64,000 nt of DNA from Tieghemostelium lacteum. Lineage: Eukaryota > Evosea > Eumycetozoa > Dictyosteliales > Raperosteliaceae. The notes beneath the pieces are model-generated. The model was given only the letters and a program-made list of their open reading frames with translations, had not been told where the DNA came from and searched no databases. Made by a program: the position numbers and the translations under genes. Positions 1-64,000 of the stretch are shown piece after piece. The DNA lies in NCBI GenBank assembly GCA_001606155.1, contig LODT01000046.1:103113-167112 (forward strand), in the 5' to 3' direction. Within the stretch, counting starts at the first letter, position 1; each line of letters starts with the position of its first letter.

Positions 1-926
1 ACAAAATGGAAAAGATGAACCTATATATAATGGAACAGATAAAGAAACTCTTTGGTTTGGTTTTAAATCTAAAAGTTCAATAATTGAATCACCTGTATTT
101 AATAATTGACTATGAGTATAGGCAACTAAATCTTGACCATTTTCTACCAATGTTGCAGTATCTGTTGATGAAACTTTAGTTTTTGATAATAAATCAGCAT
201 CCAATACAATATCTTTTAATAAATCAATACCTGGTTCTTGACGAGTTCCTGTTGAATAAATATATTTTAATGCTGGGAATCTACTATCTCTATGATATTC
301 ACTATATCTTACTAGTAAGATAAAAAAATTATTAATAAATATATAAACATTATCTTTTTGAGAGATTTTATATAAATATAGAAACATACTAGTTTTTAAA
401 TTTGGAAAATAATCACGAGCTTCTTCAATCATTATTCTTTGATTATTATCACCAATAATTAAAGTTTTTGCATTTGAAGATTTTAATTGTTCACCAATTT
501 GATCGAATGTATATTGTGGATTTAATGATACAAATTTTAAACCTGCTTTTGATGAGGCAATTTGTGAAATTACATATTCTGAACCTTGTGGTAAATTGGT
601 AAGAACAACTTCTTGTGGTTTCATATTACTTTCTACAAATCCACTTGCTAAACCTTTAACATTATGCTTTTATTATTATTAATAATGTGATTTTGAATAA
701 TTTGGATAAATAAAAACCTTACATTTAAATCTCTAAATGTTAATGTAAAATTATGATGATCAGGTACACCAATAGCATCAGAGTATTCATATTTATTGGT
801 AATTTGTTCTAATCTACTACCAATAGTTTCAACTGTATTTACTTGAAATTTACCCTTTTGAACTAAAGTTGAAGTAGAGTAATTTCTAATGATTTTACCA
901 ACAAGTCCTAATTTATTTGATATCAT
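1..926 (-). CDS. Acyl-CoA synthetase-like (AMP-binding) protein, N-terminal part
   Basis: Partial at the left edge. Start ATG is at 926; exons are 926-723, 666-390 and 311 to the edge, with introns 722-667 (GTAAGG donor) and 389-312 (GTATGT donor). The N-terminus (MISNKLGLVGKIIRNYSTST) is basic and Ser/Thr-rich, like a mitochondrial presequence. Next come elements of the ANL adenylate-forming family: a LTFRDLN block, a GLASGFVESN block, then LPQGSEYVISQIASSKAGL and a FVSLNPQYTFDQIGEQL stretch. Known family members ligate fatty or aryl acids to CoA using ATP. The usual phosphate-binding loop (TSGTTGxPKG) is not recognisable where it should precede THSQLLNTG; the sequence there is TDTATLVENGQDLVAY. 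The protein may therefore have lost adenylation activity. The C-terminal half is outside the window. Confidence 0.75.
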
Positions 927-1049
927 TGTTTATTAAAAATCAGAGAAAAAAAAGGAAAGGTGGGGGTAATGAAAAAAACAAATCTAAAAAAAAAAAAATT
1001 TTTTTTTTATTATTTTTGATTTACACTGAAGTTTCATTTTTTGTTTTTA
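927..1049. promoter_or_regulatory. Shared intergenic region of a divergent gene pair
   Basis: This 123-bp gap separates the start codons of the acyl-CoA-synthetase-like gene (minus) and the ZNHIT1 gene (plus). It holds A- and T-homopolymer runs, including an A-run followed by a T-run around 988-1009, as expected of a compact amoeba bidirectional promoter. No specific factor site is recognisable. Confidence 0.4.
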
Positions 1050-1451
1050 ATGGATATTGATTCTAATTATAAAAACTTTACAGAATCAGAAATTAAATAT
1101 TTAAATAGATTATCAATTGAAAATAGAATAGAACAATTAGAAAATGATAATGAATTTATAGATTTGATTGAAATTCAAAAATTTAGAGATTTTTTAAATA
1201 ATAATGAAACATTACAAGTAAATCAATCAATAACATTTAAAAGATTATTAGATCAATCATATTTAGATACATGGTCAAATCAAATACCAAATTTTAAAAC
1301 CACATTATCAAAGCCTAGTAAATTTCCTCCTAGATCATTATGTACAGTGTGTGGATATTTAGGTAGTTATTCTTGTAAAAATTGTCAATCTCGTTATTGT
1401 AGTATTAAATGTTTTTCTATACATCAAGAATTAAAATGTATTTGTAAATAA
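1050..1451 (+). CDS. znhit1: Zinc finger HIT domain protein (ZNHIT1/VPS71-like)
   Basis: Single exon, 133 aa. The ATG at 1050 is used because the reading frame upstream of it has only a TTG. The C-terminal 35 or so residues form a HIT-type zinc finger: CTVCGYLGSYSCKNC, then RYCSIKC and HQELKC, which supply the paired Cys and the His/Cys ligands. The position at the extreme C-terminus and the small size match ZNHIT1 (human about 154 aa). That protein is a subunit of the SRCAP/SWR1 complex that deposits H2A.Z. The N-terminal half is acidic and helical without another domain. The family call is firm; ZNHIT1 rather than another HIT protein is inferred from length and finger position. Confidence 0.85.
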   Translation: MDIDSNYKNFTESEIKYLNRLSIENRIEQLENDNEFIDLIEIQKFRDFLNNNETLQVNQSITFKRLLDQSYLDTWSNQIPNFKTTLSKPSKFPPRSLCTVCGYLGSYSCKNCQSRYCSIKCFSIHQELKCICK

Positions 1452-1484
1452 ATTAAATTAGAAAAAGATTCATTTCTCTAATAC

Positions 1485-2045
1485 TTATATAAATAATCCT
1501 TTATTATTATTATTATATTCTAATGAAGATATCGATATATATGGATTCATTGATTTTTCTTTTAATTTTTTTAATTCTCCTAATCCAATTCCATTATTAT
1601 TTCTATTATTATTATTATTATTATTTTTATCATTATTTAAAATTATAGATTCTAAATTTTTAATTTGTTCTTGTTGTAATTGTACAGTTGACTCTAAATC
1701 AGAAAAACGCTTATTTAGAGCTTCTTCTTTCTTTTGATCCTTTGCAGAGGATCTTTTATTTTCAATAATTAATAATCCCACTGCTACAGAAAGTAGGAAA
1801 ACTTCTGAAACCATTTCTGCACCTAAATCAATAGCTGCGTTTACATTTAACTCTACAGGTTTTCTAGTGGTATCACCTGTAAATTTGGAAAGTCTCAAAT
1901 CCAATTTGTACCAAATTCTTGCCATTTTTACAATATATCCATGAAATACTGGACTTTTACTGGCTTGAATCTTAATTTGTTTTGAAAATGGTTTTGCAAC
2001 ACTTTTTATAAATAATGATCCAACTTTTAATAATGGTAATACCAT
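1485..2045 (-). CDS. opa3: OPA3-like protein
   Basis: Single exon, 186 aa. It starts MVLPLLKVGSLFIKSVAKP and continues with the family-typical block of SKSPVFHGYIVKMARIWY, then LNVNAAIDLGAEMVSE and a hydrophobic segment FLLSVAVGLLIIE at about residues 83-95. A coiled coil follows (about 100-135), then an Asn run. OPA3 proteins are mitochondrial (and partly peroxisomal) membrane-associated proteins; human OPA3 is mutated in optic atrophy and 3-methylglutaconic aciduria, and the biochemical role is unclear. The N-terminal hydrophobic/basic stretch fits mitochondrial targeting. The gene is divergent from GPKOW across 115 bp containing a T-run. Confidence 0.88.
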   Translation of the reverse strand: MVLPLLKVGSLFIKSVAKPFSKQIKIQASKSPVFHGYIVKMARIWYKLDLRLSKFTGDTTRKPVELNVNAAIDLGAEMVSEVFLLSVAVGLLIIENKRSSAKDQKKEEALNKRFSDLESTVQLQQEQIKNLESIILNNDKNNNNNNNRNNNGIGLGELKKLKEKSMNPYISISSLEYNNNNKGLFI

Positions 2046-2160
2046 CCTGCGTTATTTTGTGTTATTCTTATCAATCACTCTTATTTTTCAATGTTCCAAA
2101 ATAAAAAAAAATCTCTTTTTTTTTTTTTTTTTAAAATGCAACATATATTTTTGTTGTTAA

Positions 2161-2541
2161 ATGAGCAACAAATTCCAAAATATTACAGATTCAACTAATC
2201 AAAAAAAATCCAATGGTTTAAGTTTTTCTATTAATAATAATAATAGTAATAGACAAAATATAGTATCTATAGTTATAGATAAAGAAGAGAGTAGTAATAG
2301 TAAAAAACGAAAAGAAATTGATTCAATTTCTGGTACAGTTTTTAAATCACAAAATGATACTATACCAATTCCTAATCAACCAAAAGTTATACCATATAAA
2401 GATCAATTAAATATTCATAATCAATCTAATAATAATAATATAGATGATAAAGTAATAGAAGAAGATGATCAATTAAAAACAAAAAAATTAAAATCATTGG
2501 AATTGAAAGATAAACAAGATAAAGATAATAATAATTATTTA

Positions 2542-2590
<49 letters not shown>

Positions 2591-3630
2591 TTAAAAAAGA
2601 AGAAGAAGAAAAAATTAGTTATGATCCAAATAAAAAAGGATTACAAAAATTAAAATCAAAAGTAATCAAAAATATAGAATCAATATCAAATGAACCATTA
2701 ATTTTAAAATTGGATGGTATTGATAATATTAGAGATGAAAATGAAAAATTTAAATTTGATTTATCATCAAGACCAGAGGAATCTAATGATTCAGATTATA
2801 GTGAAACTCCAATTGATATTTTTGGATTGGCAATGTTACGTGGTCAAGGTTGGGAACCTGGTAAACCAATTGGTAAAACTAATAAGGCCATTGTTGAACC
2901 TATACAATTTCAAAAATCTCAAGGTTATAGATTAGGTTTAGGTGTAAATTCTCCTTCACAAAAATCTCAACAACTTAATAGTAACAATAGTAATAATAGT
3001 ACAAAAGAACAACAAAACTATTTAAAAGAAGGTACAGAAGTTGTTATTATAAGTGGCTTTAATGAAGGTAATAAAGGTATAATTTTATCAAATAGTTTAA
3101 ATAGTAAAGGTCAAGTAACTGTACAATTAAATAATCAAAAAAAAGAACAAGTTTTAGTACAATTATCAGATTTACAAATTTTAAAATCTAAATTTGATAA
3201 AAAGGATAATAATCAAAATAATAATAATCAAAATAATAATAGTAGTAATAATAATGAAAAAAAAATTGAAACATGGTTATGTAAAAATTTAATTGTTAAA
3301 ATTATAAGTAAATCATTTCAAGATGGTAAATTTTATCAAAAGAAAGCTACAATTTTAAACGTTGATAGAGAATATGGTGATTGTCAATTACAATTGACTG
3401 ATGGCACCATTTTAAAAAATGTAAAGGAGAGATGGTTAGAAACTAGTATACCACCTGTTAGAGGTCAATTATCTGTTGTTTTGGGTCGTTATAAAGGTAA
3501 ATTGGGTTTATTATTGGAGAGAAAATCCTTTGGTAAAAGAGATATTGCTGTTGTTTTACTAAAGGATTATTCTGATCCTTTAGAATTTGAATTGGACGAT
3601 ATTTGTCAAATTGTTACAAATAACAAATAA
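2161..3630 (+). CDS. gpkow: G-patch and KOW domain protein (GPKOW/Spp2-like)
   Basis: Single exon, 489 aa. The order is: a low-complexity N-terminus with a charged region and a poly-Asn run (about residues 128-143); a G-patch-like segment at about 217-262 (FGLAMLRGQGWEPGKPIGKT, then GYRLGLG); a first KOW motif at about 290 (EGTEVVIISGFNEGNKGIIL); and a second KOW at about 430-455 (PPVRGQLSVVLGRYKGKLG). This matches GPKOW/T54/MOS2, the metazoan and plant relatives of yeast Spp2, which bind the spliceosomal helicase DHX16/Prp2. It is therefore probably nuclear and acts in splicing activation. The frame is intact despite the repeats. Confidence 0.9.
2542..2590 (+). repeat. AAT trinucleotide run (poly-Asn)
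   Basis: A near-perfect AAT run inside the GPKOW reading frame, encoding about 16 Asn. Such in-frame runs are typical of dictyostelid proteins and are likely to vary in length between strains. Confidence 0.9.
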
Positions 3631-3654
3631 CAAATAAATTTAGATAAGATCTTT

Positions 3655-4211
3655 TTAACTATTTGATGCTGGACTTTCTAAATTATATTTTACATTGGTA
3701 ATAATTACCATTTTTTTAATTTTATCAACTGGTATTTGTTCCCACTTTTTTTCATTTAAATTATTAATATTGGAATAATAGACAATGATATATCTTTAAT
3801 TAAAAATACATTCTAATGATTTTAAATTTTCAATATTTTGTAATAATTGTTCTCTTGTTATAATTGTACTTTGAATTTGAAGTTTTTCTACTATTATATT
3901 AGATTTATCATTTGCTAATTTTTCATTAATTTGTACTTTTAATCAATAAATAAATATAAAAATATATATATAGGTAAGCATTATATGTTAAAGTGTTTTT
4001 TTTTCAAATTTAACATACTTTCAACTGTAAAAGATATATCATTGTCTAATATTCCAATGTTTGGTTTTAATACATATCTAAGTGGTTGTGTTGTTAAAAA
4101 TTTAAATAGTACAATTTCATTTCCTATATTTATATTTTTGGTTAATGTTATGGAATTTTTTAATGTTCCTTCAAAATTTAGTTCTTTTTTATCTGTTACT
4201 ATATAGTTCAT
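3655..4211 (-). pseudogene. VAP-like (MSP-domain) gene, apparently frameshifted
   Basis: ATG at 4211 opens an MSP domain: ELNFEGTLKNSITLTKNINI, then TTQPLRYVLKPNIGILD and SFTVE. This matches VAMP-associated proteins, ER proteins that bind FFAT motifs at membrane contact sites. An intron 4018-3936 (GTATGT...AAAAG) joins exon 4211-4019 to a second exon that continues through KLQIQSTIITREQLL and ends at a stop at 3796-3798 (about 110 aa). Past that stop, another frame down to about 3655 encodes NNLNEKKWEQIPVDKIKKM and a short FNLES-like tail, which resembles the missing end of an MSP domain. No intron of normal size joins the two. No C-terminal membrane anchor is visible. Either the gene is broken or a short truncated product is made. 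Confidence 0.55.
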
Positions 4212-4319
4212 TGCCAAAGGTTATAAAAAACTGAAATTTTTTATCAAAATTAATATGAGACGCTTTTAGTCTCATGTTTAAATTAAACTTAGATATTTTT
4301 AAACTGCTTAATACTAAAT

Positions 4320-4425
4320 TTTAATAAAAATCTCAGTCTTTTACAGGTGAAGAATATATGCTCTTGTTCTTTATCTTTGCTGAATATGGGCATTTACTAC
4401 CATGCACTTTAGGCAAAAATGTAAG
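4320..4425 (-). mobile_element. Degenerate LINE reverse-transcriptase tail, copy 1
   Basis: The minus strand encodes LPKVHGSKCPY and, in another frame, EHIFFTCKRLRFLLKF. These match the better-preserved copy at 4662-4874 but with a frameshift between them. This is a broken fragment of the zinc-binding segment found C-terminal to the reverse transcriptase in some non-LTR retrotransposons. Its plus-strand sequence around 4332-4360 is clearly similar to 4742-4770. Confidence 0.6.
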
Positions 4426-4597
4426 AGATACAACTTTCTTAACTATAATTTAAGATATAAAAATGAACTAATTAACTATTTATTTATCATGATTTAATAA
4501 AGTATTGAATTTATAATAATATTTATGGTATTTAAAATAGGTAAGAAGTAATAAGATGGATATGGACATATCTACAAAAAAAAAAATTGTTTTTTGT

Positions 4598-4650
4598 TAA
4601 AGGCGTACCAATTGATACCCTTATTCCCAGACCCCTAACATGTAGGAGTT
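4598..4650 (+). repeat. Direct repeat, copy 1
   Basis: About 50 bp containing GGCGTACCAATTGATACCC and then CCCAGACCCCTAACATGTAGG. It recurs in the same orientation at 5059-5110 with one or two differences. It is more GC-rich than its surroundings and lies inside retroelement debris. Confidence 0.85.
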
Positions 4651-4661
4651 GGATCTAAAGT

Positions 4662-4874
4662 TTATTTATGTATTAGAATTTGTATTGTATTGATTTGGTT
4701 TAAAATTCTTTGGTTCCGTTGATAGTACTCTTTCTTTATGAATCCCAGTCTTTTACAGGTAAAGAATATGTGTTCTGACGTTTCTGTTTCCTTGCAGAAT
4801 GGACACACACTACCATGGACTTTTGGTAATGTCCGTATGTAGATATCTATCTTATAAGTACTTTGGTAAATCAA
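4662..4874 (-). mobile_element. LINE (TRE-like) reverse-transcriptase C-terminal zinc segment, fragment
   Basis: A frame of about 70 residues carries LPKVHGSVCPFC, then SEHIFFTCKRL. This C-x2-C...H-x4-C arrangement matches the zf-RVT-like segment at the end of ORF2 in some non-LTR retrotransposons. Dictyostelids carry tRNA-gene-targeted non-LTR elements (TREs), and a tRNA gene lies 1.8 kb away, so a TRE origin is a reasonable inference. Only the tail is present. Its N-terminal codons (YQSTYKIDIYIRT) lie in the left arm of the inverted repeat that begins at 4838. Confidence 0.65.
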
Positions 4875-5042
4875 AGGACTTTACTTGAATTATATTCCAA
4901 ATATCCAATAATCATAATAATAATATCTAAATCATCATTTATATAATAATTTAATAAAATACATTCATTCATTCAATATTTTCCATATACTAAATTATAC
5001 ATAAAGCACTTCATTATTTATTCATTATTCATAGTGTTTTAC
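4838..5042 (+). repeat. Inverted repeat, left arm (205 bp)
   Basis: This arm starts TGTAGATATCTATCTTATAA and ends AGTGTTTTAC. Its reverse complement occurs at 5300-5504 with the same overall length. The arms are almost identical except for small differences near 4968-4985, where short ATTC repeats differ. The 257-bp spacer contains the second copy of the direct repeat and the block shared with the tRNA-Leu locus. Confidence 0.88.
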
Positions 5043-5058
5043 ACGTATTAAAATTTTT

Positions 5059-5110
5059 GTTAAAGGCGTACCAATTGATACCCTTATGCCCAGACCCCTA
5101 ACATGTAGGA
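5059..5110 (+). repeat. Direct repeat, copy 2
   Basis: Second copy of the repeat at 4598-4650 (GGCGTACCAATTGATACCC ... CATGTAGGA), in the same orientation. It runs straight into the 5112-5247 block that is also found near tRNA-Leu. Confidence 0.85.
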
Positions 5111-5111
5111 A

Positions 5112-5247
5112 CATGTAAGAGATACAGTATTAACAGTTACGCTAAAAGGTCTTAAGATGATAGTCATCCATTCCTGACTACCTTTTATGTATACTTTTAT
5201 ACTAATCTATACTGTACTCTTGTGTAACTTGGTAAGGAGCATTCTTT
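5112..5247 (+). repeat. Dispersed block shared with tRNA-Leu locus
   Basis: About 135 bp, from ATGTAAGAGATACAGTATT to GGTAAGGAGCATTCT, recurs in reverse complement at 59154-59288 with only a few differences. Relative to the nearby tRNA gene, both copies lie upstream and point the same way. It is probably a terminal piece of a tRNA-targeted retroelement. No coding sequence is evident. Confidence 0.85.
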
Positions 5248-5299
5248 ACAAACACGTATGTATTAAAAAAAATCGCTTTTTTTTTTTTTTTTTTTTTTT

Positions 5300-5504
5300 G
5301 TAAAACACTATGAATAATGAATAAATAATGAAGTGCTTTATGTATAATTTAGTATATGGAAAAATATAGAATATTGAATGTATTTTATTAAATTATTATA
5401 TAAATGATGATTTAGATATTATTATTATGATTATTGGATATTTGGAATATAATTCAAGTAAAGTCCTTTGATTTACCAAAGTACTTATAAGATAGATATC
5501 TACA
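5300..5504 (-). repeat. Inverted repeat, right arm (205 bp)
   Basis: Reverse complement of 4838-5042, starting GTAAAACACTATGAATAATG just after a run of more than 20 T and ending GATAGATATCTACA. It stops two bases before the stop codon of the integrase fragment, so its outer edge is also the edge of the gypsy-derived sequence. Confidence 0.88.
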
Positions 5505-5505
5505 T

Positions 5506-6605
5506 TCACCCCCCCTTTGAAATGAGACTCTTCTTAAGAGAGGCTCCTACAGGTAATATAGGTTTAAAGACCGATGGAGTGGGAGTGGTGGTGAGTACCT
5601 TTTTTGGATCAAACGATGGAGTTTGATTTTTAGTCATATCATAGAGGAGTGGAAGAATGGGAGGACCGTTATAGTACTCCTGAGAATCGACAGGTTTTTT
5701 CTTATTCAATTTTTCAATTCTGTGTTTGAATGGTTTGATGTTTCTAACACTAACTTTCTTATTTGAATATGTTGAAGGAAGATTCAATTCAACTACTTCA
5801 TCTGAACAAACTCTAGTGATAACAAAAGGACCTTTCCAGTTGGGAATGAACTTATTTGTTTCATCTTCATCAGCAGGATGAAAATTCTTTACTAACACCA
5901 ATTGATCAACAGCATATCTTTGGAGCTTTTTCACTTGTTTGTTATATTGATTTTGTTGGATTTCTTTAGCGTATGCATAGAGAAAACGTAACACAGTATA
6001 GGATTCGTTGAAAACTAATTGAATATTTTCGACATAAGTTTTTTGATTTTTTACTTGGAGATTTGTGACAGGATTAGGAACAGTTAAATGAATTGGTAAT
6101 GTTGGATCTCTACCAAAAAGTATTTTGTAAGGAGACATTCCATAATTAGGAACGATGGTGGATCTAATGGCAAACAATACTACTGGTAGAAAAAATGACC
6201 AATTATAATGATTATTTTGAACATAGATCTTTAATAGTCTAATGATTATTTGGTTAAATCTCTCAGTGAGACCATCACATTGTGGATGATAAGGAGTAGT
6301 ACTCAACTTTTCAACCATAAACAGACGATTAACATCTTTAATAAGGTCAGAGAGAAATACTTTACCAAGATCAGAAACTATTTTCTTTGGAATGCCATAT
6401 CTAGAGATAATTTCTTTTACTAGAATATGAGCAGTAGTAATAGCATCAGCATTAACAGTAGCAAATGCCTCTACCCATTTAGAAAAGTAATCAGTAATGA
6501 CTAACATATATCTATTACCATTGGATTCTACAGAGATTGGACCAACATAATCAATACCAATCATTTCCCATGGAGCAGATATGATATCTTGGGTTTGTAC
6601 AAAAA
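5506..6605 (-). mobile_element. Ty3/gypsy-type retrotransposon integrase, truncated fragment
   Basis: An open frame runs from about 6605 to a stop at 5506 (352 residues from the internal Met at 6564). The integrase core is well preserved: APWEMIGIDYVGPI (first catalytic Asp), KKIVSDLGKVFLSDLI (second Asp) and TTPYHPQCDGLTERFNQ (catalytic Glu). The usual WSFFLPVVLFAIRS and MSPYKILFGRDP blocks follow, then a C-terminal region containing FIPNWKGPFVITRV. No gag, protease, RT or RNase H is present, so the copy is truncated. It ends about 45 bp upstream of tRNA-Arg. Dictyostelid gypsy-like elements such as DGLT-A are known to insert just upstream of tRNA genes, which fits. Confidence 0.85.
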
Positions 6606-6646
6606 ATCGCCTAGTGATTGAAATTCAAATTTTTGGCACACTATAT

Positions 6647-6718
6647 GGCTGTGTAGCACAGTGGAAGTGCGATTGGCTACGAACCAATAGGTCGCAGGTT
6701 CGAAACCTGCCTCAGTCG
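6647..6718 (+). tRNA. tRNA-Arg (anticodon ACG)
   Basis: A 72-nt cloverleaf can be drawn. Acceptor GGCTGTG pairs with CTCAGTC (one G-U and one U-U at positions 2 and 6). The D arm is GCAC/GTGC with loop AGTGGAA. The anticodon arm is ATTGG/CCAAT with loop CTACGAA, giving anticodon ACG. The variable loop is AGGTC and the T arm is GCAGG/CCTGC with loop TTCGAAA. The internal B box GGTTCGAAACC is intact and there is no intron. The gene reads CGU arginine codons after A34 deamination. It sits between the gypsy fragment and the downstream repeat, a typical landing site for dictyostelid retroelements. Confidence 0.9.
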
Positions 6719-6742
6719 ATACTATTGCCTTTTTGAAACCCG

Positions 6743-6820
6743 CCCTCTGAATTTTTGGTGTTTTGCTCCTGGAATGCCTAGTTATGCATTTATATGGTAA
6801 AAATACGAAATAGAAAAATT
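6743..6820 (+). repeat. tRNA-downstream conserved block, copy 1
   Basis: The block begins CCCTCTGAATTTTTGGTGT 25 nt past the end of tRNA-Arg. It continues with GGAATGC, TAGTTATG, ATTTATATGGTAAAAA and ACGAAATA. A closely similar block lies about 20 nt past the 3' end of tRNA-Leu (58910-58987, opposite strand), in the same orientation relative to the tRNA. It may be the end of a tRNA-targeted retroelement, a solo LTR, or a functional 3' flank. I see no coding sequence. Confidence 0.8.
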
Positions 6821-6954
6821 GGTTTGTTCTGTCGTTTAGTCTTTATATTTATCCAACACGCTAAAATTTTTTTTTTTTTTTAAACATATTAGTTGGTTAC
6901 TAATTTTAATGAACATTTGCCATAAATTAGAAACGCTAGTATTATTAATCAAAG

Positions 6955-7779
6955 ATGAGCCCTCCTACACCAAATATTAAAATAGACATAGATACAAAAA
7001 ATATAAAGGATATAAGTGTTAATAATAGATTAGTATCCGCAACATTTTACGTTAATATAACGTCTAATTATAGATGTGGAGAAATATTGAAGATAAATGG
7101 CAGGATAGGAAATGAAAACAAGTTTAGCAGATCCAAAAAAATATGTAATGATGTAATAATATATGGAGAAAAGGAACATATTATAGAGTTTAAATTCGAG
7201 ACTATTGTAGAGCATGATTCAATGATATGGATATTGGGAATAATAAATGATGAATTCTTCCGTATGGATATGATTTATATTTCTTTGGTAGATAATATTC
7301 TCAAATTAGAAAATATATTCTCTAGCATTGAAAGATCTATGGGAAATCCTTTTGTAAATTATCCAATGAATATTGAAAGAATATTAAGTATAGATACTTA
7401 TCCCAAAAATGTCAAAATAGATAACAATATAATATCTGGATTATTGTATTATTCTGTAAATTCTAGATATTCAGAAAGTAATGTAGAAATAGAGATGAGA
7501 GTAGGAATTGGTGATGATATGAGAAATTCCAAAATGCTGAAAAGAGCATTTATAAAGTGTAAAAAATATGTTGCAAAATGCGAATCAATTGCATTTAATT
7601 TGGAAATATTAGATAATATTACCATATGGATATTAGTTTTCAAAAAAGATGTTCTTAAATGCTATGATTATGTATACATAAATCTATCAAATATTAGTAA
7701 CAAAGTATCATTTGAATCAGAGGAAAAAAGATATGCAAGATTATCCAATTCCGATAATATTAATACATACTTTAGATAA
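6955..7779 (+). CDS. Orphan protein with two tandem ~110-aa repeats
   Basis: Single exon, 274 aa, no signal peptide or membrane segment. I do not recognise the family. Two halves align with each other: residues about 18-115 contain VSATFYVNITSNYRCGEILK ... MIWILGIINDEFFRMDMIYI, and residues about 140-245 contain ISGLLYYSVNSRYSESNVEI ... TIWILVFKKDVLKCYDYVYI. The alternating hydrophobic pattern and the repeated IWIL...Y.YI motif suggest two beta-sandwich domains arising by internal duplication. Codon use leans on ATA and AGA. The gene lies just past the tRNA-Arg/retroelement nest, so a recent or lineage-specific origin is plausible. Function unknown. Confidence 0.7.
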   Translation: MSPPTPNIKIDIDTKNIKDISVNNRLVSATFYVNITSNYRCGEILKINGRIGNENKFSRSKKICNDVIIYGEKEHIIEFKFETIVEHDSMIWILGIINDEFFRMDMIYISLVDNILKLENIFSSIERSMGNPFVNYPMNIERILSIDTYPKNVKIDNNIISGLLYYSVNSRYSESNVEIEMRVGIGDDMRNSKMLKRAFIKCKKYVAKCESIAFNLEILDNITIWILVFKKDVLKCYDYVYINLSNISNKVSFESEEKRYARLSNSDNINTYFR

Positions 7780-7924
7780 TCGATATGTTCGAATATATTA
7801 CTACACATACATTTTTATCATTTATTTAAAATGTGTTGTAAACAATTAAATTTATCCAAAAAAAAAAAAAAACTAGATATTCATTTTTAATAGAATAGAT
7901 ATTATTATTTATTATAGACAGCTT

Positions 7925-8112
7925 TAAAATCTTTGATTTTGGAAAAATACCATCCACGATTTTGGAGCAATGAGCATGAGATGTACAATGACTTGTGTAC
8001 GATTTCTCAGGTCGGTATTCACGTGCCCCGCAAATAATACACCCCAGTTTGTGTACTACCCCATGTCTGCCAGCATCAATACCATCTTTGATTGGATTTT
8101 TATTTTAAATAA
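7925..8112 (-). other. GC-richer Cys/His-rich coding remnant
   Basis: An open minus-strand frame reads NPIKDGIDAGRHGVVHK, LGCIICGAREYRPEKS and SHCTSHAHCSKIVDG. It has a C-x2-C pair followed by HC and HC pairs, which suggests a small zinc-binding module. The DNA (GCGGGGCACGTGAATACCG in minus sense) is far richer in GC than the neighbours. I see no start codon or upstream exon that I can join to it. It could be an exon of a lost gene or a transferred fragment. The frame runs on without a stop through an AT-rich tail to about 7855. Confidence 0.4.
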
Positions 8113-8158
8113 ATTGAAAAAATATATATTTTTAAACTGCTATAATAGATAATTTTAT

Positions 8159-8644
8159 TTAGAACTCCCAATCATTACTATCTTCTCTTATATCGATATA
8201 ATTATATTTAAATACTTCACATGCACTTTTTCTAGCTCCTTTTTCGAGTCTACGATCACTTTTTATATATTCAATATATTCAGATAATGAATGTTCTGTC
8301 ATTACTGAGACAGTTTTTATAAGAATATTTCTAGCGCTAATAGGATATTCTCCATTTCCATCCCTATAATTAGGAGAGCCAAATAAATTTCTATCTATTA
8401 TATTATTGTTATCATCGTTAATAATCTTTGTCACTTCTTCATTATCTATAGCATCATTGTGACTATCATAAAGATCATATAACATTGCTGCTATTCTACC
8501 CTCATCAGTAAATCCATTCTTGTTTGGACAATGGTAATATTCTATATCTCCAGCAGGGATGATTATTCCAGTGCCTAGATGAGCAAGATTATATTTTCCT
8601 TTGTGAAGGAATCTTTGTTCTGCTATGCCTAGAACTTCTTCCAT
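8159..8644 (-). CDS. Hypothetical protein, possible transferred enzyme fragment
   Basis: Single exon from ATG at 8644, 161 aa. The stretch FTDEGRIAAMLYDLYDSHND resembles a motif I associate with bacterial secreted metallopeptidase-like proteins (EGxVAAxLWDLYDxxND). No HExxH zinc site is present, so any such relationship would be to a fragment or an inactive domain. Other recognisable segments are LAHLGTGIIIPAGDIEYY and the Glu/Lys-rich C-terminus. There is no signal peptide. It lies beside the GC-rich Cys/His remnant and a C2H2-like remnant. Function unknown; horizontal origin is an inference. Confidence 0.5.
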   Translation of the reverse strand: MEEVLGIAEQRFLHKGKYNLAHLGTGIIIPAGDIEYYHCPNKNGFTDEGRIAAMLYDLYDSHNDAIDNEEVTKIINDDNNNIIDRNLFGSPNYRDGNGEYPISARNILIKTVSVMTEHSLSEYIEYIKSDRRLEKGARKSACEVFKYNYIDIREDSNDWEF

Positions 8645-8648
8645 TATT

Positions 8649-8795
8649 ATCCCAAATCCAAAAATGGCTTGGTGTTAAAATTAAATGTGATTGTGGAAGA
8701 TTAGTCAACAAAAATAAACTTTATCAACATTCTTTAACAAAATATCATCAACATAAAGAAATAGTCAAATTGATAACACAGTACTTTCACAGTTA
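8649..8795 (+). other. C2H2-finger-like coding remnant
   Basis: A plus-strand frame ending at the TAA at 8793-8795 encodes QKWLGVKIKCDCGRLVNKNK and then LYQHSLTKYHQHKEIVKLI. The spacing C-x-C-x12-H-x5-H resembles a short finger of the kind seen at the ends of proteins in large DNA viruses and mobile elements. The frame has no credible start because upstream it overlaps the minus-strand gene. I treat it as a leftover 3' end. Confidence 0.35.
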
Positions 8796-8814
8796 AGTGT
8801 TTTAAATTATTTAT

Positions 8815-10764
<1,950 letters not shown>

Positions 10765-10918
10765 TTTGTGTATATATAAATAGAGATAAGTGAGACTTTT
10801 GAACAAAAAGAAATGGAAATTAATTAAGAAAAAAAAAAAAAGAAAAAAGAATATGAACGATTTGGTGAAAAAATTTAATTGAAAAAAAAAAAGAAATTTT
10901 TCAAAATCTATTAATGTG

Positions 10919-11119
10919 CCTACGTCGACAAAATTGTCTCAGTATAAACGACGTTGTGTATTCAATAATTTTTTTTTTCTCTCTTATTATCCTAAGAAAT
11001 ATTTTATTTAATAATCTAGATTTTCAATTTAAAAATAGAAAAAAAAAAAATTAACAAATAAAAATGAACTTTTAATTGAATTTCCAACGTTGACAATTGT
11101 CTATGTAGATTACCACGTT
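10919..11119. promoter_or_regulatory. Duplicated ACGT-GACAA/TTGTC module upstream of the bZIP gene
   Basis: Two similar modules lie 155-355 bp upstream of the bZIP start codon. Module 1 (10919-10955) is CCTACGTCGACAAAATTGTC followed by ACGTT. Module 2 (11084-11119) is CCAACGTTGACAATTGTC followed by ACGTT. In each, an ACGT core is followed by a GACAA..TTGTC palindrome and a second ACGT, with 28-29 bp between the ACGT cores. ACGT is the core bound by many bZIP proteins, so autoregulation is a reasonable guess. The rest of 10765-11202 is AT homopolymer sequence. Confidence 0.5.
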
Positions 11120-11202
11120 AAATATAACAAATCAAAAACCCAAATTTAAATATTACTAAATAAAGATTATTTTTTTTTTTTTATTTTATAAATATTATTT
11201 GA

Positions 11203-13805
11203 TTATTTTTGCTTGTTTATAAATAATTTTGATTCAAAACCGAATGGTAAAAAATCATTTGGTAGTTGTTCAAAAAATATTGAAATTTGTAATAATAAAT
11301 TATGATGATCTTGAGAGAGTTCTTTTGATTGTTGTTCAGTGAGGGTGGGGGATGATTTTAGATTAGTTAGGAATTTAGTTCGTTTAGTTAATAGTTGATC
11401 AAGGATATTACAAATGAGAGAGGTATTAGATTTTACACATGTCCAACCATGAGATTCATTTGGAATACTCGATAGGAAATTATAAATGTGAATTCTAACA
11501 CTGGTTGAACTTTGGAATGCAATTTTACCTAATGCATCAACAGATTCCATACGTAATTGCCATGGATTATAAATTGCATATTGTTCCAATCTCTGAATTA
11601 TTGAATTTAATGATTGATTTGAAATCTCTAATGATTTTAATGCTGTGCTGCTACTGACGGTTGGATATAATGATTGTGATTCAAATGTTAAAACATTTGC
11701 AACATCACCCAAAAATCTAATGAGGTCTTTTAAAATCTCCAAATTTACAACTCTAAAATCAGGATGAACACTTCTATCCAAAATCTTAAAGAGTGTTGCC
11801 AAAACTTTTTCTTTGGCTTCCAAACCAAAATCTATAATTACTCGTAATGTTTGACAAATGAGATTAGTGTCAACTTTTGGTGGTACAATATCAATCCAAT
11901 CGTAGATTAATGATAATATCATTGGTGATAAAACTGGTGTGGCTATAACTCTTTTATACATTTCCATATAGAGTTCTTTAAATAAAAATCCAGGATGATA
12001 TGGATCCAATAATAGATTTTTAAATGTCTCTCGATACATTTGACATTGTTTTAAATCTAATGGACATAACCAAACTAATGCTTTTAATGCTTGTATTCTT
12101 ATACTAATACTTGGTGATATTGTTAAACAACTCATTATTATACTTGTTAAACTTGAAAATGGATTTTGATCTTTTGAATCTTTATCTCTATTATTTGGTT
12201 GTTGTTGTAATTGTTGTTGTTGTTGTTGTTGTTGTATTATTGTTGGTATTACTATTGTTGTTGTTGTTGGAATATTATCTAAATCTAACCAATCACCAAT
12301 AATTGGTAATTGAGTTTTATTATCCTTTGGATAAGCTGATTTAACATAGGATTCTGATAATAATGCTACTAATTTACATGCTAAATGAATAATTGGATTA
12401 CTTTGACTTGTTGTAGTTGTTGAACTGGTATGTGTTGTTAATGCAATTTTAATTTTATTACAAATACCTGTAACTAATGATATTTGATTTGGTAATATCT
12501 TAATTATAATACAATTAATATTTGGTTTTTTTCAAATAATAAGATTATATCTTTTTATACAAACATCAAAATGATTTGGAGTATCATTATCTAAAATGAT
12601 TGGTTCAATTATGGCTTGTTCTAATTTTGACCAAGGAAATTTAATTAGAGTTTGAATTGCCCAAAAACTAACAGCATAGTGATTATCTTGAACTGATTGA
12701 CAAATGTGTTGAAAGAAATCTTTAGATTCAGGTACATTGGCTGCTGCTAAATGTCCTGCTAATTTAATAAAATTTCTACGTGCAAATGAATCTTGTAAAT
12801 TAACAGCTTCTTTACCCTTATTTGCTTTTAACAATGGTAAAAATCTTTTTGTACTCTCACTGACTGTTGATGGTTTCTCAACTGCATAATCAAATGTCAA
12901 TGATATTGAATGTCTAGCTCCAACTGGATCTGAACATTTTATACCTTCAATAATTGGCATAAATAATGATGGACTATTTTTAAATCTATTTCTACATGCT
13001 ACAAAACATGCATATTGTAATAATGATCTTTCTCTACCCAAATCATTTGTACCCCTTGAAAAAAATCCTTTTTTCTTTTGTGTCTAAAATTTCATTTAAG
13101 TATATTAGTAGTCTTTATATATATATTAAAATTATATAATACATACCTTATCAACATCTTCACCAACTTTTCTAAGTATACCAGAAATTACTTCTAAAAT
13201 ATTTGCATCTATTAATACATCATTTGGTGCTACTGTTGCTGTTGTTTTTAATGATATAACTTTTCTTGAAATATCTTTATGTAATTGTTCTTTTGAAAAT
13301 ATATTTATTAAATTTTTAATTTCCTATTTTATATATAGAAAAGATGTGTTAATATATCTAAATATACATATCAACATGATATAAATGTATTTATAAAACA
13401 TACAGCCGAACCAGTATTAAATAAATGTTTAAATTGTGAAATTTCATTTAAAAAATAATATGCTAATCTAAGAGTTTTCTTTTCATCACTGATGGTAATG
13501 ATGGTTACTAACATATCTAAAAAATCTTTATCCACTTTATAATAGGTGAGATTTTGTAGACATGTATAGATTTTTGAGGAATTCTTTTTATCTGTTGCCT
13601 CTTTTAATGATGCTTTGACAGAATCAAAGGTAGTTGATAGTTTAGATTGTAGATAGGCACTTGAACATTTACTATCACATAACTCAACCAATATACTATT
13701 TTGATTTAATGTTGATGATGCTGCTGTTACACTACCATTGGCTGGTGTTGTAATGATATTACCATTACTTGATGCCAATGATGAATTACTTTCTGGTGAA
13801 TTCAT
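11203..13805 (-). CDS. ARM/HEAT-repeat protein (adaptin-like?)
   Basis: Four exons: 13805-13404, 13323-13147, 13083-12565, 12498-11203; 797 aa. Introns 1 and 2 use GTATGT donors. Intron 3 (12564-12499) uses GTTTGT and removes an in-frame TGA. The start at 13805 follows a TTG. Helical repeats run through most of the length, for example KIYTCLQNLTYYKVDKDFLD, RLAYYFLNEI, ARHSISLTFDYAVEKP and HYAVSFWAIQTLIKFPWSKL. A Gln-rich loop lies near residue 450. The N-terminal part resembles the solenoid of adaptor large subunits, so a relation to TSET/TPLATE-type coat proteins is possible. I do not recognise a definite ortholog. It precedes the bZIP gene on the same strand. Confidence 0.6.
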
Positions 13806-14034
13806 CAAAATCTATAATTCACTAAATAATACAATTTATATAAAAAAAAAAGTTTTAAAAAAAAATCAAATATCCAAAAAAAAAAAAAAAAACATTTGGT
13901 TTAAATTTAGATTTCACAATGATAAAGATTAAAGAAATAATTGAAGTATCATATATTTAAATAAATAATTTGTTTTTTTTTATTTGTTTATTATTAATTT
14001 TTTTAAAATTTTTTTGACACTTTTGACATGTCCT

Positions 14035-14661
14035 TTAAGAATAGTATTTACCTGAAGTATCATGATTTAGACGCCATCTTAAAACTAATGCTACAATTGC
14101 TCCTAATAACTGTTTTAAAAAATAAAAATATTAATATCCATTCATCAATATATATATTTAATTTTAAAAAATAAAAACATACATTTACAAATAATAATAA
14201 AGCCATTGGTAGATAATAGGCGACACTTGAAAGTGAACATAAGAATGAAAAATTATCATTTGCATCACCACCACAACCTGTTATATCTAAATTTGTAACT
14301 ATAATTTGAGCTATACCAAATACCAACATTACAATCATTACAACTGCAAACTATTTTAAAATTATAAAATGTTAATATATTTAACTCTAGAGATGTTTCA
14401 AAGTTTTGGGAGATTAAAAAAGAAACATACATATAATAAAATTCCTCTATTCTTTTTAATTGCACCAATAAATGCTAAAACTGCCAAAATGATTAAAATC
14501 AATGCTGATGCAATATATATACCTAAAGCCACCCATGCTTCATTATCAACAGATTGTTTTAAATAAATCCAATAGGGTACTGTTAGACCCAATAACGCAA
14601 TACCAATAATTATAATTAAAACTCTAAGAAATGTTTCTATATTTCTATCTCTTGATCCCAT
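14035..14661 (-). CDS. Four-transmembrane (tetraspan-like) protein
   Basis: Three exons: 14661-14431, 14350-14183, 14109-14035; 157 aa. Introns start GTATGT and end TAG/CAG, all phase 0. Membrane segments: LRVLIIIIGIALLGLTVPYW (about 13-33), GIYIASALILIILAVLAFIG (about 47-66), FAVVMIVMLVFGIAQIIV (about 78-95) and YLPMALLLFVNLLGAIVALV (about 122-142). The loop between segments 3 and 4 holds TGCGGDAND and a further Cys, shorter than the large extracellular loop of true tetraspanins and without CCG. It is best called a tetraspan or MARVEL-like protein of unknown function. Confidence 0.65.
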
Positions 14662-15090
14662 TTTTATAAAAATATTTCTAATATATTTAAAATATGTACA
14701 ACTTCAATTGAAAATTTTATAATAATGATGAAATAAATAAAATAAATAAAATTGCTGATTTAAAAAAAAAATAGTGTGTTAATTATATAAGAGGTTGTAT
14801 TTGTACAGATGAATCAAAAATAAAAATAAAATAATCTCACAACAAAAAAATTTTATTTTTAAAAATAAGGGTTTTTGGTAGATTTTATTTGAAAATTTTT
14901 GAAAAATTCTTACACAACCACATAACTGTCATATTTTAATTAAATTTTAAGATGCGTACAATTTCTTTTGTTAACAATCACCGCAACTATTATTTTTCTA
15001 AACAAGTACCAAGTTTTTTTGTAACACACTTGATTTTGTGTTTTTTATTTATTTTTAAAAAAATGATATTCAGAAACCACAAGATACAAT
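14662..15090. other. Intergenic, no gene seen
   Basis: About 430 bp of AT-rich sequence between two minus-strand genes, with several A- and T-runs. No open frame, tRNA or repeat stands out. Confidence 0.6.
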
Positions 15091-16916
15091 CTAGAGGTAT
15101 TCAGAAATTTCAATGAGGTTTTTATCGGGATCACGTATATACACAGAAAGAATAGGACCATTAGCACCAGTTCTAGGAACTGGTCCCTCTTCAATTTTTA
15201 TAGAATGTTCAATAAATCTATTGATTACATCTCTAAGTGGTACTGAACTAATTACACATAAATCTAAATTACCGCATGCAATGTTATGTGCTCTAGGATG
15301 TATATCATGTGCATTATTTAATTCATGTATATTAATTTTTTGTCTTCCAAATTTTAATGCATATCTCTTCTTGTGATAGATATCTAAAAACTCTTGAAAT
15401 TCTAATCCCAATACTGTACTATAAAAATATTTACATTTCTCTAAATTCTCTGTTAATAATACTAAATGATCAATTGATTTAAATATTGATCTATTATCAT
15501 TATTATCATTACCATCTTCATTTTCATTATTATTATTTGAAATTGATTTTTTATCCATTTTTGGAATTGGTAAAATTTTATCAGACTTATTATTATTATT
15601 ACTATTTTCTAATTCTTTTTGAATAATATCATTATTTGAAAGTTTTGAAATTAATTTTAAATTTGCCATTGTTGAGGGTAAATTGACGAGATGATTATAG
15701 ATGATTGCTAAAATTTCAGAATCTACAAGTGCACCATGAGTTTTTCTAAGGAGAATTTTGTTAATGTTTAAATGTTGACTAACAGAATCTAAACTATAGG
15801 TTTGACCTTGATAAACTTTTCTAAAATATCTCATGGTACAGAAACACTTGTGATCAGGATTAAACTCAATATTGGATCTAATGAGTTCTTGTATTAGCAT
15901 TCTACGATCAAATGCCAAATTGTGTGCAATTAATGGACTGTCTCCTACCCAATCCATAAACGATGACAAAACAAATTGAATAGGTTTACAAGTCATCAAT
16001 AGATAAGAGGTTAGATTATGAACTTCTTGTGCTTTGGGATGTATCATGTTCAGTGGTTTAGCATAACTCTGAAATATGGCACCGGTTCTACATCCATCAA
16101 TTAATTCTACACCACCAATTTCAATTATACTATCATCTGGTCCAAATCCACTAGTTTCCAAATCAAAACATATAACTCTACCTTTTAGTATTGGCTCTTC
16201 AACTTCTATAAATCCTTTTAATGATTTTATAAGTTTATCACTATCTACATTAGAATTTTCCTTATTTTTAAACTTTTCATTGAATTTTAATTTAATTTCC
16301 TTTTTAATTGAATTTATTAGTAATCTAATCTAACAATCTATTAAATAATTATTATATTAGATTATGTATTTACATTAAAATTATCTTTATCATAATCTTT
16401 AATTTCAGGTTTTGGTTTACTCATCCAAATTGGTAATTTTCTATCTTTATTTTGATCATCTACTACTGTTGATTGTTTTGTTTTTTGTACTCCAATTGGA
16501 GAATCATCATTATCACCTGTTATCATACTATCAATGCCTTTATTAGGAGTTACAGTATGTGTTGGTAAATTGTTTCTATTTATCATTTTTGATTGATATT
16601 GTGTTGGTATAAAATATTCATCATCAGTTTGTGTATTATCATCATAGTCCATTAGCTCATCATCTTTATCATCTCTATAACTATTTGAAAACTGTACATC
16701 TTCATCATTACTATTATTAATCTGATTAATTGAAGAATCAATTAACTGTGCCAACAGTGGTGAAACATAGGATGTTTGTGGGTTACTATTACTTTGTGTT
16801 GTAGATTCTATTGTTGTTGTTGTTGTTGTTGAAAATGATATATTATTATTTGTTTTGGGTTTCTTAAATATTTCGTCAGATGCAAAGTCTAACAAATCAT
16901 CCCCATTTCCCTCCAT
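15091..16916 (-). CDS. DnaQ-like 3'-5' exonuclease fused to a glyoxalase/VOC domain
   Basis: Two exons, 16916-16374 and 16329-15091 (intron GTAAAT...TTAG, phase 0), 593 aa. Residues 1-180 are disordered and acidic. A DEDDh exonuclease fold spans about 225-405: VICFDLETSGFGPDD (Exo I Asp/Glu), SPLIAHNLAFDRRMLI (Exo II), and HGALVDSEIL (Exo III His and Asp). After an Asn-rich linker, a VOC/glyoxalase domain occupies about 467-593: IDHLVLLTENLEKCKYFY (metal His), KINIHELNNA (Glu) and RDPDKNLIEISEYL (C-terminal metal Glu). Both domains keep their key residues and lie in one uninterrupted exon. The pairing is unusual. Substrates are unknown; exonucleolytic trimming of nucleic acid is the safest guess. 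Confidence 0.88.
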
Positions 16917-16988
16917 TTTTCAATTAAAAAAAAAAAAAATTAGAAAAAGATATCAAGTTCATGTTTGTATTTATTAACAAGAATTTAT

Positions 16989-18116
16989 TTAAAGATAATT
17001 TTTAATTTTTCTAATAATATTACGTATTTGAATTGGTAAAATGTTATTATTGATAATGTATTGGTCAACTAAAAGTCCAACTTGAGTTAACCACAAACGA
17101 TGTTTATCAGAATAGGTGTAACGTAATTTCAAAAATTGGTAATAGAGAACTAATAAGATGATAGATCTTTGAAGACCATAGGTAAAGATACCCAGTATCA
17201 GTACAATGACATTATAAATCTCAAATTTAACAGCTTGTTCAACTGCAATAGATCTCTTTGATTCCAATAATGCTAATTGATTATATATTGTTGGTGGTAT
17301 TCTATTTCTAATTTGTGCTAATGTCTTACCCAATACTTGATATAGTGCATAAATGAAATTTGGTAACAATATAACAAATGATGGGTACCCAAGGAAATAA
17401 AATATCAAACAATAGAAACTGTAATGTAAGTTATCATTTTTTGCAATTTCCATAAGTTTTTGTTGTGACATTGGTAATAAACTCTATTTTTAATATATAT
17501 AATAATAGTTATTAGATTAACAATCATGGTTTTGATATAACTCCTGTAGGAGAGTCTTACTTACTTCAATAACAGGGAATAATGAAATTGAATATCCTAT
17601 AAATGAAGCAAGTATTGCTCTGTAAAAGTTTGAATAGGAGGTAAACAAGTATACTATAGTGAATACTAATGTTGAAACTTGTGAAATTGTCCATGCTATA
17701 TATAAAAATCTATTATATGTTGAATTTTGTCTAGCTTCTGTACGTTGTGCACTTGGTGGTACAGATGAAGTTGATGATGTTGTTCTATTATAACTGTTAT
17801 TATTACTATTATTACTATTATTATTATTAGTATTAGTATTAGTATTTTGACTAGATGTTGATGATTGTGAAGTAGTTGATGTTGATGAATAATCTTTAAT
17901 TTCATAATTTGGATCCTGAAAAGAACAGGTTAGAATGTTTATATTCATTCTTAATATTCAATATTATCTTACAATTTTTCTTTTATAATATTTTTGTTTT
18001 AATTTTAATAATGCTGTATAATAATTTGAATTATTAGGAATTAATGCATTATCTAGATAGTTTTTCCAATCAACATCATTTTCCCAATCAAAACTTTCAA
18101 ATGTTGTTCCACTCAT
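16989..18116 (-). CDS. tmem33: TMEM33/Pom33-like membrane protein
   Basis: Three exons: 18116-17973, 17915-17565, 17483-16989; 329 aa; introns GTAAG...CAG and GTAAGT...TAG, phase 0. After a soluble N-terminus with an Asn/Ser/Thr linker come membrane segments around FLYIAWTISQVSTLVFTIVY, YRAILASFIGYSISLFPVI, YSFYCLIFYFLGYPSFVILL, LPNFIYALYQVL and IYNVIVLILGIFTYG. The block LGKTLAQIRNRIPPTI and the late QRSIILLVLYYQFLKLRY segment match the TMEM33/Kr-h2/Pom33 family. Those proteins shape ER tubules and nuclear pore-associated membrane. The N-terminal extension is longer than in animal TMEM33. Confidence 0.75.
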
Positions 18117-18411
18117 TTTTTTAAAATTAATAAAAAATAAAAAATTTAAATCATATAAAAACAATCTCGATGAATCATAAAAAAATAATGTTAATTTATT
18201 TATAATTCTATAATCAATATTTTAATTAAAAAAAATATCTTATTGTGCGATTCACTCAATTTGTCTTTTAGAAATATTGAATATTCACAACAAATTAAAC
18301 TTTAAAAAAATAATTTTATTCAACTTTCTGTGAAACATTTATCATACCAAACAACTACTTTAGTCTATCTTTTCAAATAATTAAATATAATATCAAATTA
18401 GGTTATAAAAC
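18117..18411. other. Intergenic, divergent promoters
   Basis: About 295 bp between the divergent TMEM33-like and Crinkler-like genes. It is AT-rich with poly-A and poly-T runs. No further gene is seen. Confidence 0.5.
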
Positions 18412-20472
18412 ATGAATGACAAAAAGAATTATACCCAAAGATTGTATGAGTTAAATAGTATAAATAGATGTATTGAAAGGATAGAATATATGCATTTAAT
18501 TTGTTTTTTTCCAACAATGAGTACAGATAATATTAATAATACTAAACCAACAAGTTTTAATATTGATATACCAAAAGAAGTTCTTAAAAAAGACAATTTA
18601 GAGAAAGAGTTAAAAGAAATTCAAGTTTCTGATGATTCAGCTTTTGAAATATATTTAAAGTTCAACACTATCCCCAAAAGCACTCGTATGTTGATTGCTT
18701 TGAATATTGTTTGATGTACTTGTTCTAATTATTATTACATAATAGTTTATCCAGGACCACTATCATTTAACAAATTTGATGGTGCAATTCAGATTTCAGA
18801 AAGAAATACTAAATATTATTATCTAGAACGAAAAAATAATTCCACTTTACGTGAATTAAAAGATAAAATTTTGGACCATGATTTTATTTTATTTCATGGT
18901 ACAGGATCATCTGGTAAAACTACCCAGATTTTTACTATTATAGATCATCTCTCTAAAATAGGATTGTTTCCTATCTATGTGACATTAAAAGATTTCTGTT
19001 CATTTAAATCTATTGAAGGGTTTTGTAATCAATTTTTAATAGCAATAAATTATGCTATAGGAAAAATGAATCATTTTACAAATGCATTCACTATTTTTGA
19101 TAAAAATAATGAAATATCCCAACAAATTTTCAAGAATAGTGATGTAGTTCTTTTTATAGACGAATTTGATATATTATTAGATGCCCCACCAGAAGTTATA
19201 TCAAGTATTCTAGGAATATTTAGAAATTGGAAACAAAACAATACGAAGAAATTCATAAAAAGTTTAGTTGCCATAGGATCATTTAATATATTAAAAATTG
19301 ATAGCCACCAGTATTCTCCATTTAATGTAGTTGAACAGGTTGCTGCACAAGATTTCACACATCAAGATGTAACAGAATTCTTTAATATATACCAACGCAT
19401 CAAGTCTTGTACTGTTGATAGTAAAGTAGTTGATTGTATATTCACTTTGACAAATGGTCACCCTGGACTCGTAAATGTATGTGGTAGAGTAATAGATAAA
19501 GATATAAACTCAATTACCATAAGTATCGATAAATGGAACAAATTTGCATCCTCGAAACTTTTACATGGTTTATCATTCTACCCCACAGTTGATAGAATGA
19601 TGAGCTCTATTAACACCCAAACTGATCTATGTAAAGAGACATTAATTCATTATGTCAAGATTTTCCCTCAATTTTTAGATATAGACGGTGAACTAAATAA
19701 GGAAACTCAATATTTGATATCAATGGGATTTTTAAGATATAAGTCTGAACCAGTAGCTGGATCATTTAAAGTTGTAAGTTGCTCTCTCCAGTCTCTTTTG
19801 ATCAAGTATTGTATATTGGACCAGATATACACCATCCATCATCGTCAACGACCTTCTGATGTATTCCCTATCAATAATGGAATTATTGATATATTTACAG
19901 TAGTAAAAACTCTCACACCAACATTTAATTATTCTCCTGAAAATCTTACAAACAATTATTTCAGAGGCTTTGGAAATGGACCCAAAAGAGATTCCTTAGT
20001 TCCAGCTGCATTATTTTATCATTTTGAATTAGTCACAACTATCAAGAATTGGAAACCTCATGTAGATATTCATCCAAATGTAAGACCTGGTTTAAATGCA
20101 AAGGATAGGGACGATATTGTTTTAGAGTGTATGAGCAAAAAATACGTTTTAGAAATTGTAGCTCATACCTCCTTCAAAGATGTTGAAAACCACATTAAAA
20201 GAGGTAGCAGATATAAAACGTCAATTGGTGCAACTGAAGTTTGGGTCATTCACTACACTGCTAGAAAACAAAAAGAAAACTCCAAATATCCTCCATCAAT
20301 ACCAGGTGTAGGAGTTATTCATATTTGGCATAATAGTAAATTCAATGATTTTGATTTTGTTTGTTATCAACCTCTGCCTGATAAAGAACAAATAATGACT
20401 GATGTTGGTGGTAACGAAGAGGAATATGAAGATACATTTGAAGAGGAAATGGATTATGAAGATGAAGAGTAA
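18412..20472 (+). CDS. Crinkler-like P-loop NTPase with C-terminal nuclease-like domain
   Basis: Two exons, 18412-18685 and 18746-20472 (intron GTATGT...AATAG, phase 1). From the ATG at 18412 it is 666 aa; an internal ATG at 18517 (MSTDNINNTKP) would give 631 aa and may be the true start. A header with SDDSAFEIYLKFNTIPKS is followed by a STAND/AAA-type NTPase: Walker A FHGTGSSGKTTQ and Walker B VVLFIDEFDILLD. The C-terminal part has RDDIVLECMSKKYVLEIVAH, an acidic-x-E-x-V pattern compatible with a PD-(D/E)XK-type nuclease fold, and an acidic tail. This architecture matches Crinkler (CR) proteins, which occur in oomycetes, fungi and dictyostelids and are proposed to be host or transposon-derived effectors. 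Role here unknown. Confidence 0.65.
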
Positions 20473-21047
20473 ACAATCAATCAACCAAAAACTCACTTAA
20501 TTAAAACAACAATTAAAAAGATTAGAAATCTACTTATATGATACTGCTGGAAATAGTTAAAAGGTAGAGTCAAGCCTATACAAATGGCTAATAGATTTCT
20601 TTGATATTAGTTCTATCGATGTATTCTATTAGACTTTGGAAAAACATTCAAAAAGATATATATAAACATGTTATTTTAATTTTTTCATCCTCTTCTTTTT
20701 AATATAAATATCTGATTCTATTGCGAGAATCACTCAAGTTGTTTCTGCTTTTGATCTTTAGTGTTATTCTGGTACTTAGATATTTTCTTAAAATTTTAGG
20801 TATTTATGTGGTAGATCAATATAAAAATACAAACATTTCCAACATTTGGTTGTGATTTTACTAGTAAAGAACACAATAAAGCTAGAAAAACAACAATAGT
20901 ATATTTCATCATCATCTTTTGTACTTCTCTATCTAACTAAATTTTTTTTATTTAGTTATCTAAAAAATTTTTTAAAATGTCCACATTATTATAATAGTAA
21001 AAAAAGGACAACTTGCGTTATTCGCGCAATATTTTGAATAAAACACA
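20473..21047. other. Intergenic region after the Crinkler-like gene
   Basis: 575 bp. Plus-strand codons around 20512-20630 read RLEIYLYDTAGNS, stop, KVESSLYKWLIDFFDIS, which may be a decayed coding piece, but it is too short to assign. The rest is AT-rich with no recognisable signal. Confidence 0.35.
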
Positions 21048-22643
21048 ATGATAGATAGTAGTAAAGATATACAACATATATTTCAAAATAATACCATAAG
21101 ATTAGTGATTTTAAATAATTTAAGAGGTATACATGAATTAGTTAGATTAATGTTTACTTCAAAACTTGTAAAAACATTAATTGAAAAATCATTAAAAGTG
21201 ATGACTGTGGTAGTTGATCCTATAAAGATTAATCCTACTGCTATGAAATATCTATCAAATTGTTTTAGATTGATAATAAATACTTTAGATGAAGAATTTC
21301 AAGATTATTTTCAATATCTAGAAAACATTGATCAATTGGAAATTAAAAAACAAAAACATTGGTTATCACAAGATGATTTCATGCATTTATCTAATTCTAT
21401 TACACAAAACATTATAATGACTGCTGAAGACATGAATAGGTATAGAGATGAAATGGTATCTATAACTAAACTATTAAAATCATTTACTATTGAAATGGTA
21501 TCTAAAGAATTTATAGAAGAATTAGTACCTTCTCAAATTACAAAAATTACATGTATTCGTAGAGCACAAAATTACTACGGTCATAACCAAAAACTAATAA
21601 CTAATCTATTGACAACCACGTTGTTTTCTAATCTCACTGAAATTAGTTTTCAATCGAATCCCTACACTATACCCATCGATGCTACTATTCTAGAGAATTT
21701 AAGTAAAAGTGGTAAAATTGAAAAAGTTAAATTATTTGATCTTGGTAATATCACAAATGAAGATATTATACATCTATCTGCGACTTGTAAACATTTATAT
21801 ATAGTAGAATGTCCTAAAGTCACCGATGAGATATTTAAATATCTTCCAGTTTTAGAAACACTTAAAATTGGAGATTGTGCTGGTATTAGTGGTATTGGTT
21901 TTCAATATCTAAATCAATCTACTTTAAAATCAGTTGATATATCTATTGGTACCTATCTATCAAATATTAACATTGAATATGTTAAATATCTAAAAGAGAT
22001 AGAGAGTGTAACTACCTATATTTCTACCAAAAATGTAATTGGTGAATATCTACAAGTATTCACTGAAATTAAATTTAACACTTTTGTAAATCTTGAACCT
22101 CTCCATTTCTCTTACTTTAAAAAGATTAGAGTTCTAAAACTACCAACATCACATAGTGTATACAATGACCAATGCATTCAAATACTCTATGATAATTTAT
22201 ATGACCCAAAATCACTTAAACATCTGTCTATAGAGGGTGATATTACTGACAAGTCAATGGTGTATTTTAAATATTTAGAAAAACTTGAAATCAGTTATTG
22301 TGCAACAATTTCATCTGAAGAATTTAAATATCTTGAAAATCTAAAATACCTTTCCATTAGCAGATGTATGAATATAACAGATGATGCATTTAAGTATCTA
22401 CAACATTGTAAATCATTTAAAATTAGAGATATGAAAATCACTGAAACTGCATATACTTATATGACCAATACAGTTCGTCTAAGTGTTGATGAACAATTTC
22501 CACTTTCAGCACTAAAGCATCTAAAAAATCTAGATAGATTTAAAATAAGTGTAAATCGATGTATAGATGATCTGGATCCAGATTTACTAAAAATGATTAA
22601 TCATTTAAATTCAAATGGTATAAAAGCAATCCTTAAAGAATAA
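21048..22643 (+). CDS. Leucine-rich-repeat protein, dictyostelid F-box/LRR-like
   Basis: Single exon, 531 aa. The N-terminal 50 residues (LVILNNLRGIHELVRLMFTS) resemble the divergent F-box-like start found in many dictyostelid paralogs. From about residue 210 there are degenerate LRR units, clearest at 400-470: YLEKLEISYCATISSEEFKY, NLKYLSISRCMNITDDAFKY and CKSFKIRDMKITETAY. The Cys and ITD pattern is of the cysteine-containing (FBXL/AMN1) type. Such proteins usually supply substrate recognition to SCF ubiquitin ligases, but the F-box here is weak. It is probably one member of a large lineage-specific family. Confidence 0.65.
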   Translation: MIDSSKDIQHIFQNNTIRLVILNNLRGIHELVRLMFTSKLVKTLIEKSLKVMTVVVDPIKINPTAMKYLSNCFRLIINTLDEEFQDYFQYLENIDQLEIKKQKHWLSQDDFMHLSNSITQNIIMTAEDMNRYRDEMVSITKLLKSFTIEMVSKEFIEELVPSQITKITCIRRAQNYYGHNQKLITNLLTTTLFSNLTEISFQSNPYTIPIDATILENLSKSGKIEKVKLFDLGNITNEDIIHLSATCKHLYIVECPKVTDEIFKYLPVLETLKIGDCAGISGIGFQYLNQSTLKSVDISIGTYLSNINIEYVKYLKEIESVTTYISTKNVIGEYLQVFTEIKFNTFVNLEPLHFSYFKKIRVLKLPTSHSVYNDQCIQILYDNLYDPKSLKHLSIEGDITDKSMVYFKYLEKLEISYCATISSEEFKYLENLKYLSISRCMNITDDAFKYLQHCKSFKIRDMKITETAYTYMTNTVRLSVDEQFPLSALKHLKNLDRFKISVNRCIDDLDPDLLKMINHLNSNGIKAILKE

Positions 22644-22697
22644 ATCTATTCCAATAACATTATTTGAATTTACATTTATTTGAAAGAATTTGATTGT

Positions 22698-24147
22698 TTA
22701 TTTATTCAATAAAATTGGTTGATAATTTTTATCTTTTTGGGAATTAAAAATATCATTGAATGAGGTGAGATTTGATAGTATAGATTCTTGAGAGTGTAAA
22801 TGGAATTTAATAAATTCAAATGTCTTTGGTTTAACAGTTTTAGCAGGATTAAATGTTACATCTAGTGAATCTTCAATAAAGATTAATGATTTTTCATTAA
22901 TTTCTAATAACTCTTCGGTACATGTTAAAACTTTACTTGGTTTACCTCTTCTAATGGAAATCAGATCTTTACTAAAATCAAATAATGAATAGAATCTGAA
23001 AAAGTTATAGAATAGTTTAGCAAGAGGCCAATCGTTTTTTAAGTGTATTCCTTCTTTTGGGCCTAAAGGTGTCTTTAGATTACCTAAAAGTGCATTTGCC
23101 AAGAGTTCAGGGTAATTGTGAAGACATGGTAGAACAGGTGGTTGACATGTTTGTAAATAGAATATAACCATATTATACCAACTGTAACTTGACAAATACT
23201 GATCGGCAGCATTACAAACTTCTCTTTGTTTAGCCCAGTATTTAACCAAAATAAGCATTTGGAAACATCGAATATCCAATTTTGAATAGGATCTTATAAG
23301 ATGACTGTTCTGAATTGCAAATCCACCACTAAAGGAAACATCAAAATTAATACCTTGATACTGAAACCTAATCAGAGGTACTCTAGATGATCTTATAATT
23401 TCATTTACTTTAATTTGATTTTTTGACAAAAGTGCAACAATTTTATAAATTGTTTTTTGTTGGTTATAAGTTTCATATTCATTGATTGGTGTGATAGAGA
23501 GATCAACATCAGACCCTATAATATCAACTTGTGACAGATAACTACCATAGGGACTAACCTTCAATGAAGGATAGGTATTAAAAATAATTCTTTGTAGTTG
23601 TAATATGGTTCTGGTTTTTTGTTCAGTTTTATGACACTTAATCTCCTTACACACCAATTCCAAGAATGCAGAGAGCCCCATTGGAAATTCTTTACATTCA
23701 CCGTTGATAATTGCAAATTCCTTATATCTCTCCAATAACATTCCTTTAAATTCCTTATAATAAGGTTTAAAAAGTGAATATAGTTTCTTTGGTATCTTTT
23801 TGAAATTTAATTCCAATGCTCCAAAATATTGCACAAATGTAGTGAATATAGTAACCAATTCTTGTCTTTCAATTTTCAAAAACTTATTTTCCAATACCAT
23901 TAAACCAAATTTAATTGAGTCAGTTACATTCTTTGGCTTATAAAAAAAGTCTATTAAATCTTGAGTGCCAAGTTTTTTATCCACTTTTACTAAACTGCCT
24001 TTTCTATTATTATCATCATCTTTATCATCTAATGGTAATAATTTCTTTGGTGCCAATATAACCTGTTTCTTTTGTGAAACTTGTTGATCTAATAAAGTTT
24101 CCTTCTGTTTTAGTTGTCGTTTTTGTGGATGTTTTTGTTTTTGTTGC

Positions 24148-24231
<84 letters not shown>

Positions 24232-25739
24232 GGTTGTTGTTGTTGTTGTGGTTGTTGTTGTTGTTGTTGTTGTTGTGGTTGTTGTTGTGGTTGTGGTTGT
24301 GGTTGTTGTTGCTGTTGTGGTTGTTGCTGTTTTTGTTGTTGTTGTTGCTGTTGTTGTGGTTGTTTTTGTTGTTGTGGTTGTTGTTGCTGTTGTTGTGGTT
24401 GTTGTTGTGGTTGCTGTGATTGCTTTTGCTGTAGTTGTGGTTGTTGTAATTGTTGTGATTGATTTTGTTGTAGTTGTGGTATTTCCTTTTGTGGTTTTTG
24501 TGGTTGTTGCTGTTGTTGTGATTCTTTTTGATTAATAATAGGTGTAATTTCTTGTTTTTTAACAACATTAGATTCTATTGTTATTGTGAAGTTGGATTGG
24601 AGGTAGAATTGTAGTTTTGGGAATGAAAATTGTTGTTTAGATAAAGATTTGTTTAATCTATCCAAAGAGGTACTATTAAATGGCTGAAATTTATAGGTAT
24701 CGGGTGATTTGTTGAATAGTTTCCCTTCTTTACTCTTCTCTGTTAATATAAAACCACATGAGAAATTGTGTATTAATGAGAGGTTTTGGTGTTGAAGTTG
24801 AAATTCACCATCTCTTTTTGAAATGTTGTGTGTGGCTAATTGTATTTTTAATTGTTTACGTTGATTTTGTTGAATATTTCTAAGAGAATCTACATAACTA
24901 TCAAAAATGGATGAAATGTCCATACCATTATAATGATAGTATTGTTGTACATATTTATCTAATGAAATATTACCTATTGGTTTTTTTTCTGATGTACAGT
25001 ATAAAAATATATAATTATAAACCTCTGTTACTATTAGCTCTGTTAATTGAGTTTCTGATTTTACTGTAGTATTAGTAGTAGTAGTGGTGATAATAGTTGA
25101 TGGTACGCTAATAGATGTACTAATTGTTGATAATTCATTAGGTGTATCTATTGATTCTGATTTTACTGAAATTGATGTAGTGGTAGTACTTGTGGTTTTA
25201 GATTTTGGTTTTTGTGATTGTTTAGATTTTGGTGAAGGTGTTATTGTTGGTATTGGTGGAGGTGGTTTTGGAGTAAGTAATAATACAACATTATCAGATT
25301 GTATGTTTCCATGCTTTAGAAATCTTGATGACTTAGTTTTAAATCTATATGAAGTAGAACGTGAAAATAATATAGAATGTTTTGTCAATTCATTTTTGAT
25401 AAAATTGATTTCTAAACTATGTCTTTTATCTAATAGTTTTTGTAAACTATCAGTTGGTCCTTTAATCAATTTTAGATTTTCTATATCTAAATTATGATGT
25501 TTTTCTAATATAGTTTCTATAGTTGATTTAATTAAATTGTAATCTATAGGTATTGGTTTATGTTGTAACCAATCAATATTTGATCTCCAAAGTGTGTCAT
25601 TTATAAAATGTTGATGTAAAATATTTACATATGACTCTATATCAGTGTTCTTTATTTTATTTTGAAAAATATTAATATTAAATAACTATAAAGGAACTAA
25701 GAGTTAAGAGATATCTCTTACATTTACTGTTAGTGTCAT
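22698..25739 (-). CDS. Non-canonical poly(A)/terminal nucleotidyltransferase with long poly-Gln
   Basis: Two exons: a tiny first exon 25739-25722 (MTLTVN) and 25685-22698; intron GTAAGA...TATAG, phase 0; 1001 aa. A Gln-rich tract fills residues about 385-540. The catalytic core follows: SPYGSYLSQVDIIGSDVDLS (GS and paired Asp), INFDVSFSGGFAI (third Asp), then IRCFQMLILVKYWAKQREV and YLSSYSWYNMVIFYLQTCQP. The PAP-associated block AKLFYNFFRFYSLFDFSKDL ISIRRG follows. These are hallmarks of Cid1/TUT/TRF-type RNA nucleotidyltransferases that add U or A to RNA 3' ends. No zinc finger is obvious. It lies 154 bp downstream of a Piwi gene on the same strand, which hints at a role in small-RNA metabolism. 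Confidence 0.82.
24120..24540 (-). repeat. CAA/CAG-rich tract (poly-Gln/Pro-Gln)
   Basis: Over 400 bp of CAA-rich coding sequence. It has an almost pure Gln run of about 29 codons at 24146-24232, then Gln interrupted by Pro and Lys. It produces long overlapping frames in several phases on both strands, which are not genes. Confidence 0.95.
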
Positions 25740-25893
25740 TTTATGATTTAAAATTCTGATATCAAAAATAAAAAAAAAAAACGTTAAACCAATCAAGTTT
25801 TTTTTAGTTAATAGCTAAATCAAATCTATTATTATTCTCAAAATAATATGTACCATAGATATTTATTTTAAATTTGAAGAAGAAATTGAGGAT

Positions 25894-28797
25894 TTACAAA
25901 AAGTAGAGATTTTGTGAAAGTTCATTGGTAACAGAAGAATGGACATGTCTACCAATGAGGAAAGCTAATTTGTGTGCATATTGACAAACCTGAGGAACAG
26001 AAACTGCTTTATCATAGTTGAAATATAAATAGCATAATTGATAGGAGAAGACTTGAAGATCAACAACTGGTATTTTAGCTTCATCATAAATGATGTGGTA
26101 GTGAGTAGGATTGACAGAACCTTGAAGAGCTTTTTGTGAAACCAAAAAGAAATCATACCAGTCTTTATGAGTACAACTATTTTCAATAACTGTACCAGGT
26201 GGAGGATTATCAAGACTAGGGTTGGTAAAGAATCTAGTATTGGTATTCTTTTTGACAATGGTGTAAACCAATTTTGGTTTGGCACCGTAAATGGAAGGAA
26301 TGTCAGCAAATGCATCTAAACATGCTTGTACTTCAAAGTGTCTGACAAGATTCAACATTCCATCACCAACACCATCTCTGTAGACCATAACAACTTGTGG
26401 CATGGCTCCATTACGTTTATGAAAGGCTTTAAGTGCATTTTTAATGGCAGGTTTCAAACTTTCAACAATCTCCTTTCCAGGTCTAGATTGTACGATGGCT
26501 TCTGTATAAAAAGTAGCAAAACGATCACAAAGACTAGCAACAACACCTACAACACTTTTACCCCTCTGATCAGAATTGTGACCGATATCAATACCTACAA
26601 CCATAGTTTTAGAAGTTGGTATGGAATTGAATTGTCTGTTTCTCAGCATCCAAGGAGCAAAACCCAATTTTGCAATCAATTGGTGGGTAATCTTTACAGC
26701 TACTGGTCTACCTTTAGAGAGAGTCTTAATGAATGCACATTGTGTAATGACTTTATGTTCCAACAGTGTTTTCTTTTTAATATAGTCATAGAAATCAGTA
26801 CGATTAGGAATGACCATTAAAAAGAATTTGTGGCCACTTTGTCTTAACTGTGGTATATCATTGGTGAATGACTCTTTTGCAAATTTTTGAATCTCATATA
26901 CAGTGGGTTCTGGAAGACCAGATTCTCTTTGAAGTATCTGACAGAATTGAATTGCATCAGCTTTCTCTTTTTGTGAGACTATCAGTGCCCATTTAATACC
27001 ATTAATTAATCCTTTTCTTTGTTCAATCTGTGGTTCTTGAATAACACTACCAGTAACTTGCATCATTGGTGAGAAGGAGATATCCCATTTTTTCAATTCA
27101 CTAGAAATCTCTGGATGGGTATGCAGAGAAGCAACAAAGTTATCCAATTGTTTTTTTCTGTCACCTGGAGAAACAAATTTAACTTTTGCCAAATCCATCA
27201 TTAAATGACGATTTGAAGTAATTTCATCATCCAATCCAGTGAGATATGACAATTCTGGTACTAGATAGATCAGTTGGAACTGACCAGCTCTCTTGACTTT
27301 AACCTCGAGCATTGGTTGATTCTTATCAGTAATCTGTACTTTAGTGTAATGTTGTTGATAATAACTCAAAAATGATTGTGGGTTGTCTGATGCCATTTTA
27401 TCAGTAACTCTCATTCCCCATTTAATTTGAGAGACTCTATAGGTTTTGTTATTATATTTAGTAATAACAATTCCACTGGCAATAGCATTATTGATACTAT
27501 CATTACTATGTCTATTCTGTTTCATCTCATTAATTTTATCAAGTATAGTAGTAGTTCTAACTATTTTATGAGCAACATCAATTAAAAGACTATTACCACT
27601 CTGTGTAGCTCCAATTGATGTAAAGAAACCTGGCCAAATTTCAATTTTGTAGTTTGGAATCTCTTTTTTATGACGACTATCATAATATTGTCTACCAATC
27701 AATGTCAATTTTAATATTCTTAAAAACTAGTGTTAAAAAAAAAATTATTTGAATTAGATATGGCTCTTATTAGTTTAATGATCAGTATACATACTTGTTT
27801 AAAAAGAATATTAAAGAATTGTGATGATTTGGCATCAGTATTTGATAATACTGCTACTTTGGTAAGTGTAATGGTATCAGAATTTACACGAATAGTGGAT
27901 TTTGAAATTTCATTCATGGTATATAAAATTGCATTTCCATCATATTTAAATAAATTATTAAATTCTGGACCAGCCTTTTGCATGATTTCATATCTACTAC
28001 CTCTATTTATAACTTCAGGCTAAATAACATTAAATATTAGTTTTTAAAATATATTTACAAATAAGATATACAAATATACGTACAACAAACTCTACATGAT
28101 ATTGATAAATAACTTTGGTATTGAATTTGGACAAGAAATGATTTACATATAATTGAATTGGTGCAAATGGAGATTGACCTGTATGTGGTCTAGTAGCCAA
28201 ATCTTTTACATCAGAATCTCTAACTCTTCTTGGATCAACTTTTCCAGTATCACCTCCACTACTAATTACAAGTGTTGGAGTTGTAGTAGTTGTGGTTGTA
28301 GTAGTTGTAGTTTCAGTGGTCTTTGGAACAACAGGTGTAACTGGTGTTTGAATAGATGTCTCTTTAAGTAAACTCTCAACACTTGTTAAGGTACTAGGTG
28401 TTGGTGATGGGGTGGGTGCTCCTTTTGCAGACCATGCATGTGGTTTAGAAGTCATCTCTGGGAAATCATCCCCTTTTCCAGTTTCATAACGTTGTGGAGG
28501 AGGTTTCTTTGCCATTTGTTTCTTTCCCTCATATGGTTGAGGAGGTGGTACTTGTTGAGTTGGTGTTTGAGGTTTTGGTTTTGCCTGAGGTTGTGAGGGT
28601 TGTTGTGGTTGTTGTTGTTGTTGTTGTTGTTGACCCTTACCCTTTTTACCACCTTTTTGTTTTTGTCTAACAGTAATGAATTGTAATTGTTCACCAATTT
28701 CAGGTTCATCCGACTCCTCTTCTTCATGAGGTTCTTCTCTCACTGGAATATTTTGAGGTTGTTGTTGAACATTCTTTTGATGTCTTTTAGGACCCAT
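25894..28797 (-). CDS. Piwi-clade Argonaute protein
   Basis: Three exons: 28797-28084, 28019-27795, 27726-25894; introns GTACGT...TTTAG and GTATGT...CTAG; all phase 0; 923 aa. The N-terminus is Gln/Pro-rich (about 1-190). PAZ and MID regions follow (YYDSRHKKEIPNYKIEIWPG within the PAZ end; FFLMVIPNRTDFYDYIKKK in MID). The PIWI domain keeps a slicer tetrad: VVGIDIGHNSDQRGKS (Asp), FYTEAIVQSRPGKEIVESL (Glu), VMVYRDGVGDGML (Asp) and PTHYHIIYDE (His). It is therefore probably catalytically competent. Dictyostelium has five such Piwi-like proteins (AgnA-E), acting in siRNA control of retrotransposons such as DIRS-1. Which paralog this is cannot be told from the window. Confidence 0.9.
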
Positions 28798-29022
28798 TGT
28801 ATATTAGAAATATTTCAACAAGATAGTCAATAATAAATATTAATAATAAAAAAAAAAAGAAAATCAACTTCGCAAAAAAAGTAGCACTATGAAAAAAAAA
28901 TTTTGGGAGGATAGATTAAAATAGAAATATTTTCAAATTTATGTAAAAGACACTTTTTATCATTTTTTTCTCAATTCTCTTTCTAAATCAAAAATTTTTT
29001 TTATTATTAATTCATGTAATCA

Positions 29023-30045
29023 ATGGTCAAGAATAACAGTAACCACAATCTTAATAAAAGTGTTTCAGTTAATAATAGGAATACTAGAAAAGAATCATCT
29101 CAAGAAACCTTAAAGATCATTAGAGATAAAGTTTATAAAACAAAGAATGGTAATTGGGTAGACATTAGTAAACAAATTAATGAATCTATAGATCAATGTA
29201 AATTCTATAAATATGATTCTTTTGAAACAATTTTAAAATCCGTTGATGAAAAATTAAAAAACCTTCAATATGAAACACAAATTCATGTTTTAAACCAAAC
29301 TTCTTTAGAAGGGTGTGTTGAATTAATTGATATATTCAATTACCCTGAAAAGAGTGGAACTAAAATTGCATGTTTGAATTTTGCATCTTCTAAAGTAAGT
29401 TTTTAGTAATAATTTCAATAGAGAATGAAAGTATTAAGAAAGTATGTTCAGAATCCAGGTGGAGGATTTTTAGGAGGATCATTAGCACAAGAGGAGAGTT
29501 TAGCTATATCGTCATCACTGTATCCTACATTGATAAAATTTCAAAAAGAGTTTTATGATTATCATATGAGTTTAAAGAAGAGTTATATATGCAGTGATTC
29601 AATGATTTTTAGTCCGAATGTGGTGGTTTTTAAAGATGATAATCTTCAGTTACTAGAGAAACCTTATCAAATTTGTATAATTACATCACCAGCTGCCAAT
29701 AAGAGTGCAATTAAAACAAATAATCCAAGTGAATTGGTTTTAATTCAGGATGTAATGATGCAGAGAATAGATAAAATGTTGGGTTTGTTGGTTGAACATG
29801 AAGTTGAATATTTGGTATTAGGTGCATGGGGATGTGGAGTATTTGGTAATTCAAGTGAAGAGGTTTCCTCATTTTTTGCAAAATATCTTTTAAATGATGG
29901 TAAATATTCTAGAGCTTTTAAATATATAGTATTTTCCATTAAAGGTGGTGGTGATAATTTTCAAAACTTCAAAGAAAAGTTTACACCAAATAAGCAAGTA
30001 CCTGTTATTCCTCAACAAACAACTTCAACCACAACAACACAATAA
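29023..30045 (+). CDS. Bacterial-type poly(ADP-ribose) glycohydrolase (TIGR02452/DUF2263)
   Basis: Two exons, 29023-29394 and 29452-30045; intron GTAAGT...TTCAG, phase 0; 321 aa. Splicing brings LNFASSK next to NPGGGFLGGSLAQEESLA, restoring the GGG-x6-8-QEE signature of PARG, where the paired Glu bind and hydrolyse the ribose-ribose bond. Downstream VEYLVLGAWGCGVFGNSSE and the macrodomain-like GGGDNF tail also match. The length fits bacterial and filamentous-fungal PARGs rather than the large animal enzyme. It would remove poly(ADP-ribose) made by the amoeba's PARPs after DNA damage. Confidence 0.9.
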
Positions 30046-30163
30046 AATTTAACAATAATATTTGCAATAATTATTATAAATTATTATTATTTTCTTTTTT
30101 GAGAGAAGTGGATTAAGTGTTTTATATATATTTTCAAAAATTATTATTATTATTATTATTCTT

Positions 30164-31673
30164 TTACAACTTTAAATTTGAAGAGATTTCTTCAAGAGTT
30201 GGTACATTTGAAATGTTACCAACTACAACTAGAGATGGTTTAGAAGAGAGTAACTTTTTGGCAACTCTTTTAATATCGTCACTGGTGACCTTTGAGATTT
30301 CCTCGGCGAATTCCAATGGGGTCAGTATTTTATCTTGTTGGTAGAGAGCTTGTTTACCAATAAACTCGAGAGCTGATGATCTTTGATCGGCTTGTCCAAG
30401 AGCAGCAGTACGAGCAGTAGCTTTAGCACGAGAGAGTTCTTCGGCAGATTGTTGTTTGGCAGCAGCTAATAACTCAGAGGATACCAAGGATAGAGCTTTA
30501 GAGACATCTCCTGACTCAGTTTCAACGTATAAACCAAATAGACCACTGTCACCGTAGGTTAAGTTAAAGGATTCAGCTTGTTGCAAGTCTTTGTTGTTTC
30601 CAACCAATGAGAATAATCTTGAAGATCTTCCATTACCAATTGCAAGTTTTGGAACGGAGACACCTAAGAGTTGTTGGAGAACTGTAAAGGCAGCGAGATC
30701 TTTGGTATTCTTGTGAGAGGTACCTTCGAAACCCAAAACTACATGTGTGTTACCAGTGGCATATTCTAATGATTCACCACCAATGTATTTAGCTGATTCT
30801 GAATTGATTTTAACGTTGGCATTTGAAGTTGAAGTTCTACCAAAATGTAAAGAATCAGCTTCTTTAACGAGTTCAGAGTGGTCAACACCTACTGATACCA
30901 AAACAAAGTTTTGTGGGTTATAGATTTGATCGACAAAAGAAGTGACAGTTTGTTGACAGATATTGTCAATATTATCAGATGGGGCAACTAATGGACGACC
31001 AAGAGTCTTTCCTCTGAAAGCTTGTTGATGTAGTTTCTCAAAGAGTTGAGTTGTAATATCGTGTTGGTAAGCTTCAGTCTCTTCTTGAACTACTGAACTA
31101 GTGTCACGTACTTCGTGAAATGGTAAAGCTGGGTTAGTAATACTAGCCAAACTTGTCAACATTTGTTTAGAGTAGGTTGGTAGTGATTGAGTACTAATCA
31201 ACAATGAGTCTCTAGAGGCTTGAGTGTAGGCTTGTGATCCAATAGATTCAATCTCTCTTTGTACTTCCAAATGAATCTTATCTTGATTAGATTGAAATAC
31301 TAAATTTTTAAGGAATTGATGAATACCTGCTGTCTCTTGTGTTTCATTTCTGCTACCACTCTTTATATAGAGTCCCAATGAGACTGCTGGTCCTGAATAT
31401 CCACCTGTTAATGAAACAACTTTCATTCCATTTTTCAATGTACTAGATTCAACAATTCTTTTACTTTCTTGAAATGATGATGTAAAGGTAGTGTTGACTT
31501 TTTGTGTGGAATACTAAAATATTTCATAGTTGTTTCATCATCAATTTTTGATATTATATTTTTTTTTTTATACCACTGTTTTAATATAATATTCACAAAT
31601 TTTGAATTTTATACTTTTTAGTACTTACAAATCTGACAGCACTATTATAAATTAATTTTCCTTTAGATAACAT
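30164..31673 (-). CDS. Ubiquinol-cytochrome c reductase core protein 2-like (M16 family)
   Basis: Two exons, 31673-31629 (MLSKGKLIYNSAVRF, presequence-like) and 31513-30164; intron GTAAGT...TTTAG; 464 aa. It has the M16 fold: TLKNGMKVVSL, LYIKSGSRNETQETAGIHQF, EREIES-type helix and a C-terminal half ending IKRVAKKLLSSKPSLVVVG. The zinc motif HxxEH is replaced by HQFLKN, so it is not a protease. The glycine-rich substrate loop of alpha-MPP is also absent; the site reads IGNGRSSRLFSLVG. That combination points to core protein 2 of respiratory complex III in the mitochondrial inner membrane, though alpha-MPP cannot be fully excluded. Confidence 0.8.
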
Positions 31674-32173
31674 TTTGTTTGATAATTATTGTCAAAAACA
31701 ATGAAATAATCGATAATAAGAAAAAAAAAATAAAAAAAAATGAAAAATTTTTTTGATTGATTTGAACTGGAAGTTCTAATATAAAATGATTATTAAAATT
31801 TAAACTATATATATTTATTAATTTATAATAAAAAAAGCATTAGATCAGTCAACTTCACCTTAAGACCATATCCTTTATTAATTTAAACTTTTAAACTAAA
31901 CATTCATATAAAATCTTAATAGTAACTTTATTGTTGACAATATCAAATTATAGTATTGAATCATTTGAAAGAAACCTTTAGTTTAAAAATGATATTATAA
32001 TTAAACTAATATATATATTAAAAATCATTTGCTGTATTTTAATATTTTTTTTAAAATTATTATTTTCATATTTTTCGATTTTACAAACAAGGTACATAAT
32101 TATCATTATTGGAAATAATACTTGATTTATAATATTTACATTGTTATTTTGTAATCCATGAATATACTTAGAA
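31674..32173. other. Intergenic, divergent promoters
   Basis: 500 bp of very AT-rich sequence between the core-protein-2 gene (minus) and the L36 gene (plus). A-runs and T-runs but no frame, RNA gene or repeat that I can support. Confidence 0.5.
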
Positions 32174-32368
32174 ATGAGACACGTTTCAGCTTTGAAAAAG
32201 CTCTGTAGATTTTGTCAGATTATAAGAAGAGGTAAAAATGTATTTGTTTCTTGTAAAACCACAGCTAAACACAAGCAAAAGCAAGGATGGGTAAGTAAAA
32301 CATTAAAATTACTTGATATAGATTATTATTAGTATTAACCAAAATTTAATATAAAACAGATTCAATAA
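32174..32368 (+). CDS. mrpl36: Mitochondrial ribosomal protein bL36
   Basis: A very small gene. Exon 1, 32174-32290, reads MRHVSALKKLCRFCQIIRR and then GKNVFVSCKTTAKHKQKQGW. This is a clear bL36 signature: the zinc site C-x2-C...C...H, the basic RR patch and the terminal HKQRQG-like motif. A GTAAGT donor at 32291 and an acceptor ...AAAACAG at 32359 add ATT CAA TAA (32360-32368), giving 41 aa, typical for L36. Read-through without splicing would give 53 aa ending at a TAG. The protein binds the large subunit of the mitochondrial ribosome. There is no long presequence, as in several eukaryotic L36 proteins. Confidence 0.85.
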
Positions 32369-32457
32369 ATTTAATATATAGATATATGTTTTATAAAGAA
32401 TTAGTTTAGTAGCACACAATTTAAAAGAAAGTTTATATTTTTTTATTTGGAAGATGA

Positions 32458-34251
32458 TTAGATGATAATAGATTTATCAATTTTAATAATCATTGATATA
32501 GTTTCAACAGACAGTTTCAAAATTGATTTTTTTAAATCTAGTAATTCCCAAACTCGAAATTTCATATCAATAAGTTTGTTGGTGTTAGCTTGTGGATTTA
32601 ATTCATAGTCATAGTTTAAATTCATTGACATGGATGAATGTGATTGTGATTCTATACATTGTTTATGTATTTGTAAGAGTGTAGAAAATTCATCATTCCA
32701 ATCAATACCTGAATTCTCAAAAATACTGATAGGCAGTGACAATAGCGCATTATAGAAACTATCTTTGATGATTGATATTTTACTATTACTAAAAGATGTA
32801 GATTCTGATTTATACTGGTGATTGGAGTATAGGTAGAGCTCAGGTACACCTCCACCTGGGATAATAGTTGGATTTGTGAAACAACCATGTGCAACATGCA
32901 AACAATCTCTTAGGGATTGAATAATTTCTTGACACATTTCTTTGGATCCTCCTCTGACGAGTATAGTGAAAATAGAAGTCAGAGGACATTCATCAATTAA
33001 AATGTACCTCTCTGAAGTTGATCCATTAACAAGTTCATTAATGATACCAACTCTACCTAACTCCAGAGTAGATGTTAATTGAAAGAGATCAGAATGTACA
33101 CGCGATGCAGAGGCAAGTGATAATCTATCTAAATCATCACCAGAGACCCATCCAACACAATGAATACCTTCTGTAAACATTAGTTGATTTAGTTCTTGAT
33201 CTACACCCCATTGACAAAACACACAATCTACTTTTAGATCTTTAAGTTTTTTAATTACCTTTTCATAGTACTCTTTTCGGTAATTGTATAATTGTTGCCA
33301 GTCTTCTTGAGATGTTATTAGAATCTCAAATTTTGTTTTGGGTTTTGGTAATTCCAATGTAGAAGACAGTAAAAGTACCTTAATATCACCACCTTCCTTA
33401 TCCCCCACACACGATTTTTTCATATTTTCATGTGAAAAGAACTTATTCATTAAAAGTACACCACGAATAAGTTTACTATTTTCTATTGAAGAACCTTCTA
33501 GATAATGTAATCCTATTCTTTTAAGTTCAAAATGACCATCTTTAGTTGTTGAGCTTCTTCTTAGATTACTTATAGCATCAATTGCCATTCTACTTAATTC
33601 CTTTCTATAGAATGAAACTGATTTTGATTCCAACGAGTTCTCTGCAACTGATTGAATTGATACACTCTCTTCTTTATCTTTTTGTTGTTCTTGTTCACTA
33701 CCAATCATTTTATTGTAATCTAAATTAACATTAAATTTAAGATTATTCAATAAATTTAAAGAATCATCTAGAGCGTCTTGATAAACTCTAATGATTTGGT
33801 AAGGGTTTTTAATACCCTTTTCAAAGAATAGTTGATAGACTTGTGAGCATAGTGAACCAACTAACACAATCAAAGATGTTGTACCATCACCAAAAGATCT
33901 TTCTTGAGTTTTACACGAGTCCATTAATAACTTTATCATTGATTGATAGATTATATTATTTCTATCTTTTTCAGATACGGTACTACTATTACTGTCTTTT
34001 TCTTCAATATCCTTTTTATGTTCTTGTAAATCATAATTTAAATCAATTTTAGATGATGTTGAACTATCTGATCTTGATAAATATTTTAATATGGTATAAC
34101 CATCATTGGATACTTGTATATCACCATTTTCATCAACAATCAATTTATCACCACTCTTTGGACCTAGAGAAGATTTTATAAACTCTGAAACTGAAATTAT
34201 AGAGTTTAAACATTGTTTTAGATCATTTTCTTCATTTTGTTGGACATTCAT
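32458..34251 (-). CDS. Divergent TCP-1/CCT-family chaperonin-like protein
   Basis: Single exon, 597 aa. The apical-intermediate-equatorial layout of group II chaperonins is recognisable: FIKSSLGPKSGDKLI, QVSNDGYTILKYL, the ATPase motif FGDGTTSLIVLV, then DCVFCQWGVDQELNQLM, GWVSGDDLDRLSLASASRV, TIFTILVRGG-type strand and IIPGGGVPELY. The CQWG...GWV segment is closest to CCT5 (epsilon). Overall divergence is high, with insertions near residues 60-95 and 185-215. True CCT5 is very conserved, so this is more likely an extra, fast-evolving relative comparable to the BBS-type chaperonins. ATP-binding residues look intact. Client unknown. Confidence 0.75.
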   Translation of the reverse strand: MNVQQNEENDLKQCLNSIISVSEFIKSSLGPKSGDKLIVDENGDIQVSNDGYTILKYLSRSDSSTSSKIDLNYDLQEHKKDIEEKDSNSSTVSEKDRNNIIYQSMIKLLMDSCKTQERSFGDGTTSLIVLVGSLCSQVYQLFFEKGIKNPYQIIRVYQDALDDSLNLLNNLKFNVNLDYNKMIGSEQEQQKDKEESVSIQSVAENSLESKSVSFYRKELSRMAIDAISNLRRSSTTKDGHFELKRIGLHYLEGSSIENSKLIRGVLLMNKFFSHENMKKSCVGDKEGGDIKVLLLSSTLELPKPKTKFEILITSQEDWQQLYNYRKEYYEKVIKKLKDLKVDCVFCQWGVDQELNQLMFTEGIHCVGWVSGDDLDRLSLASASRVHSDLFQLTSTLELGRVGIINELVNGSTSERYILIDECPLTSIFTILVRGGSKEMCQEIIQSLRDCLHVAHGCFTNPTIIPGGGVPELYLYSNHQYKSESTSFSNSKISIIKDSFYNALLSLPISIFENSGIDWNDEFSTLLQIHKQCIESQSHSSMSMNLNYDYELNPQANTNKLIDMKFRVWELLDLKKSILKLSVETISMIIKIDKSIII

Positions 34252-34432
34252 TCACAATTCATTGAAATGAGGTTTTTACAAAAAAATTCTGAAATGAATT
34301 TAAAAATAGGAACTTCTTAAATATTGAAATTCAAATAGTAGGGTTTAAACTACTTTTATTATAAAATGTGACAAGAGTAGGAGGAGAAAATATGACTAGA
34401 GGAGAATGTAATGAGATGGATATAGCATGAAT

Positions 34433-36429
34433 TTATCTTTTAGTACCACCAAGAGTTAGACCTTCTTCAACACCTTCAAGTAAATGTCTGAGTTTGGTAG
34501 ATGCCAAATTGGTAACTTCTTTGATATCAAAAATGTTTTTATCTTCAGCTTTCTCTAAAAGACCAGAAAGATGTTCAGTAGTCTTTTCCAAATCATTTTG
34601 GAGGTACTCAAAGAGATTCTTTTCAGCACCATCTGGAAGATAGAAACCAAATACATAGGTGTATTTTAGAGTTCTACGGCATTGAATGAGAATTTCAGTA
34701 CTTTGAATCAAGAATTTAACATCAATCCAACGTTTATCCTTTTTGTTTTGAATTGACATAATGGTCTCCAAAGTACTAGCACGTAATTTAGTTTCAAATT
34801 TCTTACTTTGTTCATGTATATTAAATCTGTGGAAATAAAACAAATATCTTTCCAGATTCTTTTTTGATTCAGATTTTGATACCTTATCTTTATCAAAGGT
34901 ATTACATTTACTATGATTTTTCCAATTACCTAAACATACCCAACAAAATTCATGTTTACACTATTTATATTATAAAAAATTATAAAATATTAGTACTTAT
35001 AAATACCTTATTAAGCATAATTCAAATAATTTTACAAACTTTTTTACATGTCATATGACTTTAAATTATTATAAATAAAACAGTTAGTATTATTATAATT
35101 TAAAAATAAAATGAGATTATTAATAATACAAACTTGCAACCACCATTCTTTTCAATAGAAGAATGACATTGGGGACAATCTTGAGTATTGCTTTGAATCC
35201 AATTTGCAGTTTCACTATCATCTTCACATTTCTTTTTCCATTGTTTCATTTGATCACAATTTGCAGGAATGTGGGATTCTTGATTGCATTTAAAACAGAT
35301 TTTAAAACCACATGTACAAGAGGCAACAGTTTCAGCTTTGGAATCAGCTTTAAGGGCATTACCACAGCCAGCAACTGGACACCAACGCATATTTGGATTT
35401 TTATCTACAAAGGTTTGAGCGAGACGTTCCAAATATTTATTGTACTGTTTTGGAACTACTTCTTTTACAAAGATATCTGGAATAATGTTGGTACATTTAA
35501 AACTGAGACATGTCATACCAATAGATTCACCATCTTTAATTTTATTGGTAATAAAACCATCCCAACAATCTGAACATGCATAATGTTGACAACTTAGATA
35601 ACTACCATTGTTTTGGTCTAAACTATCTCCACAAATAATACAATCCTGTCCTGGAACATTAATTTTGATTTTATATTGATCAATTGCCTTTACACCTGCT
35701 TGTTGTTTAACTCTATCTGGATCCTCATAATATCTTTCTAATAATTTATTACTGTTCCATCTGATTATTTGAATAATTATGTTTTAGGTATTATTAGTAA
35801 AAAATTTTTTTACTTCGAAAGTCATTGAGGTGTGGTGGGTGGTATGTAAAATTTTGAGAAAAGAAGAGTAAAATATATACATACTGGAAATGTAAAAGTA
35901 AAAGAGTAGCTTCTGATGGTGAGGTTTCAGTGATATTTGTGATATTATCAATCTCTACAAGTGCAGTTTTAATTAATTCCCTTGCTTGAATGACACTATT
36001 GTTTGTTGTGAAAATCTCTTGAACTGGAACATCAAATTCATAATCATCCACATCTTGATAGTATTCATCATCAGAATTAGTCTCTGAAGACTCTCTAATG
36101 GATGATTTAAGTGAGGTTTTTTGTGATTTTGGTTTGTTACTAGTTAATTGTTGATCAGCTACATGAGTTTTTGTCAGATTACTACTATTATTATTACCTT
36201 GTGTCAAATCAACTAATGTTTTCTGTGATTGCAGTGGTTGTTGTGATGAAGGTGGTGTTTGACCGATTGTCGAACCCTGTTTAACACCACTTAAATTATT
36301 ACTAGTAGACAATCCATAGATATACTCAATAGCCTGTTGAACACCTTGATAATTAGTTTGTTCCAATGCTAATTGTGATACAGATGGATCAAAACCCATA
36401 TCAATTAATTGTGCCAATGTGTCATCCAT
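34433..36429 (-). CDS. Ariadne-type RBR E3 ubiquitin ligase
   Basis: Four exons: 36429-35885, 35760-35134, a 19-nt microexon 35058-35040, and 34960-34433; 572 aa. Donors are GTATGT, GTTTGT and GTTTGT. The N-terminus is UBA-like (TLAQLIDMGFDPSVSQLALE). RING1 starts CIICGDSLD. The IBR follows (RWCPVAGCGNALKAD ... CTCGFKICFKC). RING2 is CPQCHSSIEKNGGC plus NHMTCKK from the microexon and CKHEFCWVCLGNW; its catalytic Cys lies in that HMTC segment. The C-terminal Ariadne domain begins RYLFYFHRFNIHEQSKKF. Ariadne proteins work with neddylated cullins and transfer ubiquitin through the RING2 Cys. All zinc ligands appear present. Confidence 0.9.
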
Positions 36430-36584
36430 CTCTTTTGTTTAATCTATTTTTGAAATTTAAAAATATATAAGAAAAAAAAAAAAAAAATCTATGAATTCTA
36501 GCTTTTGTGTTAAATTGTAAAATTAAAAAATTTTGAGAAATCAATGTTGATGGGGCATGAATTAAAAAATACAAATGATTTTCT

Positions 36585-39317
36585 TTATTTCAAACTACCT
36601 GTAAATAAACCTTTAATTAATTTACCAGGACGATAGGTATTCAATACATATTGGAATAGTTGAATGGTAGGTGCAAAAAAACTTAAAATTCCAGATGGTT
36701 GAATTTTAATTGTAAAATAGGTGATTTCCAATTGTCCAACTCTAGGAATTGGTGAATTTTGAGTTGAAAGACTTAGATTTCTTCTATGATGGTGATGATG
36801 ATGTGGATTACTATTTAAATATTTAATATTTACAATAGATGATCCAGTGGTATTTGGTGATGTAGGTTGACTTGGAATATTAAATTTGACAACTGAACTA
36901 CTTGAAGAGCTATAATTGCTATTATTATTACTATTACTACTGTTTCCAATGGGAATTGGTGACTTTTGTTCATTGAGTAATGGTAAAAGTGTACCACTTA
37001 GATTTCTTGTGTGATGTGTGGTTTTTGGTGAATTTAAGAGTGTAGGTGTTGTAGATGGTGATGATGGTATAGTTGGTGATTGCAATGTATTGCTATTTGG
37101 GGTTTGTGATTGAATTTTTGGTGAAGTTGATTTTTGATGTTTTAGACAAATGGTTACACCTCCAGGTATATATTTAGGATCCATTAGATAGATGAGTAGA
37201 TTAAATAGGGGAAATGTGTTAATTAGGTGTAAGAGTAACACAAACAGTCCTTGAACTATAGATACAATAGACTTAAACATTGCCAAAAAGAAATAGTAGA
37301 TAATAGTAGTTGGGAACAAAAAGAAAATCAATGTAAACAATAGTGTACCTAATAACAATTGATTTACATCAAAATCTACAGAATCAATTCTCTTTCGCAG
37401 AGGATTGAATTTCTTGCCTCTAAAGAGATTCCACAGTGAATTGAGTAATCTCAACTGCAACAAATAGAATCTAGCACTGACACCATAAAATACCGTAACA
37501 TGCATACTGAATATATAAAATAGGTCCACTAGTACACTAATGAAAAATGATACACCAAATATCCCAGATACCGATATAATCTTTAACACCAATACTCCAT
37601 GTGGCGATATAGTTGTCGTTATTAAATTCCATTTATCAATATAATATAAAATCAATCTACCAAAGAAATTATCTAAATTTTCATTTAGTTTAAATCCACC
37701 TGGCCATCCCATAATCTAAGATATCTATTAGTATCTACAATATATCTTAGATATAAAAATGTTTATAACATACCCATAAAATTAATGATTTAAATAAATC
37801 ATTATTTACATAGAAATTCAATTTACTGATAATTTGAATGATGGAGTGACAGTAATAGTTTAGAATGAAACCAACTAGTATACCTAAGACCATATCGTTG
37901 AGTAGCAGCCAACAGGTATTGTGAAATTCAATAAATGTTGCTCTATCTTGATTATTATTAGTCCAATACTTTTTGTTTGCTAGATATTGCCATTGATGAT
38001 AGAGTTCCTTGATTTGTAAAATTCTGTTATCTAAATGTGTACCCAATGTAGTTAGATCCTTTAAACGACTGTTATCAAATGGTGTTGAAAGATTTAATAT
38101 CTTCTCTGTCAATTTTAATACCAATCTAAGTATCCATATAAAAAAATACCATGGTAATAATAAATAATCTCGAATTGTTTTCTTTTTTACTTGTGGTTTC
38201 TGTTGTTGCTGTGGAGGTACTAATGTATTGCTATTTTTTAATAAATTAGTTGAACTAGTTGGTGATGTTGATGTAGATGATTTTTGTATACCTAAACTAC
38301 TGTTTAATGAACTGTTGGATGTTGAAGTTACTTGTGTTGTAGTAGGTGATGTATTATTACTATTAGAGGCTTTTGATTTTGAACCTCTAAATTTTAGGGT
38401 AAAAAGAGTTTTGGAAAATAGTGATGGGTTGCTAGTGGATTCTGAATCTGTATCTGAGTCTGTAGTTGAGGATGTTGATTTCTTTAGTGACTCTTCTTGT
38501 TGTTTCTTTCTCTGTTGATACTTTTGAATACAATCCTTTAGAATAATTTTAATATCATTCGTACAATTTATTTGTTTTAGGAATGATTCGAGATCTGATT
38601 GTTTCTTTTTACTGTCTATTATTGAGGTTGTGGTTGATGAGGATGAGGAAGATGAAGAGGATGTTGTACCTTTAGGTGCAAATACAGAATTACCAGCAGA
38701 TGTATTTGATGAATTTCTAGAACCTTTAATGGATGCTTGAAATCTCTTTTGCTGTTGTAAATTTTCAAAATAACTTTCGAATTTTATTGGAATACTAGTG
38801 TAATAGTATGGTGAGGTATCATCATGCAAAACAATCTGAGTTGAAGTCTGAAACTTATATTCATTGCAAACAATTTTCCTCAATACAGGGTCACCTTGGT
38901 CTGATCTCTCCATTGATATCCAAATATCCAATTCATGAAGATTATTAGGTGACGATAACAATACCTTATCATATCCAACCCATTCTCCTATAACTTTTGG
39001 TGCATATCCTCCTAATGGTGAATTTAAAATTCTCTGATCAAATGACATTTTATTTAAAATTATCTCTAATTCATTTAACTATTATAACAATCACACTATT
39101 AATATATATTGACTCTGTAGTATACATTAGTGTAGATTCCCAATTCAATACATACTGGAATATCAGATACAATATCTACAATACATAATACAAAACTACT
39201 TGTATTAAGACCTATTAAATATCCTGATTTTTGATTTACACATCTATTCGGACAAAATATCTTGGTGAATGGTTTATTTGTAGTTAAACTATTAGTTGAA
39301 CTACCTAAGTAAGCCAT
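36585..39317 (-). CDS. pigQ: GPI-GlcNAc transferase subunit PIG-Q/GPI1
   Basis: Three exons: 39317-39126, 39078-37774, 37715-36585; donors GTATAC and GTATGT; 875 aa. The N-terminal exon (KIFCPNRCVNQKSGYLIG) matches the start of GPI1. A long Ser/Thr-rich linker follows. The conserved membrane core lies at about 490-700: MGWPGGFKLNENLDNFF, LVDLFYIFSMHVTVFYGVSA, LRLLNSLWNLFRGKKFNPLR, RIDSVDFDVNQLLLGTLLF and FPLFNLLIYLM. This is the Gpi1 family signature. The protein is a subunit of the ER enzyme that transfers GlcNAc to phosphatidylinositol, the first step of GPI-anchor synthesis. The C-terminal region is Ser/Asn-rich with a His run and ends in a conserved hydrophobic tail. Confidence 0.9.
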
Positions 39318-39889
39318 CTTTTTTAAAGACCACCTCTGGAGTAAAAATATATATTTTCAAAAAAATTGTTTTTTTTTTCTATCTGGAAATAATTATTATA
39401 TTGTATATTATTTATAATTATAAATTAAATTTTTATTGGTGTTCTAAATGTATCCATTTTTCTCAAATTTAAATTCTGATGTTTTGACACATATTTTTGT
39501 AGAGTTCACTTTGAATGTTTTAGATAATAATTGTGTATTTGAGTTTTGTGTTTCCTCTTCCTCTACTTCCGATACCTCAGAAATTGTTTGATTATTTTGA
39601 GTATTATAAATATTATCAGTTTGTTATAGGGGGGGATTTTTGATGTTAATTATTTGATTAATGATTTTTCAAATCTGAAAAATGATTGGTCCTATAGGGA
39701 ATATTTTGTAGGACCGATTAAGTTTAGGTAATATTATTTAAATTAAAAATTTAAAAGAGTTAAATTTAATCAAATAAATAAATTCAAAAGTTTGATTTTG
39801 TAATAATATCAATTTTTATTTAAAAAAAAAAAAATTAAAAAACTTGGTTGTTTTTTAGTTGTAAAATATCACGACAATAAGTAGTATAA
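39318..39889. other. Intergenic with a coding remnant and hairpin
   Basis: 570 bp between PIG-Q (minus) and striatin (plus). On the minus strand, about 39625-39453, an open frame reads TDNIYNTQNNQTISEVSEVE ... KTFKVNSTKICVKTSEFKF and ends at a stop, like the last exon of a lost gene. It is preceded by a run of seven G (plus strand, near 39630), rare in this genome. At about 39689-39716, GGTCCTA and TAGGACC form a 7-bp stem. No complete gene. Confidence 0.4.
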
Positions 39890-42257
39890 ATGGATGATTA
39901 CCAACAATTAAATGGGGGTAGTCAAAATTCACTACCCAATAGTGAGCATTATACAATGCCCAAAGTTATAGATTATCTACAGAGAGAATGGTTTAAATTT
40001 GAAATTGATAAATCACATTGGGTATCTGAGAAATCAGAGTTATTAGTAAGAATTACATTTATTATTTTAATATGTTATCTATTTATGTTATAATATGTGT
40101 ATATTAATATAAATTCAAATGGTATAGTCACGTATATCACAATTGGAATCAGATAAAAAGTTACATGAAATACTTAGAAATGATCTATGTAGAAGAATTA
40201 AAATGTTAGAATATGCTTTACATCAAGAGAGATTAAAGAATAACAGTTCATATAAAGATCAACAACAACCTATAATAGATAATCAGATTTCTGAAACTAT
40301 AAAATTACCAGGTAGGTTAGATATTTTTGTTATCAAAAAAGTTATATAGCGTATGACCATTAACATTTATGATATAAAAGAATCAACAAAAGAAAATGTA
40401 ACTAGAAATCTTATAAAAAGATATCTAAGGACTATAGGATATAATGATGTCATTGTAAATAAACCACCAGTATTTGATAGTCAATCCTATCAAGAATCAG
40501 AAGAAACAGATCCAAAACAAATTACAATGTTAAATATGCAACAACAACAGAAACAACATATAGTTAATAATACAGTAACAACATCATCATCATCACCACC
40601 AACAATAGATAGTAATATAAATTTAGATTATTCATTATCAGAATTAAATAAATTAGAAAATAGTAATACTAGTACTACTAATAATACCGATGTTTTAGAA
40701 AGTCTAAAACAATTGGATAATATTAATGGTAGTGTTTCTCAATCAACTCCAGTTATAGTTGAACCTAATACAACATCAGAATCACAATTACAAAATAGCA
40801 CCTCATCATTAGAACAACAGTCCTCTAATGGTGATGATGAACCTTCTTATGGTTCCTTTAACGAAGACTTTTTCAATAAGTTATCTAGTAAGAGTAAAGG
40901 TAGAATGAAGTTAAAACTTGGTGATATGAAAGGTTTTTATGGTGGCAGTGGAGAAGGTGGTGATTTAAATAGCAGTAGTAGCGGTGGTAGTTTAGGTAGT
41001 AGTAATGGTGGATCTTCTTCATCTACCAGCAATAATAATAGTGTAGGTAGTAATGGTAGTTCTTCAAATGGTAGTCTAAAGAGTAAATTAAAACTATCAA
41101 GTGGTAGTACTAAATCATCATCAGGATCAGGATCACAAAGAAAGAAACTTACAGGAAATTTAGAGTCAATGGGATTAAGTGATCTAAATGATATAACATT
41201 AGATGATAACAAGAACTCTGATAGTGCAATGTCACAGAGAGTGTGGAGATACAAAAACTCATTGAAATCGCATTTTGATGGTGTTAGATCTATTCAATTT
41301 CATCCCAGTTCCTCTTTGCTATTGTCAGCATCGGAAGATCATTCATTAAAGTTATGGGACCTCACACAATTACAAGCCACTAAGAAATCATCTACACCAG
41401 AATTGGAACCAATTTACACATTTAGAGGTCATTTAGGACCGGTATTTGCAACGGCAATGACAGAGGATGGTAAAGGGTTCCTGTCGGCAGGTACTGATAT
41501 GATTATTAGACAATGGGCTATGCCACCCCATGACCTAGACCATTATCATCAACATGGTAAAGTTGTAAATTATCTAGAAAAAGAATTTGTAGGTCATAGT
41601 GATGGTATATGGGATCTGTTGACAATTTCACAGAATCCCAATCAAATTCTATCAGCATCATCAGATGGTAGTATTATTCTGTGGGATAGTAAGAGTACTA
41701 ATCAGTTAGGTCAGTATCTTCATCCATTAGGTCGTGATTACATCCCCACAAGTATAACACTACCACAAACCGAAGGTAATCGTAAGTTATTGGCAGCTTA
41801 CAATGACGGTAGTATATTACTTTTTGATTTGGAAACTGGTGAAGTCATTCAAAGACTTTGTAACAATAATAATATGGATGCCAATGGATTTATAGACACG
41901 AACAAACAGATTAATAAGTTAGTTTCACATCCTTTACTGTCGTTGGCAATCAGTGCTACTGAAGATCATAAAATAGAATTTTATGATCTTAACAGTTCTT
42001 CACCGATAGTACATTCAATGGTTGCTCACAGCAGTGCTATATCATCTCTAGCCATTGACCCATCAGGTCTCTATTTGGCAAGTTGTTCTCATGACAGTTC
42101 CATTAGATTCTGGGATATCTCTAGTAAAACATGTGTTCAAGATCTAAATTCTCATAGACCTAAATATGACGAATCGATAAATTGTATTAAATATCATCCA
42201 ACTAAAGGTTATTTTGCCAGTGGTGGTTCTGATTCTATTATTAGAATTCATCAATAA
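39890..42257 (+). CDS. strn: Striatin homolog (STRIPAK scaffold)
   Basis: Three exons: 39890-40045, 40128-40311, 40381-42257; donors GTAAGA and GTAGGT; 738 aa. The N-terminus contains the caveolin-binding/coiled-coil block (MPKVIDYLQREWFKFEIDKS; RRIKMLEYALHQER) that pairs striatins and binds PP2A. Splicing into exon 3 yields ESTKENVTRNLIKRYLRTIGY, the conserved second block. A Ser/Gly/Asn linker leads to C-terminal WD repeats from about residue 420 (SHFDGVRSIQFHPSSSLLLS ASEDHSLKLWD, then further GH...WD units). Striatins are regulatory B''' subunits of PP2A in the STRIPAK complex, which controls Hippo-type kinases and cell polarity. Confidence 0.93.
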
Positions 42258-42304
42258 TTTATAACTCCTAAAGTTTAAAAAACAATATTAAAACTATTAG
42301 TTTA

Positions 42305-42780
42305 TTATAAAAAATAAAATTTAAATTTATACTCAACATCTAAGAAATCCTTATCATTTGTATTCTGAAGCATACATGCAACACATACAAATTCCTTAAT
42401 ATGTACATCACCACATATAAATTCTTGAATTTTCACTTTTTCTTCATTTAGAGCTTGTATATCTATATTATAATTACTATTATTTTCATTATTCTTCATT
42501 TCGATATCAGTGGTTTCTATAGTAAAAACCTATACCTTCATTATCTGCTGTATAAACTACATATCTTTTTCTTTTAGATTCTAGATCAATAGATGGTTGA
42601 ATGTTAATGGGTGTTTCAATTGTTTTTGGGTTAAAAAAAAATATGAGATAGGTGTTTAGTAGTACATACCTTGCTTTTTTGAAGTTCCAGTCAATTGATT
42701 TATAGTGATCATTAGAGATTCAGCAGAACCAGGAGATAAATTGATTGGTTTTTTTACTAATTTAAAATAATTGAGAGAAT
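42305..42780 (-). CDS. Unidentified gene, 3' exons only
   Basis: Three exons can be joined in frame: 42780-42670 (LNYFKLVKKPINLSPGSAES ... INQLTGTSKKQ), 42580-42536 (ESKRKRYVVYTADNE) and 42462-42305 (DIQALNEEKVKIQEFICGDV ... VACMLQNTNDK), ending at a stop. Introns are GTATGT...CTAG and GTATAG...TATAG. The first exon begins at a TTTAG acceptor in phase 1, so 5' exons are expected but I cannot place them. Possible upstream pieces lie at 43245-43365. No family recognised. It may be an intact small gene or part of the decayed stretch that follows. Confidence 0.45.
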
Positions 42781-44217
42781 CTAAATGTAAACAATATGAT
42801 ATTAAAGGTAAATTAGTAGATGAAGTAGATGAAGAGTTTACACTTGTACCTTATAAAAGAAATAAGGAAATATTGAAAAAATATAATGATTCACAGAATA
42901 TAATTATAATAAAATATTTAGAGAATATTGGTATTGAATTATATATGTATATGTTTGTATGTAATTACTAATAAATTGACAAAAATTAGGAAATTAATGA
43001 ACTTTCAAAGCAAATTTACAGAGAAACCAAAACCAAAACCAAATCTAAAATTAAAATTACAACCACCCAAAAATAACACACAATCCATTACAAAAAACTC
43101 TAACTTATATCCAAATTATTTTCTATCCAACAAACCAAACAAAATCTTCTCCAACTAGTTTGTAACTATTGTATCAAATAGTCTAGAGGTAATTCTATAT
43201 ATATATTAATTACCTCTAGACTATTAGATATAATAGTTACACTAGTTCAACATACCATCTATCCTCAACAGTTCCAGGAGCTGGCACACCAAGAATTCCA
43301 TCAACACCCCTGGTTTCAAGAGAACCACAATTAAATATTATAAAACCACTATCTGCGCCTGCCTATGCATATTTCAAAGACTCTAAAAATGTAATTGCAA
43401 ATTATATAAAAAAAAATACAATAATATTTGTCTTGGCAAGCATCAAATGGATAACCATGGTGATTTTGGTACAATTGATACTTATATCAATAAATAATTT
43501 AATTTTTTGTAGAATTATTTACAAATTTAATTTAATTCTATTAATTTTATTGTTTTTTTTTATTTTTACAATTTCATTATTCAAAAATGAAATCTGATGA
43601 GGAGGGTTTGATTCACCAGAGAGTAACACATCGGGATAGTAGTAAAGATAAATATAGATCGAGAAAACATTCATTTTCAAAGTGAGAAGATCGAACAGAG
43701 ATAATTATAGAGATAGGAAGGAGAAGATCAGCTTCATTTGATGATTCATCTGCCAATTTCTTTCTTTCTCTGGGTATATTTTTAACTTCATTCGAAACCT
43801 CTGAGGTCTCAGTAGTGGACTTTAACTTGGAAATTGGTGGTGATCTATCTCTTTTTCTATAGCTTTTTGTTTGTCTTTCTTTACTTTATCTCTGTCTCTT
43901 GATCTACTAAACCTCAAAAAAAAACAAACTTGATATATAGTTATTTTAAAAAAACAATCAAACAAATTAAAAGAAAAGAATCTTTATTTGCTTTATTTTT
44001 ATTTATAGTTTTTAATAATCTTTTTCTTTCATATAATTTGATGATCATCAAATTATATTTATTTTTATATTTATATTTATTGATCTTCACTCCTTCTTTT
44101 GTCGTTCGTTTTTTCGATGTTTTTTTAATTTTTTTTATTTTTTTTTATTAGATGAAAATTAGATAATTTATCGCAAAAAGACGAAAGAACATATGTTTTT
44201 AATATAACAACCAACCT
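42781..44217. other. Gene-fragment zone with open pieces on both strands
   Basis: 1.4 kb without a complete gene. Pieces seen: plus 42781-42900 (KCKQYDIKGKLVDEVDEEFT); plus 42997-43158 (Lys/Pro-rich, stop at 43156); minus about 43365-43250 (AGADSGFIIFNCGSLETRGV DGILGVPAPGTVEDR, ending at a GTATGT donor); plus 43587-43684 (MKSDEEGLIHQRVTHRDSSK, Arg/Ser-rich); and minus about 43905-43690 (RSRDRDKVKKDK and, in another frame, LKSTTETSEVSNEVKNIPRE). The last two look like halves of an RS-rich protein in opposite orientations. From 43920 to 44217 only AT-rich sequence is seen. Confidence 0.45.
43162..43240. repeat. 33-bp near-perfect inverted repeat with 13-nt loop
   Basis: Left arm 43162-43194 is GTAACTATTGTATCAAATAG plus TCTAGAGGTAATT. 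Right arm 43208-43240 is its reverse complement at 31 of 33 positions, around a 13-nt AT loop. A transcript would form a long stable hairpin. It lies in the gene-fragment zone. Confidence 0.9.
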
Positions 44218-46473
44218 ATGACAAACAAAAATAGTAATAGACAGGCAAAATCAAATGGAGGAACAATGAGACCTTTAATTTCACCTCCTACCACTAGATC
44301 ATCAGTAAAACCACCAGTGTCACCAATACAAAAACCAGAAACTACAATTCCAACCCCAACAACTCCACTTTCACCACCAGTACAACCAAAAAAAGCATCA
44401 CCAAAGCCACCAACTCATATTCTGCCATCTACTCCACCTACTAATACAGTTTCTAAAAAAACACCATCTTTAACTACAAATACTGCAACAAAAGCAACAA
44501 ATAATTCAACTCCTATTATACCAACACCAAAATCCACAGCATTAACATATAATAATCCAATCACTAATAGTAATACAGTGAACCCAATAACAGGTGGTAT
44601 ATCTAATAAGATACCATGTCCATATAAATGTTGTGCACATTTAGAAATTAAACCATTAATTGATAAACCAACAAATATTTATTTAAAAAAACCAACAGCT
44701 ACCTCACCTACTAGTAATATCAATGGTAGTACCTATGGTACTAGTAGTGGTGGACCTATTATAAATCCAATTACCAATAAACCTGTTGGTAGCAGTAGTA
44801 GTAGTATTCCACTATCAGTTCAACAAACTCAGTTGGCAGCTACCACTGCATCACCTATGAAAACACCAACAACTATTATAAAACCACCAACTCTTTCACT
44901 ATCGAATTCCAATATAATTACGACGACTACAACTACAACAACATCTACCAATACCAATATAGCATCATCTAAAGATCCACAATTACAAACTCAAATTCAA
45001 ATCATGTCTCAACAACTCCAACAACAAAAACAACAACTCCAACAACTTCAACAACAGATACCTAAATTCTACAATTCAAGCATCCACCAAAACAGCAGTG
45101 GTCTGATAAGTCTCAACGATGCAGAATTTAACAATCAAGATAAATATATAAAAACTAAAAACCGAGTCTATCATAAGATACCAGCTAGTAAATCGGTGAC
45201 TTTAAATAACAGAGGTGCCGAATTTCCAAATTCTTTGGAATTCATTTTAGACATTCCAGTCATACACGATGAACCATCATCCAAAAACAATCCAACATGG
45301 GGTAGACTCATTTTGGATGCTCTTAGACGACTTGTAGCCAACAAGAAATCAACTAGAATTACAGAGAGACTGAAACTAGATAACATGTATAAAGATATGG
45401 ATTCTAGATCCTCACAAGACAAAAGAGATTGGAAAAATGGTTTGGTCAATGAAGTACAATATAATTATCTTTTAAATTTTCTTTCCAATTCACTTCAATT
45501 TCCAGAAGCTCCTGAAAGAGAAAAAGATAAACTTTCAAAATCTGATTCATCAATACCATATTATAATGATGATATTAATAATAATAGTAATTATGTGATG
45601 AATAATAATCATTGTCAACCATTTCAAAATAATAATAATAATTTTTCAAATGGTCATAGTAATCTAAGTAGTAGTTATCCATCTATATTACCATCTCATA
45701 ATAGTAATCATAGTAGTACACATTCATCATCATCAACAACATCAGCAATAACAACAACAACACCATCAACTAAACCATTAACATCAGTTGAATATCCAAC
45801 AATGGTAGATTTAGGATCTACCACAGTAGATTTTTCACATTTTCCAATGGAAATTAATTTTGATTTTACCAATACACCAACTACTGAAAATAGTAATATT
45901 CATACTCCACCATTAGCTCCTACAATTACTTTACCACCAACTATAACTTCACCACCAATTATTAATGTAAATTCAACTAATCAACAACAACCACCATCTC
46001 AAAAATTAACTGTAAAAACTGAAACTACTTTAAATTCAAAACAACCAGAACAATCACAACATGTACTACAAGTACCAGACCAAATTACAATTAAAAAAGA
46101 TATTGATTCAACACCATCATCACCAATAGATTCAAGTTCTTCATCATCTTCATCTTCTAGTTGTTCCTCATCATCATCATGTTCAAGTGGCTCTATGGAA
46201 AATAACAAACATGATATAGAAGCATTTAGTTCATTGGATTCTGCATTGATTAATGATATGGGTAACATGTTGGATAGTATCATTTCAGCACCAAGTAGTA
46301 ACAAAAGGAAGAGAGAAGATGAAACTGATGGATTTTTTACAAGTATAAATATCGATTTAATGTCACATCAACAAAATCTATTTAGTCCGGATTTAGATTT
46401 AAACTCAACAAGCATTACAAATGCTCCTAATAGTACAGATAGCCTTCATATAAAAAAGAAAATTGCTATATAA
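44218..46473 (+). CDS. Low-complexity protein of unknown function (possible DNA-associated)
   Basis: Single exon, 751 aa. Residues 1-150 are Pro/Thr/Lys-rich. A short Cys-containing motif PCPYKCCAHLEIKPLIDKP sits near 140. After a Gln-rich coil (about 255-285) there is one globular block at about 310-420: NRVYHKIPASKSVTLNNRGA, EFILDIPVIHDEP, WGRLILDALRRLVANKKSTR and EVQYNYLLNFLSNSL. The rest is Ser/Thr/Asn-rich with an acidic end and a KRKRED basic patch near 700. I do not recognise the globular block. The basic patch and low complexity would fit a nuclear regulator, but that is inference. Confidence 0.7.
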   Translation: MTNKNSNRQAKSNGGTMRPLISPPTTRSSVKPPVSPIQKPETTIPTPTTPLSPPVQPKKASPKPPTHILPSTPPTNTVSKKTPSLTTNTATKATNNSTPIIPTPKSTALTYNNPITNSNTVNPITGGISNKIPCPYKCCAHLEIKPLIDKPTNIYLKKPTATSPTSNINGSTYGTSSGGPIINPITNKPVGSSSSSIPLSVQQTQLAATTASPMKTPTTIIKPPTLSLSNSNIITTTTTTTTSTNTNIASSKDPQLQTQIQIMSQQLQQQKQQLQQLQQQIPKFYNSSIHQNSSGLISLNDAEFNNQDKYIKTKNRVYHKIPASKSVTLNNRGAEFPNSLEFILDIPVIHDEPSSKNNPTWGRLILDALRRLVANKKSTRITERLKLDNMYKDMDSRSSQDKRDWKNGLVNEVQYNYLLNFLSNSLQFPEAPEREKDKLSKSDSSIPYYNDDINNNSNYVMNNNHCQPFQNNNNNFSNGHSNLSSSYPSILPSHNSNHSSTHSSSSTTSAITTTTPSTKPLTSVEYPTMVDLGSTTVDFSHFPMEINFDFTNTPTTENSNIHTPPLAPTITLPPTITSPPIINVNSTNQQQPPSQKLTVKTETTLNSKQPEQSQHVLQVPDQITIKKDIDSTPSSPIDSSSSSSSSSSCSSSSSCSSGSMENNKHDIEAFSSLDSALINDMGNMLDSIISAPSSNKRKREDETDGFFTSINIDLMSHQQNLFSPDLDLNSTSITNAPNSTDSLHIKKKIAI

Positions 46474-47781
46474 TTTTACAATCTATATATATTAAAATTG
46501 TAAATACATTATAACAAAAGCAAAGCAAAAAGATCATTAAATTAATTATTTCTTTTTTTAGTATTTATTAAGATTTATTTAGTATTATCTCAGATCTTAA
46601 GTAAATATTGATGAACTATATTTAAATATTTTATTCTTTGTAGATTACTACCATTGAGTATTAATTTCTAAGTTTTTCTATATTTTGATATTGCACTATC
46701 AAATATACATTCAATTTCATGAAGATAAAGAGCCACCTTCCATTATTAAAGGATCATTTATAATGTTATTTTATTTATTGAAATATTCAAAATTACCTAT
46801 CATTTTAGAGTAGATTTGGGGATAAAGTATCTTCTATCATTTTCAATCTTAATGGGATAGTTATTTGAATTAATGCACTAATTAAAATTTTAATTGCATA
46901 TTGTCCTTTATGCTTTGAGTTGATCTTAATAGTTTTACCAGTAATGAACTCTTTCATTGCAAAGGACTGTTTATTCCTCTCATTTGTATTAGTTAGAGGC
47001 AAATCTTCAAACAAAACAACTAATTTTCCTACCAAATCTTCATTATGAGCATTAGGATGACAAATAGTTGGATTTGTAGATGAATAAACTACTTTGGCCC
47101 ATTTCAGCAGAAATAATATTTACATTAGTTATCTTACCTTCTCCTTGTGTTCTTCTAAAGTCAATAACTGTTTCTTGTTATTTACTTGAAATCTTTTTTG
47201 CAGTGTATCCTCTTTTATGGATAGTCATCCTTTGAAGTTCCTCTAAACTAAAGTTAGTTGAAGAATTTTTTTTTGTTGAATTAAATTTAATATTTAATTT
47301 TTTATATCAATTTGAAAAAATGAGGTTTATTTAGTTGATGAAATAGTATGAAGTATTTTCTGTTTCTTCCCCTTGACAATGAGGAAGTAGAGCTCCTTGC
47401 AGAGCTATTTATATTCAAAATTTGGAACAAAACCCATTTTCAGTTTTTAAGGGTTATATCATTTTGAAAAAATGAGGTTTATTTAGCATTAAAAGTACAA
47501 TAAACACCACCAAGAAGGAATATAACATTTGATTCTCATCCTTTACTAGAAATTATCATTTTAATAGTTAATCCAACATTTGTCCAATACATTTACAAAA
47601 ACATTAGATATTTTTTTCAAGATCAATTTGTAACAAAAAAACATATTTTGTTTTAAAATTAAAGAATATCCCTCCATGGAATTTTCCAATGTAGTAAAAA
47701 GATATTATTTTGGATATTTCAGATACTTCTTTTAATTAAACTGAAAATTTTTTCTTTTTTCTTCATCTTAACACATTAACA
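46474..47781. other. Intergenic region with decayed coding sequence
   Basis: 1.3 kb. Minus strand about 47097-46805 is open: KVVYSSTNPTICHPNAHNED, LVGKLVVLFEDLPLTNTNER, FAMKEFITGKTIKINSKHKG, ending at a stop. Upstream on the same strand are shorter out-of-frame pieces (FSLEELQRMTIHKRGYTAKK; RRTQGEGKITNVNIISAEMG). This looks like the end of a degraded gene of unclear family. A 30-bp direct repeat (TTTGAAAAAATGAGGTTTAT) occurs at about 47310-47335 and 47462-47487. Nothing else is recognisable. Confidence 0.4.
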
Positions 47782-48872
47782 ATGAAATCAATAAATATAA
47801 TAGTAATTGCATCAATATTGATGCAAATTGGTTATATTTCATCAACACCACTACCATTATATCTATGTAGATCAACAGGTGTAAACTTATCATTGGTAGA
47901 TCTAGAGAGTGGATCTCTTAAACCCTATCTCAATTATACACAAGATTTTATAATGGATTACAATAATATCTATTTTATAAACTCATCAACTATAATTGGT
48001 AGTGGTAGTATACTTAATTCTGAATACTATGCATATCAGTACTTAAATGTTGTATGTATTAATAAACCAACTATTACATACAGATTTTAGATAACTAACT
48101 ATAGAATTAATGAAGGAAACTAATGTTGAAGCTCTTTATCAATTTGACTTTTTGGCTCAATTCCCTTTATTAAATTCATTCTTTAATCCAAATACAAATC
48201 AAATTATCATTTATAATGAAACTATTCTGTCATTAGATCCTATTGAATACCAACCTAATGGCATTAATATTAGTCTCCCTTCAATTATACCATATGCTTT
48301 GGTAGTGGGTTCTGTAAATTCTTTATTAGATTCAAATAATAATATTTTATATTTTAATGTTGAGGTACCTCCATTTGTATGTAAAATCATTCTGATAAAA
48401 TGTATTACTTTTGAATACTTATATTTTTATTTTATAGCCTCAAATGAAAAAACAATATTTGAACAAAGATGGTGAATATGCATGTTCATTTGTAATTGGT
48501 TGTAAATATCTAATTAGTTTTGATTTGCAAAGTGGTGAAATTAAAAGTTCTGTAAATATGCACTTTTGGACTAATGTATATACATTGGCATTACCAATTT
48601 CATCAACCTCTGTTATATGTCTAAGTATTAACAAAAATAATGAAATTACATTTGACAATATAAATCCAGCAACTGGTTTAATGAAAACATTGAAATCAAG
48701 TGAAAATCAATACGAATTCATCTACAGTTTCACAGCTGATACTGTAAATCAAATTGTATATCTATTCTTAAGTGGTGATGTAGTTTTATCTTACAACTAT
48801 CAATCAAATCAAATCAATACTGTAACTTTAACTAACCCTGGTGGAACTTTAATTAAGGTTGGAAGTAACTAA
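47782..48872 (+). CDS. Secreted dictyostelid protein, exon 1-2 junction unresolved
   Basis: Begins with a signal peptide (MKSINIIVIASILMQIGYIS). Exon 1 is open to 48090. Exon 2, around 48095-48376, reads MKETNVEALYQFDFLAQFPL ... DPIEYQPNGINISLP. Exon 3, 48438-48872, is joined by a clean GTATGT...TATAG intron and reads PQMKKQYLNKDGEYACSFVI to the stop. The natural GTATGT donor at 48053 does not join exon 2 in frame with any nearby AG. A GTATAC donor at about 48009 would join in frame but discards codons that look real (YYAYQYLNV). So either the intron is unusual or there is a 1-nt indel. Small secreted beta-propeller-like proteins of this type form families in dictyostelids; function unknown. 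Confidence 0.55.
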
Positions 48873-48917
48873 AATAGATTAATATACGATACAAATTTTA
48901 ATAGATTTTATTTTTGA

Positions 48918-49103
48918 TTAATCTAAGTGAATTGGATATAAATTATAGTTTTGGTTCTGGTTATAGTTTGATTGTGATTTAACACAAGTATCTGGTAATT
49001 TAGGAAGTTCTTTTTGAAGTTGTTGATTGGCTGATGATTGAGGATTTGCAAAGTAATATTGGTATAGATGAGGTGAATTGTATGGTGGATATTGGTATTG
49101 ACC

Positions 49104-49138
<35 letters not shown>

Positions 49139-49855
49139 GATTATCTTTATTCATATTATAGTTTCCAAATGGATTTTGATATGAAGATGGGCTATTTTGA
49201 TGTTGTGGGTTATATTGAGTTGGAATTGGAATATAAATTGGTGTTGATGAATTTGAAGAACTATTCAAAGAACTATGGATAATAGTTTGTTTTACTGGAG
49301 ATGAATGTGGAATATTATATACATGTGATCCACCTTCATTTAAAATATGTAATTTTGTAGCTGGTGGTGGTAAAGGTTGAGTATACTGATACATATGAGT
49401 AGGTGGAGGACTAACTATTTGAGCTGGAGTAAAAAATACATTTGTTGATGAATTTATTGATGTTGAAAGTAAATTACCAGAAGCAATTCTCAATTGTTGT
49501 AACCATTCTCTAAAGGATTGTACATCTGCAGTTGCCAAAGTCATTTCAACTTTTGATGTTTTATAATTTCTTATAGATATTGAATATTTATTTGTAATAC
49601 TCTCTATAATTACTGTATTGGTTAAATCAAGTAGACATGGTAACTCATGTCTTGATCTAGTATGCTATTAAAATATTTTAAATTATAAAATTAATAAATA
49701 TATATGAAATGTAAATATATTAAAATATTTATACATACTGGTCTTTTTTTATATTTTAAAAGTAAATTCGATTGAATTACAAAATATCTTTTTACCCAAT
49801 TAGTTGATACTTTTGATCCTGTTTTATATAAATAACCCTCTTTTACTAAACTCAT
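48918..49855 (-). CDS. PH-domain protein with Gln/Pro-rich tail
   Basis: Two exons, 49855-49739 and 49664-48918; intron GTATGT...TAATAG; phase 0; 287 aa. The N-terminal 100 residues are a pleckstrin homology domain: MSLVKEGYLYKTGSKVSTNW VKRYFVI, a middle strand with ELPCLLDLTNTVIIES, and the final helix TADVQSFREWLQQLRIASG with the invariant Trp. The rest is Pro/Ser/Gln-rich with a short poly-Gln and probably disordered. PH domains bind phosphoinositides or proteins at membranes. The basic residues near the first strands are modest, so lipid specificity cannot be called. Confidence 0.85.
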
Positions 49856-50128
49856 TTATAATTTTAACTATAATAATTCTCTATTAAGAAAAGATAATTT
49901 TAAAAGTTAGAAAATTTAAGTAAATAGAAATAAAAAATTTTAATTATCATGTGTTTTTAACATTTTAAAAATGTGGTTAGGGTTGAACTTGATATAGAAA
50001 TTACTTTTTTAAAATTTTCTAGATCTATTTTGACAAGTGTCTTTTAAACATTTTTAAAATTATGTTAATTTAATTTAATCAATGATAATGATGATTGAAT
50101 TAGATGACATAAATTAAAAATAAAAAAT

Positions 50129-50159
<31 letters not shown>

Positions 50160-50208
50160 TCAATTCATTTTCACGATAAACGAGGATCATATACACATAA
50201 ACATAAAA
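49856..50208. promoter_or_regulatory. Divergent promoter region with long T-tract
   Basis: 353 bp between the PH-domain gene (minus) and Tom22 (plus). It contains a T-run of about 25 at 50136-50160, about 50 bp before the Tom22 start. No specific site recognised. Confidence 0.4.
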
Positions 50209-50523
50209 ATGGCAAAAACAACTAAACCAATATCAAAAGGAAAAAAAAAGAGTTCAACTGTGACACCACGTGTTTCAATTTTCAATAGTTTACCAATAGC
50301 CAAATTTAAATCAATTTTCCATACATCATCCAATATATTTGCATTTACAATGAACAAAGTATTAGGAGCAGCTTGGATAAGTGTAACCTTTTTAGCTCTA
50401 GCATTTATACCCATTGTAAAGAGTATAGATTTAGAAAGAATGAATATTAGCGAAACTGAAAGAAGAGAAGAAGAAACTTCAACTGCTTCACCATCTAAAG
50501 CATTCCCAGAAGGTCTACATTAA
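50209..50523 (+). CDS. tomm22: Mitochondrial import receptor subunit Tom22-like
   Basis: Single exon, 104 aa. The N-terminus is short, basic and Ser/Thr-rich. Then come IAKFKSIFHTSSNIFAFTMN and a single membrane helix AAWISVTFLALAFIPIVKSI at about residues 63-82, with a short C-terminal tail. The order of amphipathic helix, a Trp/Pro-containing helix with WISVTF...FIPI and a short tail matches Tom22. The acidic cytosolic receptor domain of animal/fungal Tom22 is missing, as in plant TOM9. It would sit in the outer mitochondrial membrane and organise the TOM complex. Confidence 0.75.
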   Translation: MAKTTKPISKGKKKSSTVTPRVSIFNSLPIAKFKSIFHTSSNIFAFTMNKVLGAAWISVTFLALAFIPIVKSIDLERMNISETERREEETSTASPSKAFPEGLH

Positions 50524-50898
50524 ATTTATACACCATCTTTTTATAAAACAATTTAATTATATAAGAATATTCATCATTACCAACAATAATCATCTCAACC
50601 CTCACCATTCAAACAATACAACTAAACAATTAGCACAACAACTATAACACCTGTTTTTTCGAAAAAGTTTTATTTTTTATAAACAACCCCCCACTTCTCC
50701 ACCTACATAATGACACATAGTAGTAGAGAATGTTAGAAGAGAGACCATAATTAATACTATTTTTTTTTTTCAACTAAAACACATAATAATTATAATAATA
50801 ATAGTACAGTTCAATTATTTCCTATAAAATAAAAACTAATGGAGATAAAATATAAATAATAACACAAACAGTAGTAGTACAAAAAGTAGATGAAAGTT
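50524..50898. other. Intergenic between convergent genes
   Basis: 375 bp between the ends of Tom22 (plus) and the long minus-strand gene. AT-rich, slightly C-rich in places (50683-50710). No gene seen. Confidence 0.5.
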
Positions 50899-53800
50899 TT
50901 ATTTTCTGTAGAATATTTGTTGATAATGATTTGGTTGGAAATTACCAAGGTTTATGGAATGTTGCTGATAATTTGATAATAGTGGTTGATTATTTTTAGT
51001 TGATAAATAGACTTTTTTAATGGATGTACATTGGTTTATCAGTGAAAATATTAAATTAATCTTTTCAATGAGAAAATTTGAAATGGATGAATTTAAATAT
51101 TTTTCTTTTACTGGCAGTGTATCCAATTGAATACAAAGTGTGAGAATACTATTGTTTTTAGAATTTACCAAATGATTTAAAAGTTCAATTAAATGTTGTA
51201 ATTCAATAATTTTGGTGAATTTAAGTGTTGTTAATTGATTATAATCTGCAGTTGATAAGAGTATTGGTAGGAGATATTTCTTAAATTCTTCACTATTTTC
51301 ATTTTGTACTTCATATGATGTTGAAATTTCAATCCTTTTTAAATTCGATGCAAATGGGTTCAAATCTAATACACTGTGTGCGTCTTGGTTGGGATTACTG
51401 TGTGTAGTTGTTGGTAGGAGCATTTCAGAAATGGATGTATAGTTATAGGAAAATGAACCTGCACTTGGTGATTTAAATCTAATACATATAGGGACAGTAC
51501 AATATGTCTTTAACCATACTTTAATATTCTCTATAGCAGATAGTACTGTTTTGATTGAGGTATTAAATGTAAACTTTATAAATTGAACAGGATTAGTTCT
51601 GTTCAATAGTATAATTAATATCTCTTGAATGAAACCTTGTAGAGCTTTACTATCATTATTGGATAAATTAGGTAACCGATAGGATTTTAGTGACAGTTTA
51701 ACAATGTTTTCTGAATTTTTCAAAACATGATCACAAAGAAACTGATGAACCCCAATATCTTTACCAAGTTTGTAATAGATGATAGAGAGTTTTCGGAGAT
51801 TAGGGAATTTAATATCATGATGATATTGATGTGGACCTGCTATGTGATTACTATGTATAGTTAGAGATCTGGTTTGGTCAGTTACTCTATCGATATCATT
51901 TAACGATACCATGGAGAAATCTTCGAAATCCCAATTTCTACAGTGACTAATAAACCATCTATTTGGTGGATCAATTGAAATACCTTTACTAATGACATAG
52001 TAATTCAATACCCAGTCCATAAACTTTTTACAAACCAAACCACAGAAATAAATTCTACAAAATTTTAACTTTTTACCTTCATCATTTCCAACAATAGTTG
52101 ATTGGACAAAATACTCTACTATGTGTTTTACTATAATATCAGGTAAAATTACAGAATTCTTATAATTATTACTCTGTTCAGGTAATTGAAATTTATAATT
52201 TAAAAATTGTTCAATGTTTTGATTGGTTTTAGCATTAAATGTTACAGAGATGGTTTTATAGAATTCCAAGTGATGTTGAGGAGTTTGTAAAGATCTTTTG
52301 GTATATTCAACGAAAAGATTAAAAACATCATATTCATAAAGTTTATAGAACTGGTTTCTTTCATTGTGCAATTGAAATCTATAAATTAAATCACTTTGGA
52401 ATTGATTTTGAAGTGATTTATCCAATCTTTCATAGATACCCAATACCCATAGAAACGATTCTGTAGTCTCGAATGTACTAGTACCTTGGTTATCTAATAG
52501 ATTTTTAAATACACTTGGACATTTTTCAACCAAACTAGCTATTTTATCCAATGAATCATTTGATACTCTCTGTTCATATGGTTGGTTTGGAGTATTTTCA
52601 AGGATTATCAATAGTCTTTGTAGATAGATATCTAAAAGATTACCAATAATAATCTTAGAACCACAATATTTTTCAATAGTGTGTAGGGTGTTAATGTAAG
52701 ATATATATCTAAATGTAGTTTTATGTTGTGAAAATCTAAATTCATCTTCAAATTTCTCCCATATACTATCTGGAATATTTGAATTGTTATCTTCAATCAA
52801 ATATTGTACCACATTTTCAATATTTGATTTTAAAAATGAAAATGAAATATTTGAGAGTACAAATGACTTTTTCTCTTGAGATTGGTATCGAAAAGAATCA
52901 GGAGTCTCTAACCAACTTAAAAGATAATAGTCATTATCAACTGTACTGATATACCAATTCTTAAAGATTTCAAAATTATCAATTCTATTGATTAATGATA
53001 CCTGTACTTGAAATGGTTCTGATTGATAAGTTTGGTTCCATTCAATGGTACTATGAGTTAATAATAGATCAGTGTCAGTTGAAGGTGGTGGTGTTTTTGA
53101 TATTAATTTTTTGAGAAATGATTTGTTTTTCAGTAAAGATGGCATTTGGTAAACTTGCTCTCTGATTAGGTCCAAATCTTTTGGTCTATTCTTAATCAAA
53201 TGAAAATAATGTTTACTAATGAGATTAAGTGAAGTTGATGATAATAGTTCCATGGCGAGTTTATAGATTTCCTCTTGATTGTATTTTAAAATCTCATGGT
53301 TACGTGGTACCCTTGATAGCGATACCAAATCTCTAGTGTGAAGATAATAAGTTGAACAATGTTCATAGATTACATTTCCATAGATTTTAGATAGAATCTC
53401 TATTGAATGTAAATCTGAAGCTGAAAAAACATCTATAATCTCTAGTAGAGATTCTTTAAATTTTAGTTTTACCTCCAAAGGAATTAAATTACTAACCAAA
53501 AGCGAACAGATAGTTTCTGTTCTTTGAGGTCCATAGAGTTTTTGTTTACATGTGAATATAAATGTATTCATAATACTATTGAATATATCTATTTTTTGAT
53601 TCAATGGGTATTTTGAAATCTCCAAATGAATTTCTCTTTTAAAGAATTGGTCAGGAAATTGTAAATCGAAAAAAACATTGGTTCTAATAGCTTGTTGTAG
53701 ATATCTAATATATTCCAATAGATATTCACTATACTCCAATGGACTAAATTTATCATTTAATATCTTTGATATTAAAGCCATTACAGATATTCTAACAATA

Positions 53801-53922
53801 CTATTAGAATCCGCCAATATCTCTCTAATAACCTCCTGATAATTATGATTATGATCTTCTACATTATGGTATAATATTGAAATTAAACCTATAATATTCA
53901 CTTTATTCCCTTTTCTATCCAT
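50899..53922 (-). CDS. Long protein: helical-repeat N-half, F-box/LRR-like C-half
   Basis: Open frame of 1007 aa from ATG 53922. The frame is already open upstream (DYIKQLMDRKGNK), so an upstream exon is likely. Residues 1-560 look like HEAT/ARM helices (IREILADSNSIVRISVMALI at 33-52). Near residue 590 a dictyostelid-type F-box-like segment begins: SVILPDIIVKHIVEYFVQST ... FCGLVCKKFMDWVLNYYVIS. LRR-like strands follow (FPNLRKLSIIYYKLGKD; ENIVKLSLKSYRLPNL; LTTLKFTKIIELQHLIELLN). F-box/LRR proteins usually start near the F-box, so a preceding 560-residue solenoid is unusual. Either this is a genuine fusion or two genes share one frame. An Integrator-type subunit is one idea for the first half; I am not confident. 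Confidence 0.6.
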   Translation of the reverse strand: MDRKGNKVNIIGLISILYHNVEDHNHNYQEVIREILADSNSIVRISVMALISKILNDKFSPLEYSEYLLEYIRYLQQAIRTNVFFDLQFPDQFFKREIHLEISKYPLNQKIDIFNSIMNTFIFTCKQKLYGPQRTETICSLLVSNLIPLEVKLKFKESLLEIIDVFSASDLHSIEILSKIYGNVIYEHCSTYYLHTRDLVSLSRVPRNHEILKYNQEEIYKLAMELLSSTSLNLISKHYFHLIKNRPKDLDLIREQVYQMPSLLKNKSFLKKLISKTPPPSTDTDLLLTHSTIEWNQTYQSEPFQVQVSLINRIDNFEIFKNWYISTVDNDYYLLSWLETPDSFRYQSQEKKSFVLSNISFSFLKSNIENVVQYLIEDNNSNIPDSIWEKFEDEFRFSQHKTTFRYISYINTLHTIEKYCGSKIIIGNLLDIYLQRLLIILENTPNQPYEQRVSNDSLDKIASLVEKCPSVFKNLLDNQGTSTFETTESFLWVLGIYERLDKSLQNQFQSDLIYRFQLHNERNQFYKLYEYDVFNLFVEYTKRSLQTPQHHLEFYKTISVTFNAKTNQNIEQFLNYKFQLPEQSNNYKNSVILPDIIVKHIVEYFVQSTIVGNDEGKKLKFCRIYFCGLVCKKFMDWVLNYYVISKGISIDPPNRWFISHCRNWDFEDFSMVSLNDIDRVTDQTRSLTIHSNHIAGPHQYHHDIKFPNLRKLSIIYYKLGKDIGVHQFLCDHVLKNSENIVKLSLKSYRLPNLSNNDSKALQGFIQEILIILLNRTNPVQFIKFTFNTSIKTVLSAIENIKVWLKTYCTVPICIRFKSPSAGSFSYNYTSISEMLLPTTTHSNPNQDAHSVLDLNPFASNLKRIEISTSYEVQNENSEEFKKYLLPILLSTADYNQLTTLKFTKIIELQHLIELLNHLVNSKNNSILTLCIQLDTLPVKEKYLNSSISNFLIEKINLIFSLINQCTSIKKVYLSTKNNQPLLSNYQQHSINLGNFQPNHYQQIFYRK

Positions 53923-53983
53923 TAACTGTTTAATATAATCTTTAAATTACTAATATATTAATACAATTATTAATGCATTTAGT

Positions 53984-54328
53984 TTATATTTTTTGATCAA
54001 ACTTGCCTTTTAACATGAAAATATCAGATATTTGAATTCTACTTGAATACAAGAATATTTGACTAGCCTCATATTCTTTTATATCTCTTAAATCAATAGT
54101 ATCTATCCAATCTATAAATGCACAACTATATATTTGAGCACCATAATCAGATGATCTTTCAATAATTTTATTGATTTCTGATTGTAATAATATTTTGTTT
54201 GCTCTAACCTGTAGTTTTTTTGTAAATAGTTGCATATATGTATCCTTTAAAGGAATATCATTATACATTTTTAATTTACTTTTATCTAAACTTGGGCTTT
54301 GTGCTCTTTTCATCATCTGATCATCCAT
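53984..54328 (-). CDS. Small ORF, possibly 5' exon of the following gene
   Basis: ATG at 54328, 114 codons, beginning MDDQMMKRAQSPSLDKSKLK and containing KILLQSEINKIIERSSDYGA. It is well formed (polar N-terminus, helical body). It ends 61 bp before the ATG of the long gene on the same strand. A GTAGAA donor near 54040 with an ..TTTAAAG acceptor near 53936 would join the two in frame (..LYSN-YIKQLMDRKG). The donor is weak, so it may also be an independent gene. No family recognised. Confidence 0.5.
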   Translation of the reverse strand: MDDQMMKRAQSPSLDKSKLKMYNDIPLKDTYMQLFTKKLQVRANKILLQSEINKIIERSSDYGAQIYSCAFIDWIDTIDLRDIKEYEASQIFLYSSRIQISDIFMLKGKFDQKI

Positions 54329-55208
54329 TTAAAATAAAAAAAAAATAAAAATTTTAAATAAATAATATATATTTAATTTACCCCTCTTGAAATAGATGGA
54401 ATAGCCTATTCCATTGAAATTTAGATCTACCATTCTCTTATCCATTACATTCATATCCCAATACATTTCAAATCCTGACTTTACATATTTGTAAACACTT
54501 TTCTGAAATGGAAGACTTTAATGGTCATGAAAGATTTTATTTTTAGTTTGGTGAAGTACCATTATAATATAAATTAAAATATCCCAAAAATAGTTTATCA
54601 TGAGGTATTCTCTATTAAAATTGTGGTGATTGAGTAAACTTATGAATAAATAAAAATACAAGTAATGTTTGTTATATCCTCATCTCAACATGCTACTTCA
54701 ATTACCTTGTAATTTTCCTATTCAAATAAATAACCATTCAAACAAATGTCTATGTTCTGATCTAATATTTTGCCTATTGATTTTTCAAGGCCTATCTATA
54801 AAGATAGTACCAATCCAAAAAATCTTTAGTTGCTCTTCTACTAAACCAATTGGTTCTTGATAAAATCTGATGTTGCTGAGTAGTTTGAACTTTATATCGC
54901 TCTCTAAACGAATTTATTATGTAAATGTAATACTCTTTAGGTTTTTATAAAAAATTTGTCATCTTTAAATTTTAGGTTTATATAATAGATTAGGAAAAAA
55001 TAAAGTTTATGAAAAAAGAAAAATAAAAAGTATAATAGTGGTCTATTACTATATGTTTAATAGCTAAGTAAATAAAATATATAATGATGTAATTATTTAT
55101 GAATTGTTGAATATTGATGGACAAGAGAAAAAATGGAAATGACATTATGTTACATAGAAGATATTGTGGAATTTAAAAAATTTTGGATCCAGACAACACA
55201 GTAGGTTC
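54329..55208. other. Gene-poor AT-rich interval
   Basis: 880 bp. Short open stretches occur on both strands, but none has a start, codon pattern or motif that supports a gene. No RNA gene or repeat recognised. Confidence 0.5.
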
Positions 55209-55520
55209 TTACAGAAGCTTTTCAATCTGAAATGGTTGAATTATTACTAGTAAACAGAATAATAATAATAAAAATAATATTACCCCTATTACAATATAGA
55301 ATATTTTTTCATTTTTTTGTTGTTGTTGTGGATCAATGGTGGATATAGCAATACAATTGTTTTGGCACTCGTCTATAGTTCTTCGTATTTGAATGCAATC
55401 TTGGGGGGGAATCTGTTCTCCGTAAAAAAATGTTTGCTCATCATCCTGGACCAAACAGTTATGTACTTCTCCCTGAAAATTTTCTGCAATTTCCACGATG
55501 ATATTTAATAGACCATTCAT
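55209..55520 (-). CDS. Small C-terminally anchored membrane protein
   Basis: 103 aa from ATG 55520 (MNGLLNIIVEIAENFQGEVH). The lumen- or cytosol-facing part has four Cys (NCLVQDD, PPQDCIQIRRTIDECQNNC). A single helix, IFYIVIGVILFLLLLFCLLV, lies near the C-terminus with a short tail. The frame is open further upstream to an ATG at 55616 (MSFDHELRSQ), adding an F/L/I-rich segment. That segment is encoded by A/T homopolymer DNA and looks more like untranslated or intronic sequence, but a two-helix protein cannot be excluded. No family recognised. Confidence 0.5.
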   Translation of the reverse strand: MNGLLNIIVEIAENFQGEVHNCLVQDDEQTFFYGEQIPPQDCIQIRRTIDECQNNCIAISTIDPQQQQKNEKIFYIVIGVILFLLLLFCLLVIIQPFQIEKLL

Positions 55521-57525
55521 TGTAATAAAAATTAAAATTATAAATAAAAAAAAAATAAAATAAAAAAATAAAAGAAATTTAGAAAACTGTGATCTTAATT
55601 CATGATCAAATGACATTTTACAAAAAACTTTTATAGAAATTAAAGATTAACCCCTAAAGTGTGACATTTTTTTCATTAAAAATCGTCTTTTTAGGTTTTT
55701 TTTCAGCCAATTTGATTTATAGATTTCAAAAAAAAAGTACAAAAATGCCAAAAAGGCTGTCTAAATCCAAAAAAAAACTTTTTAGGTTTTTAAAATTTCG
55801 TCCAAATTGGCCCTAATGAAAAAAATTGATTGCACATTTTAAGATACATTATTTAATTTTAAAAAGTCACAAATAGTGATATTAAATTAATCAGGTTTTT
55901 AGTTAAAAAAAAATCTTCAAATAAACAAAATTAAATTAATTCCTGAAAATGGCATAAATCGTCTTTTTAAGTTTTTATTGAGGTAATTTCGTTACAGTCA
56001 CATTATCGTGCACAGAGTTGAGATTGACCTTTTGATAGGCACTGAAATCTTACCTACCTTTACTTGAATTTTTATATAATTTTTACTGTTCGAAATTTTT
56101 ATAATCTTAGGAGGGCGTAGTGTAGCAGTAACTATAGTATCTATTATTATTCTCAGACCATCTCATCTCAGATCACATCATGATCACATCATACACTATT
56201 ATTCGATCTCAACTCTGTTATTCATATTCAGAATTAAAATAATATAGCAGTAATATGATGAATGGAGTATAATTCTCTCTATAAATATACAAATATAACT
56301 ATACCTATAAAACTTGTAAATCTCTAAATTATGCAAAATAATTTTATTTTGAAGGGTTGTTCCCTTGGAGTAAATTTGAAGAAATATAAAAAATATCTGG
56401 TTCCAGTTTATACTATATATTTATGCAATATTTATTGATTCAGATTAGGATATAAGTAATAAATGTAGAAGTTGTGTTGAAGTGTAATATTACATATAAG
56501 TTTTTAATTTTTTTTTGATTTTTTTCACTTTTTGTTTAAAAAATTTATCAAGCCTGCCATATCACTGAATTGGCAGCGATTTTATCTAATGATGGAATAA
56601 TTCCCTCTGGGTAAATGCCAATTCACTGTGCTTTAAAAAATAATGAATTCATAGGTAGAAACCTTTTAACCTTTGGGTAAAGTGTCATCATCAACATCAT
56701 AATTTGGTACTGGAATAGATTTACTAGTAGTGGTAGTAGTGGTAGTAGTGGTAGAATTAGCAGAAGTGTTGTTGTTATTATTCCGATGGGTGATCATGAT
56801 GATGATACACTTGTACTATCAACACTATCAGAAATACTATTTCATTACTGTTTCCTGCTGTGGTTGGTGTAGTAGCGCCTCCTGATGAAACTGTGGTTGT
56901 TTGTGGTGGAGGTGGACTAGTCCAGGTGTCATAATCTAATATTAGTTATATAATAACCCAAGGATGGTAACAGAGATATACATCATCGTAATGATTACAA
57001 AACACCTTCAAGAGATACCAATAGACTATAATAGAGACAGAGATAGATAGATAGATATAATGATAATAGAGATAGGATTATAAAAGAATCAATGATAGCT
57101 CTCAAAGAGGTGGTTATCATAGGTTTTGTGTCTAAAACCCTGAGATGGTGTTAGACAAAACAGAACTATCAATATAGATTTCATTTTTTGAGTTAATGAA
57201 TAAATATATTTTTTTATTTTCTTTTATCTCTTTTCATAGTGTAATATGGTAAGAACTTATCTAGATTAAAATTTTAGTATTACTTTATAGAATAAATAAA
57301 AATTTTGTAAAAAAATGACAGACTCATAGAATTTGCCCGTATGTGCCAATTATTTTACAGACACCACGATTTCAAAGGCACTCCTCGTTCAAATGTGGGG
57401 GTATTAGTATTTATGAGTTACCTAGAAGGTAAAACTTATCCAGACCAGAACGAGTGATTGAAGAATATTTTTCTTGTTTCAAAAAAAAATAAATGTACAT
57501 TTTTGGTTTTATTTCCTATTATTAT
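55521..57525. other. Large interval with repeats and a decayed gene
   Basis: 2 kb without an intact gene. At 55675-55980 a short motif (ATCGTCTTTTTAGGTTTTT and variants) recurs. At 56560-56636, CACTGAATTGGCA and TGCCAATTCACTGTG form an imperfect inverted pair about 50 bp apart. Minus strand 56945-56680 carries broken coding pieces in three frames (WTSPPPPQTTTVSSGGATT; then SANSTTTTTTTTTTSKSIPV PNYDVDDDT and a stop). At 57030-57070 there is an AGAT microsatellite. I see no RNA gene. Confidence 0.5.
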
Positions 57526-58668
57526 TTAATCATTTATATCAATATAGTCTTCTTCTTCTCTTGTGGGAAGTAAAAATCTAGGTGGATATTTGATTCTGAG
57601 CTGATGAATCAAACCCTGAAGTGAGGGATAAATTGGTTTGTCTGTTAGTTGAGGTAGAATGTTCTCTGTTCTTTGGATAGACTCTTGAATTTTATTACCA
57701 TAGTGTTCTGATTGGACAACCTCAGTGAAATATATATGATTTTGTAACTGAGACTCCATTGGGTTAGGTTGTAATAGATGTACAAAAGAGTTTCTGGCAA
57801 TTCTGTATTTATTGAGTTCTATTAAGTCCAACCCATGTTTCTCTATGATACAATCCAAAAAGTCTTTATCTGCTTTGTAACTCTTTAAGAAGTCTTCCCA
57901 TGGGAGTGGAAATTTCATACGTTTTGTTTCACCACGACCTATACGTGTTGCATTGGCTGAAACAGGTTTATAGAGTTTCTTACTCTTGTAGGTATTTAGT
58001 AGCTCTATATTATTGTCAATCCAACCTTTTAGTATTTGACTAAAATAAAAATCAAATAAATCAGAAATCACCACAAGAGCTTTTTCTTTTCTTAGCTGAT
58101 CGATCTCGCCAGTTTTCGAGGTGATTTCACCGTCTTTCGATGTAATTATTTTCTCCAATTCTGTAAGTCTTCTATCAGTTTCTTCTTGTTTCTTGGTAAA
58201 ATTACCATTTTCCGATTTGAGTTTTAGTATTTCTTCACCTTGATTTGCTATTAGTAAATTCTGGCTATTGATATTGGCATCTTGTTGTTTCTGGTGTTCC
58301 TCTAATTCCTGTATACGTTCTAGTGGTGTCTTTTTCTCCTGCTCTAGGGCCTGTATTCTCTGGTCTCTTTCCTTCACTTGATCTTCCAATATGGCGTTCT
58401 TCAGAATTAAATCCTGTATTACGGTCTCTTTAAATGTATCCAATATGGATTGGAATCTTTTTTTATCTATTTGTTGTTGTAAAACAAATATATATTCTTC
58501 TTTTTCCAACACTAGTTTTCTGAGCTCGTTGATATCTGTTATTGAATTGATTTTTTCTGTGAATGTGGTCATCGGTGCTCTATTGTATTCGTCTACAAAA
58601 TCTTCAAAAGAGAGATCGGTTTTTTCTATATTTTTTCTGTTGTCATTATTATTATCTCTGTCGGTCAT
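57526..58668 (-). CDS. Coiled-coil protein with C-terminal HEPN-like motif
   Basis: Single exon, 380 aa. Residues about 45-195 form a long Gln/Glu/Lys coiled coil (LEEHQKQQDANINSQNLLIA; KDGEITSKTGEIDQLRKE). The C-terminal 180 residues are globular and helical: ALVVISDLFDFYFSQILKGW, FLDCIIEKHGLDLIELNKYR and IARNSFVHLLQPNPM. RNSFVH fits the R-x4-6-H motif of HEPN domains, which are RNase or RNA-binding helical domains. HEPN proteins often act in defence or RNA turnover. That is suggestive only, since a single short motif can arise by chance. The codon use is richer in G/C than neighbours, with no introns. It sits 340 bp from tRNA-Leu. Confidence 0.65.
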   Translation of the reverse strand: MTDRDNNNDNRKNIEKTDLSFEDFVDEYNRAPMTTFTEKINSITDINELRKLVLEKEEYIFVLQQQIDKKRFQSILDTFKETVIQDLILKNAILEDQVKERDQRIQALEQEKKTPLERIQELEEHQKQQDANINSQNLLIANQGEEILKLKSENGNFTKKQEETDRRLTELEKIITSKDGEITSKTGEIDQLRKEKALVVISDLFDFYFSQILKGWIDNNIELLNTYKSKKLYKPVSANATRIGRGETKRMKFPLPWEDFLKSYKADKDFLDCIIEKHGLDLIELNKYRIARNSFVHLLQPNPMESQLQNHIYFTEVVQSEHYGNKIQESIQRTENILPQLTDKPIYPSLQGLIHQLRIKYPPRFLLPTREEEDYIDIND

Positions 58669-58909
58669 TCCCTGTTTGTGTGGAGAATGACAAGTGTTTT
58701 TAAATAAAAATAAAAAGTGTAATTAAAAAAAAATAAAAAATTTTGAGAAAATATATAAAAATATATATAGGAAAATAATAAACTAAAATTTAATTAAAAT
58801 GTGAACTTATTGATACAAAAAAATTTATATTAAAAATATTAAATAAAAAATATATAGGTGATTTCAAATTAATTATATTTATGTTTGAGAGCTACAGTGG
58901 AGCAAAGAA

Positions 58910-58987
58910 ATTTTTGTATTTCGTTTTTTTACCATATAAATACATAACTACGCATTCCACGATCAAAACACCAAAAATTCAGAGGGT
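58910..58987 (-). repeat. tRNA-downstream conserved block, copy 2
   Basis: On the minus strand, starting about 20 nt after tRNA-Leu: CCCTCTGAATTTTTGGTGT, then TGGAATGC, TAGTTATG, ATTTATATGGTAAAAA and ACGAAATA. It matches 6743-6820 at nearly every position and lies at the same distance and orientation relative to its tRNA. Confidence 0.8.
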
Positions 58988-59006
58988 TAAAAAAAATAAA
59001 AAGATG

Positions 59007-59085
59007 TGTACTCTGTGGGGTTCGAACCCACGCGGTTTCCCATTAGCGCCTAAAGCTAACTCCTTAACCACTCGGACAAAAGTAC
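59007..59085 (-). tRNA. tRNA-Leu (anticodon UAG)
   Basis: On the minus strand a class II cloverleaf is clear. Acceptor GTACTTT pairs with AGAGTAC. The D arm contains CCGAGTGGTTAAGG. The anticodon stem TTAGC/GCTAA closes loop TTTAGGC, giving anticodon TAG for CUA leucine. A long variable arm TGGGAAACCGC identifies a Leu/Ser-type tRNA. The T arm is GTGGG/CCCAC with loop TTCGAAC. No intron. Both flanks carry blocks shared with the tRNA-Arg locus. Confidence 0.93.
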
Positions 59086-59153
59086 TAAACATGAAAATCA
59101 AAAAAAAAAACAAATTTTATGTCAAATAACGTTACAAAAATTTTTTTTTTATC

Positions 59154-59288
59154 AGAATGCTCCTTACCAAGTTACACATGAGTACAGTATAGATTAGTAT
59201 AAAGTATACATAAAAGGTAGTCAGGAATGGATGACTATCATCTTAAAACCTTTTAGCGTAACTGTTAATACTGTATCTCTTACATTTT
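59154..59288 (-). repeat. Dispersed block shared with tRNA-Arg locus, copy 2
   Basis: Reverse complement of 5112-5247 with a few differences, about 70 bp upstream of tRNA-Leu in that gene's own orientation. On the minus strand it runs ATGTAAGAGATACAGTATT to GGTAAGGAGCATTCT and is followed by an A-run. Confidence 0.85.
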
Positions 59289-59305
59289 TTAAATAACAGA
59301 ACGTT

Positions 59306-59916
59306 TTATTTAATATTGGTATCCTGGTGTGGTGAACCAAAAAGATAATTTATCAGTTTATATGCAATAAATGATAAAACGATATAAATTAAATATTTTA
59401 GATAGTGAATAACTGTTTGAATGGTGGATTTAATAGTGGTAAATTTTTTTAGATAGGGAAATCTATCTTCAATTAAACTTATAAAATTATATCTTTCATT
59501 TAAACAACAAAGTGTAGCTGTTGGTATTATACCTAAACCTGGTATCTAAATACAAAATGTTAATTTTAATATTAAAGTTTAAGTTTACATAATTCAAGGG
59601 ATAAAAAAGATACAAACAGTTTCCTCTATAAATGAGACTACTACTGATAATGAAGAACCATACAATCTATATATTAAAAATGAGCTTATAGTAGGCCACA
59701 TTACTAATCCAAATATTGGTATAAATTGAGATATGGTTCCAATAAAATCTAATAATACACTAAAAAGAATTTTACTTTTAAATGTTGAATATTTGTTGGG
59801 TAGAAATGGAAATATTCTTTGAAAAAATGAGTTATTTATACTACTTGGTATTTCATCTTGTTGTTCATTAGTTTCTTCTGATTTTGAAAAAATGTTTTTC
59901 TAGTTGTTGTTTTCAT
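59306..59916 (-). CDS. Membrane protein of unknown function, possible frameshift near start
   Basis: Two exons, 59916-59618 and 59545-59306; intron with GTTTGT donor and TTTAG acceptor. The main frame reads KSEETNEQQDEIPSSINNSF, then membrane segments ILFSVLLDFIGTISQFIPIF GLVMWPTISSFLIY and, in exon 2, IPGLGIIPTATLCCL and YLKYLIYIVLSFIAYKLINY. The only upstream ATG (59916, MKTTTRKTFF) is in another frame. A 1-nt change in the T6/A4 homopolymer run at about 59886-59895 would connect it. So there is either a sequencing or real indel, or an unseen first exon. The GxxP-type DFIG..P.FG..W pattern recalls small multi-pass proteins of unknown role. It is divergent from CstF77 by 108 bp. Confidence 0.5.
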
Positions 59917-60024
59917 TTTGAATAAAAGTAATTTGTTGTTGTGAAAAAGGATTTTTATTTTATTATTTTTTTTTTTTTTTTTTTTTTTTTTTTGTTGAAA
60001 TTGTTTTGAAGTAACAGATTTTCA

Positions 60025-62781
60025 ATGGAAACTCAAAATGAAAATATTAATATAAAAGTAGAACCAAATACAGATGATAATACATCAGATATTACTACTA
60101 ATAGTAGCAATGATCAACCAATACCTGAAATTAAAAATGAAAATTTAGATTCTGATCAACAACAAGAAAATCAACAACAAGAAGAAGAAGAAGAAAAAGA
60201 AAATAAATCATTAGTACAAACAGAAGAGATAAAAATACCAATAGTTAAAAAGGAGGAAGAACAAGAAGATGATACAAAAAAAGTTAAATCACCAACATCT
60301 TCATCATCTATATCTACAACAATAACAGGTACATTACAACCAACAACAAGTCAATTAATAAATCAACCAAAGAAATCAATACAAATTGAAATATTAGAGA
60401 ATAGAATAAGTATTGATCTATATGATACAGAAGCATGGACATTACTATTGGGAGAAATACAAAGTCAACCAATTGACAATTGTAGGGCCATCTATGAGAG
60501 ATTTCTAGGTCATTTTACAACAGCAGGTAAATATTGGAAAGTGTATGCTGAACAAGAGATGCAAGCTAGAAACTATGATCTAGTTGAAAAGATATTCTTT
60601 AGATCACTTAGAAATGTTAGAAATGTAGAATTGTGGCGTACCTATATAACCTATATTCGTCAACATAAATCACAAAATCAAAGAGAGGAGATTATAAAGG
60701 CATTTGAATTTGCATTGGAGTTTGTTGGTATGGATATCAGTAGTACTCAAATTTGGATGGAGTATCTTAATTTTCTTAAAGAGGAGAAAACCAATAACAC
60801 CTTTGAAGAAGGTCAGAAAATGACCAATCTTCGTAAACTCTATCAGAGAGCTGTTGAGAATCCAATGCACGATTTAGATATCATCTGGAAGGAATACGAT
60901 CAGTTTGAAAACTCAATTAATAAAGTTTTGGCAAAAAGTCTGCTACAGGAACATCATCAAAAATATCAACATGCAAAATCAGTTTACAGGGAACGAAAAT
61001 CACTTCTAGAAGGTATACTAAGAAACATGTTAGCAAAACCACCAGGTTCATCAGATAAAGAAGAGCATCAAGTCAGATTATGGAGAAAACTTCTAGCCTA
61101 TGAAAAATCAAATCCTCAAAAATTTGAACAAGCCACCTTGAGAAACCGTATAGCTGCCACTTATAATCAATGTCTACTGTGTCTCTATCATTATCCTGAT
61201 ATTTGGTATGAAGCTGCTGTTTATCAGGCTGAAACTGGATCTTGGGAGGGCAGTAATCAGTTCTTTGAAAAGGCAATACAAGCTCTACCAAAGAGTCTGT
61301 TCTTGCATTTTGCCTATGCCGACAGTCTTGAGGGTCAGAAAAAGATACCACAAGCCAAAGAATTGTATGAGAAGTTAATTGCTTCTGTACAACCTGTTGA
61401 TCCGTTGGTTTGGATACAGTATATGAGATTTGCTAGAAGAACCGAAAGAATTGAAGGTCCAAGAAAAATATTTAAACGTGCAAAGGCATCTCCAGAGTGT
61501 ACTTATCATGTCTATATTGCACTGTCACTGATTGAGTACTATGTCAATCAGGATCCAAAGATGGCTAGAGATATCTTTGAAATTGGTCTAAAGAAATTCC
61601 CTCTAGAGACTCCTTATATCAATTTTTGTATTGAATTTCTCTCTAATCTAAATGAGGAAAACAATACCAGAGTACTCTTTGAAAAGGTATTGTTACTGCC
61701 CAATCACGAAAACAAAACCATAGATTTATTTTGGAGAAAATATCTGGATTTTGAGTATAGACAAAATCAAGATATACAATCAATACAAAAACTGGAAAAG
61801 AGATATCTATCGAGTTTCTATAGTTCCAATATAAATAGTTTAGACAAGTCTGGTGTCTTACAGGCACTGAACAGATATAAGTTTTTAAATTTATCTCCAT
61901 GTCCTTCTTTGGAGATTGAAGTAATTTCAAAGAATCTTCAACCTAGTGATGGAGATGATAACTCCACTCAACAACAAAAAGATTCTGAATCTGGTCAACA
62001 TCAAAATCTAAAAGAAGGCAAAGGTAAAAAACAGAAAAAAGATAAATATCAACAACAACAACAGAATGAATCTTCATCTACATCTAATATTAGTACTACC
62101 TCCTATCAGAATCCTGATAATCCTGAAAAACCAACTAGTTCAACAATTATTCCAGTTAGTAATTGGAAAGTTAAAAGACCAGATATCACAAACATGTTAC
62201 CTTATCGTGGAGAATTGAGTAAATTTAATAGCAATAATAATAATAATAATAATAACAATAGTAATAATAATAATATGATAGGAAATCAAAATAATTCACC
62301 AACATCTAGATCACCACAATTTGATATACCAGAATTTCTATTTCCATTATTACAAATTTTACCTGCATCCTCTTCTTTTAATGGTCCATTAGTTGATGTC
62401 GATTTCTTATTAATGACAATAAAAGATTCACCATTACCAATAATAAACCCAAATATGGGTCAACAAATACCACAACAACAACAATCACAACCACAACAAC
62501 AACCTCCTTTAACATTATCACCAACAACATCAACATCAAATAATTTATTAAATTCACCAACCAATGTTCAAATGTCAAATATCTCTTCACCTACAGTACA
62601 ACAACCAATGCAACCTTCATCTCAACCTCAACAAAATCCACACAAAAGAAAATTGGAAGATGAAGATCAAATTTCCCAACCTCAACCTCAAACTCAATCT
62701 TATTCATTTCAAAATACAAAACCACCAACTAATGATCTCTATAGAAAAAGACAAGCTTCTAAATTATCAAAAAAAGCTTAA
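60025..62781 (+). CDS. cstf3: Cleavage stimulation factor subunit 3 (CstF77/Rna14)
   Basis: Single exon, 918 aa. An acidic, Gln/Ser-rich N-terminus leads into HAT (half-a-TPR) repeats at about residues 125-620: EAWTLLLGEIQSQPIDNCRA IYERFL, FTTAGKYWKVYAEQEM, NVELWRTYITYIRQHKSQNQ, DIIWKEYDQFENSINK and WYEAAVYQAETGSWEGSNQF. This matches CstF77, whose HAT domain forms the homodimer that holds CstF64 and CstF50 in mRNA 3'-end processing. Past the HAT region, DIPEFLFPLLQILPASSSFN GPLVDVD is the 'monkeytail' that binds CstF64. The C-terminus is Pro/Gln-rich with a basic end. Confidence 0.93.
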   Translation: METQNENINIKVEPNTDDNTSDITTNSSNDQPIPEIKNENLDSDQQQENQQQEEEEEKENKSLVQTEEIKIPIVKKEEEQEDDTKKVKSPTSSSSISTTITGTLQPTTSQLINQPKKSIQIEILENRISIDLYDTEAWTLLLGEIQSQPIDNCRAIYERFLGHFTTAGKYWKVYAEQEMQARNYDLVEKIFFRSLRNVRNVELWRTYITYIRQHKSQNQREEIIKAFEFALEFVGMDISSTQIWMEYLNFLKEEKTNNTFEEGQKMTNLRKLYQRAVENPMHDLDIIWKEYDQFENSINKVLAKSLLQEHHQKYQHAKSVYRERKSLLEGILRNMLAKPPGSSDKEEHQVRLWRKLLAYEKSNPQKFEQATLRNRIAATYNQCLLCLYHYPDIWYEAAVYQAETGSWEGSNQFFEKAIQALPKSLFLHFAYADSLEGQKKIPQAKELYEKLIASVQPVDPLVWIQYMRFARRTERIEGPRKIFKRAKASPECTYHVYIALSLIEYYVNQDPKMARDIFEIGLKKFPLETPYINFCIEFLSNLNEENNTRVLFEKVLLLPNHENKTIDLFWRKYLDFEYRQNQDIQSIQKLEKRYLSSFYSSNINSLDKSGVLQALNRYKFLNLSPCPSLEIEVISKNLQPSDGDDNSTQQQKDSESGQHQNLKEGKGKKQKKDKYQQQQQNESSSTSNISTTSYQNPDNPEKPTSSTIIPVSNWKVKRPDITNMLPYRGELSKFNSNNNNNNNNNSNNNNMIGNQNNSPTSRSPQFDIPEFLFPLLQILPASSSFNGPLVDVDFLLMTIKDSPLPIINPNMGQQIPQQQQSQPQQQPPLTLSPTTSTSNNLLNSPTNVQMSNISSPTVQQPMQPSSQPQQNPHKRKLEDEDQISQPQPQTQSYSFQNTKPPTNDLYRKRQASKLSKKA

Positions 62782-62866
62782 AAATAAACCTTATCTTTTT
62801 TTTTTGTATTATTATTATTATAATTATTTATATTTTTTTATTTTTGTGTGTACTTTTTTTTTTTGT

Positions 62867-63432
62867 TCAATCACTTTTTAAATTTGATTTATCAAGATTT
62901 AAAATTGAATTTATTAGGAATTCTTGTTGAATTATACCTAAAGATAAAAGAGTTTCAATTGTACAACTATTATTATAAGATGAGTTTAATTTAAATAAAG
63001 GTTCACTCAGTGGATATCTATTAAATAGTTTACTATTCCTACTAGGAGTATTTGATCTAACTGATTTGATAATTTGATCTTGTATCGGTTTAGAATAATA
63101 ATTTATATTGATTGTAGAATCATTTGTTGAATCTTCTAAGGGTTGTTCTTTATCATTAGTAAATGTATTAGGTTTTGCTAATTTATATGAAACTGATTTT
63201 TCAATTTCACATAGATACTCAATAGATGGATTAACAAGTTCTTTTCCATTGATATGAGCTGTTGATTGTAAATATCTATTTAAGGCCTCAGATTGTTCAT
63301 TATTTATTGAAGTTAACTTTTCTAATTTACTACCTGGATTTTACAAAAGGGTAACCAGTGATGACATAATTTTAGTTTTTTAAAGAAAATTTAGATTTTT
63401 TGTTCCAGTCTATGAAAAGATATCTTACTCAT
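62867..63432 (-). CDS. Small unidentified protein with a 4-nt first exon
   Basis: Exon 1 is just ATGA (63432-63429). A consensus GTAAGA donor at 63428 and a TCCAG acceptor lead to exon 2 (63333-62867). The joined frame reads MSSKLEKLTSINNEQSEALN and ends at a TGA at 62867; 156 aa. Without this intron, the nearest ATG (63367) hits a TAA after eight codons, so the tiny exon resolves the start. Other segments: ELVNPSIEYLCEIEKSVSYK, IIKSVRSNTPSRNSKLFNRY, PLSEPLFKL and IETLLSLGIIQQEFLINSIL. The last segment looks like a short helical motif. No family recognised. The gene is convergent with CstF77. Confidence 0.6.
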
Positions 63433-63636
63433 TTAAAAAAAACCAACGGTAAAATAAAATAAAAAATTTCTATTTGTTTGGTTTCAAAGTTGGGAAAAAC
63501 ATCGATAAAAATCTTTTAAAAAATCAATTTTTTTTATTGGTTTTCAAATCACAGTCGAATAATACAATTGTATAATTTTTTTTTTCGTATCTCCATATCC
63601 ACACCACTTTTTTCATAACTGATCACAAATCATGAA

Positions 63637-63783
63637 ATGAGTAATAATAATCAATTATTTCAACAATTATTTGAAGATGATATATTATCCATAGTATCAC
63701 AATTTAATCAACAACCACATCAACAATCAATAATTTTACAACAAATCAATGATATTCAACAAACACCACAACAAAATGATATA

Positions 63784-63850
<67 letters not shown>

Positions 63851-63918
63851 TAGTTTTTAATCAACCATCACAATCACTACAATTTGAATTATATAATAAT
63901 TCATCTCCCACTCCATCA

Positions 63919-63994
<76 letters not shown>

Positions 63995-64000
63995 TAATAA
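63637..64000 (+). CDS. Asn/Gln-rich protein, N-terminal part
   Basis: Partial at the right edge. The ATG at 63637 opens MSNNNQLFQQLFEDDILSIV, followed by Gln-rich sequence and two long poly-Asn runs encoded by AAT repeats. The ATG five bases earlier is followed at once by a stop. Proteins with this kind of start are often transcription factors or other regulators in dictyostelids, but no domain is in the window. Confidence 0.6.
63785..63849 (+). repeat. AAT trinucleotide run, first
   Basis: About 21 AAT units inside the Asn-rich reading frame. Confidence 0.95.
63921..63993 (+). repeat. AAT trinucleotide run, second
   Basis: About 24 AAT units in the same reading frame, close to the window edge. 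Confidence 0.95.

Follow-up and report, generated by a model that had tools for sequence, protein, structure and literature searches.

A predicted Tieghemostelium lacteum gene that joins a DnaQ/epsilon-type exonuclease domain to a GLOD5/STM3117-type VOC domain

In a 64,000-nucleotide stretch of the Tieghemostelium lacteum genome (contig LODT01000046.1, positions 103,113 to 167,112 of the forward strand; hereafter the window), a DEDDh exonuclease domain is followed in the same frame by a VOC domain, raising the question of whether the locus encodes one protein and, if so, what its two halves would do. A first-pass annotation placed the pair on one uninterrupted exon. This is accurate for the two domains, both of which lie in a single 412-codon stop-free frame (15091..16329, minus strand), but not for the gene as a whole: because the first methionine of exon 2 falls within the exonuclease domain, a 5' exon is required, separated from exon 2 by a predicted intron (16373-16330; Table 1). 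The spliced product is a predicted 593-amino acid protein from one gene on the minus strand (15091-16916), in which sequence and structure modelling point to a DEDDh residue set in a DnaQ/epsilon-type domain and a VOC domain, joined by a putatively disordered linker behind a low-complexity N-terminus. Exon 1 matched none of the Pfam and NCBIfam families at E values up to 1.

Table 1. Predicted features of the gene in window coordinates. Residues here and in the text are numbered within exon 2, not within the full 593-amino acid protein.
Feature	Position	Strand	Details
Exon 1	16374..16916	minus	181 codons; Asn/Asp/Thr-rich; start codon at 16916
Intron (predicted)	16330..16373	minus	44 nt, GT...TTAG, phase 0, 13.6% GC; splice sites predicted from sequence
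Exon 2	15091..16329	minus	412 codons + stop; carries both domains
DnaQ/epsilon-type DEDDh exonuclease domain	15631..16185	minus	aa 49-233
Exo I motif D-x-E	16156..16164	minus	aa 56, 58
Exo II Asp	15907..15909	minus	aa 141
Exo III H...D	15721..15738	minus	aa 198, 203
Linker	15490..15630	minus	aa 234-280; Asn-rich
GLOD5/STM3117-type VOC domain	15094..15489	minus	aa 281-412; candidate metal ligands H288, H335, E407 (putative role)

The three Exo motifs noted in the first-pass annotation are present, with Asp56 and Glu58 in FDLETSG, Asp141 in AHNLAFDRRML, and His198 and Asp203 in HGALVDSE, and all five columns are invariant in an alignment with four bacterial DnaQ proteins that are 30-34% identical to the exonuclease half (the best bacterial DnaQ, L117, is 37%, 42% or 44% identical, depending on the alignment used). 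The core fold and the five catalytic residues are shared with DnaQ, whereas the T. lacteum half differs in being eukaryotic and fused to a VOC domain. The half matches TIGR01406 with an E value of 9.5e-34 and passes the 71.5-bit cut-off of the subfamily-domain model TIGR00573 (83.2 bits for the whole ORF, 83.9 bits for the domain alone), but does not reach the equivalog cut-off of TIGR01406 (117 and 116.6 bits against 222.7). Judged by these scores, it appears to be epsilon-like while falling short of classification as the pol III epsilon subunit itself. A C-terminal polymerase-binding tail is a feature of epsilon; the alignment with TIGR01406 extends to position 204 of 231, leaving the last 27 positions unmatched, and that with 5fku_D to residue 178 of 243, although a failure to align is not proof of absence. 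In a fold comparison of the structure model, exonuclease-domain matches filled the list and epsilon was the best fold, with TREX1/2 rows at 18-24% identity to the exonuclease half and 3'hExo and ERI3 rows at 16-19%; none of the nine sequence matches of this half at E values up to 0.001 was named TREX1/2, 3'hExo or ERI3. Its branch on the exonuclease tree is very long (7.69 changes per column), so that its biochemistry may have drifted.

The family PF00929 matched the excised domain (E value of 8.3e-20), but was reported neither for the whole ORF nor at the window's locus in the scan of its own genome. We regard these misses as artefacts, probably caused by the HMMER filters acting on Asn-rich sequence, and since the family was missed at its own locus, the own-genome family counts are lower bounds. 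Asn-rich neighbouring sequence may mask strong domains more generally, and other scans of similar genomes may be affected too.

The VOC domain is complete, as had been proposed, and the candidate ligands His288 (in IDH), His335 (in NIHEL) and Glu407 (in LIEIS) are invariant across eight family members including the query; within the HEL motif, the histidine is invariant but the adjacent glutamate is not conserved. The domain passes the cut-off of PF00903 (33.6 bits against 20.6), matches human GLOD5 (3zw5) and STM3117 with E values of 1.4e-31 and 1.2e-28, and in a profile search retrieved five chains of the GLOD5/STM3117 group (E values of 2e-64 to 4e-52) ahead of the next VOC proteins at 8e-6 and weaker. 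Identity to seven GLOD5/STM3117 members is 46-51% over the whole domain, 34 columns are invariant in all eight aligned rows, and the invariant residues of the family (3zw5, 3hnq, 3ey7) are present. The six aligned bacterial members are separate genes of ~125-130 amino acids and the PDB chains of the family have 133-152 residues, whereas the T. lacteum domain forms the C-terminal part of a far longer predicted protein; it also carries a four-residue and a two-residue insertion absent from the seven aligned relatives, and its substrate may therefore differ. Identity as a canonical glyoxalase I was considered and rejected (TIGR00068, 13.1 bits against a cut-off of 120, E value of 0.068 for the VOC domain alone). 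Judged by titles, the GLOD5 literature found includes no work on enzymology or on Dictyostelium. For STM3117, isomerisation of the methylglyoxal-glutathione adduct has been reported in a review that itself questions this activity as difficult to square with other findings (PMC7397319).

On balance, we consider it probable, by a little more than an even chance, that the locus is a single genuine gene for a two-enzyme protein in which a free-standing exonuclease and a small-molecule metallo-VOC are largely independent of each other. The first half would be a two-metal 3'-5' exonuclease trimming DNA (or RNA) ends outside a bacterial-type polymerase complex, and the second a metal-dependent VOC enzyme for a small reactive metabolite; methylglyoxal glutathione hemithioacetal is the sole candidate substrate that we found reported for the GLOD5/STM3117 family. 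The two halves would act largely independently within the fusion, and the tether may place carbonyl detoxification near nucleic acid, with coupling a possibility only. We favor this reading, with a small-molecule VOC tethered to a free-standing exonuclease, because an activity has been reported for STM3117 and because a separate glyoxalase I is probable in the same genome. Our own-genome searches cover 23.33 Mb, and at C40:754184-754640 two exon-sized matches jointly cover most of TIGR00068, each below the cut-off, as expected for exon pieces, so the genome likely carries glyoxalase I as a gene of its own. At least eight matches to the wider VOC superfamily occur in this genome, the fusion gene included. 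A family-A DNA polymerase model also gave four matches in this genome, in long open frames at C2:645134-646375, C21:556805-558043 and C24:1097152-1098138, one of which may be an organellar polymerase.

Searches of several collections returned the pairing nowhere but at the window's own gene. The query matched 183 plasmid and 25 phage records, none with a single place covering 80% of the query. The top-ranked row covered 31% among the best 30 of the 183 plasmid records and 30% among the best 20 of the 25 phage records, and since rows were ranked by the product of coverage and identity, a fusion, even a divergent one with coverage slightly below 80%, should have ranked first. Among 220 loci examined, 157 had an exonuclease match and 52 a VOC match, and the three that had both (L007, L009 and L015) all represent the window's own gene. 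Six of the 38 genomes traced from 38 of the 80 best exonuclease loci contain both halves, always on different contigs. Within one bacterial phylum, 392 of 398 genomes matched; among the matches listed none spanned both halves, and in the 13 genomes with both halves among those matches, the two occur on separate contigs in 10 cases and at a distance of over 240 kb in 3. A whole-ORF search of viral contigs, for which the search patterns were weak, found no relative; a search based on the VOC alignment recovered 15 VOC loci from the same collection, none with an exonuclease match. The earlier statement that no standard family is known to pair these domains agrees with our results, as neither a known family nor a published report of the pairing was found in the literature searches. 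As far as the collections and literature searched show, the architecture is new and its parts come from known families.

The confinement of the pairing to the window's own three among the 220 loci is consistent with an incidental fusion, in which adjacent ancestral genes were joined via read-through and the halves remain functionally unlinked, and low-complexity linkers are common in dictyostelid proteins. We nevertheless regard this origin as unlikely. Each half has retained its active-site residues and is probably still in use, although such a state is compatible with this account too.

The physical fusion and the retained active-site residues of the two halves also speak for a coupled repair or nucleotide-sanitising enzyme, in which the VOC half eliminates carbonyl (glycation) adducts or their precursors at the DNA and the exonuclease clears adducted 3' ends. 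Methylglyoxal modifies guanine, and a second close copy was found for neither half in its own genome: the exonuclease query matches itself only, and the VOC query itself and one further sequence (23% identity, E value of 0.009). Against this, we found no report of a GLOD5/STM3117-family VOC enzyme acting on nucleic acid, the 5.4-kb regions of six bacterial VOC relatives contain no gene annotated as DNA repair (one of the six lies near nrdB, a deoxynucleotide-synthesis gene), and the flexible linker of the model gives no hint of a shared active site. Such an enzyme is in our view distinctly unlikely. The first-pass annotation, which correctly recognised a DnaQ-like exonuclease fused to a complete VOC domain, had offered as a possible logic that the VOC part works on damaged or modified nucleotides and is coupled to end trimming; this part is possible but finds no support, as the VOC half is a relative of a family for which the one activity we found reported is on a small molecule, and of the 220 loci none but those of the window's gene combines the two matches.

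A further alternative is that the locus is not one gene, either because the assembly is misjoined or because a stop or splice site between two genes was missed in the linker. It would be served by a methionine ahead of the VOC domain (MDKKSIS) that could start a separate protein, and by the composition of the linker, which is AAT-rich, a kind of sequence in which assembly misjoins may arise, and at 17% GC close to its flanks (15-20%). However, the two domains share a strand and a frame, and the 47 linker codons between them are open without a stop, as were 18 of 1618 overlapping control stretches of this length, taken from both strands of window DNA almost wholly outside stop-free runs of at least 60 codons; the way in which the control was defined biases it low, the statistic is soft, and the AAT-rich composition weakens it further and makes a misjoin possible. 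Among GTA[AT] and [CT]AG sites in the linker, the sole pair more than ~22 nt apart would excise 112 nt and shift the frame. In the structure model (mean pLDDT 79.7, pTM 0.54) both domains are for the most part confidently predicted, but confidence is low in the linker, residues 243-279 of which have pLDDT values below 50 and are predicted to be disordered. We consider it quite improbable that the locus is not one gene.

The origins of the two halves were considered separately. As judged from titles, Alphaproteobacteria account for approximately 70 of the 80 top-ranking genome loci for the exonuclease half. The median tblastn score was 96.1 bits for 30 alphaproteobacterial loci and 84.7 bits for 29 gammaproteobacterial loci, each class being represented by its best loci alone. 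In the exonuclease tree the gammaproteobacterial rows excluded the query (100/91), although an alternative tree with the query among them fits equally well (AU p 0.506). These results hint at a possible alphaproteobacterial (mitochondrial) origin of this half. A 49-row VOC tree, in which human GLOD5 was the sole animal row and from which rows with a stop or shorter than 90 amino acids had been dropped beforehand, grouped the query with bacterial members in a starred 24-row set (100/98) that does not contain the human protein. Joining the query, whose branch is long, to human GLOD5 gave a borderline AU p of 0.046, so that the data favor, at a borderline level, a bacterial over an animal-type origin for the VOC half. 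The nearest VOC sequence on the tree is L212:1489-1869, from an IMG/VR viral contig (54% over 121 columns).

It is very improbable that two bacterial-type enzymes were gained by an amoeba and welded into a dedicated glycation-repair enzyme, with the metallo-VOC clearing or preventing dicarbonyl adducts at DNA 3' ends and the exonuclease trimming them; if true, this would be a eukaryotic repair enzyme for which no counterpart was found. Extremely improbable is resistance of a soil amoeba through binding of a bleomycin-type DNA-damaging drug by the VOC half and cleaning of damaged 3' ends by the exonuclease: bleomycin-binding proteins have the VOC fold, and Ble-like_N matched below its cut-off (E values of 0.0012 for the whole ORF and 0.00028 for the VOC domain alone), but the nearest family is GLOD5 and the candidate metal ligands, which to our knowledge drug-binding VOC proteins lack, are retained.

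Conservation of the two-enzyme protein in dictyostelids would link GLOD5, a VOC family of unsettled function, to nucleic-acid processing, a connection that could then be tested in amoebae amenable to genetics; a fusion limited to one species would be an ordinary lineage-specific event. As to its surroundings, the start codon lies ~70 bp from an upstream neighbour on the same strand (window 16992-17957, minus) that resembles a TMEM33/POM33 membrane protein and is apparently split by an intron, with one piece matching PF03661 at 2.2e-18 and a second matching the N-terminal part of that family below the cut-off (0.0008). The downstream neighbour (window 14060-14703, minus) may be a tetraspanin with introns, one piece having a weak Pfam match below the cut-off (E value of 0.00013).
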